A stretch of 45,034 nucleotides of DNA, taken from NCBI GenBank assembly GCA_031288415.1, contig JAITRL010000144.1:1-45034 (forward strand), written 5' to 3'. Source of the stretch: Deltaproteobacteria bacterium. Lineage in GTDB: Bacteria > Desulfobacterota > Desulfarculia > Adiutricales > Adiutricaceae. Made by a program: the position numbers and the translations under genes. Below the pieces are notes generated by a model that saw nothing but the letters and a program-made list of their open reading frames with translations, was not told the DNA's origin and did no database searches. This document shows positions 1 through 45,034 of the stretch, one piece after another (position 1 is the first letter of the stretch; every line of letters starts with the position of its first letter).

Positions 1-34
1 CAGAAGACAGGACATTTTAATCTTGCAGTATTAG

Positions 35-196
35 GATGACATTTTAATATTGTGGCGACGGCGCCCCAAAGGAAGCAAGAACATTCCTGAACCCATCGAT
101 CTTCAGGCCACCCTGGAAACCTCCCGTATTGAAAAAGGAAGGAGAGGACGCCCAAAAGGCGGCAAGAACAAGCCAAAAGCCGAACCCACTGGTTAA
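35..196 (+). pseudogene. 3' end of an unknown gene with AT-hook-like tail (copy 1)
   Basis: An open frame without a start codon runs from just after a TAG at 32-34 to TAA at 194-196. It encodes about 53 residues ending in a basic RGRPKGGKNKPK segment, which resembles an AT-hook (core RGRP). A second basic RRRPKGSKN segment lies near its beginning. The stretch is much more AT-rich than the genes to the right. I do not recognise the parent gene. Similar basic tails occur at the ends of some transposases and DNA-binding proteins, so a mobile-element remnant is possible. No start or ribosome binding site is visible, and the rest of the gene may lie left of the window or be lost. Confidence 0.4.
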
Positions 197-500
197 CTGC
201 CCTGGCTTCCCCAATGTTGCCCAAAGGCCGGTTCAAAAAAATTTGTTATAGAAAAAAAATTGGGAATTCAGGATTACAAAATTCTTAAACCAACAAAGAA
301 AGCAAGAACATTCCTAAAACTATCGATCCTCATGCCGCTCTAGAAACCTCCCTTATTGAAAAGAGAAGGAGAGGACGCCCAAAAGGCAGCAAGAACAAGC
401 CAACAGCCGAACCTACTGGTTAACAAGCCCTGACTTGTGGCCAATGTCGCCCTAAGGCTGGGTAAAAAATGTTATAGAAAAAAAATTAGGGATTCAGGTT
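68..500. repeat. Two-copy imperfect direct repeat of about 205 bp
   Basis: Positions 68-275 and 295-500 align with an offset of about 227 bp. Shared stretches include the start (AAAG then AAGCAAGAACATTCCT), the AT-hook codons and the 3' flank (GTTATAGAAAAAAAATT and ATTCAGG). The duplication includes non-coding sequence past the stop codon, so it is a DNA-level tandem duplication rather than two paralogous genes. An 11-base word GACATTTTAAT also occurs twice, at 11-21 and 38-48. Confidence 0.75.
289..423 (+). pseudogene. Duplicated gene end with AT-hook-like tail (copy 2)
   Basis: This is a second, diverged copy of the preceding gene end, closed upstream by TAA at 286-288 and ending at TAA 421-423. 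It encodes a tail with RRRGRPKGSKNKP, and its residues align with copy 1 from SKNIP to the closing AEPTG. It has no start codon, so it is best read as a non-functional duplicate. Substitutions between copies include many silent changes, for example in the ETS and RGRPKG codons, which suggests the tail was once under protein-level selection. Confidence 0.4.
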
Positions 501-618
501 GAGCGCCCGCCCGCTTGCTCTTGGGTGCATGTGACAGTACGAGCCAAGGGGCGCCTCAATGGCTTGAATCCTACAATAGTTAGATTTCGAAAACAGATTG
601 GGATATGCGCACTGAAAA

Positions 619-1809
619 TCAGGCCCCATTCAGCAATACTGATTTCAGGGAAGCGCCGACCGCGCTTGCCAGGAGCGGGGGCACGGCGTTTCCCACCTGC
701 GCGAACTGCCGCGCCTGGATGCCGGCGAACACGAACCTGTCCGGAAACGACTGGATGCGCGCGGCTTCCCTCACGGTGAACGCCCTGTCCTGGCTGTAAT
801 GGAAATACGCTCCCCAATGCGGGTCGCATTTCGTCAGAATCGTGGAAGCCAGGCCGTTCGGATCTACCCTTCCGTACCGTTTCGTGTGATCCGATTTCCT
901 GGCCCTTAACATGCCTTTCGGAAGCAGGCTGTCAGGCATATCGGTCCAGTTGCCTCCCGGCCTGATATGCCTCATGCGTTGCACGTTAATTTCCGAAAGG
1001 CGGGTGGCCTCATGGTTGAGGACGCCTCCGGAGCCGGCGCGGGAGCGCTCCTGGAAACCGCATGAGGGCTTTTTCATGTACGGCTTTACCGGCTCGCCCC
1101 GCTCGCCGTTCCGCAGAACAGGCAGATCTCCGATGGCGTCGGAAACCGTGACGAAGCCGGATTTCGTCTCCGGGGCCGGCGTCTTCAGGAGCGGGCGCCC
1201 GTTGAACGTCGCCGTGAAATTAGCCCTGATCGGCGCGTTGAAAAGCGGTTCCGGGAATACGGCCGCCGGGACGTCTCTTCCTTTCAGGCCCATGACGAAA
1301 GTCCGCCACCGCGTCTGCGGCACGCCGTAATGCGCGGCCCCGAGTATGCGCACGTCGGCCCCGTACCCGAATTCGCCAAGGGCGTCGATGACGGAGCGGA
1401 GCGCGAGGCCGTTCCCGAAGGAAACCAGGCCCGGCACGTTCTCTATGAGCACCGCCTTCGGAGAGAAAGCCTTCACGAAGCGCAGGAATTCCTTGAACAG
1501 GTGGTTTCTTTCGTCAAGCAGGGACCTGACGGGGGCGTTTATCGAAAAGCCCTGGCACGGGGGGCCTCCCGCGACCAGATCCAGCTCCTCTTTGTCCAGC
1601 CTGAGCCGTTTTCTGACCGAGCGCGGATCGATCTCCCGAATATCCTCGGTCAGCGCCATAGTCCCCGGATGATTGAGGCGATAAGTATCCGCATAATCAG
1701 GCACAAGTTCATTGGAGAAAAGGCAATGAAATCCTGACTCCCGCAGCCCTTCAGACAGGCCCCCCGCGCCGGCGAACAGATCTATGAAAGTGAGCCTGTC
1801 GGATGCCAT
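619..1809 (-). CDS. DNA (cytosine-5) methyltransferase
   Basis: A complete 396-residue C5 cytosine methyltransferase. Counting from the ATG at 1809, it has the SAM-binding motif I FAGAGGLSEGL (residues 12-22), catalytic motif IV GGPPCQGFS with Cys85, motif VI ENVPG, motif VIII-like QTRWR, a target-recognition region, and C-terminal motif X QVGNAVPP. I chose the ATG at 1809 because homology begins immediately after it and a GGAGG lies about 12 bases upstream; the frame stays open further upstream in low-complexity sequence. No restriction endonuclease or Vsr gene is seen next to it, so it is either solitary or its partner lies left of the window. It sits where genes such as skp or lpxD often follow bamA, and next to AT-rich repeat DNA, which suggests acquisition by transfer (inference). 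Recognition sequence unknown. Confidence 0.93.
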   Translation of the reverse strand: MASDRLTFIDLFAGAGGLSEGLRESGFHCLFSNELVPDYADTYRLNHPGTMALTEDIREIDPRSVRKRLRLDKEELDLVAGGPPCQGFSINAPVRSLLDERNHLFKEFLRFVKAFSPKAVLIENVPGLVSFGNGLALRSVIDALGEFGYGADVRILGAAHYGVPQTRWRTFVMGLKGRDVPAAVFPEPLFNAPIRANFTATFNGRPLLKTPAPETKSGFVTVSDAIGDLPVLRNGERGEPVKPYMKKPSCGFQERSRAGSGGVLNHEATRLSEINVQRMRHIRPGGNWTDMPDSLLPKGMLRARKSDHTKRYGRVDPNGLASTILTKCDPHWGAYFHYSQDRAFTVREAARIQSFPDRFVFAGIQARQFAQVGNAVPPLLASAVGASLKSVLLNGA

Positions 1810-2334
1810 GCTGAAAAAAAACCTCCGCCCGCGCGAAGAGCCCAAGCCGCGCGGACAGGCTTTTGCGGCCTGTCCCGGAGGCAGGCCTGGCCCTGGGCCT
1901 TGAGCCTGCCGCCTCAAGGCGGAAACTCCCCAAGGCTTGCCTCGCTTCCCCGATAGCGGGGCGGCGGACAGTCACGCGGGCCGGCCCGGCAATCCCGGCA
2001 TTCCGTGAAGTTCCGGCCGCCCGCCGGCTTGAGGGCCCGGCGCCCGTTGGCTCCCGGCCGGCCCGTCCCTTTTGGACTCTGCCGCCCGAGGCCGCAGGCG
2101 GCCGCCGGCCAGGGCTAAGCCAAGCCAAGGCGGCCTGGCCGCCCGGCCTCAGGCGCAAGGGGGCCTTGCCCGCCGCCGTTCGTAATGCAGACTGCGGCCT
2201 TCCGGCGGAAGGCGCCTTGCCCGCCGCCGTTCGTATTGCAGGCCGCAGCCTTCCGGCGGAAGGCGCGGGCACGGACAACGCGTGCAGGCTCGCCTGAACT
2301 CGGGCCGAAGCTCAGCCCGGGGGCGGGGCCAGGG
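1810..2334. other. Intergenic, GC-rich, no gene seen
   Basis: Between the methyltransferase and bamA on minus I see no gene with a recognisable product. Open frames here are low-complexity proline/arginine/alanine translations. The stretch contains the 51-bp tandem repeat listed separately. Confidence 0.6.
2164..2265. repeat. 51-bp tandem repeat, two copies
   Basis: Units 2164-2214 and 2215-2265 both begin CCTTGCCCGCCGCCGTTCGTA and contain the inverted repeat GCCTTCCGGCGGAAGGC. They differ at only a few positions. The period, 51, is a multiple of three, but there is no sign the region is translated. Confidence 0.8.
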
Positions 2335-5064
2335 CTAGAACATGGCCCCCATGGAGAACTCCCAGCGGCCTGCCGGCTCGCCGGGGTAGGGATCCAGGGC
2401 CTTGCCGTACTCGATCCTCAGGGGCCCCATGGGGGAGAGGTACCTGAGCCCGGCGCCGTAGCTCTTCTTGAGGCCTTTGGTGCCCCAGTTCTCGTCCTTG
2501 GTCCAGACGTTGCCCATGTCGTAGAAGAGGACCCCGAAGAGCCCGCTGTCGGCGATGATGGGGAAGGACAGCTCGACGTTGACGAGGCCCATCTTCTCGC
2601 CGCCGATGGACTCGTCGGTCCTCGGGTCGCGCGGGGAGATCTCGTACCAGTCGTAGCCGCGGACGGAGTTGATGCCGCCCAGCATGTACTTCTCGTAGAC
2701 CGGAAGGCCCCCCTCCCTGTTCTCCGACAGGTACCCCACCTGCACGTGCCCCATGAGGGCCGCGCCCTTCCAGAAGGGGAAGGGCACCCACTTGGCGAGC
2801 TCCAGCTCATAGCGGGAGTAGGCGGTCTCGCCGCCCAGGAGGCTCGTCGCTATGGCGTAGGTCAGGCGGGCCGTGGAGCCGGCGGAAGGCTGGAAGAAGT
2901 GGTTGCGGGTGTCGCGCCTCAGGCTCACGGAGAACACGCTGTTGACGGAGGTCCCCATCATGCTCCGCAGGTACTGGGAGGAGTTGGTGGCGACGTCCGT
3001 GATGTCGACGTCCTCCCAGGTGTAGCTCCCGGACAGGTAGAACTTCTCGAAGACCGGGTAGCCCGCCCTGAGCGAGAAGCCCACGGTCTCCTTGCGGTAG
3101 TAGTCGTACTCGTTGTAGGACTTGAAGAGGTCGAAGCCCATCATGAGGGGGATGTCCCCCACCCAGGGATCGGTGAAGGACAGGTCGAAGTAGTTGTAGG
3201 ACCCGCCCACGTTGGCGTCCAGGGCGATGCGGCGGCCGTAGCCGAACAGGTTGTCCTGGGTGAGCCTCACGGTGCCGAAGACGCTCGCGTAGTTGCTGTA
3301 GCCCGCGCCTATCTGGAAGGAGCCCGTCGGCCTCTCCTTGACCTCGACCCGGAGGTTCAGCAGATCCTCGGGGTTCTCGCTGGAGGGGCTGGGGGTTATC
3401 ACGACGTCCTCGAAGAAGGCCGAACGCATGAGGTTGCTCTGGCTGTCCTGCAGCTTGGCCTGGGAAGTGAGGTCCCCCTCGGCCACCTCCAGATGGCGGC
3501 GGATCACCTTGTCGCGGGTCTTCTCGTTGCCGACTATCGTTATCCTGTCGTAACGGACGAGGTTGCGCGGGTTGACCTCGAACTGCACGTCGAGGACATC
3601 GTCCTCGGTGGGCTGGCCGAACCTGGGCTCCACCTCGGCATGGAAGTAGCCCATGTCCTTGTAGTAGGCCAAGAGAAGGTTCTGGTCCTCCATGAGGGTC
3701 TCGCGGCTGAACCAGGTGTCGCCGGGCGTGTCAAGCTTCTTGAGCAGCTTCTCGACGTCGTCCTCGGGCCGCAGCTCGCCTCCGAGGGTCACCTGGCCCA
3801 CCTTGTAGCGCCTCCCCTCCACTATGGGGAAGATGACGTTGAACGCGCCCTCCTTGCCGTCGACCGGCAGGATCTCCGGCTCGCCCACCCGGGCCTGGAG
3901 GAAACCGTTGTTGTTGTAGAAGACGGTCAGGAGCTGCACGTCGTTGGAGAGCTTCTCGCGGTCCAGCTTGCCAGAGCCGGTGACGAAGGAGACTATGCCC
4001 TTGGTCTTGCTCTCGATGACCCGGGAGAGCTTCCAGTCGGAGTAGAACTCGTTGCCCTCGAACTCGATGTCGTCGATGTAGATCTTGCCGCCCTCGTTGA
4101 TCTTGAAGACGACCTTGGCGCGCCCCTCGCCGACCGGCTCCAGCTCGTAGGTGATGCTGGCCTGGGAGTAGCCCTTCTCGGCGTAGAACCGCTGGAGGTT
4201 GGCCACGGCCTGCATCAGCCGCTCGTCCGAGGCCACGTCCATGAGCTTGAGGGCGGCCGCCTCCTGGAGGTCCTCGTCGTCGTACTTCTCGTTGCCGTCG
4301 AACTGGACGAGCGCGATCTGGGGCCGCTCGGTGACTATGAAGTGCACGGCCTTCCCGCCCGAGACGTCCGTGGTCTCGACGTTGACCGTCTCAAAGTAGC
4401 CCAGCGAGTAAAGCCTCCGGATGTCCGAGGCCGCCTTGGCCTCGTTGTAGGTGCCGCCCTGGCGGATCCGGAGGGAGTTCAGGATGGCCTGGTTCTCCAG
4501 CATCCGGGACCCGGAGATGGTGACCGAGACCACCCTGGGGCCGGTTCCGAACAGGTGGTCCGTCACCATGTAGACCAGCCGCTCGGCGGTCTGGGGAAGG
4601 GCCTCGGTCCCGGAGGAGAAGACGTCCATGCGGGAGGAGCTCGCGCCCGCGCCGCTGAGGGACTGGAGCTGGCCGGACATGGTGTACGTGTCGCCGGAGC
4701 GGGTGAGGGTGGGGGCGAACAGGAAATCCGCCCCGAGCTCCCGCGCCTGCGCCTGGACTGCCGTGGAGACGGCGGACAGGGTCTGGCCTCCCATGGACAG
4801 GGCCACGAAGCCCTGTGACTGGAAGGACTGCACCGTAAGCTCCATGAGCCCGCGGCTCACGTTGGCCAGCTGCTCTAGCTGGGTGCCGGTGACGCCCACG
4901 ATGTTGTATGGGGTCACTGCCACCTTCAGGCCCTCCTGGGCCGCGGCGGGCCCCGGAAGCGCCCCCCAGGCGACGGCTAGGGCGAGGAGCCCCGCGATCA
5001 GGGCCGGGGCTGCCGGGCGGAGGGTCTTGCGGGAAGCGGTATGCTGGGGCTGTGCTGGAAACAT
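2335..5064 (-). CDS. bamA: Outer membrane protein assembly factor BamA
   Basis: A 909-residue Omp85-family protein that folds beta-barrel proteins into the outer membrane as the core of the BAM complex. Residues 1-42 form a signal peptide (hydrophobic stretch ending in AAA before QEG). Residues about 45-165 form an extra N-terminal domain (KVAVTPYN onward) resembling the TolB-N/CsgG-like fold, which E. coli BamA lacks. A series of POTRA domains follows (about 168-590), then a 16-strand-type barrel with the conserved SVRGYDW loop-6 motif and a terminal phenylalanine (FSMGAMF) as the barrel signal. The ATG at 5064 has GGAGAG a few bases upstream. It lies downstream of lolD, but a terminator-like hairpin and a candidate promoter in between suggest it is transcribed separately. 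Exact POTRA boundaries are estimated. Confidence 0.96.
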   Translation of the reverse strand: MFPAQPQHTASRKTLRPAAPALIAGLLALAVAWGALPGPAAAQEGLKVAVTPYNIVGVTGTQLEQLANVSRGLMELTVQSFQSQGFVALSMGGQTLSAVSTAVQAQARELGADFLFAPTLTRSGDTYTMSGQLQSLSGAGASSSRMDVFSSGTEALPQTAERLVYMVTDHLFGTGPRVVSVTISGSRMLENQAILNSLRIRQGGTYNEAKAASDIRRLYSLGYFETVNVETTDVSGGKAVHFIVTERPQIALVQFDGNEKYDDEDLQEAAALKLMDVASDERLMQAVANLQRFYAEKGYSQASITYELEPVGEGRAKVVFKINEGGKIYIDDIEFEGNEFYSDWKLSRVIESKTKGIVSFVTGSGKLDREKLSNDVQLLTVFYNNNGFLQARVGEPEILPVDGKEGAFNVIFPIVEGRRYKVGQVTLGGELRPEDDVEKLLKKLDTPGDTWFSRETLMEDQNLLLAYYKDMGYFHAEVEPRFGQPTEDDVLDVQFEVNPRNLVRYDRITIVGNEKTRDKVIRRHLEVAEGDLTSQAKLQDSQSNLMRSAFFEDVVITPSPSSENPEDLLNLRVEVKERPTGSFQIGAGYSNYASVFGTVRLTQDNLFGYGRRIALDANVGGSYNYFDLSFTDPWVGDIPLMMGFDLFKSYNEYDYYRKETVGFSLRAGYPVFEKFYLSGSYTWEDVDITDVATNSSQYLRSMMGTSVNSVFSVSLRRDTRNHFFQPSAGSTARLTYAIATSLLGGETAYSRYELELAKWVPFPFWKGAALMGHVQVGYLSENREGGLPVYEKYMLGGINSVRGYDWYEISPRDPRTDESIGGEKMGLVNVELSFPIIADSGLFGVLFYDMGNVWTKDENWGTKGLKKSYGAGLRYLSPMGPLRIEYGKALDPYPGEPAGRWEFSMGAMF

Positions 5065-5379
5065 GAAACTCTCCCGTGGCGGGGGCCCCGGGGGCCCGAA
5101 CAGGGGCTCAGGGGGCGCGGGTTTCTTCAGTCTGGGCGGGGACTCGGTTACGGTGTGCTTAAGGCCGCGAAAACGGACGTGGCTTGCGGCGGCCGCAGGC
5201 GCAAGGCGGGGTCCGCCGGCCTTGCGCCGCAGGGGCGAGGCCGGCGCGGTCTGGGGAAGGCCGCCGTCGACGCCTGGCCGCGTCAGTGTATTTTTCAGGC
5301 TGTCTTCTTAAGGGCCTGCCGGAGGCTGCCGACGCCGTCATTCGGCGGCTTGTGCCCAAACGGGTCTTATGAAGGGGAC

Positions 5380-5408
5380 ATTTTACATGATCTTGTTGAA
5401 TCTTTCCA
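5380..5408 (-). promoter_or_regulatory. Candidate sigma-70 promoter for bamA
   Basis: On minus, TGGAAA (-35) is separated by 17 bases from TAAAAT (-10). The -10 matches the consensus at five of six positions and the -35 at four. The surrounding sequence is locally AT-rich. Confidence 0.4.
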
Positions 5409-5532
5409 GCGGAAAACCGCATCTGGAAACAACAAAATCGAATTTTGTACAGTCGGCCGGGCTTTCCTCCGCCCGGAAACGCGCCCCGCAGGCCGGATCG
5501 CTGGCTTCCGTGATCATTTCGGAGGGCCTTGG

Positions 5533-5577
5533 AAAAAAAAGCCCGGCCGGCCTGCCTCCCCAGGCGGCCCGGCCCTG
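5533..5577 (-). terminator. Terminator-like hairpin after lolD
   Basis: Read on minus, an imperfect GC-rich stem (GGCCGGGCCGCCT paired with AGGCAGGCCGGCC) is followed by a run of eight T. It lies about 65 bases past the lolD stop, as expected for the end of the lysS-lolC-lolD transcript. Confidence 0.5.
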
Positions 5578-5640
5578 TTCGCCGCTGTCCGTACGGATTT
5601 CGGCAGGCAGGCCTCATGAGCCTTGGCAAGACGAGGCCGC

Positions 5641-6456
5641 CTAACCCTCCTTGAGCGAGCCCCCCTCCAGGACCAGCCTCCGGTCCAGCATGGCCGCGAG
5701 CTTGGCGTTGTGGGTGACCACCACCGCGGCCATGCCGCCTCCCCTGGCCAGTTCCAGGATCAGGGAGTTCACCATGGCGGCGTTGCGGCCGTCGAGGTTG
5801 CCGGTGGGCTCGTCGGCCAAAAGGATCCTGGGTCCCATGGCCAGGGCGCGCGCCAGGGCCACCCTCTGCTGTTCGCCGCCCGACATGAGCCCGGGGCGGT
5901 GGGAGAGCCTTTTGGCAAGCCCCACGCGCTCCAGGAGCGGCCGGGCCCTGGCGAAGGCCTCGTCGCGGGAAGCCCCCGCGAGCCTGAGGGGCATGGCCAC
6001 GTTCTCGAGGGCGTCGAACTCCGACAGGAGGTGGTGGAACTGGAACACGAAGCCCACGGAGCGCGCCCGCCAGCGGGCCAGCTGGGCATCCGGCAGGTCG
6101 TAGATCACGCGCCCCCCCGCCGCCACTGTCCCGGAACTGGGGCGCTCGAGCCCTCCAAGGATGTACAGGAGCGTGGACTTTCCGCTGCCGGAGGCCCCCA
6201 GCACGGCCAGTGACTCGCCGGGGCGGACCGAGAGTTCCAGCCCGTCAAGGACCACTATCTCCTCCTGGCCGCTGCGGAAGGTCTTGACGAGGCCTGTGGC
6301 CTCCAGGACAGGGGCCTTCAGCGGCCCCTGGCCGGCGGCCCCGGGCGGGCCTGAAGAGCCGGCGGGACCAGAGGCCGCCGCGGCGGAGGGAGGCAGCCGC
6401 TCGCCGGGCCCCTGCGGCGCCTGGGCCCGGGCGGGAGGTCGGGAGGCCTTACTCAT
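5641..6456 (-). CDS. lolD: Lipoprotein-releasing ABC transporter ATPase LolD
   Basis: A 271-residue ABC ATPase with Walker A GASGSGKST (residues 87-95), signature SGGEQQRVALARAL and Walker B ILLADEPTGNLD. It matches the LolD/MacB class, which powers release of outer-membrane lipoproteins from the inner membrane with a LolC/E partner. Its ATG overlaps the end of lolC by 8 bases, so the two are translationally coupled. The first 45 or so residues are a proline/alanine/glycine-rich extension not found in typical LolD of about 230 residues; the start could be further in, but no better start with a ribosome binding site is evident. Confidence 0.94.
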   Translation of the reverse strand: MSKASRPPARAQAPQGPGERLPPSAAAASGPAGSSGPPGAAGQGPLKAPVLEATGLVKTFRSGQEEIVVLDGLELSVRPGESLAVLGASGSGKSTLLYILGGLERPSSGTVAAGGRVIYDLPDAQLARWRARSVGFVFQFHHLLSEFDALENVAMPLRLAGASRDEAFARARPLLERVGLAKRLSHRPGLMSGGEQQRVALARALAMGPRILLADEPTGNLDGRNAAMVNSLILELARGGGMAAVVVTHNAKLAAMLDRRLVLEGGSLKEG

Positions 6457-8512
6457 AACGGATGGCTTCCACAGGGTCCAGCCTGGCCGCCTGGGAGGCG
6501 GGGTACAGGGTGGCCAGGTAGCTGATGAGCAGCGACACCGCGGTGATGGCGGCTATCTGGAGAGGCCTTATCTCCACCGGGAGCGTGCTCATGAGGTAGA
6601 CCTCAGGCGGCAGGGAGATGAACTCGTAGCGGGAGAGCAGGAGGCACAGGGTCACGCCCACGGCCAGCCCGCCCAGGGTGCCCGCCCCGCCGACCGCCAG
6701 TCCCTGGATGGTGAAGATCCTGCGGATCTGGCCGGCGGTGGCTCCCATGGCTTTGAGGATGGCTATGTCACGGGTCTTCTCCGTCACCATCATGACCAGC
6801 GTGGAGGCGATGTTGAAGGCGGCCACCAGAATGATGAGCGTGAGGATCACGAACATGGCCGTCTGCTCGAGCTTCAGGGCGGAAAACAGGCTCATGTTCA
6901 TCTGCATCCAGTCGCGGCCCCAGTACTCAGGCCCCAGCGCCGCCGTCGCCAGCCTGCGCACCTCGTCCGCGGCGTAGATGTCATCCGCCATGATCTCTAT
7001 GGCCGAGACCGTGTCATCCATGCCCAGGATCTCCTGGGCGTCCCTGATGGTGGTGAAGGCCACCCTGGAGTCGTAGTCGAAAAGGTTCGTGCGGAACACC
7101 CCCGCCACCCGGAAGATCGCGGACAGGGGCATCCTCTTGCCGATGGGGGTGACCCTCCCGAAGGGCGAGATGATGTTCACCTCGCCAAGGGCCCCCTGCC
7201 CCACCAGCATGGAAAGCTCGGTCCCCAGGATGATCGCGCGCTCCGGGGGCGGCGGGGGCCCGGCATCGTCCGGGAGCGGCACCGGAGGCGCTGGCCGCAG
7301 GGGAGCCATGCCTGAGGCCGCGCCCAGGTCGGCGGCGCCTGCGGCGGGATAACCCGGCGAGGTCCTCTCAGGGCTCCCGGCGTCGGCGGCGGGAGCCTCC
7401 CCCCTCTCATGATCGGCCTGTTCCTGGTCCGCCTCTGGAGCCGCCGCAGGCCCGGGGCCGTCCGAGGCGACGTTCAGCCTTCCCTCCCCGGAAACCCCCG
7501 GAGCTGTTCCTTCCGCCCCGGCGGCGGCCGAGTTAGCCTCGTCGGCCGCAGGGGCTTCCGCCCCGCCGGCCGCAGGGGATTCCGCCCCGCCGGCCGCAGT
7601 GGGGGCTTCCGCCTCTTCAGGCCCCCCGGACTGAGGCGGCCCTGGCGAGGCCGCCTCGCCGGGCCCTGAATGATCAGGGCTTTCCGGATCCCCCTCCACA
7701 GAGAGGTCGAGGTATTCCGGCTCGGCCGGCTCCAGGTACTCCGGGGGCTCGTAGGGCCGCTCCCCCTCGTCGGAAGGAGAGTCCCCGAAAAGGAAGCCCG
7801 GCGACGGAAGCGGGTAAGGGCTCACCATCGGTCGCAGGGTCAGGTTTTCCAGGCCGTGGGGGGTGAGGTTCATGGGTCCGAAGTAATCGGCCTTGCGGGC
7901 CAGCTCAGGGTCGATGCCCATGAGTATGACACCGGTCGCCCCCTCGGCGGAGGCGGCCATCACCTGGCCCATCGCCACGGGCTGGACCGAGGCCACGCCC
8001 GGCACGCGCTCTATGAGGCGCACGGCCTCGCGCCAGCCGTCTATGTTCGTGGAGGGCTTGTAGACAGTCACGTGGGCCTGAAGGCCCAGCAGCTTTTCCT
8101 TGAGGTTGGTCTCGAAGCCCGAGAGCACCGCGAGCACCACGATGAGGGCCGCCACCCCGAGTCCCACGCCGCCCACGGCCAGGACAGAGATGAGGGAGAC
8201 GAGCCTGCTCCGGCGCTTGCTGCGCAGGTACCTTACCGCGATGAAGGCCTCGGCCCTGAGGCCGAAGCCGCCCCCTGCCTGCCTGCCCCCGGAGCCGGGG
8301 GAGGATATGCCCGCGGCCGCTCCGGAGGCGCGCTCCCGTTCAGGAGCGCCGGCGACGGTTTCCTTTCGCCAGCCGGAATCGGGGCCGGCGGCGGCTTCCT
8401 CCGGGCCGGGAGCCTGGCCGTTTTCCCGATCCGGCGGGGCCTGAGGACCTGCGGCGGCCAGTTCGGCCTCCCCTGCGCCTTCCCCTGCCCCGGCTTTCCG
8501 GCTTTCCTTCAC
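6449..8512 (-). CDS. lolC: Lipoprotein-releasing permease LolC/LolE, with a large insertion
   Basis: A 687-residue inner-membrane permease of the FtsX/LolC-E type. Residues 1-85 are a low-complexity extension. FIAVRYLRSKRRSR leads into the first membrane helix (about 107-131), followed by a periplasmic MacB-like domain. The FtsX-type C-terminal half has three more helices (from LIILVAAFNIASTLVMMV onward) and ends DPVEAIRYE. The periplasmic domain is interrupted at about residues 231-424 by a Pro/Ala/Glu/Gly-rich segment, so the protein is roughly 270 residues longer than the family's usual 400-415. The start is GTG at 8512, overlapping the lysS stop as GTGA. A single LolC/E protein probably works as a homodimer (usual when only one is encoded). 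It sits between lysS and lolD in the conserved deltaproteobacterial order. Confidence 0.93.
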   Translation of the reverse strand: MKESRKAGAGEGAGEAELAAAGPQAPPDRENGQAPGPEEAAAGPDSGWRKETVAGAPERERASGAAAGISSPGSGGRQAGGGFGLRAEAFIAVRYLRSKRRSRLVSLISVLAVGGVGLGVAALIVVLAVLSGFETNLKEKLLGLQAHVTVYKPSTNIDGWREAVRLIERVPGVASVQPVAMGQVMAASAEGATGVILMGIDPELARKADYFGPMNLTPHGLENLTLRPMVSPYPLPSPGFLFGDSPSDEGERPYEPPEYLEPAEPEYLDLSVEGDPESPDHSGPGEAASPGPPQSGGPEEAEAPTAAGGAESPAAGGAEAPAADEANSAAAGAEGTAPGVSGEGRLNVASDGPGPAAAPEADQEQADHERGEAPAADAGSPERTSPGYPAAGAADLGAASGMAPLRPAPPVPLPDDAGPPPPPERAIILGTELSMLVGQGALGEVNIISPFGRVTPIGKRMPLSAIFRVAGVFRTNLFDYDSRVAFTTIRDAQEILGMDDTVSAIEIMADDIYAADEVRRLATAALGPEYWGRDWMQMNMSLFSALKLEQTAMFVILTLIILVAAFNIASTLVMMVTEKTRDIAILKAMGATAGQIRRIFTIQGLAVGGAGTLGGLAVGVTLCLLLSRYEFISLPPEVYLMSTLPVEIRPLQIAAITAVSLLISYLATLYPASQAARLDPVEAIRYE

Positions 8513-10251
8513 TGGGCCTCCGGGCGCATCTGCGGGAAGAGGATCACGTCCCTGATGCTGGCAGAGTCGGTGAGGAGCATGACCAGCCGGTCGATGCCCA
8601 AGCCCTCGCCCGCCGCGGGAGGCATGCCGTACATGAGCGCGCGCACGTAATCGCGGTCGAGGTACATGCCCTCCTGGTCGCCGGCCTCGCGCCTGGCGGC
8701 CTGCTCCGCGAAGCGGGCGTACTGGTCCAGGGGGTCGTTGAGCTCGGAAAAGGCGTTGGCGATCTCGCGGCCGCAGACGTAAAGCTCGAAGCGGTCGGCG
8801 AAGTCCGGGTCCGACTCGCTGCGGCGGGCCAGCGGGCTGAGAGCCACGGGGTAACGCGTGACGAAGGTCGGCAGGACCAGCTTTTTCTCCACCGCGAGAT
8901 CGAAGATGAGGTCCTGGAGGGTCCCCAGGCCCAGGCCTGGTCCGGCATCGGCTTCGGGATCAAGGGTCTTCACGTAAGCTGCGGCGGCCTCGGGGGACCG
9001 GAGGGCCTCCCGCGGCGCCCCGCCGATGCCGGTGAGGGCCTCGTTCCAGGTGATCCTGCGGAAAGGCGGCGCAAACGAGGTCTTCTCCCCCTGGTAGATC
9101 AGCTCCGAGGTCCCCAGAACCTCCAGGGCGAGCCCGGAGAGCATCTCCTCGGTGAGGTCCATGAGATCCTCGTAGTCGGCGAAGCTCTGGTAGAACTCCA
9201 TCATGGTGAACTCAGGGTTGTGCTTGACTGAGATGCCCTCGTTGCGGAAGTTGCGGTTGAGCTCGAAGACGCGGCCCATGCCCGCCACCAGGAGGCGCTT
9301 GAGGTACAGCTCAGGTGCCACCCGCAGGTAGAGGTCGAGCTTCAGTGCGTTGTGGCGGGTCACGAAAGGCAGGGCGTTGGCCCCCCCCGGGATGGGGTGC
9401 ATCATGGGGGTCTCCACCTCCAGGAAGCCGCGGGAACTCATGAAGCGCCGAAGCCAGTCCACCGTCTGGGAGCGGATCCTGAACACCCGCATGGAGGCGG
9501 GGTTCATGATCAGATCCACGTAGCGCCTCCGGTAACGCATCTCCACGTCCATGTCGTGGAACTTCTCAGGCAGAGGCCAAAGAGCCTTGGTGACCAGCTC
9601 GATGCGCTTCACGTGAAGGGTGAGTTCCCCGGTCTTGGTCTTGAAGACCGTGCCGGCCGCGCCCGCGATGTCCCCCAGATCAAGGCTCTGGGCGAGATCC
9701 CAGGCCTCCGGGGGGACTTCGTCGCGCCGCAGGTAAAGCTGGAGCCTGCCCTCGTGGTCCTGGAGGGTGAAGAACACGGTCTTGCCGTGGGCGCGGCGGG
9801 ACATGATCCTCCCGGCTATCTTCCGCTCTGCCCCCAGCGCCTCAAGCTCTTCTCGGCTCTTGTCCCCCAGCTCCGAGCGGATGCCGCCTGAGGAATGCTC
9901 CGGCCGGAAGCCGTTGGGGTAAAGCTTCTGCCCCCCCTCCTTCAGCTTCAGGGCCTTGGCTACCTGGGACTGGATAAGCGGCGCGAGTTCCCGCACGAAG
10001 GCAGGGAGTTCCGGCGACGCGGCCGGGCTTTCGGTATCCCCGCCCTCAGATCCGTTTTCCGGGCCCTTGGGCCCGCCGCCCTGCGGCTCGGCATCCGCAG
10101 GTTTGTCCCCCCGGGCTTTCCCGGCCTGGGCTTTCCCGCCCTTGGCCTTGCCGGGGGCAGCGTCTTCAGGGCGCGCCGCGGCCGCCTCCCCCTGCGCCTC
10201 CGCGCCGGGGGCGCGGCCTTCCTGGTCTTCATTGCTCATGCTGCTGGTCAC
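8509..10251 (-). CDS. lysS: Lysyl-tRNA synthetase, class II
   Basis: A 580-residue enzyme that charges tRNA-Lys. It has an OB-fold anticodon domain (about residues 140-260; GRIMSRRAHGKTVFFTLQD), class II motif 2 (FRNEGISVKHNPEFTMMEFY) and motif 3 (GLGIDRLVMLLT). Residues 1-80 are a charged low-complexity extension (KAKGGKAQAGKARGDK) not typical of bacterial LysS of about 490-510 residues. The start may be GTG at 10251 or ATG at 10239 (MSNEDQ); neither has a strong ribosome binding site. It is the first gene of a lysS-lolC-lolD operon in which each gene overlaps the next. Confidence 0.96.
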   Translation of the reverse strand: MTSSMSNEDQEGRAPGAEAQGEAAAARPEDAAPGKAKGGKAQAGKARGDKPADAEPQGGGPKGPENGSEGGDTESPAASPELPAFVRELAPLIQSQVAKALKLKEGGQKLYPNGFRPEHSSGGIRSELGDKSREELEALGAERKIAGRIMSRRAHGKTVFFTLQDHEGRLQLYLRRDEVPPEAWDLAQSLDLGDIAGAAGTVFKTKTGELTLHVKRIELVTKALWPLPEKFHDMDVEMRYRRRYVDLIMNPASMRVFRIRSQTVDWLRRFMSSRGFLEVETPMMHPIPGGANALPFVTRHNALKLDLYLRVAPELYLKRLLVAGMGRVFELNRNFRNEGISVKHNPEFTMMEFYQSFADYEDLMDLTEEMLSGLALEVLGTSELIYQGEKTSFAPPFRRITWNEALTGIGGAPREALRSPEAAAAYVKTLDPEADAGPGLGLGTLQDLIFDLAVEKKLVLPTFVTRYPVALSPLARRSESDPDFADRFELYVCGREIANAFSELNDPLDQYARFAEQAARREAGDQEGMYLDRDYVRALMYGMPPAAGEGLGIDRLVMLLTDSASIRDVILFPQMRPEAQ

Positions 10252-10992
10252 TTCGCTCTTGACGTCTCCTGCGGACGATTGCCGCCTTACGCCGCGCTCC
10301 CTGGAAGGGAACCCGCCGCCCTTATGGAAAATTCGGCTCCCTCACGGCGTATGCGGCGCTCTCATGACAAACAAGGACAGCGCGCCGCCTCAGGAGAGGC
10401 TGCGCGCCTGCGGGAAGCCGGGGCGGCCAGCGCCATGCGGGCCCGGGGAAGCGGGAGGGCAGAGGGGCCCGGGTGAGCTGCGGGGCCGGAGCCAGGGGGC
10501 TCTTCAGGGGCAGGAGGGCTCCAGGACGGCGCGGGCGCTTTCCTGCAGGGCGCCGGCGCGTTAACGCGGTGCGCGGTCGCTTTCCCGCAGGGCGCCGGAA
10601 CGTTCACGCGGGGCGCGGGCGCTTTCCCGCCGGGAGCCTGAGCGTTCACGCGCGGGGGGCAATGTCATGCCTTGACCGCAGAAGCTTCAGGGAAAAGGGG
10701 CGGGCTTGGGGGAGGAATATCCTCAGAGGCCTGCCAGGGCGGGGAGGCTTTGAGGCGCCGCGGCCCAAAGAGGCGCCTGGCCCGAAGCTTCCCGGCGGAG
10801 ACGGCCCGCTTCCGGCCTTCCGGCCGGGGAGCCGACCAGGAAAGCCTGGCAAGTAATCAGGATGAGTTAGGGCGGGAAGCCGGAAGCCTGCGGAAAAAGG
10901 CCTTCCCAGCCTCAGGCGGGAACGGCGCGCGGGGAATCCGGGCGAGCCCGGAGGAGGCGCCTGAAGAAGCCTTGCCGCAGGCGCTCAGGCCG
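10252..10992. other. Intergenic, holds the 42-bp repeats
   Basis: No gene seen between lysS and the HPt gene. A 95-codon open frame on minus translates the 42-bp repeats into 14-residue repeats but has no ribosome binding site and no similarity I recognise. Confidence 0.6.
10529..10654. repeat. 42-bp tandem repeat, three copies
   Basis: Units start at 10529, 10571 and 10613, each beginning GCGCGG(G/T)CGCTTTCC and ending near GTTNACGCG. Units two and three share TTCACGCG near the end. The divergence between copies is moderate. The period is divisible by three, although the host region looks non-coding. Confidence 0.85.
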
Positions 10993-11337
10993 TTAGCCCT
11001 CGTTCATCCAGGCGGTGAGGTAGTCCGTGAGTTCCCCCAGCTTGGCCTGGAAGTCCGCCAGGGCCTCGTCCACCCCGTCAAGCTGGCTGTTGCGGCCCAT
11101 GAACTCCAGCTTCTTGGCGGCCTCGAAAGGCTCGCCGGTGGAGAAGTACCCGACCATGCCCTTGATGGTATGCCCCTCCTCCATGACTTTCTGGGCATCC
11201 TTGGCCTTCACGGCCTCCACCAGCGTGTCGCAACGCGAGGGGACGCGCTCGAGGAACAGCTCTATGCTCTCGAAAAGGAGCTCCTCGTCGCCCATGAAGT
11301 TCTCGAGAAGCTGTTCACGGTCTATATCTAAAGCCAC
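10993..11337 (-). CDS. HPt (histidine phosphotransfer) domain protein
   Basis: A small all-helical protein of 114 residues that matches stand-alone HPt domains, which relay phosphate between hybrid histidine kinases and response regulators. The phospho-accepting site is His56 in EEGHTIKGMVGYFS (family pattern HxxKG). The GTG start at 11337 is preferred over upstream starts because homology begins just after it (ALDIDREQLL) and GGAGGTGG lies just upstream. It has its own promoter at 11481-11508. No kinase or response regulator is encoded nearby, so its partner is elsewhere. Confidence 0.82.
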   Translation of the reverse strand: MALDIDREQLLENFMGDEELLFESIELFLERVPSRCDTLVEAVKAKDAQKVMEEGHTIKGMVGYFSTGEPFEAAKKLEFMGRNSQLDGVDEALADFQAKLGELTDYLTAWMNEG

Positions 11338-11769
11338 TTCGCCACCTCCAGAGGCACATGGACCTTGGCAAGGCATATTTTTCTGATTTGGGATTCCCGA
11401 TGAAAAGCGCAAGGAAAGGCGGGAACGCAAGGCCCCGCCCGGAAGGGGCGCGGCCTGTGCGGGGCTGGCCGGCCCGCCCCTTTATAGCACTAAAGGAGGT
11501 TTTGTAAAAGATCACATTTGCTGCCGGCCTCCCTCAGGGGCCGGGGCCAGGGCCCGAAGGGAGGCCGGAAGCCCCCTGACAGGCCCGCGATCCCAGCGGC
11601 GGGCCTGGATATCCGGAGGCTGGCCTCAGGCCCTGGAGCCGGAGGGAAGCCCACGTCCATGCCGGAAGCCCCCGTCCATGCCGGAAGCTCCCGGCGCGAG
11701 GCCTGGAAATGGCCTTGGGCGCGAGGCCCGAACTTGTCCTGGAGTTCCTCCCGGCGGCCCGGGGAGCCC
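11338..11769. other. HPt-hemA intergenic region
   Basis: The left part is the HPt leader with its promoter. The right part, after the hemA stop on minus, has no gene. It holds a short direct repeat of GTCCATGCCGGAAG near 11657 and 11676. Confidence 0.5.
11481..11508 (-). promoter_or_regulatory. Sigma-70-type promoter for the HPt gene
   Basis: On minus, TTTACA (-35, five of six) is separated by 16 bases from TATAAA (-10, five of six). It would give a leader of about 135 nt before the GTG at 11337. Confidence 0.55.
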
Positions 11770-13044
11770 CTAATCCAGGCCGAAGATCCTGCGCACCATG
11801 CCCAGGTTGAAATCCGCCCGCTGGTGGCGGTGGCAGGACTTGGTGAACAGGAGGGGGTTGTGGAGGAGCCGCCGCACCAGGGCGCGGGTCATGGCGTCCA
11901 GGGCGAGGATCTCCTTTTCCGAGAAGTCGTTGCGGGCGACGGTGCGCTGGAGCTCGGTCAGCCTGGCCTGTTCCGCCTTGGAGGTGAGATCCTTGATGGT
12001 GGGGCGGGTGTCCAGGGAGGAGCACCACTCCTTGAACTTCGCGACCTCCTCGTCGATTATGTCTTCAGCCCGGAGGGCCTCGGAGCGGCGCCTGTCCAGG
12101 CTCTCCTCCACCTCCCCCGTGAAGGCGTCGACGTTGCGGAGGAGCACCCCCGGCAGCTCGCCCGCCGAAGGCTCCACGTTGCGGGGCACTCCCAGATCGA
12201 AGATCCGCCAGGGCCTGCCGAGGCGCCTGGCGTGGATGGGGGCTATCTCGTCCCGGAGGAGCACCTGGGCCCCGCCGCCTGCGGCGGTGAAGATCAGGTC
12301 GTTCTCCAGGAGGGCTTCCCCGAGCTGCGGCAGGGTCCTCACCTCGGCCCCGACCCTGGCGGCGAGGGCCTGGGCGCGGCCCAGGGACCGCGAGAGCACC
12401 GTGAGGGCCCTTATCCCGCGGGCCTTGAGGTGGGAGGCCAGAAGGGACGCCATCTCCCCCGCGCCCACGATGAGGGCGGCCTGGTCCCGGAAGCCCTCCT
12501 CCCCCAGCGACTCCTGGCAGGAGGCGATGGCGGCCGAGGCCACGGACACGCGGCCGGAGGCCACCTGCGTTTCGCTTCGGATACGCTTCGCGGTCTGGAA
12601 GCTCTTGTGGAAGAGGCGGCTCACCATGGGGCCCACGGTGCGGTAGATCATGGCCTCCCGGAAGGCCTCCTTGACCTGTCCCAGGATCTGGGTCTCGCCC
12701 ACCACCCGCGAGTCCAGGCCCGCCGCAACCCGAAAGAGGTACTCCACGGCCTTGGAGTCCAGGTGAAAGTGGAGGCAGGGCTCCAGCTCCTCCGGCTCGA
12801 GGCCGGAGAAGAAGCACAGCCTCTCGGTGATCTTCTCCCTGGCGGCCTCCGGATCCTTGGCGGTCCCGGCCACCTCCAGGCGGTTGCAGGTGGAGATGAG
12901 CAGGGCCTCGTCCAGTATCCCCATGGTCTGGAACCGGAAGAGGGCCTCGGATGTGAAGGCCCCGGAGCCCTGGAGCCGCTCGCGGATCTCCACGCCGGCC
13001 TCTCGGTGGGCCACCCCCAGCACGAATATGGAAGCCTCGGCCAT
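11770..13044 (-). CDS. hemA: Glutamyl-tRNA reductase
   Basis: A 424-residue enzyme reducing glutamyl-tRNA to glutamate-1-semialdehyde, the first committed step of C5-pathway tetrapyrrole synthesis. The catalytic cysteine is Cys53 in STCNRLE. The region GETQILGQVKEAF, the Rossmann motif VGAGEMA and the C-terminal dimerisation helices are all present. Its ATG overlaps the stop of the Met8-like gene by one base, so the two are coupled. Together they make the precursor and early branch for siroheme, heme or corrinoid. Confidence 0.97.
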   Translation of the reverse strand: MAEASIFVLGVAHREAGVEIRERLQGSGAFTSEALFRFQTMGILDEALLISTCNRLEVAGTAKDPEAAREKITERLCFFSGLEPEELEPCLHFHLDSKAVEYLFRVAAGLDSRVVGETQILGQVKEAFREAMIYRTVGPMVSRLFHKSFQTAKRIRSETQVASGRVSVASAAIASCQESLGEEGFRDQAALIVGAGEMASLLASHLKARGIRALTVLSRSLGRAQALAARVGAEVRTLPQLGEALLENDLIFTAAGGGAQVLLRDEIAPIHARRLGRPWRIFDLGVPRNVEPSAGELPGVLLRNVDAFTGEVEESLDRRRSEALRAEDIIDEEVAKFKEWCSSLDTRPTIKDLTSKAEQARLTELQRTVARNDFSEKEILALDAMTRALVRRLLHNPLLFTKSCHRHQRADFNLGMVRRIFGLD

Positions 13045-13718
13045 CAGGAGGCGTCTTTCGGGAACCCGGGCAGGGCCGTGTCAGGGGGGAGATCCACCGG
13101 TGAAAGAAGCCCGGCGGCGAGGCGCATGGCCTCCGGGCGCCTCCCCGAACGCACGAGTTCCGGGAGCTCGGGGTCCTCGGCAAGGCGCCTGAGGATGCCG
13201 GATCGCTCCCTGGCGGGGAGGGGGGAGGCCAGCACGCGTGACCTGAGGCTGCCCAGAAGCTCGACGTAGCCGCCCCAGCCCCGGAAACTCTCGCGGAGGC
13301 GCGCCGCCAGGACCGCCGAAAGCGCGGGGAAGGCCCCGCCCGTGGAGACAGAGACCGTGAGGGCCCCGTCCTCGGCCACGGCAGGGAGCGCGAAGGTCCC
13401 CAGCCCGGGCTCGTCCGCGGAGTTCAGGAGGATCCGCCCGGCGCGGGCGGCCTCCAGGACTTCCCGCGGAACCCCCTCGCCCGAGGCCGCGAAGACGAGC
13501 CGCGCGCCCTCCAGAAGCTCGGGCGAGAAGCTCTCCAGGAGGGTTATGGCTCCCGCCCGCTCCAGCCGCAGAAGCTCCGGGGAGGGGCGCGGCTCCACCG
13601 CGGTGATCTCCGCCCCGGTGCCCAGGAGGCGGGAGAGTTTGCGCAGGCCGACTTTCCCGCAGCCGAGCACGAGGGCTTTGGAGCCCGTGAGATCAAGATT
13701 AACCGTGAGACTGCGCAA
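13044..13718 (-). CDS. Met8/CysG-N-like precorrin-2 dehydrogenase (siroheme synthase N-terminal type)
   Basis: A 224-residue protein with an N-terminal Rossmann motif (LVLGCGKVGLRK, residues about 16-27), the NSADEPGLGTFALPA segment and the STGGAFPALSAVLAARLRE segment typical of the Met8/CysG-N family. These enzymes oxidise precorrin-2 to sirohydrochlorin with NAD and may insert iron. The predicted start is TTG at 13718, with GGAAGG upstream; no ATG is in frame at a suitable position. It overlaps hemA, and a tRNA-Ser gene lies just upstream on the same strand and may share the transcript. In delta lineages such proteins can serve siroheme or alternative heme synthesis; the sequence alone does not say which. 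Confidence 0.88.
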   Translation of the reverse strand: MRSLTVNLDLTGSKALVLGCGKVGLRKLSRLLGTGAEITAVEPRPSPELLRLERAGAITLLESFSPELLEGARLVFAASGEGVPREVLEAARAGRILLNSADEPGLGTFALPAVAEDGALTVSVSTGGAFPALSAVLAARLRESFRGWGGYVELLGSLRSRVLASPLPARERSGILRRLAEDPELPELVRSGRRPEAMRLAAGLLSPVDLPPDTALPGFPKDAS

Positions 13719-13837
13719 GGGGGGGGACCTTCCGGGCCTGCGTTAAGGCCGTGGCGGCGCCGCCGCTCGGGGCGGCGCTTCGGCTGCGGCTCTCGGGAGG
13801 GGGGGATCCGCCGGATCGCGCGGGGCCGTTAAATTAT

Positions 13838-13923
13838 TGGCGGAGGGTGTAGGATTCGAACCCACGGGACTTTCATCCAGCGGTTTTCAAGACCGCCGCC
13901 TTAAGCCACTCGGCCAACCCTCC
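13838..13923 (-). tRNA. tRNA-Ser (anticodon TGA)
   Basis: Read on minus it begins GGAGGGTTGGCCGAGTGG and ends with the matching acceptor ACCCTCC, discriminator G and encoded CCA. The anticodon loop CTTGAAA gives TGA. A long variable arm and TTCGAATCC in the T loop fit a class II serine tRNA. Length is 86 bases. Confidence 0.96.
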
Positions 13924-15226
13924 GGCCGCCCGCCCGCCTTCCCCCTGCGGCGCGCGGGCGCCGCAGGGGGAAGGCGGGCGGAAAAAACACTTTGCTGCTT
14001 ACAGCGCCTTTAGATCGTGACCTTCACCTCCGCGAACGGCTACGGGCCGGAAGAAAGAGCCGAAGCCTGTCCGGTTTACGGGACCCGAGTCATCAGCCCC
14101 GGGCCTCTCGCTTTTCCGGAGCTCCGCTAGGTCCGCTTTCGCGGCCCGTTTATCCGGCGACGGGTTTTCGGAGCCGGCCCCGCCCATTCCCCCTCGCCCG
14201 GGGCATCGGCGCTAGAAGCGGAAACCGCCTGACAGGTACTTCGCCAGGGCCGCCGCCTGCAGGCTCGGCAGGCGGTCCACGCAAAGGCTCAGGCCGCCTC
14301 GGGGAAAAGGGGCCGTCGGGCCCCGGAAGGCCGCCGCGCCCTCCGGCTCGGCCCTGCGGCCCTTGCCGGGGGCTTCAGAGGGCCTGCCCAGGCTCTCCCG
14401 GGGGCCTGCCGGGCTGTGACCGAGCAAGTCATGTCCGGGAAAGCGGAAAGAGGGGCCCGCATGAAGGGGGCTTTCCAGGAACCGGGCGGGAGCCGTTCGG
14501 GCGGAACCCCGAAAAGAGGCGGCCGCGGTCCCTGGCGGCGGCGCCGTCCAGGCCGCCGTTCGGCTCGCCGCGGGCGACGGGACGGCCGCTAAGGCCCGAC
14601 TTGAACGGCTATAAAATATATTTACGGCCGAGTCCTTGTCAAGGGAAGGGCGGCGCGGCAGCCGCGGCGGCCTTGCGGCCCGTCCCCTGACGTCACTGCC
14701 GTCGGCAAAGGCGCTTATCCGCCCGGAGGCGGGCAAGGATTCCGGGACTGCGGCAGTCAAGGCTCCCTCCCCTCAGGCTGATCCGGCCCTCCCGACTGGC
14801 CGGCCGCAGGGCCAGGAAGGCTCGGAGCCTCCCTGCCTGGCCGCCGGGCAGCTTCGGAGACGGCCAGGAGACGCGGCCCTCTTTCATGAATGGGGCCGGG
14901 CCCGGAAACCGAGGCGAGCCGGTCTTGGATACCGGGCATTTGCGGCGACATGGCCTCCCCCGAGCGGCGCTGGAGTTCCGCGCCGCCGAGGGGCCCGCGC
15001 GCCGGGCAAGCCGCCTGCGCCGGGCAGCCGGCAGGGAGAAAGCCCGGCCGCAGGGGGGACTTCCGGCATGTCGCTGCCGCCCTGCCGGGGGCCGCCCGGG
15101 CGGCCGGCGGCGGCACGGACAAAGGCAAAACTGGCGTATTGCGGTTTCCGCCTGATTGTGCTAAATAACCTATCTGCCCCGCCGGACCTTTCTCAGGCCT
15201 TCCGCGACAGGCCCGGCGGCACCAGC
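13924..15226. other. Gene-free stretch between the two tRNA-Ser genes
   Basis: About 1.3 kb with no convincing gene on either strand. It starts with a 23-bp perfect inverted repeat and ends with a weak candidate promoter for the second tRNA (TTGCGG at 15139, 17-base spacer, TAAATA at 15162). A short AT-rich stretch lies at 14605-14640. Confidence 0.55.
13930..13981. repeat. Perfect 23-bp inverted repeat with 6-base loop
   Basis: The arms 13930-13952 and 13959-13981 are exact reverse complements, with loop CGCGGG. The plus strand is followed by an A-run and the minus strand is preceded by a T-run, so it is not a classical terminator on either strand. It sits 6 bases from the 5' end of tRNA-Ser(TGA). 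Confidence 0.85.
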
Positions 15227-15319
15227 GGAAAGGTGACCGAGTGGCCTAAGGTGCTCGCCTGCTAAGCGAGTGTGGGGTACAAAGCTCCACCGAGGGTTCG
15301 AATCCCTCCCTTTCCGCCA
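15227..15319 (+). tRNA. tRNA-Ser (anticodon GCT)
   Basis: Acceptor GGAAAGG pairs with CCTTTCC, followed by G and encoded CCA. The anticodon loop CTGCTAA gives GCT. A long variable arm and GGTTCGAATCC are present. Length is 93 bases. A terminator follows immediately. Confidence 0.97.
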
Positions 15320-15338
15320 TCACTTGACTGATCTTCCT

Positions 15339-15372
15339 CCCCGGGGCCCGTCGCGGCGCCGGGGTTTTTTTT
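15339..15372 (+). terminator. Intrinsic terminator after tRNA-Ser(GCT)
   Basis: A GC-rich stem (CCCCGG ... CCGGGG) is followed directly by eight T on plus, 20 bases past the tRNA CCA. Confidence 0.85.
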
Positions 15373-15453
15373 AGTCCCTCGCGGCGGGCCTGCAATCCGA
15401 CCGAGCCTTCCCGCCCTCTGGGCCCGGCGGATGGCCCGTTCAGGGGCCTCAAC

Positions 15454-15501
15454 GCGGAAAGCCCCGCCGGCCGTGCGTTCAAGGCCGGCGGGGCTTTCCG
15501 C
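15454..15501 (-). terminator. Strong hairpin downstream of metK
   Basis: Perfect 19-bp arms (GCGGAAAGCCCCGCCGGCC and its complement) around a 10-base loop, about 55 bases past the metK stop. There is no long T-run, so termination is inferred from position and stem strength. Confidence 0.5.
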
Positions 15502-15557
15502 CGGAATGCCGCTCCGCTGCCGCCCGAAAGCGGAATCGGGAGGGGGCAGGGGGCCCT

Positions 15558-16769
<1,212 letters not shown>

Positions 16770-16813
16770 TGGTAGGCTCCTTTCAATGGCCTGGGGCTTG
16801 GTTAAATCAGTCC

Positions 16814-16842
16814 ATTCTAGATACCCCTGAAGGGCCGGTCAA
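16814..16842 (-). promoter_or_regulatory. Sigma-70 promoter of metK
   Basis: On minus, TTGACC (-35) and TAGAAT (-10) are separated by exactly 17 bases, five of six consensus matches each. Start of transcription should be near 16807, giving a leader of about 38 nt. Confidence 0.75.
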
Positions 16843-17739
16843 GGGCGCCCGGGAAATCCCGCCCGCCTCAAGGCTATCCGGCAGCGCCCCCCTCCGTGAG
16901 GGCGAGAAGCCCCCGCAGGGAGCCGGAAACAGGGCGGCAGGGAGCCTCTGAAGGCCGCTGCCCTGACAGCCGGACAGGCCCCCGCCCCTCCCGCAGGTGA
17001 CGCAGTTAATTTCTTTCAGTTCACAGCCATGGAGAGGGGCTGCGGAATCAAAGGCCTTCCTTGCCCTCGTCAGGGACCTGCTCGCCCGCAGCCCTGAGGC
17101 GGGCCCGCCTTGCCAAGGGGCAGGCTTTCCGCGGAACGCGGCCTTCCCCGCAGGGAGCAAGGCGCCTTTTCCGGCTTTCCGCATCGGCTCATGCTCTTCC
17201 GCCGCCTTAAGGCCCTGCCTCCCGGCCGGCGCCGCGCGGGACCGGCGTTCCGCGGCTTGCCCTCAAGCCGCGGACAAGGGCTCTTTCCGGGACCGGCCTC
17301 GGGAAAAAAAGCCGCGGAGGGAATTCCGGAGGCCCTGGCCTGGAGAGCGGCGGTCATTCCTGACATGCCTTGCCGGCCTGGGCCGCCTTGCTCTCCTGAA
17401 ACGCCTGTCTTGGCGGACCGGCAAAGCCTTGCCTTGACGGGCAGGCCTGAACGCCGGGCTTGCCATGAGGCCATGAAGGCCGGGCGCGCCGTCAAAACCG
17501 GAACTTGCCGCGGCTTGCTGAAGCGCGGAAAAGGGGCAAGTTCCGGACGGCTTGCTCCAAAGGCCCTGACGCCTGAACCGGCTTGCCGGCGGATCCTGCC
17601 CCCGGCAAGGGCCGAAAACGAAGGCGGCTTCCGCAAGCGGGCGCCGCGCCCGTGCCGTGCCGCCCCGGCGGCCGGCCTTCCGGGGAGTCCGTAGGCGCCC
17701 GGCCCGGAGTGGGCGCTCCTTTTACAAGTCCTGGAATGT

Positions 17740-18130
17740 CGGCGATTGCCTGACATTCAATGTTCATGTCCCGAAATCGGTACGGCAAGCCAAGCGATTA
17801 AATACGCAAAGGCATGTCACTTAGCCATGATTGACAAGCCACAAATTGAAGTGGCTGATTTTAAAGCTGGAATAGGTGATTCATAAGGAAAATACTTACC
17901 TCACAAGTGAGATTTCAATTGTCACCGTCAAAACGGATGAAATATAAGGATAACCGCCATTGAATTATCGAAAAATAATGAGGCACAAGGAAGGACTGAA
18001 ATGTATGGTGGAAAACTGATGATTCATAAGGATATTCATTATTTATACTATGATTGTTAATTATTTATAAAGGATATCAGATTGATGCGGGAAAAAGTTA
18101 TTGCCTCATAAGGGAAATCAAAAGCAATGA
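17740..18130. other. AT-rich island with short repeats and two tiny open frames
   Basis: Strikingly AT-rich against its surroundings. The 13-base word TGATTCATAAGGA occurs at about 17877 and 18018, and a related CTCATAAGGGAAATC near 18105. A 7-bp inverted repeat (GAATGTC / GACATTC) lies at the left edge (17734-17758). Two 19-codon frames lie inside: 17827-17886 (MIDKPQIEVADFKAG...) without a ribosome binding site, and 18001-18060 (MYGGKLMIHKD...) with AAGGAAGG six bases upstream. This may be a decayed foreign gene, a leader-peptide or small-RNA locus, or a DNA-binding-protein target. None is shown by sequence alone. Confidence 0.5.
18001..18060 (+). CDS. Possible 19-residue small protein
   Basis: ATG at 18001 is preceded by AAGGAAGG with a 6-base spacer, a good ribosome binding site, and the frame ends at TAA 18058-18060. 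The product is rich in Tyr, His and Ile. No promoter or conserved partner is evident. A chance frame in AT-rich DNA is a fair alternative. Confidence 0.2.
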   Translation: MYGGKLMIHKDIHYLYYDC

Positions 18131-19150
18131 AGGCAAGTTTCGCAGGAGTCCTTGCCGGCTCCGCCTTCGCGGGAGAGACTAGGGGGCTTTCCCTAAGCGG
18201 GCGAATGGCCGGCGGCCTCTTGCCAGGGGACTGCCTGACGAAGGCTGCCGGCCGGCAAGCAGGCCCGGAAAGCCCCAGGCCCTTGCCATGCCCGGAAAGC
18301 CACGTGCCAGTGGCCTTCCGGGAAAGCCCCGTGACTTGCAAGGAAAAGCCGCGGCCCTCGACGCGCAGACCGGAACGAGGGAAATCACGACAAAATTCCC
18401 TTGCGGAACGCGCCGGTTCCGCCAGTATCGCCAAAATCAAATCCCTTCGTCCTTGAGCCGCCAAGCGGGTTCGCGGAAAGGCGCGCAGGCTACCGCCCGT
18501 TCGCGCCGGCCTCACTGCGGGCGGCCGGATGCCGCCTTCCGGCGCGCGGCTTCTCCGCGCCGGAAGGCTCTTCCCTTGAGCGGATCCGATGCGCCTGCCC
18601 CAAACCGCCCGCGTTAAGCCAAAGCCTGACCGGGGCGCCGGCGCCCGCCTTCCGCCCCTGCGGGCCGGAAGGCTCGCCTCTGCATGGCAAGCCGACGCCG
18701 GACCTTGCGGCACAGGGCCCGTAGCGGCGGCTCGTGCGCCTCAAGCTGTTGCGCGGGTCGCCTCCCGGCTGGCATGGCTTAGTCCCTGCGGCCTCTGAAG
18801 GGTATCCTCCCGGAAGCTTGAGCCCTCACGGCGCGAAAGTCCCCCGAAAAATACTCCGGCCCCCGGCCGGCCGCCTCTTTCAAGGGGGAGGCTCGCGCCC
18901 TTGCCCGGAACGGCCCGCAAGAAAAATTATCCGTCGCGAATTGCCCGCCTGCGGCGGGGCGCGGCCGGCGGCAGGCAAACCTCAAGCGCCGGGGCGCGCG
19001 GAGGCCCGTGCCGTCGTTTTGGGAAATCCAGCGTTTACAAGGGTTTCAGGCCACGATGCCGCGTGACGGCTCTTCCCTCCGCTGCCGGGCGCCTCCTCTT
19101 CCTAAGCCCGATCAAGGCCCGGAGTGCCGAATAATTCCCGCTCCCGGCTA

Positions 19151-19179
19151 TTGACACTCCTCCGATTATTGTTTAGCAT
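19151..19179 (+). promoter_or_regulatory. Sigma-70-type promoter upstream of the HU gene
   Basis: A perfect TTGACA -35 is followed after 17 bases by TAGCAT as -10. The next gene on plus is HU, about 330 bases away, so it has a long leader. A hairpin GCGGGGC / GGCCCCGC lies near its start. Confidence 0.6.
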
Positions 19180-19512
19180 AGATTGCAGATGGAAACGCGC
19201 GGGGCGACAGGGCCCCGCAGGACTTGCGATCCTCCACGATCCGCCAGGGGCCCGTTGCCGGGCCCGCAGCCCTAAAACAAGCGCATTCCCCCGCATGGCC
19301 CAAGGGCGGCTTCACCCTGACCTTGCGGCGAAAGCCCCGGAATTATCCGGCGGACCCGAAAAACGCGGGACGCCCGTGCGCCTGTCAGGACGGGGCCTGC
19401 CTCGCCGATGCCTTCCCCCGCGCCCCTCCTAAGCGGGAGGGACACCACCGCAAGACCAGAAACGCAGGCGGGCCTAGCCCCCCGCCGCCAAACAAAAGAC
19501 AAGGAGGACTCT

Positions 19513-19785
19513 GTGAAGAAGACCGAACTGGTCGCAAAGCTTTCCGAGGAAAGCGGCGTCAGCCAAGCCGCAACCAAGACCATCATCGACGGCCTAGTCT
19601 CCACCATCCTGAAAACCGTGAAGAAGGAGAAGCGCTTCGCCATCTCCGGCCTCGGCGTCTTCCACCTCGTCAAGAGGGCCAAGCGGACCTGCCGCAACCC
19701 CCAGACCGGCGAGCCCGTCAAGGTGAAAGCCCACAACGCCCTCACCTTCAAGCCCTCCAAGACCGTCAAGCAGAGCTTCGCCTAG
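19513..19785 (+). CDS. HU-family nucleoid DNA-binding protein
   Basis: A 90-residue HU/IHF-type protein that bends and compacts DNA as a dimer. The helical N-terminus MKKTELVAKLSEESGVSQAA, the ISGLGVF segment and the beta-arm signature RNPQTGEPV are all present. GTG at 19513 is chosen because AAGGAGG lies 5 bases upstream and the family N-terminus starts exactly there. It is a single-gene unit with its own promoter and terminator. The segment KRAKRTCRNPQTGE contains an unusual cysteine. Whether HU or IHF subunit cannot be settled by eye, but HU is more likely. Confidence 0.96.
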   Translation: MKKTELVAKLSEESGVSQAATKTIIDGLVSTILKTVKKEKRFAISGLGVFHLVKRAKRTCRNPQTGEPVKVKAHNALTFKPSKTVKQSFA

Positions 19786-20872
19786 GCTTCTGCCCCCCTC
19801 CCTCTGACATTCCAGCTGAACCCCGGACCCCGCCGCAGGGCCTCCTTCACGGCCGCGCGCCGGGGTCCGGTCTTTTCAGGCGCGTTTGCCGCAAGGCCTG
19901 AGCCCTGGCTTCCGGGACCGCTTGCGCCGCATGTCCGCCGCTCGGAGCCTCCGCCGCGCGACTTCGCCTGTCCCCTTCAATCCTTTGCTTGTTCTCCCTT
20001 CAGCCATCAGCCGCTTCCCGCTTCCCGCTTCCCTCCCCTCTCTTGAGCCCTTCCCCTCGCCTTCATGCCTTTTCCCTCACTGCTTTCCGCCAGTCCCCGC
20101 GCCTCGGGGCTTTCCCTGTCCATTGCCTCCGCTCACCCCGGCCCGCCTGAGCGAATCAAGCCCTGGCCCCTCCTGCCCTGACCTGCCCGGGCAGGCCGGC
20201 CGCAAACATGCCAGGCCCCCCGCCTGAGCCGCCTTGCGCCTGCCTGCCGATGAGCCAAGAGGGCGATAACGGCCGACATGAGCCTGTTCCTTTGCGGCCC
20301 CGCAAGGCAGCCCTCCGAAAGCCCATTTCCCCATGGCCGGCCAAAGTCCTTCAAGAACGCCCGCGGCCCGAGGGGACGCCCGCGCGGCGCAAGATATTTC
20401 AGAGGAACATCTTAAAAGATCCGTCCGCTCCCTTGTCCCCAAAAGCGAAGCAGGAACGGCGCCCGGGCGGCCGGCCTCCTGAAAACCCTGGCCCGAACAG
20501 GCAGAGCGCCTCCTGACTGCCGTCAAGAAGAGGGAACGCGCGGGTTGCGCCCTCGTCAGGAAAAACGCCGCCTGAGCGGAAGGCCGCTGAAGGCGGGTAC
20601 GGCATGGAGGGAATGAGGCAAACGCGGAGCGAAGGCGGCGGAGAGCGGGAAGAAAAGAGGCGACTGAAGAGGCTTAGGGCGGGCAAAGGCGGGAAGGCAA
20701 CGGCAGGGGGCTCGCGCCGGCCGCAAGCCGGTCGGAAGCTTGCGGCCGGCTTCAGGCGCGGAGGGCAAAACCGCGGCAAAGCATAGGGGCCGGGCCCTGC
20801 GGGGCAACGGGGCGGCGTCGGCGCGCGGCCTGCCCGGGGGCTCCGGCACGGGGAATGGCGCGTCCTTGACCT
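19786..20872. other. Gene-free stretch with strand-biased tracts
   Basis: Apart from the HU terminator no gene is seen. The first half (about 19970-20150) is pyrimidine-rich on plus with repeated CTTCCCG words. The second half (about 20590-20720) is purine-rich. Confidence 0.5.
19823..19876 (+). terminator. Terminator of the HU gene
   Basis: Arms CCGGACCCCG (19823-19832) and CGGGGTCCGG (19861-19870) are perfect complements, followed by TCTTTT. The loop region is GC-rich and can extend the stem. Confidence 0.7.
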
Positions 20873-21556
20873 TCAGGCGACCCGCCTGCGGCTCTGGGCG
20901 AGGATCTCGCAGAGCCTTACCGTGTCGAAGACGGTGGCGGCATAGTTGTCGGCGCGGCTGTGGTCCTTCTGGGCGGGGGTCACCTTGACGCCGCTGATGA
21001 AGATGGCGGGAGAGGAGGCCAGGCCGCGGAACTCCCTCAGGGCCCCGATGGTGTCCTCCAGGCTTCTCAGGCAGCTGGAGAGGTGCACAGAGAGCCAGAC
21101 GACGTCAGGCTTCCAGTCCCTGGCGCTCTCGACGAAGCGGCCCGCGCTCACGTCCACGCCCAGGTCGCTGACCTCGAAGCCGTAGGCGTTCAGAAGCGCC
21201 CCTGCTATGTTCTTGCCGAGGCTGTGGATCTCGCCGCGGACGGTGCCTATGAGGACCCTGCCCTTGTAGCTGCCCTTGCCCCCTGGCTTGATGCGGGGGG
21301 AGACCAGGCTGATGACCCGGTTGATTATCTCGCCCGCCATGATGAGGCTGGCGATATAGTACTGCCCCGAGTCGTAGAGCTCGTTTATCTCCATCATGGC
21401 CGCCTCGCAGGCGGCCAGGATGCACTTGGGGGGCATCTCCTTCTCGTTGAGCCTCCGCGCTATGTCCACCGAAGACCCCACCTCCAGGGCGATGAGGGAC
21501 TGGATAAGGTTCACGAGGCAGGTCTTTTCGGGGCTGTACTTAATCATCCCAGACAC
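20873..21556 (-). CDS. B12-binding-domain protein with altered corrinoid motif
   Basis: A 227-residue two-domain protein shaped like MtaC/MtbC corrinoid proteins: a helical N-terminal cap (about 30-90) and a Rossmann-type B12 domain (about 99-210). The cobalt-ligand histidine (His111) is kept in GEIHSLGKN, but the family DxHxxG reads ExHxxG. The later S-x-L site reads SVHLSS, and the GG before the last strand reads ISGVKV. It may therefore bind corrinoid without being an efficient methyl carrier. GTG at 21556 overlaps the GntR gene's stop by 17 bases; ATG at 21547 is an alternative. Coupling to a GntR regulator suggests a sensory role (inference). A diverged methyl-carrier is the alternative. 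Confidence 0.85.
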   Translation of the reverse strand: MSGMIKYSPEKTCLVNLIQSLIALEVGSSVDIARRLNEKEMPPKCILAACEAAMMEINELYDSGQYYIASLIMAGEIINRVISLVSPRIKPGGKGSYKGRVLIGTVRGEIHSLGKNIAGALLNAYGFEVSDLGVDVSAGRFVESARDWKPDVVWLSVHLSSCLRSLEDTIGALREFRGLASSPAIFISGVKVTPAQKDHSRADNYAATVFDTVRLCEILAQSRRRVA

Positions 21557-22310
21557 CTATCCTGGTAGTGAAGGAGATGTTCTCCTTGGGCGTCATGAAC
21601 CAGCCAGAGCCCAGGGGCTCGTCGGCGTAGCCGTAGAAGGTGTAGCGGATCTTGAAGGCGGCCGCGGCCGCGGAGGCCTTGAGCAGACCGGCCTCCCGCC
21701 CGGAGAGAACGCAGGGCTCGAGCCTCAGGCTGGACTTCTTGACGAAGCCGTTGTCCTGACCCGTGAAAAGCGAGGAAAGCGAGCTGGCCTCCATTTCCGA
21801 CTCCACGATGGGGCTCTTGGGATCGTATTTGAGGTAGGCCTTGTTGAGCAGGAAGGGCTGGCCCTTGTGGGAGACCAGCCGTTCCAGGACCACGGTCATC
21901 TCCCCGGGCTCTATCTCCAGGCTTTCCGCGGCCCGCTCGGAGGCCTCGGCCATGCCCGCGTGGAGGATCTGGATCTCCACGCTCCCGCGGTCCTCGAGCC
22001 GCTCGATGAGCCCCTCCATGTTGAAGGCCGCCCTGGTCCAGTCCGGACCGCACACGAAGGTCCCGCTCCCGTGCACCCTGCGCAGGATGCCCTTCTCGGC
22101 CAGCACGTGTATGGCCTGCCGCACGGTCATGACCGCCACCCCGTAAGTCTTGCTGATGGCTGCCTCCGCCGGGATACGGGTCCCCTGAGGGAACTCCCCG
22201 TTGCAGATCTTCTCCTTGATGAGGGTGGCAAGCTGAACGTAGGCGGGCCCCTTGAAGGAGCTTTTTATGTTCACGGCCGGGAGAGGCCTTCTGTCTTCTT
22301 GGCTGGTCAT
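21540..22310 (-). CDS. GntR/HutC-family regulator with UTRA domain
   Basis: A 256-residue transcription factor. The winged helix-turn-helix spans residues about 15-85 (IPAEAAISKTYGVAVMTVRQAIHVL, then RRVHGSGTFV). A UTRA effector domain follows to the C-terminus (from about 95; RLVSHKGQPFLLNKAYL). ATG at 22310 is where the family N-terminus begins; the frame is open further upstream in low-complexity sequence, and no clear ribosome binding site is present. It is co-transcribed with, and overlaps, the B12-domain protein. The only nearby palindrome resembling a HutC-class operator is at 24399-24422, in front of the methyl-transfer genes, so these are its likely targets (inference). The UTRA ligand is unknown. 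Confidence 0.9.
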   Translation of the reverse strand: MTSQEDRRPLPAVNIKSSFKGPAYVQLATLIKEKICNGEFPQGTRIPAEAAISKTYGVAVMTVRQAIHVLAEKGILRRVHGSGTFVCGPDWTRAAFNMEGLIERLEDRGSVEIQILHAGMAEASERAAESLEIEPGEMTVVLERLVSHKGQPFLLNKAYLKYDPKSPIVESEMEASSLSSLFTGQDNGFVKKSSLRLEPCVLSGREAGLLKASAAAAAFKIRYTFYGYADEPLGSGWFMTPKENISFTTRIGVWDD

Positions 22311-22614
22311 GGAGGAAGAGCCTTTGGGTCGTCGCTGAAAGCCCCTGCGGGCGGGCAAGCGGGAAGCCGGACAGGGAAGGGCCCTTGAGGCCGCCTGGCC
22401 CATGCCGTGCCATGAGTCCGGGGCGGGGCCCGGGCAAGCCGCGAAGGGCGCCCGGACAGGGGCTGAAATGCCCGGTCGCCGTGAGGCAGGCGGCAAAGGG
22501 CCTGCGGGAGAGGCGGCGCGGTTCCCGGCTGCAGGCAACCGCCTCAGAGGGCCGGCGCCGCGCGGGCGTCTCATGGCGGAGCTAAGCCTTATGCCCGGCT
22601 CAGATCTTCGCGAA

Positions 22615-22643
22615 ATGATATACCCCGCACGGGGAAAAATCCA
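22615..22643 (-). promoter_or_regulatory. Candidate promoter for the GntR/B12-domain operon
   Basis: On minus, TGGATT and TATCAT are 17 bases apart. The -10 is good (five of six), the -35 weak. The spacer contains the palindrome CCCCGTGCGGGG. The implied leader is about 295 nt. Confidence 0.35.
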
Positions 22644-23699
22644 GAGGCCCCGTTCAGGCGGGCCCCGGGCTTTTCCAGGCTGCCGTCCCCTTGCCCCGCA
22701 GGCGGCCCTCGCCCTCCTTGCTGGCCGGCCTGGATTCCGGGCCCCGGTGACCGGCGAGGCCGCGGCCTTCAAGGGCGCCGCGCTCTCAAGGGGGCGGGGG
22801 TCCCTGGCCGGGCCCGGAGCAGGCCGAAGACAACGTGCCGGAGAGGCCCGCTCAGGTCCAAAGCGACCCTTGCCGGGGCGCCCGGGCCTGCGGTTGCGCA
22901 GGCAGGCTGACGGCGATCCGCCGGCTCCGGGCGCCGGGACAAAATCCTGGAGGAGGCGGCCCGGAGCCTCCGAGGCTTGCTCTTGGCAGCCGCAATACGC
23001 TTGATATGCGGCCCGCCGCGTTCCAGGCGTCGCCTGAATCAGGAACGGCCGAAGGATTAAGCCCGCAGGTCACTGCGGGCCGCCTCCCGGAGACGAGAGG
23101 CGGGCCCGTTTGAGCGCCGCGCGCCGCCGGGTCCAGCAATGCCCCGGCTGGGACCGCAGGGCTGGAGGGGCGGCCGCGGCCGCCTGCGGCCGGCCGGGTT
23201 CCATCCTTAATTCTATTGGAGGCGTCGGCCGCGATTTCCCTCGCGCCGCCGGAGCCTTCCGCCTGCAGGGCCCGTCGTCGCACTGATACGCCGGCCGCAG
23301 GCCATAGGGGCGGATATTCCTTCCGCCTGATGTCACCGGCAGGCGGAATCCTGCCGGGTCCCGGCCTGGACTAACGGCGACAGAAAAAATTGTTCCTTTA
23401 TGGTACATATTCGTTTCCTTAAGGTTACTTCACGCGGTACAGGTTCAGTGCCCGCCGGGCAAATTGAGGCTATTTTTCTTGAAATTTTCGGCATTTACCT
23501 ATGACAAAGCCCGGCCGCGCCCCTAACATGGCGTTGCCTGCTTCGCGTCTCCCGTTCAGCCAGGCGCCGCGCGGCCCCTAATTTTTTAGCTGACCCTGTT
23601 TTCGGCGCGCTCAGGGGCCAGCGGATAACCGGAGAATGTCTTGGGGCGGTCATGGCCCGGCCCGTCGCGAGGCTGGGTTAAATCAGGCGCAGGCAAACG

Positions 23700-23880
23700 A
23701 GAATTCTAAGTGTTAATGTTCAACTATTAAAATGATATTGTTGTATATAATAATATATAAATGATATTTTAAATAATAAAATAAATTTTAGGTGCTGAAG
23801 CAAATAATTTTTAAACTGAGATATTCTACCCGAAACAACGAGTTAGGGAATAGGACTTTATCCATTAATTAGCAATCAAA
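23700..23880. other. AT-rich patch
   Basis: About 180 bp composed almost only of A and T words (for example TATATAATAATATATAAATG), with no gene. It lies between the GntR gene and the methyl-transfer operon. It could be a protein-binding or melting-prone element, or foreign DNA. Confidence 0.5.
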
Positions 23881-24398
23881 TTAACATCAGCCCTCCCGCA
23901 AATTCTTGTCGCAAAAAAAAGCCCCGGGCTATTGAAAACCCCAGTTCCTTCTGCTAATATGCGTGACATAAGAAAAGGTTGGAACGCCTCCCCCCCGGCA
24001 GGCCGACCACCCTGCTCTGGGCGCTTCCGGCCGCAAGCGGCCGTCAGCCGATGAAGGCTCCCGCGCCCTCCTCCGCTCAAGAGGCTTCCAGAGCATGGCG
24101 CGCCGCCTGACTGCGCTTGCGGACTGTCCGCTTTACGCCAAGGCGGCCTTCCCCGACCGAATTTTTTCAGGGCCTGCAGGCGGTTGGAACCCCGTGACCC
24201 CAGGCCTTGTCCCGGGCGAACTGCATTTATGCCTGCGGCCAACGAAACCGACGGACCTGTTCCTTCAGCGAAGTGATTTTTTTTCCACGGAAATGGCCAA
24301 AACCGCTCGCCTCGCCAAGGAAGGTTCCCCCTGCCGACAAAAAAATTCAATCTTGTCGGCCATTTGACCCCAGCTCGTCAAGCGCCGGGGGTCGGCAA

Positions 24399-24422
24399 AA
24401 AAATCTAGACATCTAGATTTTT
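24399..24422. promoter_or_regulatory. Perfect 24-bp dyad, likely operator
   Basis: Arms AAAAATCTAGA (24399-24409) and TCTAGATTTTT (24412-24422) are exact complements around CA. It ends 3 bases before the -35 box of the next promoter. The core ATCTAGAC matches seven of eight positions of GTMTAKAC, the consensus I recall for the HutC class of GntR regulators, on both strands. The linked GntR/UTRA protein is the obvious candidate binder. Confidence 0.65.
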
Positions 24423-24425
24423 CCC

Positions 24426-24454
24426 TTGATTTCGGGCGCGAATTTCGCTATAAC
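24426..24454 (+). promoter_or_regulatory. Promoter of the G3E GTPase gene and methyl-transfer operon
   Basis: TTGATT (-35) and TATAAC (-10) with a 17-base spacer. Predicted transcription start is near 24461, leaving a leader of about 60 nt before ATG 24522. Confidence 0.65.
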
Positions 24455-24521
24455 CTCAGGACGAGCAGTGACAGCGTGGCTCTCGCAGGTCCTTCCGCCC
24501 TTCTCACGCCAGGAGCATTAG

Positions 24522-25205
24522 ATGCGGACCGTTCTCTTCACAGGTTTGCTGGGGTCCGGGAAATCCACCGCCCTGTTAAGCCTGGCGTTCTTTCTCAAGC
24601 GTAAGGGCGGGCCCAAGTCCGTGGCCGCTGTAGAGACCGAATCGGGAGAGAAGGCCGTCGCGAGCGAGCTCGCCGCCGACAAGGGCTACCTGACTACGGA
24701 CCTCACCCGCGGCTGTATCGGCTGTACCTCGCTGACCTCCGGCCTCTGTAACACGCTCGAAAATCTTCTTCACTCCTGCCCGCCTCCCTCCTGGCTCCTC
24801 ATCGAAGCTTCCAGCCTCGGCTTTCAAACCATTAAAGACACGGTAATCCAGTCCCTCGCCAACGAAGCCCAGCCTTTCACCGTCCTCATGATCGAGGCCG
24901 GGGGCTGGGCTGAATTGCATCAGGAGGCCCCGCTCCTCGCGGACGGCCTCGCGGCCGGGGCCGACCTTGTTCTGGTCAACATATTCGATCATTTGTCCCC
25001 CGACACCATTTCCGCGATCGAGGCTCAAGTCTCCAGGGTTAACCCCGCCTGTCCCGTAAAGGCGGCCCGCGCCCCGGACCTTGACCCGGCCGACGCGTTC
25101 AGAAACTTCTTAGAGGCCGGACCCGAGATTGGGGCCGGGCCTGCCTGTCAGGCGGCGCGCGGAACGGCTGATGAGCGCGCTTCCGTTCCTCCCGCCATGG
25201 CCTGA
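24522..25205 (+). CDS. G3E-family (CobW-like) P-loop GTPase
   Basis: A 227-residue P-loop protein of the G3E class (CobW, HypB, UreG, MeaB), which load metals or cofactors into enzymes. Walker A is GLLGSGKST (residues 8-16). ETESGE (38-43) matches the family ENEFGE, and GCIGC (Cys65, Cys68) stands where CobW proteins have a CxCC metal site. LLIEASSLG resembles the Walker B/switch region. The guanine-specificity NKxD is replaced by NIFD. There is no CobW C-terminal domain, so it is shorter than COG0523 proteins of 300-400 residues. ATG 24522 has AGGAG 7 bases upstream. It is the first gene before mtaB and mtaC, suggesting help with zinc or corrinoid loading of the methyltransferases (inference). 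Confidence 0.85.
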   Translation: MRTVLFTGLLGSGKSTALLSLAFFLKRKGGPKSVAAVETESGEKAVASELAADKGYLTTDLTRGCIGCTSLTSGLCNTLENLLHSCPPPSWLLIEASSLGFQTIKDTVIQSLANEAQPFTVLMIEAGGWAELHQEAPLLADGLAAGADLVLVNIFDHLSPDTISAIEAQVSRVNPACPVKAARAPDLDPADAFRNFLEAGPEIGAGPACQAARGTADERASVPPAMA

Positions 25206-25372
25206 CCCGGCAGTCCCGACCGCTACCGCCGTCTTCCGGGGCGGCGTAAGCTTCCAGCATACCAGCGGCGACCCAGCTTCGCCGTCCGGTCTCCAGCTGT
25301 GTCCCCCGGCCCGTCGGCTTTCCGGCGGACCAACGCTCTTTCTATACACTTTGTACATCGGAGGTAGCCTTT

Positions 25373-26746
25373 ATGTTGTACAAGACCCTGGCCATCAGCA
25401 ATCCTGATGACCTTATCTTCGGAACCGCACCCAAGCCCGTGACCACCCGCAACTACGGCCTGGTCATCGGCGGGGGTACCCTGTACCCCGAGCTCAACTT
25501 CACGGTTCCGGCCATGAAGCTCGAGCAGTCCACCGTCAAGGAGATGTACGGGCACTACGAGCAGATCTCCCGCGAGGCCCTCAAGCGCGCCGGCGAGCTC
25601 GAGTCCCCGGGCGTGGTCCTCGAGTGCGAGACCCTCCCCCAGCAGACCGAGTTCCCCGAGTGGTCCGAGACCATCGCCAAGATCCTCCTCGAGGCCATGG
25701 CGAAGGAGAACGCCAGGAGCGGGCTCAAGAGCGCCCTGCGCTTCACCCCCAACGACAACCGCGACATGATCCGCCCGCCCCTCATGAGGAGCGGATACCA
25801 CCTGGAGAGGATGCTCGACACCTTCGAGCGCGTGACCAAGGCCGGCGCCGACCTCATCAGCATCGAGTCCATCGGCGGCAAGGAGACCCACGACGAGTCC
25901 CTGATCAAGTGTGACATCGCCGAGGTCATCTTCGCCCTGGCCGTCCTCGCGGCCCGCGACATGAAGTTCCTCTGGGACAAGATCGTCGACATCTGCAACA
26001 AGAACGGCTCCACCCCGGCCGGCGACAGCTCCTGCGGCTTCGCCAACACCGCCATGGTGCTGGCCGAGCAGAAGCTCATCCCGAACTCCTTCTCCGCCGT
26101 CGTCCGCGTGCTCGCCACCGTCCGCGCGATCGTCGCCATCGAGAGCGGCGCGAAGGGCCCCGGCAAGGACTGCGCCTACGAGAACCCGTTCCTGAAGGCC
26201 ATCACCGGCAACCCGTCCTCGGGCGAGGGCAAGACCGCCGCCTGCGCGCACCTCTCCCCGGTGGGCAACATCGCCAGCGCCTACACCGACCTCTGGAGCA
26301 ACGAGTCCGTGCAGAACATCATGCTGCTCGGCGCCATGGCCCCCACCTCCTACATGGAGTCCCTCATCTACGACTGCCGCCTCTACAACGGCCTGAAGCA
26401 GTACGGCCACGGCAAGGCCCTCCGCGACGCGATGATCCGCAGCGACGCGCCCCTGGACAGCCGTGCCTTCGTCTTCGCCCCCCAGAACGTCATCCTCTTC
26501 GCTAAGACCATCGTCGAGAGCGCCAACCGCTACGACGCGGCCAAGAACGTCTCCAAGGTCGTCGCCACGACGATCCTCGAGGCCGGCAAGAGGGGCGAGA
26601 CCAGGGTCAGCAAGCCCGAGACCAAGTACATCCAGAAGATCATCTCCACCGTCGACGCCCTGCCCAAGGACGAGGGCGAGTTCATCGAGAAGATCCTCAA
26701 GAAGATCGACAAGACCAAGCTGAAACTCGAGGAGTACGGCCTGTAG
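25373..26746 (+). CDS. mtaB: Methanol:corrinoid methyltransferase, MtaB type
   Basis: A 457-residue TIM-barrel enzyme that moves the methyl group of methanol to the cob(I)amide of its corrinoid partner. It aligns along its whole length with Methanosarcina MtaB of about 460 residues. The zinc ligands known there as Glu164, Cys220 and Cys269 correspond to Glu165 (ISIESIGGKE), Cys221 (PAGDSSCGFANTAM) and Cys267 (GPGKDCAYEN). The KTAACAH and WSNESVQ blocks are also conserved. ATG 25373 has GGAGG 8 bases upstream. It lies 167 bases after the G3E gene and 383 before mtaC. TATACA at about 25350 could be the -10 of a second promoter, but I see no good -35. Codon choice is extremely biased to C/G-ending codons, implying high expression. 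Another C1 substrate is possible but the ligand set favours methanol. Confidence 0.93.
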   Translation: MLYKTLAISNPDDLIFGTAPKPVTTRNYGLVIGGGTLYPELNFTVPAMKLEQSTVKEMYGHYEQISREALKRAGELESPGVVLECETLPQQTEFPEWSETIAKILLEAMAKENARSGLKSALRFTPNDNRDMIRPPLMRSGYHLERMLDTFERVTKAGADLISIESIGGKETHDESLIKCDIAEVIFALAVLAARDMKFLWDKIVDICNKNGSTPAGDSSCGFANTAMVLAEQKLIPNSFSAVVRVLATVRAIVAIESGAKGPGKDCAYENPFLKAITGNPSSGEGKTAACAHLSPVGNIASAYTDLWSNESVQNIMLLGAMAPTSYMESLIYDCRLYNGLKQYGHGKALRDAMIRSDAPLDSRAFVFAPQNVILFAKTIVESANRYDAAKNVSKVVATTILEAGKRGETRVSKPETKYIQKIISTVDALPKDEGEFIEKILKKIDKTKLKLEEYGL

Positions 26747-26780
26747 GCCCAGCCCCCTCCGCTTGGCCCTGCCAAGACCT

Positions 26781-26832
26781 TACCCGAGGTTTTCCGGCGA
26801 GCAGCCTCACGCGCCGCCGGAAACCTTGGGTA
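26781..26832 (+). terminator. Long hairpin after mtaB
   Basis: TACCCGAGGTTTTCCGGCG pairs with CGCCGGAAACCTTGGGTA, an almost perfect 18-bp stem, without a T-run. It may be a 3'-end stabiliser, processing site or attenuator that sets mtaB above mtaC expression. Confidence 0.45.
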
Positions 26833-27097
26833 CCTAACCTAAGGCCTCTTCAGGCGTGACAGGCCCCGCACAAACCACAGGCTCCGGAAGGTCCCTAACC
26901 GTCCGACGGGCCTCGCGGGGAGACGCCGCGCAGGAAGGCTGAACTCCACAGCCGTCCAGGCCGGGGCGCCCGGACCCGCCGAACTCAGGCCTTATGCCCG
27001 CAACCACAGAACCTTCCGCCGGACAGCCCCTGTCCGGCCAGCAAGCCGCCGCCGGCGCATCTAGACGACTCCAGATCCCAGGCGGCCGCATTTCCAG

Positions 27098-27117
27098 TTT
27101 TTCAGTCCACTGAAAAA
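27098..27117. promoter_or_regulatory. Perfect 20-bp dyad overlapping the mtaC ribosome binding site
   Basis: Arms TTTTTCAGT and ACTGAAAAA around CC. The right arm runs into AAGGAG, the mtaC ribosome binding site. It could be an operator, or in RNA a stem that hides the translation start. Confidence 0.5.
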
Positions 27118-27129
27118 GGAGAGCCACTA

Positions 27130-27753
27130 ATGTCCATCAAAGACGTGTATCAGGCAGTAGTAGATTTCGACGACGACGCGATCGCCGGACTCGTTGACAA
27201 AGAGGTCAAGGCCGGGACCCCCGCGCAGAAGATCCTCGACGAGGGCCTCATCGCCGCCATGGACTACGTCGGCAAGCTGTTCTCCGAGGGCGAGCTGTTC
27301 GTCCCCGAGATGCTCATGGCCGCCACCGCCATGAAGGCCGGCCTTACCGTCCTGAAGCCCGTGCTGGCCAAGGCCGGGTCCTCAACGATCGGCACCTGCG
27401 TCATCGGCACCGTGAAGGGCGACCTGCACGACATCGGCAAGAACCTCGTCGGCATGATGCTCGAGGGCGGCGGCTTCGAGGTCTACGACCTCGGCTCCGA
27501 CGTCGAGCCCGCCAAGTTCGTCGCGGCCGCCAAGGAGAAGAAGGCCCAGATCGTCGGCCTCTCCGCCCTCCTGACCACCACGATGCCCTACATGGAGGAG
27601 ACCGTCAACGCGCTGAAGGAGGCCGGCCTGACCTCCAAGGTGATCATCGGCGGAGCCCCCGTCACCGCGGCCTACGCGGAGAAGATCGGGGCCGCCGGCT
27701 ACTCCGATGACGCCCCCGGCGCCGTGGAGCTCGCCCGCAGCCTGCTGAAGTAG
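27130..27753 (+). CDS. mtaC: Corrinoid methyl-carrier protein, MtaC type
   Basis: A 207-residue methionine-synthase-like corrinoid protein. A helical cap (about 1-85) is followed by a B12-binding Rossmann domain with the base-off motif GDLHDIG (cobalt-ligand His100), SALLTTT and IIGGAPV, all intact. It would take methyl from MtaB and pass it to the pterin enzyme encoded downstream. ATG 27130 has AAGGAG 7-8 bases upstream. Like mtaB it uses almost only C- or G-ending codons, suggesting high expression. Contrast it with the B12-domain protein at 20873-21556, whose motifs are altered. Confidence 0.93.
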   Translation: MSIKDVYQAVVDFDDDAIAGLVDKEVKAGTPAQKILDEGLIAAMDYVGKLFSEGELFVPEMLMAATAMKAGLTVLKPVLAKAGSSTIGTCVIGTVKGDLHDIGKNLVGMMLEGGGFEVYDLGSDVEPAKFVAAAKEKKAQIVGLSALLTTTMPYMEETVNALKEAGLTSKVIIGGAPVTAAYAEKIGAAGYSDDAPGAVELARSLLK

Positions 27754-27772
27754 TCTCCTTTAAGAACCTCCA

Positions 27773-27826
27773 GGGGTTTTCCAGGGCGGCCAGAGACGCT
27801 CCCCCCGTCCGGCCGCCTGAAACCCC
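27773..27826 (+). terminator. Hairpin after mtaC
   Basis: GGGGTTTTCCAGGGCGGCC can pair with GGCCGCCTGAAACCCC, with bulges. It lies 20 bases past the mtaC stop and has no T-run. Termination or 3'-end protection is inferred. Confidence 0.4.
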
Positions 27827-27884
27827 GTAATCCGGGCTGTCGCCGCCCGGCGTTCTTTCCGCCCGCCCTGACCGACTACACTCC

Positions 27885-27950
27885 AAAACATCCTGTTTTA
27901 CCGTGTAGGCCTATGACATAACGGCGATGTACTTATTTCATGGGCCTACA
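27885..27950. promoter_or_regulatory. Two dyads upstream of the mtgA promoter
   Basis: First, AAAACA-TCC-TGTTTT at 27885-27899. Second, TGTAGGCCTATG (27904-27915) and CATGGGCCTACA (27939-27950), eleven of twelve paired, with a 23-base gap. They lie 160-230 bases before the -35 box and may be binding sites or an RNA 3' structure of the mtaC message. Confidence 0.4.
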
Positions 27951-28110
27951 TTCGATTTTCCCCGTAACCCCGGACCCGCAGGGCCGCCGCGCGCCACCTA
28001 AGGCCCCGGTTGCCCCCCCGCAAGGCCTAAGTGGCCGGGTCTTACGGGAAGCCGGGCGCATCGGAGCGCGCCGGAGCCGCCGCAGCGGACAAGTTTTCCG
28101 GACATGCCCT

Positions 28111-28139
28111 TTGCTTTTCCTCCCGTTTTGCCTTATACT
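28111..28139 (+). promoter_or_regulatory. Promoter of the mtgA-like gene
   Basis: TTGCTT (-35) and TATACT (-10) with a 17-base spacer. The transcript would start near 28146, giving a leader of about 318 nt. Confidence 0.6.
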
Positions 28140-28463
28140 CCCTGACAACTGAAGAAATCCCATAGTCGGCTCCCCCCCGGATGTGAAGATTCCCAAATCA
28201 GCCTCCGCCTGCCGTTCCCTGCGGCGGCGAAAGCCCCGTTGCATCCGGAAGCCGGCCTTGATCCAGATTTCAGACCGGTTTTTTTTTGTTTTTCAGGCCC
28301 TTCGGGCCTGGCGGAAGCCCCGCCCCGGCGGCGGGGCCCAGCAGAGCCACCCTCCCCGGACGGCAGCGGGCCGCCGGGGGTTCCAGAGAAGCCGCCCCTG
28401 CGGCGGGGCCGGAATCCAGGCCAACCCATATCCGCCTTCCGAGGCGCATTCAAGGTGACATAG

Positions 28464-29261
28464 ATGATAATCGTAGGCGAGTTGATTAACGCCAGTCGCA
28501 AGAAAATCAAGGAAGCGATCGAAAAGAAAGACGCCGACTACATCAAGGAAATCGCGATCAACCAGGACAAGGCGGGCGCGAGCTACGTCGACGTCAACGC
28601 CGGCGTGTTCGTGGGCCAGGAGCCCGAGTACCTGGTCTGGCTCGTCGAGACCGTGCAGTCGGTGGTCGACAAGCCCCTCGCGCTGGACAGCCCCGACCCC
28701 AAGGCCATCGAGGCGGCGATGAAGGTCCACAAGGGCACCCCGATGCTCAACTCCATCTCGATGGAGAAGGACCGCTGGGCCAAGCTCTCCCCCGTCATCG
28801 CCAACACCGACATCAAGGTCGTCTCCCTGTGCATGAGCGACGCCGGCATGCCCACCACCGCCGTTGACCGCGTCAAGATAGCGGGCGACCTGGTCGATGG
28901 CCTCACCAAGATCAACATCCCCCTCGAAAACATCTACATCGACCCGCTGGTCCAGCCCGTCGGCACGGATTACACCTTCGGCATCGAGTTCCTGAAGGCG
29001 GTCACCCAGATCAAGGAAAAGTTCGCGGGCGTCCACATCATGTGCGGCCTGTCCAACATCAGCTTCGGCCTGCCCGAGCGCAAGTTCCTCAACCGCATCT
29101 TCATGGGCCAGGCCATCATGGCGGGCCTTGACGGCGCCATCATCGATCCCCTTGACAACGCGATGATGGGCACCATCGCCGGCGCGGTCGCCCTGATTGG
29201 CAAGGACAAGGGCTGCCGCGGATACCTCAAGGCCTTCCGCGCCGGGCTGGTCAAGGCCTAA
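28464..29261 (+). CDS. mtgA: Methyl-tetrahydrofolate:corrinoid methyltransferase (AcsE/MtgA type)
   Basis: A 265-residue pterin-binding TIM-barrel enzyme of the AcsE/MtgA/MtvA group, which exchanges methyl between a corrinoid protein and tetrahydrofolate. Pterin-site residues known in AcsE as Asp75, Asn96, Asp160 and Asn199 correspond here to Asp75 (LALDSPDP), Asn96 (MLNSIS), Asp160 (IYIDPLVQP) and Asn198 (CGLSNISFGLPER). ATG 28464 has AAGGTG 6 bases upstream. Located after mtaB and mtaC, it most likely transfers methanol-derived methyl from MtaC to tetrahydrofolate, feeding the methyl branch of the Wood-Ljungdahl pathway. It could instead be the genuine AcsE for the corrinoid iron-sulfur protein, but no acs genes are nearby. 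Confidence 0.9.
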   Translation: MIIVGELINASRKKIKEAIEKKDADYIKEIAINQDKAGASYVDVNAGVFVGQEPEYLVWLVETVQSVVDKPLALDSPDPKAIEAAMKVHKGTPMLNSISMEKDRWAKLSPVIANTDIKVVSLCMSDAGMPTTAVDRVKIAGDLVDGLTKINIPLENIYIDPLVQPVGTDYTFGIEFLKAVTQIKEKFAGVHIMCGLSNISFGLPERKFLNRIFMGQAIMAGLDGAIIDPLDNAMMGTIAGAVALIGKDKGCRGYLKAFRAGLVKA

Positions 29262-29780
29262 GCCTCGTCTTTCCCGAATTTCCCCGCTCTTCTCGGAGCG
29301 CTTCCCCCTGCCAAGCCCCGCCGCATCCCCAGCGGCGGGGCTTCGGCGTTTCAGGCGCCGCTTTCCGGCCCCGGCCCCCTCTCCCTTGCCTCCCTCCCGC
29401 TCCCCCCGGCTTTCCCGGCCGGCCCGCCTGCCTGAGGATCGCCTCCCTGCCGCAGGCAGGCTTTTCCCGCAGGCCTTCGCAAGGCTTCCGGGCCGCCTGT
29501 TCAGCCCTTCCCGCGGCAAGCCTCCCATGGCCGGCCTTGGCGAGGCCTCGCAGGGCTTTTTCCCGGGCTCGGTTTTGGGTTATCCTGCGCTTGAGCCGCC
29601 GGCCCCCGCCAAGCCCTGAGGGCGGCTTCCGCGTGTCCCGGCGCGGAGGCCCCGCGCCCTCGCGCCGCCTGCGCCGGGCCCGGCCGTCTTCCGCCCCCCG
29701 CCCGGCCCTCCCGGCGCCTCTCCACCTTAACCCGACCCGTTCCGGCGGGGGCCAGCCCCGCTTCTTTAGCCAGGCACCTT
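29262..29780. other. mtgA-nadK intergenic region
   Basis: Contains the mtgA terminator and then a pyrimidine-rich stretch (about 29370-29410). No gene seen. Confidence 0.55.
29313..29343 (+). terminator. Hairpin terminator after mtgA
   Basis: Perfect 12-bp arms AAGCCCCGCCGC and GCGGCGGGGCTT around a 7-base loop, 50 bases past the stop. The T-rich tail is weak. Confidence 0.6.
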
Positions 29781-30632
29781 ATGCGCGACATCGTGATAGC
29801 CGTCCGGGACACCCCGGAACCCCTCAAGCTGGCCGAGTGGACCGTGGAGTTCCTCCAAGGCTTTACCCCCGGGCCCAGAAAGGTCCTGGTGGACCGGAGC
29901 CCTCTTACGGTCCCCCCTGCCTCCCGCCCCGAGGACGTCTTCCCGTACCTCGTGATCTCTTTGGGAGGCGACGGCACCCTCCTGCAGGCCGCCCGCCGTT
30001 GGGGGCTTTCAGGCACGCCAATACTGGGCGTCAACATGGGCACCCTCGGCTTCCTGGCCGAGGTCGAATGCGCCCGGTACAGGGATCTGCTCATACCCGC
30101 CCTCAAGGGCGAGGCCGCCCTCGAAGAGCGGCGGCTTCTGGACATCACGGTGTCCAGGGACGGGGAGACGGTCTTTTCCGCCCCCGTGCTTAACGATGCC
30201 GTGGTGGACAAGGGGGCTCCCTCGCGGATCCTCAACCTGCGCCTGAGCGTGGACGGCTCCAAGGCCTGGAGCTACCGCGCGGACGGGGTCATCCTCTCCA
30301 CCACCACCGGCTCCACCGCCTACAACCTCTCCGCCGGCGGCCCGGTGGTGCATCCGTCGCTCCCCGCCTTAGTGGTCACGCCCATCTGCCCCTTCACTCT
30401 TTCGAGCCGTTCCCTGGTGCTCCCGCTGGACTCCCGGATCGAGGTGGCCATAGACGAGTCCGCGCCCTCGATCTTCCTTACCGTGGACGGGCAGATGACC
30501 TTCCAGCTGGCCGCCGGCGACAGCGTCATCGCCGTCCGCTCGGACTCCGCGGTCAGGCTCGTGAAGAACCCGCACCGCGAATACCTGGACACCCTTCAGC
30601 TCAAGCTGGGTCTCTTCCAGAAGGACCGCTGA
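29781..30632 (+). CDS. nadK: NAD kinase
   Basis: A 283-residue ATP-NAD kinase making NADP. GGDGT (residues 62-66) is the catalytic loop, and GVNMGTLGFLAE, LNDAVV and TTTGSTAYNLSAGGP are the conserved NAD-binding and active-site blocks. ATG 29781 begins at the family N-terminus, though no good ribosome binding site is seen. It stands alone on plus between two empty stretches. Confidence 0.96.
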   Translation: MRDIVIAVRDTPEPLKLAEWTVEFLQGFTPGPRKVLVDRSPLTVPPASRPEDVFPYLVISLGGDGTLLQAARRWGLSGTPILGVNMGTLGFLAEVECARYRDLLIPALKGEAALEERRLLDITVSRDGETVFSAPVLNDAVVDKGAPSRILNLRLSVDGSKAWSYRADGVILSTTTGSTAYNLSAGGPVVHPSLPALVVTPICPFTLSSRSLVLPLDSRIEVAIDESAPSIFLTVDGQMTFQLAAGDSVIAVRSDSAVRLVKNPHREYLDTLQLKLGLFQKDR

Positions 30633-31553
30633 CGGCGGCTGCCCTGGCCGGGCCTGTTCGCGCACTCCTTTGCCGCCGCGGCTCCGGGCCGGCGCCTTCC
30701 CTCCCGTTCGCGGGGGCGCGGAGACGAGCCCGCCGCAGTACGATTTCCCCGATGCGCGCCTTTGCCGCCGGGCAGAGCGGCGAGAACCGCTAAAAGCCGT
30801 AGTCCGCAAGGGCAAGGCGGAAAACCTGCCCTGCTTCCGCCGTCCCGCCGGGGCCAGGACGGAAGCTCATCCTGCCTCCCTCGCGGGCGGCGGCGGCGGA
30901 ACTTCGGCCAGCGCGCGCGGGCGGCCGCGCCCAAGGGACGAGGGACCGGCCCGTGAGAAGCGCGCCGCGAACGGTTCCGTGACGTTCACGGCAAAGCCGC
31001 GAACGGCGGCGACAAGTCAAAACGAGCGCGGACCGGCAGAACCCGGCAGACGGGCGGGCGCGGGCATAAACCCGGAACGGAAAGACAAGGCGAGGAATTG
31101 CGGGAGGAATCGGGAAAGACCGGAACGGCGTGAGGGGCCGGGAATGACCCGGACAGGCGGGCAGGCCCGGGAAAGGGCGGAAATCCCGAAAAGACGGGCA
31201 CAACCGTTCGCCTCCCCGCCCTGTCCGCGCAGGGCCGGCCTTGAGGGGTTCCTGCCGGGATGCCGCAGGCCGCCAGAGCGCGCTCCGCCGGCCGGCCTTG
31301 GCCGGCTTAGCCGCGCGGCTGCGCCGCCGCCGTAAGGCGTTGCCGCAGCCTGCGCTTGACAAAGCGCAGGCTGACCGGGTTCAGGCAGGAATGAAACCGC
31401 CTGCCTGAAGCTTAACGTGAACGACAGCCTGCAGCGGAGCCGGAGAACGGGGAAAGCCGGGGAAGCGGGGAAGCGGGGAAGCGGGCTGAAAAGGCGGGCG
31501 GGCAAGGTAGACGGGACCCGGCCGTCTCAAGGCCATCGGCGCCGACGGGCGCA
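30633..31553. other. Gene-free stretch after nadK
   Basis: No supported gene. The part from 31070 to 31200 is purine-rich. Two perfect hairpins lie at 31346-31409, and short GGGGAAGC repeats at about 31459-31482. Confidence 0.55.
31346..31409. repeat. Two adjacent perfect hairpins
   Basis: CAGCCTGCGCTT / AAGCGCAGGCTG (31346-31373, 4-base loop) and TTCAGGCAGG / CCTGCCTGAA (31380-31409, 10-base loop) lie six bases apart. No T-run on either strand. They are downstream of the FlgC-like gene on minus. Confidence 0.75.
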
Positions 31554-31946
31554 TCAGACCTTCATGTTGATCACGGTCCCCAGCATGTGATCCGCAGTGG
31601 GTATGACCTTGGCGTTGGCCTGGTAGCCCCGCTCGGTCACGATGAGGTTCACCATCTCAGTGGCGACGTTGGTATTGGAGCCCTCCACGAAGCCCTTGGG
31701 CACCCAGGCCGGGGTGGAGGGATCCCTGGGCAGCCCCTCCCACGGGAGAAGCGGCCCGCCTGGCCCCAGGCCCACCTGGGTCTGGGCCGCCGTCCCGGAG
31801 TAGCGGGGGAGGTCCTGGTAGGTGGTGCGCCCGGCCTTGAAGCCGTCGGTAAGGACATTGGCCAGGTTATGGGCGGTGACCTGGGTGCCTATCCCGAAGG
31901 CGTTGAGGGCAGTGGACGAGGCGTACATGGCAGAGGAGACGGTCAA
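31554..31946 (-). CDS. FlgC-like flagellar rod protein
   Basis: A 130-residue protein with both ends of the axial rod/hook family. The N-terminal rod motif is ALNAFGIGTQVTAHNLANVLTDGFK-like (residues about 13-37) and the C-terminal domain carries NTNVATEMVNLIVTERGYQAN. Length matches FlgC (about 135-150). The start is TTG at 31946 (AAAAGG upstream) or ATG at 31928. No other rod, hook or basal-body genes are adjacent, but csrA-fliW, which control flagellin translation, lie 400 bases away in the opposite direction. It may be a real flagellar part encoded apart from its cluster, or a paralogue of uncertain role. Confidence 0.78.
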   Translation of the reverse strand: MTVSSAMYASSTALNAFGIGTQVTAHNLANVLTDGFKAGRTTYQDLPRYSGTAAQTQVGLGPGGPLLPWEGLPRDPSTPAWVPKGFVEGSNTNVATEMVNLIVTERGYQANAKVIPTADHMLGTVINMKV

Positions 31947-32348
31947 GGGCGCGAAACCTTTTGCCCTCCGGCGCCCTGAACCGGCAGAGGTTCCGGGGCA
32001 GGCCGACGGGACTTGGGGGGAAGCGCCTTGCCGCGCTTTCCCTTTCCTTCATTTTAGCCTCCCGCAGGGGCTTTCGCAACCTGCCCTCCCGCCGCCTCAT
32101 GCGGGACTGGCCTTCCGCCCTGCGCGAGGGCCCGGCATCATCAGCGCCCCTTGCCCCGGCCGAAGGCTGATTGACCGGGCCTCGACTTCCGCCGTCTTTC
32201 GGGACCTTCGCCGGACCTTCGCCCGACCTTCGCCCCGCCTTGTCTCCATGCGGCAACAGGTGTAAAATCGCTGGCGCGTCTCATGAAGCCGCTTCTGCCC
32301 TGCCTCCCGGCGCGCGGGGGGAGGGCCGCGGGCCGCCGGGGGCTTCCT
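31947..32348. other. Divergent region between the FlgC-like gene and csrA
   Basis: No gene seen. It contains the csrA promoter and repeated short CTTCGCC(G)GACC words near 32208-32240. Confidence 0.5.
32240..32268 (+). promoter_or_regulatory. Promoter of csrA-fliW-xerC
   Basis: TTGTCT (-35, four of six) and TAAAAT (-10, five of six) with a 17-base spacer. Leader of about 75 nt to the TTG at 32349. Confidence 0.55.
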
Positions 32349-32600
32349 TTGCTCATCTTAACCAGGAAAATCGGGGAGACCGTCACCATCGGCGACGACA
32401 TCAAAGTCCAGGTGGTGGAGGTCAAAGGCCGCCAAGTCCGCCTGGGCATCACCGCGCCCGCCGAATGGGCGGTCCACCGCGAGGAGATCTTCGTCAAGAT
32501 CCAGGAGCAGAACCTTCAGTCCCTGCGGACGGCCACCTCCGATCTGGAGTCGGCGGCCCAGCTGTGGACCGCCAACAAGCCGGGAGGACCCCGTGAGTGA
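32349..32600 (+). CDS. csrA: Carbon storage regulator CsrA
   Basis: An 83-residue RNA-binding regulator that blocks translation of target mRNAs (flagellin in many bacteria). The start is TTG at 32349, giving the universal N-terminus [20 protein letters not shown]. The frame is open upstream but that sequence is low-complexity. The core (to [10 protein letters not shown]) is standard, and a longer C-terminal tail follows. Its stop overlaps the start of fliW. Confidence 0.95.
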
Positions 32601-33069
32601 TCCAGAGGGGCGCCGACCGGACGGCAAGGCTCACATGCTTAAAATCAACACCCAGAGATTCGGGGTGATGGACATACCCGAGATCTCCGTCGTCACCGTC
32701 CTGGGCGGAATCATCGGGTTCCCGGAACTTACCCGTTACGTCCTGATCCAAAGGCCCCACGACGCGCCGTTTTACTGGCTGCAGTGCCTGGACGACCCCA
32801 CCCTGGCCCTCGTCCTGGTCAACCCGGTGCTCTTCAAGTCGGACTACGCCCCGGAACTCCCCCGCGGGATTCTGGAGGAGCTCGGCGCGGGGGACGGCGA
32901 GATCACGCTCTTCGCGATTGTCACTATCCCCCAGGGCCGCCCCCAGGACATGACCGCCAACCTGCTGGGGCCCCTGGCCATGAACCCCGCTACCCGCAAG
33001 GCCCGCCAGCTCGTCCTGGACGACAGGCTCTATACGCACCGGCACCCCATCATCCCGGCAACCGCATGA
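32593..33069 (+). CDS. fliW: Flagellar assembly factor FliW
   Basis: A 158-residue FliW, the protein antagonist that binds CsrA or flagellin and thereby couples flagellin synthesis to export. Recognised by the segments [32 protein letters not shown] and [29 protein letters not shown] 32593 overlaps csrA by 8 bases, with GGGAGGA upstream. An internal ATG ([10 protein letters not shown]) would give a more typical N-terminus. Its stop overlaps xerC as ATGA. The csrA-fliW pairing in one operon supports the call. Confidence 0.95.
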
Positions 33070-34373
33070 AGAGAGCAGGCACTGGAAAACCCCGCCACGG
33101 CGCGGGCGCGCCCCTCCGGCCGGCCCCTGAGCCCGCCGATGCCCTCCGGCCGGCCCCTGAGCCCGCCGGGACTGACGGGCCTTCCCCCCTCATCGGCAAG
33201 TTCCTTGACAACCTGCGGGCCGTCAGGAACCGCCGCCCCAACACCATTTCCGCCTACTCCCGCGATCTCAGGGCCTACGCCGCTTTCCTGAAGCCATTGG
33301 GCCTGACCCCGGAATCGGCAGGCAAAACCCAGCTCAGGGCCTATATCCTCTCGCTGCGCGCCCGCCTGGACAACTCCTCCATCGCCAGGGCCCTTTCCGC
33401 CGTCAGGGCCTTCGGGGCCTGGCTGGTGCGCGAGGGATACTCCGACTTCAGCCCCGCCTCCTCGGTCAAGGGGCCCAAGCTTCCCAGACGCCAGCCGCGG
33501 TTCCTGTCCCTGACTGAGGCCGAGACCCTCTTGGACGCCGGCGTAAGGCCGGCCAAGCACAAAGCGGCAGGCGCGCCAGGGGCCGGGGACATTGAGGCCG
33601 CGAAAGATTCAGGAAGCGCGGCTTCCTCGTCCCCAGGCCGCAGGCGCGGCCGCCCGCCCCTGACCCAGGACTCTCACCGGGCCAGGGACCAGGCGGTCCT
33701 GGAGCTGGCCTACTCCTCGGGGCTCCGCGCGGGGGAGCTGGCCTCCCTGGACGTGGAGGATTTCAGGCTCTCCGAAGGCTGGGTCCACGTGCGCTCCGGA
33801 AAGGGAGGCAAGAGCCGCCTCGTGCCGACGGGTCTTCCCGCGATCCGGGCCGCCAAGGCCTGGCTCCGGGAGCGAGAACTCCTCGTCTCCTCCCTCCCGC
33901 TCCAGGAGAAAGGCCGGACAAGCGCGCTTTTCCTGGGCGCGCGCGGAGCGCGCCTGCAGGACCGGGAGATCCGCAGGATACTTCTGAGGCGCCTGACGGC
34001 CGCCGGCCTTGACACCGCCTACTCCCCCCACAGCCTGAGACACAGCTTCGCGACCCACCTGCTCGAGGCCGGGGCCGACCTCAAGGCTATCCAGGACATG
34101 CTGGGGCACAGCTCCCTGTCCACTACCGAACGCTACACCCACCTGGACATGAGTTCCCTGCGCCGCGCCTATCAGGCCCATCCCCGTGCCCTGCCCGCCG
34201 CCGGAGGCGCGGGCCGCCGCGCCAAGGGCAAGGGCGCGCCTAGCGAAGCGGGGCCTCAGGCTCCTGAGGGCCTTGAGGACTTTCAGAGGCTTGAAGGCCT
34301 TGGGGACCTTCAGGACCTGCAGGACCTTCAGGACCTTCAGGAAAAGACGCAGGATCCGCCCTCCAGGCCTTAG
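33066..34373 (+). CDS. xerC: Tyrosine recombinase XerC
   Basis: A 435-residue site-specific recombinase expected to act with XerD at dif to resolve chromosome dimers. SAM-like N-domain at about 40-135. Catalytic Arg221 (SSGLRAGEL), Lys246, His322 and Arg325 (HSLRH), His348 (LGHSS) and nucleophile Tyr357 (TTERYTHL) are all present. It is about 130 residues longer than usual: an N-terminal extension with a duplicated LRPAPEPA (residues 17-34), an Ala/Ser/Gly/Arg-rich insertion at about 164-200, and a C-terminal tail with LQDLQDLQDLQ. ATG 33066 overlaps the fliW stop. The order xerC-hslV-hslU is a known conserved cluster, which favours XerC over an integrase. Confidence 0.93.
   Translation: MKRAGTGKPRHGAGAPLRPAPEPADALRPAPEPAGTDGPSPLIGKFLDNLRAVRNRRPNTISAYSRDLRAYAAFLKPLGLTPESAGKTQLRAYILSLRARLDNSSIARALSAVRAFGAWLVREGYSDFSPASSVKGPKLPRRQPRFLSLTEAETLLDAGVRPAKHKAAGAPGAGDIEAAKDSGSAASSSPGRRRGRPPLTQDSHRARDQAVLELAYSSGLRAGELASLDVEDFRLSEGWVHVRSGKGGKSRLVPTGLPAIRAAKAWLRERELLVSSLPLQEKGRTSALFLGARGARLQDREIRRILLRRLTAAGLDTAYSPHSLRHSFATHLLEAGADLKAIQDMLGHSSLSTTERYTHLDMSSLRRAYQAHPRALPAAGGAGRRAKGKGAPSEAGPQAPEGLEDFQRLEGLGDLQDLQDLQDLQEKTQDPPSRP
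33112..33171 (+). repeat. 30-bp tandem duplication inside xerC
   Basis: Units 33112-33141 and 33142-33171 both begin CCCTCCGGCCGGCCCCTGAG and encode the repeated LRPAPEPA segment in the N-terminal extension. Confidence 0.85.
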
Positions 34374-34855
34374 CCCAAGGCGGCTTCAAGCTTTCCGGGG
34401 CGCTTTCGGCAAGCCCGCAAGGGCAGGCCGTCAGTTCAGGCTTTCCGGCCTGCCCCGCTCCGGCCGCCCCCGGCCTTAAGACGGGAAAATCCCGCGGCGA
34501 GGCGCCGGAAAACCCCGGAAAAATCCCGTTTCTTCCTTGGCCCGGCCCTTGATTCCCGCGCGGGGAATGCTTATTTTTTACCTTTGAGGCCGGAAGCTCC
34601 ATGCCGGGACCCAAAAAGCCTTTCAGGCCTGAGGGAAGCCGCCGCCGCCCGCCCGGACCAGGTCCTCCCCTCCGCCCGCAGGCTTCCCCCTGCTCTGGCC
34701 CGCCGCCTGTCGCAGGCGGCCGCGCCGCCCGTCGGATTCCGCCCGCGTCGGCGGCCCCTGGACTCCTTCGCCTTCGCCTTAGCCTCGCCAAGGCCTTGCC
34801 TGCCTTCCTCCGTGACCCCCCTGTCCGCAGTGACGCCCGTTTCCGAGGTTCCCGT
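34374..34855. other. xerC-hslV intergenic region
   Basis: No gene seen. It contains the hslV promoter at 34549-34577; the frame of hslV is open through part of it but the sequence is low-complexity. Confidence 0.55.
34549..34577 (+). promoter_or_regulatory. Candidate promoter for hslV
   Basis: TTGATT and TATTTT with a 17-base spacer. The -35/spacer holds the palindrome TTCCC-GCGCG-GGGAA, a possible operator. Leader of about 270 nt. Confidence 0.5.
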
Positions 34856-35476
34856 ATGCCCCAAGGCGCAAGCCGCCGCGTCCACCGCGGCACCACCATC
34901 ATCCTGGTACGCCACAAAGGCACCGTGGCCGTGGCCGGGGACGGCCAGGTCTCCATGGGAGGGACCGCCATCAAGCACACCGCCCGCAAGATCCGCAGGC
35001 TTTACCATGACAAGATCATCTGCGGCTTCGCCGGCTCAACCGCCGACGCGCTCACTATCCTCGAGCGCTTCGAGGACCATCTGAGCCAGTACTCCGGAAA
35101 TTTCACCCGGGCGGCGGTGGAGCTGTCCAAGAAATGGCGCACCGACAGGGGCCTCAGGCACCTCGAGGCGGTGCTTCTGGCGGCCGACCGCGAGAAGAGC
35201 CTGCTGATCTCCGGCGTGGGAGACGTGCTCGAGCCAGACGACAACATCCTCGCCACCGGCTCCGGAGGAAACTACGCCCTGGCGGCCGCCCGCGCCATGA
35301 TCCGCGAGGCGCCGCAATTGGACGCCCCCTACGTCTGCCGCCAGGCGCTGAAGATCGCCTCGGAAATCTGCGTGTACACCAACGACTGCCTGTCAATGGA
35401 GACCCTCGAGTCCGTAGCCCCTGCGGGGGAGGCCGCCCCGGAACCCGAACAACCCCTCCCGCCCGGCGAGGCGTAG
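34856..35476 (+). CDS. hslV: ATP-dependent protease peptidase subunit HslV (ClpQ)
   Basis: A 206-residue proteasome-like threonine protease forming the proteolytic core of HslUV. The catalytic N-terminal threonine should be Thr13 in RGTTIILVRHKG after removal of a 12-residue propeptide, longer than the single Met common in E. coli-type HslV. GDGQVSMG, GFAGSTADALTILERFE and AAVELSKKWRTDR are conserved. ATG 34856 has GAGG upstream. The C-terminal acidic/proline tail after SMETL is an extension. hslU follows after 440 bases. Confidence 0.95.
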   Translation: MPQGASRRVHRGTTIILVRHKGTVAVAGDGQVSMGGTAIKHTARKIRRLYHDKIICGFAGSTADALTILERFEDHLSQYSGNFTRAAVELSKKWRTDRGLRHLEAVLLAADREKSLLISGVGDVLEPDDNILATGSGGNYALAAARAMIREAPQLDAPYVCRQALKIASEICVYTNDCLSMETLESVAPAGEAAPEPEQPLPPGEA

Positions 35477-35918
35477 CGGGGGCGCCTCCGCTCTTCCCCC
35501 GGCCTCCCTTGCGGGCGCCCCCCCCGGAGGCCCCCCCGCCTGCCGGAAGGCCCCTAAGAGGGCTTAGGCCGTGTATATCCGCCCGCTTTCGGTTATCATG
35601 CTGAATCGCGCCGCAGCCGAGCGGATTACGCGAGAACCCTCGCCCGCCCTGCGGGAACCCTCGCGCAAGCCTCCGGCCGCCCTCTAAGGCGCCTTCCGCC
35701 CGCTTTTACGGGCGCCCTCCGCCCGCCGGCCTGAAGCGCCCCTCGCGCGGGCCTGCGCCATGCGCGAGGGGCGCCTTCCGCCCGCCCGCCTGTGCCAAGG
35801 CGGGCCTCATGCGCTCCCCGCGGCCTCCCGGCCCGGGGCTCCCGCGCCTGCCTCCCCGGCCTTGGAGGAACGGGAACCAAGGCCGATCACGCCTCCGCCC
35901 CCCGACATCCTGAATGCC
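35477..35918. other. hslV-hslU intergenic region
   Basis: No gene seen. It is rich in GCCCGCC words. GTGTATATCC (about 35571) and GGTTATCATG (about 35591) are the only AT-containing promoter-like words, without a clear -35. Confidence 0.5.
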
Positions 35919-37304
35919 ATGAACACCAGCACCAGCCTCAGCGAAAAACACCGCCCCCAGCCCGAGCTTAACCTAACCCCCAGGGAGATAGTCACCGAGC
36001 TCGACCGTTTCATCATCGGCCAGAAGGAGGCCAAGAGGGCGGTCGCCATCGCCCTCCGGAACCGCTGGAGGCGGCTCATGACCCCTCCGGAGATGCGCGA
36101 TGAGATCGCCCCCAAGAACATCATCATGATCGGCCCCACAGGCGTCGGCAAGACCGAGATCGCCCGCAGGCTCGCCAGGCTCACGCGCTCGCCCTTCATC
36201 AAGGTGGAGGCCTCCAAGTACACCGAGGTTGGCTACGTGGGACGGGACGTGGAGTCCATGATCCGCGAGCTCATGGACTTGGCGGTCTCCATGGTGCTTT
36301 CCGAGGAGCGCGAGAAGATGGCCTCCAAGGCCGCGGAGCTGGCCGAGGAGCGCATCCTGGACCTGCTGCTGCCTGCCTTCAACAAGGCCGAGAGGTCCAA
36401 GGCCGGATCCGAGGGCCAGCCCCCCACCACCCGCGCCAAGCTCCGGCGGCTGCTCAAGGAGCGGCGCCTGGACGAGCGCGACATCCCGCTGGAGGTGGAG
36501 CAGTCCACGCCCCAGCCCATGACGCGGATCTTCACCAACATCGGCCTGGACGAGATGGAGAAGAACCTCAACGAGGCCATGAGCCAGCTCTTCCCCAAAA
36601 AGAGCCACAAGCGCATGGTGAAGGTGAGCGAAGCGCGGGAAATCCTCACCCATGAGGAGGCCGGGAGGCTCGTCGAGATGGACAAGGTGGTCTCTGAGGC
36701 CAAGACCAGGGTCGAGCAGCACGGCATAGTCTTCATCGACGAGATCGACAAGGTGGCCGGCCGCGAGTCCAAGACCGGCCCGGACATCAGCCGCGAGGGG
36801 GTCCAGCGCGACCTGCTCCCCCTGGTGGAGGGATCCACCGTGCCCACCAAGCACGGCCCGGTCAAGACCGACCACATCCTTTTCATCGCCGCAGGGGCCT
36901 TCCACGTGGCCAAGCCCAGCGACCTGATCCCGGAGCTCCAGGGCCGCTTCCCCATCCGGGTAGAGCTCACGAGCCTCACCAAGGACGACTTCGTGAAGAT
37001 CCTCACCGAGCCCCAGAACGCCCTTATCCTGCAGTACCAGACGCTCCTTTCGACCGAGAAGGTCGAGCTGGAGTTCACGCCCGAGTCGGTCGAGGAGCTC
37101 GCCTCCATGGCCTGCGAGGTCAACGAGAAGCAGGAGAACATCGGGGCCAGGAGGCTCTCGACCATCATGGAGAAGCTCCTGGACGAGATCTCCTTCGACG
37201 CGCCCGAGATCTCCCCCACCAAGATCATCGTCTCCGCGGGCTACGTCCGCGAGAAGCTGGCCGGCGTGGTGGGGAACGTGGACCTTACCCGGTACATCCT
37301 CTAG
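35919..37304 (+). CDS. hslU: HslU (ClpY) AAA+ unfoldase
   Basis: A 461-residue ATPase that unfolds and feeds substrates to HslV. Walker A GPTGVGKT (72-79), pore loop GYVG (105-108), Walker B VFIDEIDK, the intermediate domain with [21 protein letters not shown]-like helices, GRFPIRVEL and sensor IGARRL are all present. The C-terminal end (DLTRYIL) is the part that inserts into HslV. ATG 35919 is chosen because the family N-terminus follows closely and length then fits; upstream in-frame sequence is low-complexity. Confidence 0.97.
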
Positions 37305-37492
37305 AATCCTCGCTCATCTCAAAGGGACCGCCCCCCCGCCGCCCGGCTCCCCCCGCTCAGGACGGCCGCCGCTTTCGCCTGCCCCCCGGCCTGTCCTTTT
37401 CCAGCCTCCCGCCCCGGCGGCCTTAAGCCCCCCGCCGCCGCGGCGCCCCGCCCCTCGCGCCGCGCCCCCGCCATCGCCCGGAGACAGGCACC

Positions 37493-38371
37493 GTGCCAGA
37501 AGACAACCAGGACTCCGTAAGGGCCGAACACCTCATCGAGGCGCTCCCCTACATCCTCGCCTACCAGGGCGCGACGATCGTGATTAAGTTCGGGGGGCAC
37601 GCCATGCTTTCCGAGCCGCTCAAGGACGGCTTCGCCAAGGACGTGACCCTCCTGCGCCTTTTGGGCTTCAAGCCCGTGGTGGTCCACGGGGGCGGGCCAG
37701 GCATCAACCGTATGCTCGACCGCCTGAGCATCGGCTCCAGGTTCGTGGAAGGCCTCAGGTACACCGACCCCGATACCCTCGAGGTGGTGGAGATGGTCCT
37801 CTCCGGAAACATCGGCAAGGACATCGTCAGCCGCGTCTCCCAGGCCGGAGGCAGCGCCGTGGGGCTCTCCGGCAAGGATGCCCTCCTCATAGAGGCCAGG
37901 AGGGCCAAAGGCCCCGTCGGCCCTGACGGGCAGGAGCTGGACATCGGCCTAGTGGGCGAGCCCGTCTCAGTGAACAGGGCCCTGGTCGATCACCTGGGGG
38001 ACGGGGGCTTCATACCGGTCATAGCCCCCGTGGGGACAGACCGCGGCGGCGGCTCCTGGAACATCAACGCCGACACCGCCGCCGCCGCCGTGGCCGTGGG
38101 GCTCAAAGCCAGGCGCCTTATCCTGCTCACGGACGTCGAGGGGGTGCTTGACCGGGAAGGAAAGCTCATCGTCTCCCTGGACCGCGCGCGCATCGCGGAA
38201 CTCAGGCGGGAAGGCCTCGTCACCGGCGGCATGATACCCAAGCTGGACTGCTGCGTCAGCGCCCTGGAAAACGGCTGCGCCGCGGCCTCCATCATCGACG
38301 GGCGCGTGCCGCACTCGCTGCTCCTGGAGATCTTCACCCACCGGGGCTGCGGAACCGAAGTGCGCCTGTAG
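37493..38371 (+). CDS. argB: N-acetylglutamate kinase
   Basis: A 292-residue kinase phosphorylating N-acetylglutamate, the second step of arginine synthesis. VIKFGGHAM, VVVHGGGPGIN, NINADTAAAAVA and GGMIPKLDCCVSAL mark the acetylglutamate and ATP sites. An N-terminal helix (VRAEHLIEALPYI) before the catalytic core is typical of arginine-inhibited hexameric forms. GTG 37493 has GGAGA upstream. It is followed by argD and argF on the same strand. Confidence 0.97.
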   Translation: MPEDNQDSVRAEHLIEALPYILAYQGATIVIKFGGHAMLSEPLKDGFAKDVTLLRLLGFKPVVVHGGGPGINRMLDRLSIGSRFVEGLRYTDPDTLEVVEMVLSGNIGKDIVSRVSQAGGSAVGLSGKDALLIEARRAKGPVGPDGQELDIGLVGEPVSVNRALVDHLGDGGFIPVIAPVGTDRGGGSWNINADTAAAAVAVGLKARRLILLTDVEGVLDREGKLIVSLDRARIAELRREGLVTGGMIPKLDCCVSALENGCAAASIIDGRVPHSLLLEIFTHRGCGTEVRL

Positions 38372-38695
38372 GGAAGCCGCGGCCGGCGCGGCTTGCAGGC
38401 AGGCGCCCTCGACAGCCGTGCGGCCCTCTGGTAACATTTTTCCTTCCCGCGCAGGAGCGCGGGCCGATCTCAGGCGTGCGGCGGCCGGCCGCCCCCCGCC
38501 CCGGAGCCAGGCTTCGCCGCCCCTCTCCCGGAAAATGCCCCCGGCCCTCTCCCTTCCGGCGGCGCCGGCCCTCCGGCGCGCCGCCCGGCGCCGCCGTCCG
38601 CTTCCCCCCGCGGCCCCGCCGCCAGCGGCCCGGCGTCGGCCCGCAACCCGTTCCCGACAGTTTCCGGCGGCCCCTTGCCGCCGCAGGAGGCCAAG
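38372..38695. other. argB-argD intergenic region
   Basis: Only GC-rich filler seen, plus GGTAACATTTTTCC near 38431, a possible weak promoter element. It ends in the argD ribosome binding site. Confidence 0.5.
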
Positions 38696-39934
38696 ATGAG
38701 CCCCGCAGGCGCCCCGGGACCCGGACCCCTGTCCACGGCCGAGATAATCTCCCTGTGCGACAGGCACCTGCTCAAAAACGTGGGCCGGCTTCCGCTCGCC
38801 CTGACCAGAGGCAAGGGCCTCAAGGTCTGGGACGCGGAAGGCAAGGAGTACCTTGACTTCATAGCCGGCATCGCCGTCTGCGCCTTCGGGCACTCGCCGG
38901 ACTTCATGGCCGAGGAGCTCGAGCGCCAGGCCCGCGCGCTGATCCACGTCTCCAACCTCTTTTACAACGAGCCCATGGCCAGGCTCGCTGAGCTGCTCAC
39001 CCGCGCCTCAGGGCTCGACAGGGCCTTCTTCTCCAACTCCGGGGCCGAGGCCAACGAGGCCGCCCTCAAGATGGCCAGGAAACACGGGAGGGACAGGTCC
39101 GGCGGCAAGCGCTTCCGCATCGTCAGCGCGATCGGCTCCTTCCACGGCAGGACCATGGGCGCCATCTCCGTCACAGGCCAGCCCGGCCTCCACGAGGGCT
39201 TCCAGCCCCTGTTGCCGGGGGTGACATTCGTGCCGTTCGGTGATTTGGACGCCCTGGACAAGGCCGTGGACGACACGGCCTGCTGCGTGTTCCTGGAGCC
39301 CGTTCAGGGCGAGGGCGGGGTCCTCCCCGCCCCTCCGGGGTACCTCCAGAAGGCCGCGGAGATCGCCCGCTCCCGGGGGGCGCTTCTCGTTCTGGACGAG
39401 GTGCAGACGGGCCTGGGGCGCACCGGGGAGGACTTCGCGTTCCGGCACTTCGGCGTAAAGCCCGACATCCTCACGCTGGGAAAGGCGCTGGGCTGCGGCT
39501 ATCCCGTCGGGGCCACGCTCTCCACGGAGGAGGCGGGGGCCGCCCTCACTCCGGGAACCCATTCCACCACCGTGGGCGGGGCGCCGCTGGCCATGGCGGT
39601 CTCCCTCGCCCTGGCGACCAGGCTCCTGGACAAGGCTTTCCTCGCCTCCGTAGCCGAGACCGGCCGCCACTTTTTCTCCGAGCTCGCGGCCCTGGCGGAA
39701 AAGTTCCCGCAGGCGGTCGAGGAGCCGCGGGGCCTGGGGCTCATGCTGGGCCTCAAGCTCAAGGTCCCTGCGGCCCCCGCGGCGAAAAAGCTCCTGGAAA
39801 GGGGCTTCATCGTGAACGCCACTGCGGACACAGTGTTGCGCTTCGTGCCGCCCCTCACCGTCACCCGCGAGGAGATAGGCCTTCTTGTCCGGGCCCTCTC
39901 CGAGGTCCTGGCGGAGGAAAAGCCGGAAGGCTGA
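38696..39934 (+). CDS. argD: Acetylornithine aminotransferase
   Basis: A 412-residue class III PLP aminotransferase that converts N-acetylglutamate semialdehyde to acetylornithine. The PLP lysine is Lys263 (LTLGKALGCGYPVGA), with Asp234 in LVLDEVQTG contacting the ring nitrogen. FSNSGAEANEAALK and SFHGRTMGA are the PLP-phosphate and active-site blocks. ATG 38696 is preceded by AGGAGG with a 5-base spacer, preferred over an upstream in-frame ATG at 38675. It may also serve as succinyl-diaminopimelate aminotransferase, as many ArgD do. Confidence 0.96.
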   Translation: MSPAGAPGPGPLSTAEIISLCDRHLLKNVGRLPLALTRGKGLKVWDAEGKEYLDFIAGIAVCAFGHSPDFMAEELERQARALIHVSNLFYNEPMARLAELLTRASGLDRAFFSNSGAEANEAALKMARKHGRDRSGGKRFRIVSAIGSFHGRTMGAISVTGQPGLHEGFQPLLPGVTFVPFGDLDALDKAVDDTACCVFLEPVQGEGGVLPAPPGYLQKAAEIARSRGALLVLDEVQTGLGRTGEDFAFRHFGVKPDILTLGKALGCGYPVGATLSTEEAGAALTPGTHSTTVGGAPLAMAVSLALATRLLDKAFLASVAETGRHFFSELAALAEKFPQAVEEPRGLGLMLGLKLKVPAAPAAKKLLERGFIVNATADTVLRFVPPLTVTREEIGLLVRALSEVLAEEKPEG

Positions 39935-40856
39935 AGGGCCCTGGCTCGCGGCCGGGCGCAGGGCGCGCCGTTCCTTCCCTCGCCCGGGGAACGCCGCCCG
40001 TCTTAGGGCCTCGGCCTGAAGGGCTCCGGCGGGGCCTTAACCTCTCCAGGCCGGCCTGAATCACGCAAAGCCCCGCCACGCCAGGCAAAACCCCGTCGCC
40101 GCCCGAAGCTCCGCGGCCTCCGGCCGCAAGACTCCCGTTATCTTCGGCAGGCCCTCGCCCGGAAGCCCTCAGGCGCCTCAAGCCCTTCATTCCGGGGCCC
40201 AGTTGGGTTATCCTGTTCCCCGTGATTCCCCGTGAACGGCTCTCGGACCTGAACGGCGTCCTTTCCCCGGAAGTTCCCGGCCCGGCCTCCAGGCCGCCCT
40301 TCCCCCCCGCCAGGCCTTGTTCCCGGCAAGACCTCCCCTCCTCCCAACCTTTGCCAGGTTGGCCCCCCGCCCGCGCAGGGGGCCTCAGGCGTGTTGCATC
40401 CTCAATGCTTCCCGCCCCCCTGCAAGGGGCCTTGGGCCTTATGCAGCCTCAGGGCTTCCCGCCTCCGGCAGAAGCCGCCGGGCCTTTCGGCCGAAGTCCT
40501 CAGGCTTGCGCCGGTCCATGCCGGAACTGAAGCCGCGACTCGCCCGGAGCCGCGAAGCGGCTTCCCCGCCGCGGACACAGGCCTGCGGCCGCGGAACTCC
40601 GCCGGGACTGCCTCCGCGGTTTTTCCGGAACGCCGAGGCGGCCTTCCGTAATCCTCCCCCGGGTCTCCGGCCGCGTCTTCCGGGCCCTTTCCTGCGGCCG
40701 CTGCCACGCTTGCCTGCGCCGCCCCGCGATCTTCAGAACCCTTGCCGCGGCCCCGCTTGCCGGAGCCTTCCGGCGATCTTCAGAAGCCTTGCCGCAAGCC
40801 GCCCGGAACCTTCCCGGAGGACCGCCGGGCCACATGCCTCATGTCAGGAGGGCCTC
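39935..40856. other. argD-argF intergenic region
   Basis: About 920 bp without a gene I can support. Open frames reading into argF are low-complexity and lack ribosome binding sites. GGGTTATCCTG at about 40205 resembles a -10 region. Confidence 0.55.
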
Positions 40857-41786
40857 ATGCCAGAGCCCAAACACTTCATAACCTTCCGGGACCTGAGCCT
40901 CCAGGAGCTGGGCTCCCTCATCGCCAGGGCGGCCGCCCTTAAGGCCGAGAGGGCCGCGGGGAACTTCCGCCGCGACCATCTGGCGGGGCGCCCGGTCGCC
41001 ATGCTCTTCAGCAAGAACTCCACCCGCACGCGCGTAAGCTTCGAGTGCGCCATAAACGAGCTGGGCGGCCACGCCATAGTCATCAACCTGGGCGACTCGC
41101 AGTGGACCAGGGGCGAGCCGCTGTCCCACACCTCGCGGGTCATGTCGCGCTACGTCTCGGGCGTGGTCATCCGCCACACCAAAGAGGCGGAGCTGGTGGA
41201 GCTCGCCCGGTGGTCCTCGGTCCCGGTGATCAACGCCCTCACCGACGAGCGACACCCCTGCCAGGTGCTGGGGGACCTGCTCACCGTGTCCGAGCGCCTG
41301 GGGCCGGAGGCCCTGCGCGAGGCCCCAGTATGCTGGATAGGGGACGGCTGCAACATGGCGGCCACCTGGCTGGAAGCGGCCGCGGTCTTCGGGTTCCCGC
41401 TGCGGCTGGCCTGCCCGGAGGGTTACCTGCCCGATGCGGAGATCCTCCGGCGCGCCCAGGCCGACAACCCCCGCGTCAAGGTCTGCTCCGCCCCCGCCGA
41501 GGCCGCCGAAGGCGCCCGGGTGGTCACCACCGACGTGTTCGCCTCCATGGGCTTCGAGGCCGAGCGCGACAAGCGCCTGAAGGACTTCCGGGGCTATCAG
41601 GTGAACGCCGGGATCATGGCCAAGGCGGCCCCCGGGGCGGTCTTCCTCCACTGCCTCCCCGCCCATCCCGGCGAGGAGGTGACCGAAGAGGTGATAGAGA
41701 GCCCCGCCTCGGCGGTCTGGGACGAGGCCGAAAACCGCCTCCACGTGCAAAAGGCCCTCCTGGAATACCTTATCCCCGCCCTGTAG
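40857..41786 (+). CDS. argF: Ornithine carbamoyltransferase
   Basis: A 309-residue enzyme joining carbamoyl phosphate to ornithine to give citrulline. STRTR (residues 55-59) binds carbamoyl phosphate, HPCQ follows, and HCLPAHPGEEV near the C-terminus carries the catalytic cysteine of ornithine transcarbamylases, which separates it from aspartate transcarbamylase. ATG 40857 has GGAGG 5-6 bases upstream. It is the third gene of an argB-argD-argF series separated by unusually long spacers. Confidence 0.97.
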   Translation: MPEPKHFITFRDLSLQELGSLIARAAALKAERAAGNFRRDHLAGRPVAMLFSKNSTRTRVSFECAINELGGHAIVINLGDSQWTRGEPLSHTSRVMSRYVSGVVIRHTKEAELVELARWSSVPVINALTDERHPCQVLGDLLTVSERLGPEALREAPVCWIGDGCNMAATWLEAAAVFGFPLRLACPEGYLPDAEILRRAQADNPRVKVCSAPAEAAEGARVVTTDVFASMGFEAERDKRLKDFRGYQVNAGIMAKAAPGAVFLHCLPAHPGEEVTEEVIESPASAVWDEAENRLHVQKALLEYLIPAL

Positions 41787-42093
41787 GGAAACGCTTCCGC
41801 CTGGCCCGTCCGGGCCCCTCCCGGCCCGCGCGGCGCCCTCCCCGGGGCCGGGCTCGCGGGGCCCGTGGCCCGGGCTCGCGGGACCCGGGGCCGGGCTAGG
41901 CCCTTGAGAGCGCTTCCGGGACCCCTCCCCGCAGCCCAGCGCCCTTCCTCCCCCTCCCTAGAGCCTCAGGGCGCGTAGCCCGAAAAACACCCTCGGCAGG
42001 ATACCTCTGACGCCAGAGCGGGCGAGTTCTCCGGCGCTGCCCCCGGAAGACCGCCCCCGGCAGGCTGTCCCGCCCTCCCGAAAGGGGGCATCC
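41787..42093. other. argF-nadB intergenic region
   Basis: No gene. At about 41845-41900 an imperfect repeat of roughly 22 bp (GGGCCGGGCTCGCGGG units) is present. Confidence 0.5.
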
Positions 42094-43725
42094 GTGGCCT
42101 CATTTCACTCCGACTGCCTCGTCATGGGGACCGGCATCGCCGGCCTGAGCTTCGCCCTGAAGGCGGCGCGGTTCGGGCAGGTGCACATCATCGCCAAGAA
42201 CCTCGCCTGCGACACCAACACCAACCTGGCCCAGGGGGGCATCGCCGCCGCCATGGGCGAGGACGACCGCCTGGAACTCCACGTGGAAGACACCCTCAAG
42301 TCCGGCTGCGGGCTCTGCCACGAGGATGCCGTCAGGATAGTGGTGGACGAGGGCCCCCGCATGATCGAGGAGCTCGAGGAGATGGGGGTGTCCTTCACCA
42401 TGCGCCAGGACCGCCCCGACCGCCCTGAGATGGGGCGCGAGGGCGGCCACAGCCGCCGCAGGATAGTCCACGCCAAGGACATGACGGGCCAGGCCGTGCA
42501 GAAGGTCCTGGCCGAAAAGGCCCTGGAACACCCTTCGATCAGGGTCTACGAGTTCTGCCTGGCCCTCGACCTCATCACCGAGCCTGGGAAAGACGGGGCC
42601 ATGCGGGCAGTGGGGGCCTGGGGCCTGGACCGCGTGACGGGGGAGGTGAACGCCTTCTTCGCCAAGACCGTGGTCCTCGCCACCGGCGGCTCCGGCAAGG
42701 TCTACCTCTACACCACCAACCCTGACGGGGCCACGGGGGACGGGCTGGCCATGGGCTGGCGGGCCGGGGCCGAGGCCGCCAACATGGAGTTCGTGCAGTT
42801 CCACCCCACCTGCCTCTTCCACCCCAAGCGCACCAACTTCCTCATCTCGGAGGCGGTGCGCGGCGAGGGGGGAAAGCTCGTCAGCCGCGAGGGGCTCTCG
42901 ATCATGCGCAACCACCCAGACGGCGACCTGGCCTGCCGGGACGTGGTGGCCCTGGCCATAGACGCCGAGATGAAGCGCACCGGGGCCCCCTGCGTGTTCC
43001 TGGACATAACCTCCAAGGACCCGGAGTTCATCCGCAACCGTTTCCCCAAGATTTACGACACCTGCCTCTCCCTGGGCCTGGACATCACCCGCGAGCCTAT
43101 CCCGGTGGTGCCCGCCGCCCACTACCAGTGCGGCGGGCTCCTGGTGGACACGTGGAGCCGCACGAGCCTTCCCGGCCTCTACGCCGTGGGCGAGGTGGCC
43201 TGCACCGGCCTCCACGGGGCCAACCGCCTGGCCTCCAACTCCCTTTTGGAGGCCCTGGTGATGGCCGACCGGGCGGCGAGGGCCGCGCGCGAGGAAATCG
43301 CGGGCGTGCCGGAGCACGCCGGGCCGGAGTCCGCTCACTGGCCTGCGGCGACGCTGGGCCGCGCGCCCTCGGAGGCCGTGCTCATCACCCACAGCTGGGA
43401 GGAGATCCGCCGCTTCATGTGGAACTACGTGGGCCTGGTGCGCTCCGATCACCGGCTCAGGATGGCCCAGGCGCGCCTGCGGCTCGTCAAGGCCGAGATC
43501 GAGGAGTTCTTCCGGAACTTCGAAGTGGACGCTGACCTGGTGGAGGTCCGCAACATCGCGGCAGTGGCGGATCTCATCATCCGCTCAGCCATGGAGCGCC
43601 GCGAGAGCCGCGGCCTCCACTACAGCCTCGACTGGCCGGACCGCGACGACGAGCATTTCAGGAAAGACACCGTGCTCGTGAACCCGCTCCCGTCGGTGCT
43701 CCTCTCCCAGGCGGAAAGGTCCTGA
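42094..43725 (+). CDS. nadB: L-aspartate oxidase
   Basis: A 543-residue FAD enzyme oxidising aspartate to iminoaspartate, the first step of NAD synthesis. The FAD motif GTGIAGLSFALKAA (from residue 12), NLAQGGIAAAM, HSRRRIVHAKDMTG, EFVQFHPTCLF, and HYQCGGLLVD with GLHGANRLASNSLLEALV match NadB rather than succinate dehydrogenase. In anaerobes fumarate serves as electron acceptor. GTG 42094 has AAAGGGGG upstream. nadA and nadC are not in the window. Confidence 0.96.
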   Translation: MASFHSDCLVMGTGIAGLSFALKAARFGQVHIIAKNLACDTNTNLAQGGIAAAMGEDDRLELHVEDTLKSGCGLCHEDAVRIVVDEGPRMIEELEEMGVSFTMRQDRPDRPEMGREGGHSRRRIVHAKDMTGQAVQKVLAEKALEHPSIRVYEFCLALDLITEPGKDGAMRAVGAWGLDRVTGEVNAFFAKTVVLATGGSGKVYLYTTNPDGATGDGLAMGWRAGAEAANMEFVQFHPTCLFHPKRTNFLISEAVRGEGGKLVSREGLSIMRNHPDGDLACRDVVALAIDAEMKRTGAPCVFLDITSKDPEFIRNRFPKIYDTCLSLGLDITREPIPVVPAAHYQCGGLLVDTWSRTSLPGLYAVGEVACTGLHGANRLASNSLLEALVMADRAARAAREEIAGVPEHAGPESAHWPAATLGRAPSEAVLITHSWEEIRRFMWNYVGLVRSDHRLRMAQARLRLVKAEIEEFFRNFEVDADLVEVRNIAAVADLIIRSAMERRESRGLHYSLDWPDRDDEHFRKDTVLVNPLPSVLLSQAERS

Positions 43726-43732
43726 GACGCCG

Positions 43733-45034
43733 ATGGCCGAAGGCGACTCCCCCAGGACCGGCCCGGACTCCGGCCGCCCGCGCCCCGCCCCGGGCGGGGC
43801 CGGGGAGGCGCGTGACGCCGCAGGCGAGGCTGCCCCCCCCGCCGGGGCGGGAGCCCCCCGCAGAGCCGGGGTTGCCAAGAGGCCTGAAAGCCCGCAAGGC
43901 CAGGCAGGCGCCGCAGGCCCCCCGCAAGACCGGCAAGCCCCTCCGGAACCGCAAGGCCCGACAGACGGCCGCGAAACCCCCTCCGGGGAGGCGGGCGCAG
44001 CCCGCGGCAGACGGAGCTTTCAGGAAGAGCTGGCGGAACAGGAAAAGCTGGCGGGCGAGGAAAATCCGGAAGGACAGGCAGGTCAGGAACTTCAGGAAGA
44101 GCAGGAAAGTCAGGAGGGGCGGAAAGGGCAGGAAAGGCAGGAAAGGCCGGCAGGGCGGAAAGGGCAGGAAAGGCAGGAAGCGCAGGAAAGGCCGGCAGGG
44201 CTGAAAGGGCAGGATAATCCGGAGGAGGCGGGAAGGCCGCAAAGGCCGGAAAGTCCCGACCGGCCCGCAGACTCAAACGGCTCCGGACCGGACAGCGAAA
44301 ACCATGAAGGCAGCTTTCCGGAAACAGGCCCGCCTGCCGCCGACGGCGGCAACGGCGGCGGCGCGCCTCCGCCGGAGGGAACCCCGCAAGACGGGGCCGG
44401 CCGTCTCCCGCCGGCCAAAAGCCGCCGCAGGCTCCTTCTCCCCGCCCTGGCCCTCCTTTTGTTCCCGCTCGCCTTCCTGGCGTACCAGCAGTTCTACGCC
44501 CGGCCCAAGGCCGCAAAGGCTCAGGAGTTCGGGACCCTCATGTCAAGGCTGCTCTTTCACGTGCGGGCCGAGGAGAACGCCGCGCCCTCCCCGCCCGGGT
44601 CCCTGACGGCGGCCTTCGGCTCCGACCCGGAAGAGACGCGGCTCCTCAAGGAGGGCGCGGCCGCCTTCGCCCGGGGGGACTACCCCGCGGCCCGGGAAAG
44701 CTTCGCGGGCCTGGCGGCCCTCAAGCCAAGCCGCGAGGCGACGGCCCTCCTGGCCGCCGCGAACCTCCGGGAATCCAACTTCTCGCTGGCCAGGGAGCAT
44801 TACCTGCAGATCGTCTCCCCGCCCTTCAATGACCAGGATCTGGCGGAATCGGTGAGCCTCGGGCTCGCCCTCGCCCTTTTTAACCTTGTCGAATACGATG
44901 AGGCCCTCCGGCACGCGGAGGCGCCCTACAGGTCGCGGCTCGACCGCCTGGGCCCCGGCAACCCCGAGACCGTGAGCGCCGGCAACATCCTCGCCGGCAT
45001 CCTCATCGGCCTCAGCCGCGGCCCCGAGGCCGAG
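43733..45034 (+). CDS. TPR protein with repeat-rich cytoplasmic region and one membrane helix (3' end cut off)
   Basis: An open frame of 434 codons from ATG 43733 runs off the right edge with no stop. Residues 1-95 are Pro/Ala/Gly-rich. Residues about 100-165 are Gln/Glu/Arg-rich with repeated GRKGQERQE-type units. Residues about 234-255 form a hydrophobic helix after SRRR, oriented so that the C-terminal part is periplasmic. Residues 300-434 are TPR repeats, including EGAAAFARGDYPAAREAFAGL and the TPR_10-like LGPGNPETVSAGNILAGIL. It starts 8 bases after nadB; GGAAAGG lies 13 bases upstream of the ATG. Function unknown; TPRs suggest a scaffold or assembly role. Confidence 0.75.
   Translation, partial: MAEGDSPRTGPDSGRPRPAPGGAGEARDAAGEAAPPAGAGAPRRAGVAKRPESPQGQAGAAGPPQDRQAPPEPQGPTDGRETPSGEAGAARGRRSFQEELAEQEKLAGEENPEGQAGQELQEEQESQEGRKGQERQERPAGRKGQERQEAQERPAGLKGQDNPEEAGRPQRPESPDRPADSNGSGPDSENHEGSFPETGPPAADGGNGGGAPPPEGTPQDGAGRLPPAKSRRRLLLPALALLLFPLAFLAYQQFYARPKAAKAQEFGTLMSRLLFHVRAEENAAPSPPGSLTAAFGSDPEETRLLKEGAAAFARGDYPAARESFAGLAALKPSREATALLAAANLRESNFSLAREHYLQIVSPPFNDQDLAESVSLGLALALFNLVEYDEALRHAEAPYRSRLDRLGPGNPETVSAGNILAGILIGLSRGPEAE

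Follow-up and report, generated by a model that had tools for sequence, protein, structure and literature searches.

Acetate-forming bacteria of other lineages are known to convert methanol to methyl-folate. In Moorella thermoacetica, and similarly in A. woodii and E. callanderi, the three-component methanol:tetrahydrofolate (THF) methyltransferase MtaA1-MtaC1-MtaB1 contains a small THF-type MTII (the 29.7 kDa MtaA), feeds the Wood-Ljungdahl pathway and is served by an external activator of the RACo type (PMC13391211). The gene order MtaB-MtaC-MtgA is found in Bacillota UBA4845 (L084), and an MtgA-type MTII is also encoded close to MtaB and MtaC in the methyltransferase cluster of Clostridium luticellarii (L076). 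Genes of the G3E type have been linked with methanol methyltransferases since 2009, when subgroup 13 of COG0523 was reported to cluster with mtaABC/ramM in Methanosarcina and Clostridium botulinum (PMC2770081), and a G3E gene lies immediately downstream of MtaB in a member of the Planctomycetota (L032) and in Kuenenia (L033), whose MtaB proteins are 57-58% identical to the one reported here.

The locus studied here is located on a contig of 45,034 nucleotides, analyzed as a whole and referred to as the window, from a 4.7 Mb draft genome (83% complete) of the family Adiutricaceae; the initial annotation was right in assuming a delta-like host. Termite-gut Adiutricaceae have already been proposed to be acetogens without sulfate reduction (PMC9137090), and the host lineage is probably associated with the termite gut. 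Like the Moorella system, the locus is predicted to encode a three-component methanol:THF methyltransferase that has a small THF-type MTII, depends on an external RACo-type activator and feeds the Wood-Ljungdahl pathway. It differs from that system, which resides in a Gram-positive host, in gene order, in the truncated G3E gene at its head, in a divergently oriented GntR-CorX gene pair and in the sharing of MtaC-MtgA within the family. L084 and L076 resemble the window in the arrangement of their methyltransferase genes, but no relatives of G3E, GntR or CorX were detected there, while L032 and L033 possess a full-length G3E protein with CICC and TKxD motifs and no MtgA, GntR or CorX nearby. 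With COG0523 subgroup 13, the window shares a G3E-type gene next to methanol methyltransferase genes; its product is a bare, motif-degenerate domain, and the two are likened by gene context.

Gene Arrangement and Predicted Gene Products

ORF calls combined with profile searches revealed four intact ORFs on the plus strand between positions 24522 and 29261, preceded by a divergent gene pair and a putative control region:

20873-21556, minus strand: CorX, stand-alone corrinoid-binding protein (PF02310 and PF02607), second gene of the divergent pair
21540-22310, minus strand: GntR/UTRA transcriptional regulator (PF00392 and PF07702), overlapping CorX and conserved beside it
24399-24422, no strand: perfect inverted repeat AAAAATCTAGA-CA-TCTAGATTTTT, candidate operator, holding the dyad TAGACATCTA at 24406-24415
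24426-24454, plus strand: candidate promoter TTGATT (24426-24431), 17 nt, TATAAC (24449-24454), conserved with the dyad in relatives
24522-25205, plus strand: G3E (CobW/HypB/UreG-type) NTPase domain without C-terminal domain, assigned by PF02492, motifs and fold
25373-26746, plus strand: MtaB, methanol:corrinoid methyltransferase (PF12176, 503.9 bits; zinc ligands aligned)
27130-27753, plus strand: MtaC-type corrinoid protein with both B12-binding domains and His100
28464-29261, plus strand: MtgA/AcsE-type methyltransferase (corrinoid to THF), assigned by PRK07535 and pterin-site residues

The row of G3E, MtaB, MtaC and MtgA genes described in the initial annotation is confirmed by Pfam and PRK07535 matches, with the correction that the module ends with MtgA at 29261 and not at 29343. 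The gaps between consecutive genes amount to 167, 383 and 710 nt. Because of the latter two, co-transcription as one compact operon is uncertain. These two gaps, considered as possible sites of hidden RNA genes, are of similar length in relatives; their sequence is conserved mainly within the genus and beyond it in short stretches only. The regions 22311-24398, 26747-27129 and 27754-28463, which flank the module or lie within it, are long and contain no convincing genes, and no cobalamin riboswitch was detected near the module when the window and five relatives were scanned with Rfam. The gene set is not a product of chance: relatives from four genera have MtaB proteins with 87-95% identity and the same gene order. 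The order in related genomes, which the initial annotation had suggested to examine, is divergent CorX-GntR followed by G3E-MtaB-MtaC-MtgA-NAD kinase and is kept in genera g1, g2, g5 and g8 wherever contigs are long enough.

MtaB (457 aa) matches PF12176 over its full length (cut-off 25 bits; positions 4-460 of 460 in the profile). In a full-length alignment with Methanosarcina barkeri MtaB (2i2x, 36% identity), Glu165, Cys221 and Cys267 correspond to Glu164, Cys220 and Cys269, which are established as the zinc ligands. The MtaC-type protein (207 aa) yields 101 bits with PF02310 and 76 bits with PF02607, and its His100 is embedded in DLHDIG, which fits the DxHxxG motif. MtgA (265 aa) passes PRK07535 (344 bits vs. 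a cut-off of 259), and Asp75, Asn96, Asp160 and Asn198, the established contacts of the pterin site in such enzymes, are conserved in comparison with 2yci and 4o0q. The initial annotation was right about these residues. Among PDB entries, the THF methyltransferase of Desulfitobacterium hafniense (4o0q/4o1e/4o1f) is closest to MtgA in sequence; its four pterin-site residues are conserved, and unlike the window protein it belongs to an O-demethylation system. An assignment of MtgA as the AcsE of CODH/ACS was rejected on the basis of its score with NF040758 (120 vs. 370 bits) and of a separate AcsE-like gene in the acs cluster; it is a second enzyme, distinct from the AcsE of this genome.

The NCBIfam equivalog models specific for methanol are not reached, neither by MtaB (NF040651, 384.9 bits vs. 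a cut-off of 720) nor by the MtaC-type protein (NF040655, 126.7 vs. 420 bits), the latter being closer to the MtgC/MtbC models, which also score below their cut-offs. We take NF040651 to be built on methanogens, and low scores with archaeal models of this kind are expected as normal for bacterial homologs.

A search of 98 genomes of the phylum detected MtaB in no family other than that of the window. In a phylogenetic tree, the family proteins form one clade (SH-aLRT 100) with a long stem (0.43 changes per column), which groups with two Planctomycetota sequences (moderate support, 85) inside bacterial sequences from Verrucomicrobiota, Planctomycetota, Bacteroidota and Bacillota. This pattern makes a horizontal gain of MtaB by the family likely. 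Viral contigs and plasmids searched for MtaB yielded none, and therefore do not offer a mobile-element context. MtaB in a Gram-negative host is not unusual, as it is common in other Gram-negative phyla; what is uncommon is an MtgA gene in its vicinity, present within the fetched stretch in only two of 75 other loci (both Bacillota; many of the stretches are short).

The G3E Protein

The 227 aa product of the first gene matches PF02492 (59.9 bits) and has an intact P-loop (GLLGSGKS), but PF07683, the C-terminal domain of CobW, is not matched and the tail is disordered. In the window's genus, NKxD is replaced by VNIFD or similar, ExxG by EASS with loss of the glycine, and the metal motif CxCC reads CIGC, whereas it is CICC in g2/g6. 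Guanine specificity and perhaps catalysis are in doubt for this genus. Of the CobW-like GTPase postulated in the initial annotation, a G3E domain with P-loop encoded by the lead gene stands, and the label "GTPase chaperone" is doubtful because the C-terminal domain, NKxD and the ExxG glycine are lost. Nor is the location next to MtaB notable as such, given that it has been known since 2009 (PMC2770081) and is widespread: 14 of the 75 MtaB loci from other phyla have a G3E gene nearby, among them those of the close relatives L032 and L033, and the association recurs in Planctomycetota, Verrucomicrobiota and Bacteroidota. The stronger copies from other phyla comprise 310-355 aa and contain CICC, while those of the family have about 180-230 aa.

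An obvious guess at the role of this protein would be a zinc chaperone for MtaB, and we consider a working metallochaperone/GTPase dedicated to loading MtaB possible, though short of probable. It would be in line with a G3E gene adjacent to MtaB in all 13 family loci (one of them with an MtaB fragment) and near it in the 14 loci elsewhere, with the clustering of COG0523 subgroup 13 with mtaABC (PMC2770081), with the g2/g6 copies, which mostly keep CICC and [NT]KxD, and with a structure model (pLDDT 74) showing a fold of the HypB/UreG/MeaB/YjiA type. The degenerate motifs and the missing C-terminal domain in the window's genus argue against it, as does the faster divergence of G3E (56-68%) compared to MtaB (92-95%) in that genus, and the protein may equally well function in corrinoid handling.

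A Common Acceptor Pair in the Family

With a threshold of at least 60% identity, MtgA orthologs are present in 23 of 26 family genomes that contain MtaB or MttB and in none of the 11 that contain neither (Fisher p 4e-7, ignoring relatedness); the three exceptions are drafts of 61-82% completeness. In four genomes (G000, which is that of the window, G006, G016 and G019) MtaB was found and no member of the MttB family. On account of this co-occurrence and of these four genomes, MtaC-MtgA is the common acceptor pair of the family and MtaB a substrate-specific partner. The pair stands without MtaB in g3, g9, g10 and g11, genera in which no MtaB was detected, and several of these contigs also carry a possible NAD kinase gene, judged by visual similarity. 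In G028, MtaB-G3E and CorX-GntR are about 1.9 Mb away from MtaC-MtgA, and in G031 a RACo gene adjoins MtaC-MtgA. The "complete module" of the initial annotation is accordingly complete with regard to its four genes, but not a dedicated unit, as MtaC-MtgA occurs without MtaB in many members and is unlinked in G028. MtaB, G3E and the divergent GntR-CorX pair would constitute a substrate-specific, regulated add-on to MtaC-MtgA, with roles of G3E and GntR-CorX that are predicted. A core common to the family (MtaC-MtgA with RACo), which accepts the methyl group, can in this way be told apart from additions that are specific for a substrate.

Pathway Context and Predicted Methanol Conversion

The initial annotation had made its proposal dependent on a folate C1 pathway and had suggested a search for acsABCD, metF and fhs. 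All of them are present: contig G000:C339 carries genes for AcsD, CODH (AcsA-type), AcsB (1036 bits), AcsC and an AcsE-like protein, and two FTHFS (fhs), MetF and two RACo-type activators are encoded elsewhere in the genome. A RamA-type activator is indeed absent from the window, but not from the genome if the two RACo-type proteins are considered. With these genes, methyl-THF can enter acetogenesis. An MtaA-type third partner was rejected, as the sole URO-D match (46.9 bits) is far below the MtaA cut-offs and similarly weak matches occur in genomes without MtaB. This divergent URO-D/MtaA-like protein (G000:C261:18726-19850; L261:3727-4851) has 374 aa, matches PF01208 and shows an H-x-C...C pattern.

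The locus very probably represents a bacterial methanol:THF methyltransferase system. The zinc ion of MtaB would activate methanol, and the Co(I) corrinoid of the MtaC-type protein would be methylated to methyl-Co(III), from which the MtgA-type enzyme would transfer the methyl group to THF. Methyl-THF would then proceed via AcsE, CFeSP and CODH/ACS to acetyl-CoA, part of it may be oxidized via MetF in the oxidative branch, and corrinoid in the Co(II) state would be rescued by one of the RACo-type activators. This route from methanol via MtaB/MtaC and MtgA to methyl-THF and the Wood-Ljungdahl pathway, the core of the initial annotation, is well supported by protein families, active-site residues and pathway genes, from which methanol as the substrate, THF as the acceptor and the direction of transfer are predicted. 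It is further in agreement with the gene order in four genera, the co-occurrence of MtgA (23/26 vs. 0/11), MtaB as the only MT-I found in the window's genome, and RACo beside MtaC-MtgA in G031. Points against it are the low model scores (385 vs. 720 for MtaB, 127 vs. 420 for MtaC), the gaps of 383 and 710 nt, which make co-transcription uncertain, and the fact that MtaC-MtgA is not MtaB-specific in the family.

The MtaB homolog could instead take the methyl group from a small compound different from methanol and pass it to the same MtaC-MtgA acceptor. The limited identity to the solved M. barkeri protein (36%), the score below the methanol-specific model and the long stem of the family clade (0.43 changes per column) would fit, and yet we consider this improbable: all three zinc ligands are conserved together with the residues around them, and we know of no member of PF12176 with another proven substrate. 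The recently described chloromethane system relies on a UroD-type enzyme and not on MtaB (PMC13222342). A CdmB-like haloalkane system was likewise rejected, as CdmB belongs to the UroD family (PMC13222342). That MtaB merely lies beside a house-keeping MtaC-MtgA pair serving other methyltransferases, with no single functional system, would agree with the MtaB-free pairs in g3, g9, g10 and g11 and the unlinked genes in G028 but is very improbable in view of G000, G006, G016 and G019, where MttB is missing and MtaB is the only MT-I found, and of the lack of MtgA in genomes with neither MtaB nor MttB, all of this in incomplete drafts in which absence is not proof.

The methanol:THF reading predicts that a lineage of acetogens so far discussed for acetogenesis from H2/CO2 also takes methanol, released from pectin. 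The lineage would then compete with methanogens of the same gut that also use methanol.

A Divergent GntR-CorX Pair and a Conserved Dyad

Upstream of the G3E gene, the initial annotation had overlooked a set of two putative regulatory genes and a DNA site that is the newest element of the locus. The start of GntR at 22310 was chosen from relatives and sequence and is the likely one (the longest ORF runs to 22772). CorX retains the cobalt-ligand His motif EIHSLG in relatives, and in 11 of the 12 other family loci the pair is found together with MtaB; the remaining locus lies at a contig end. The dyad TAGACATCTA abuts the TTGATT-17-TATAAC candidate promoter upstream of the G3E gene; the variant TAGATGACTA occurs in g6 and one g2 genome. 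Matches are located upstream of G3E in 12 of 13 family loci, at -100 to -167 (-296 in G009), with a second copy at -50 in G034 and two copies in both g6 loci. In 215 kb, 24 hits were found compared to about seven from a Markov background, counting both strands of symmetric sites; as the pattern was drawn from the same sites, the evidence consists only in the fixed position and the depth of conservation. Within the window by itself, shuffling does not mark the 14-mer as rare (0.34 occurrences expected with two mismatches).

We infer that GntR binds the dyad. It is conceivable, if rather unlikely, that GntR and CorX form a two-gene, corrinoid-based sensor of methyl-group supply, in which CorX would read the corrinoid state or substrate and tune GntR at TAGA(C/T)RTCTA beside the G3E-mtaB promoter, with the pairs in G034 and G007 acting likewise on other corrinoid methyltransferases via other operators. 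If true, this would be a new coupling of transcription to methyl-group chemistry, and the locus offers a candidate regulator together with its operator for the control of a corrinoid methyltransferase. In E. limosum, genes of the GntR type have been described in the vicinity of those for corrinoid methyltransferases (PMC4791908). A GntR gene overlapping that of its own corrinoid protein was not found described in our literature search, and the gene pair and DNA site beside the module appear to be undescribed so far.

Further GntR-corrinoid pairs adjoin other methyltransferase genes, namely MttB (G034) and an MtaC-type gene (G007). Pairs without the TAGA..TCTA dyad are located at G007:C189 (L248:5763-7254), G034:C98 (L246:1175-2606) and G034:C184 (L247:3531-5020). 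One operator common to all GntR-CorX pairs is not supported, as the motif is absent beside these other pairs.

Additional Observations in the Family

Pyrrolysyl-tRNA synthetase (TIGR02367, over cut-off) is encoded in 17 of 37 family genomes, in several cases beside an MttB-family gene with one in-frame TAG; loci include G003:C270:11956-14527, G012:C31:41969-44393, G002:C327, G004:C200, G001:C172 and G028:C1:2438241 (L262-L265). The family lineage therefore probably encodes pyrrolysine. In the window's genome, neither the synthetase nor an MttB gene with in-frame TAG was seen. The MttB family is expanded in G028 (25 matches), G014 (23), G030 (17) and others, and is missing in some members including the window's genome. 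Most family genomes show one AcsB gene, whereas G028 has two (G028:C1:2752282 and 3872187). The same genome contains a SAH riboswitch (RF01057, 40.5 bits, L021:15194-15253) about 5 kb downstream of MtaB.
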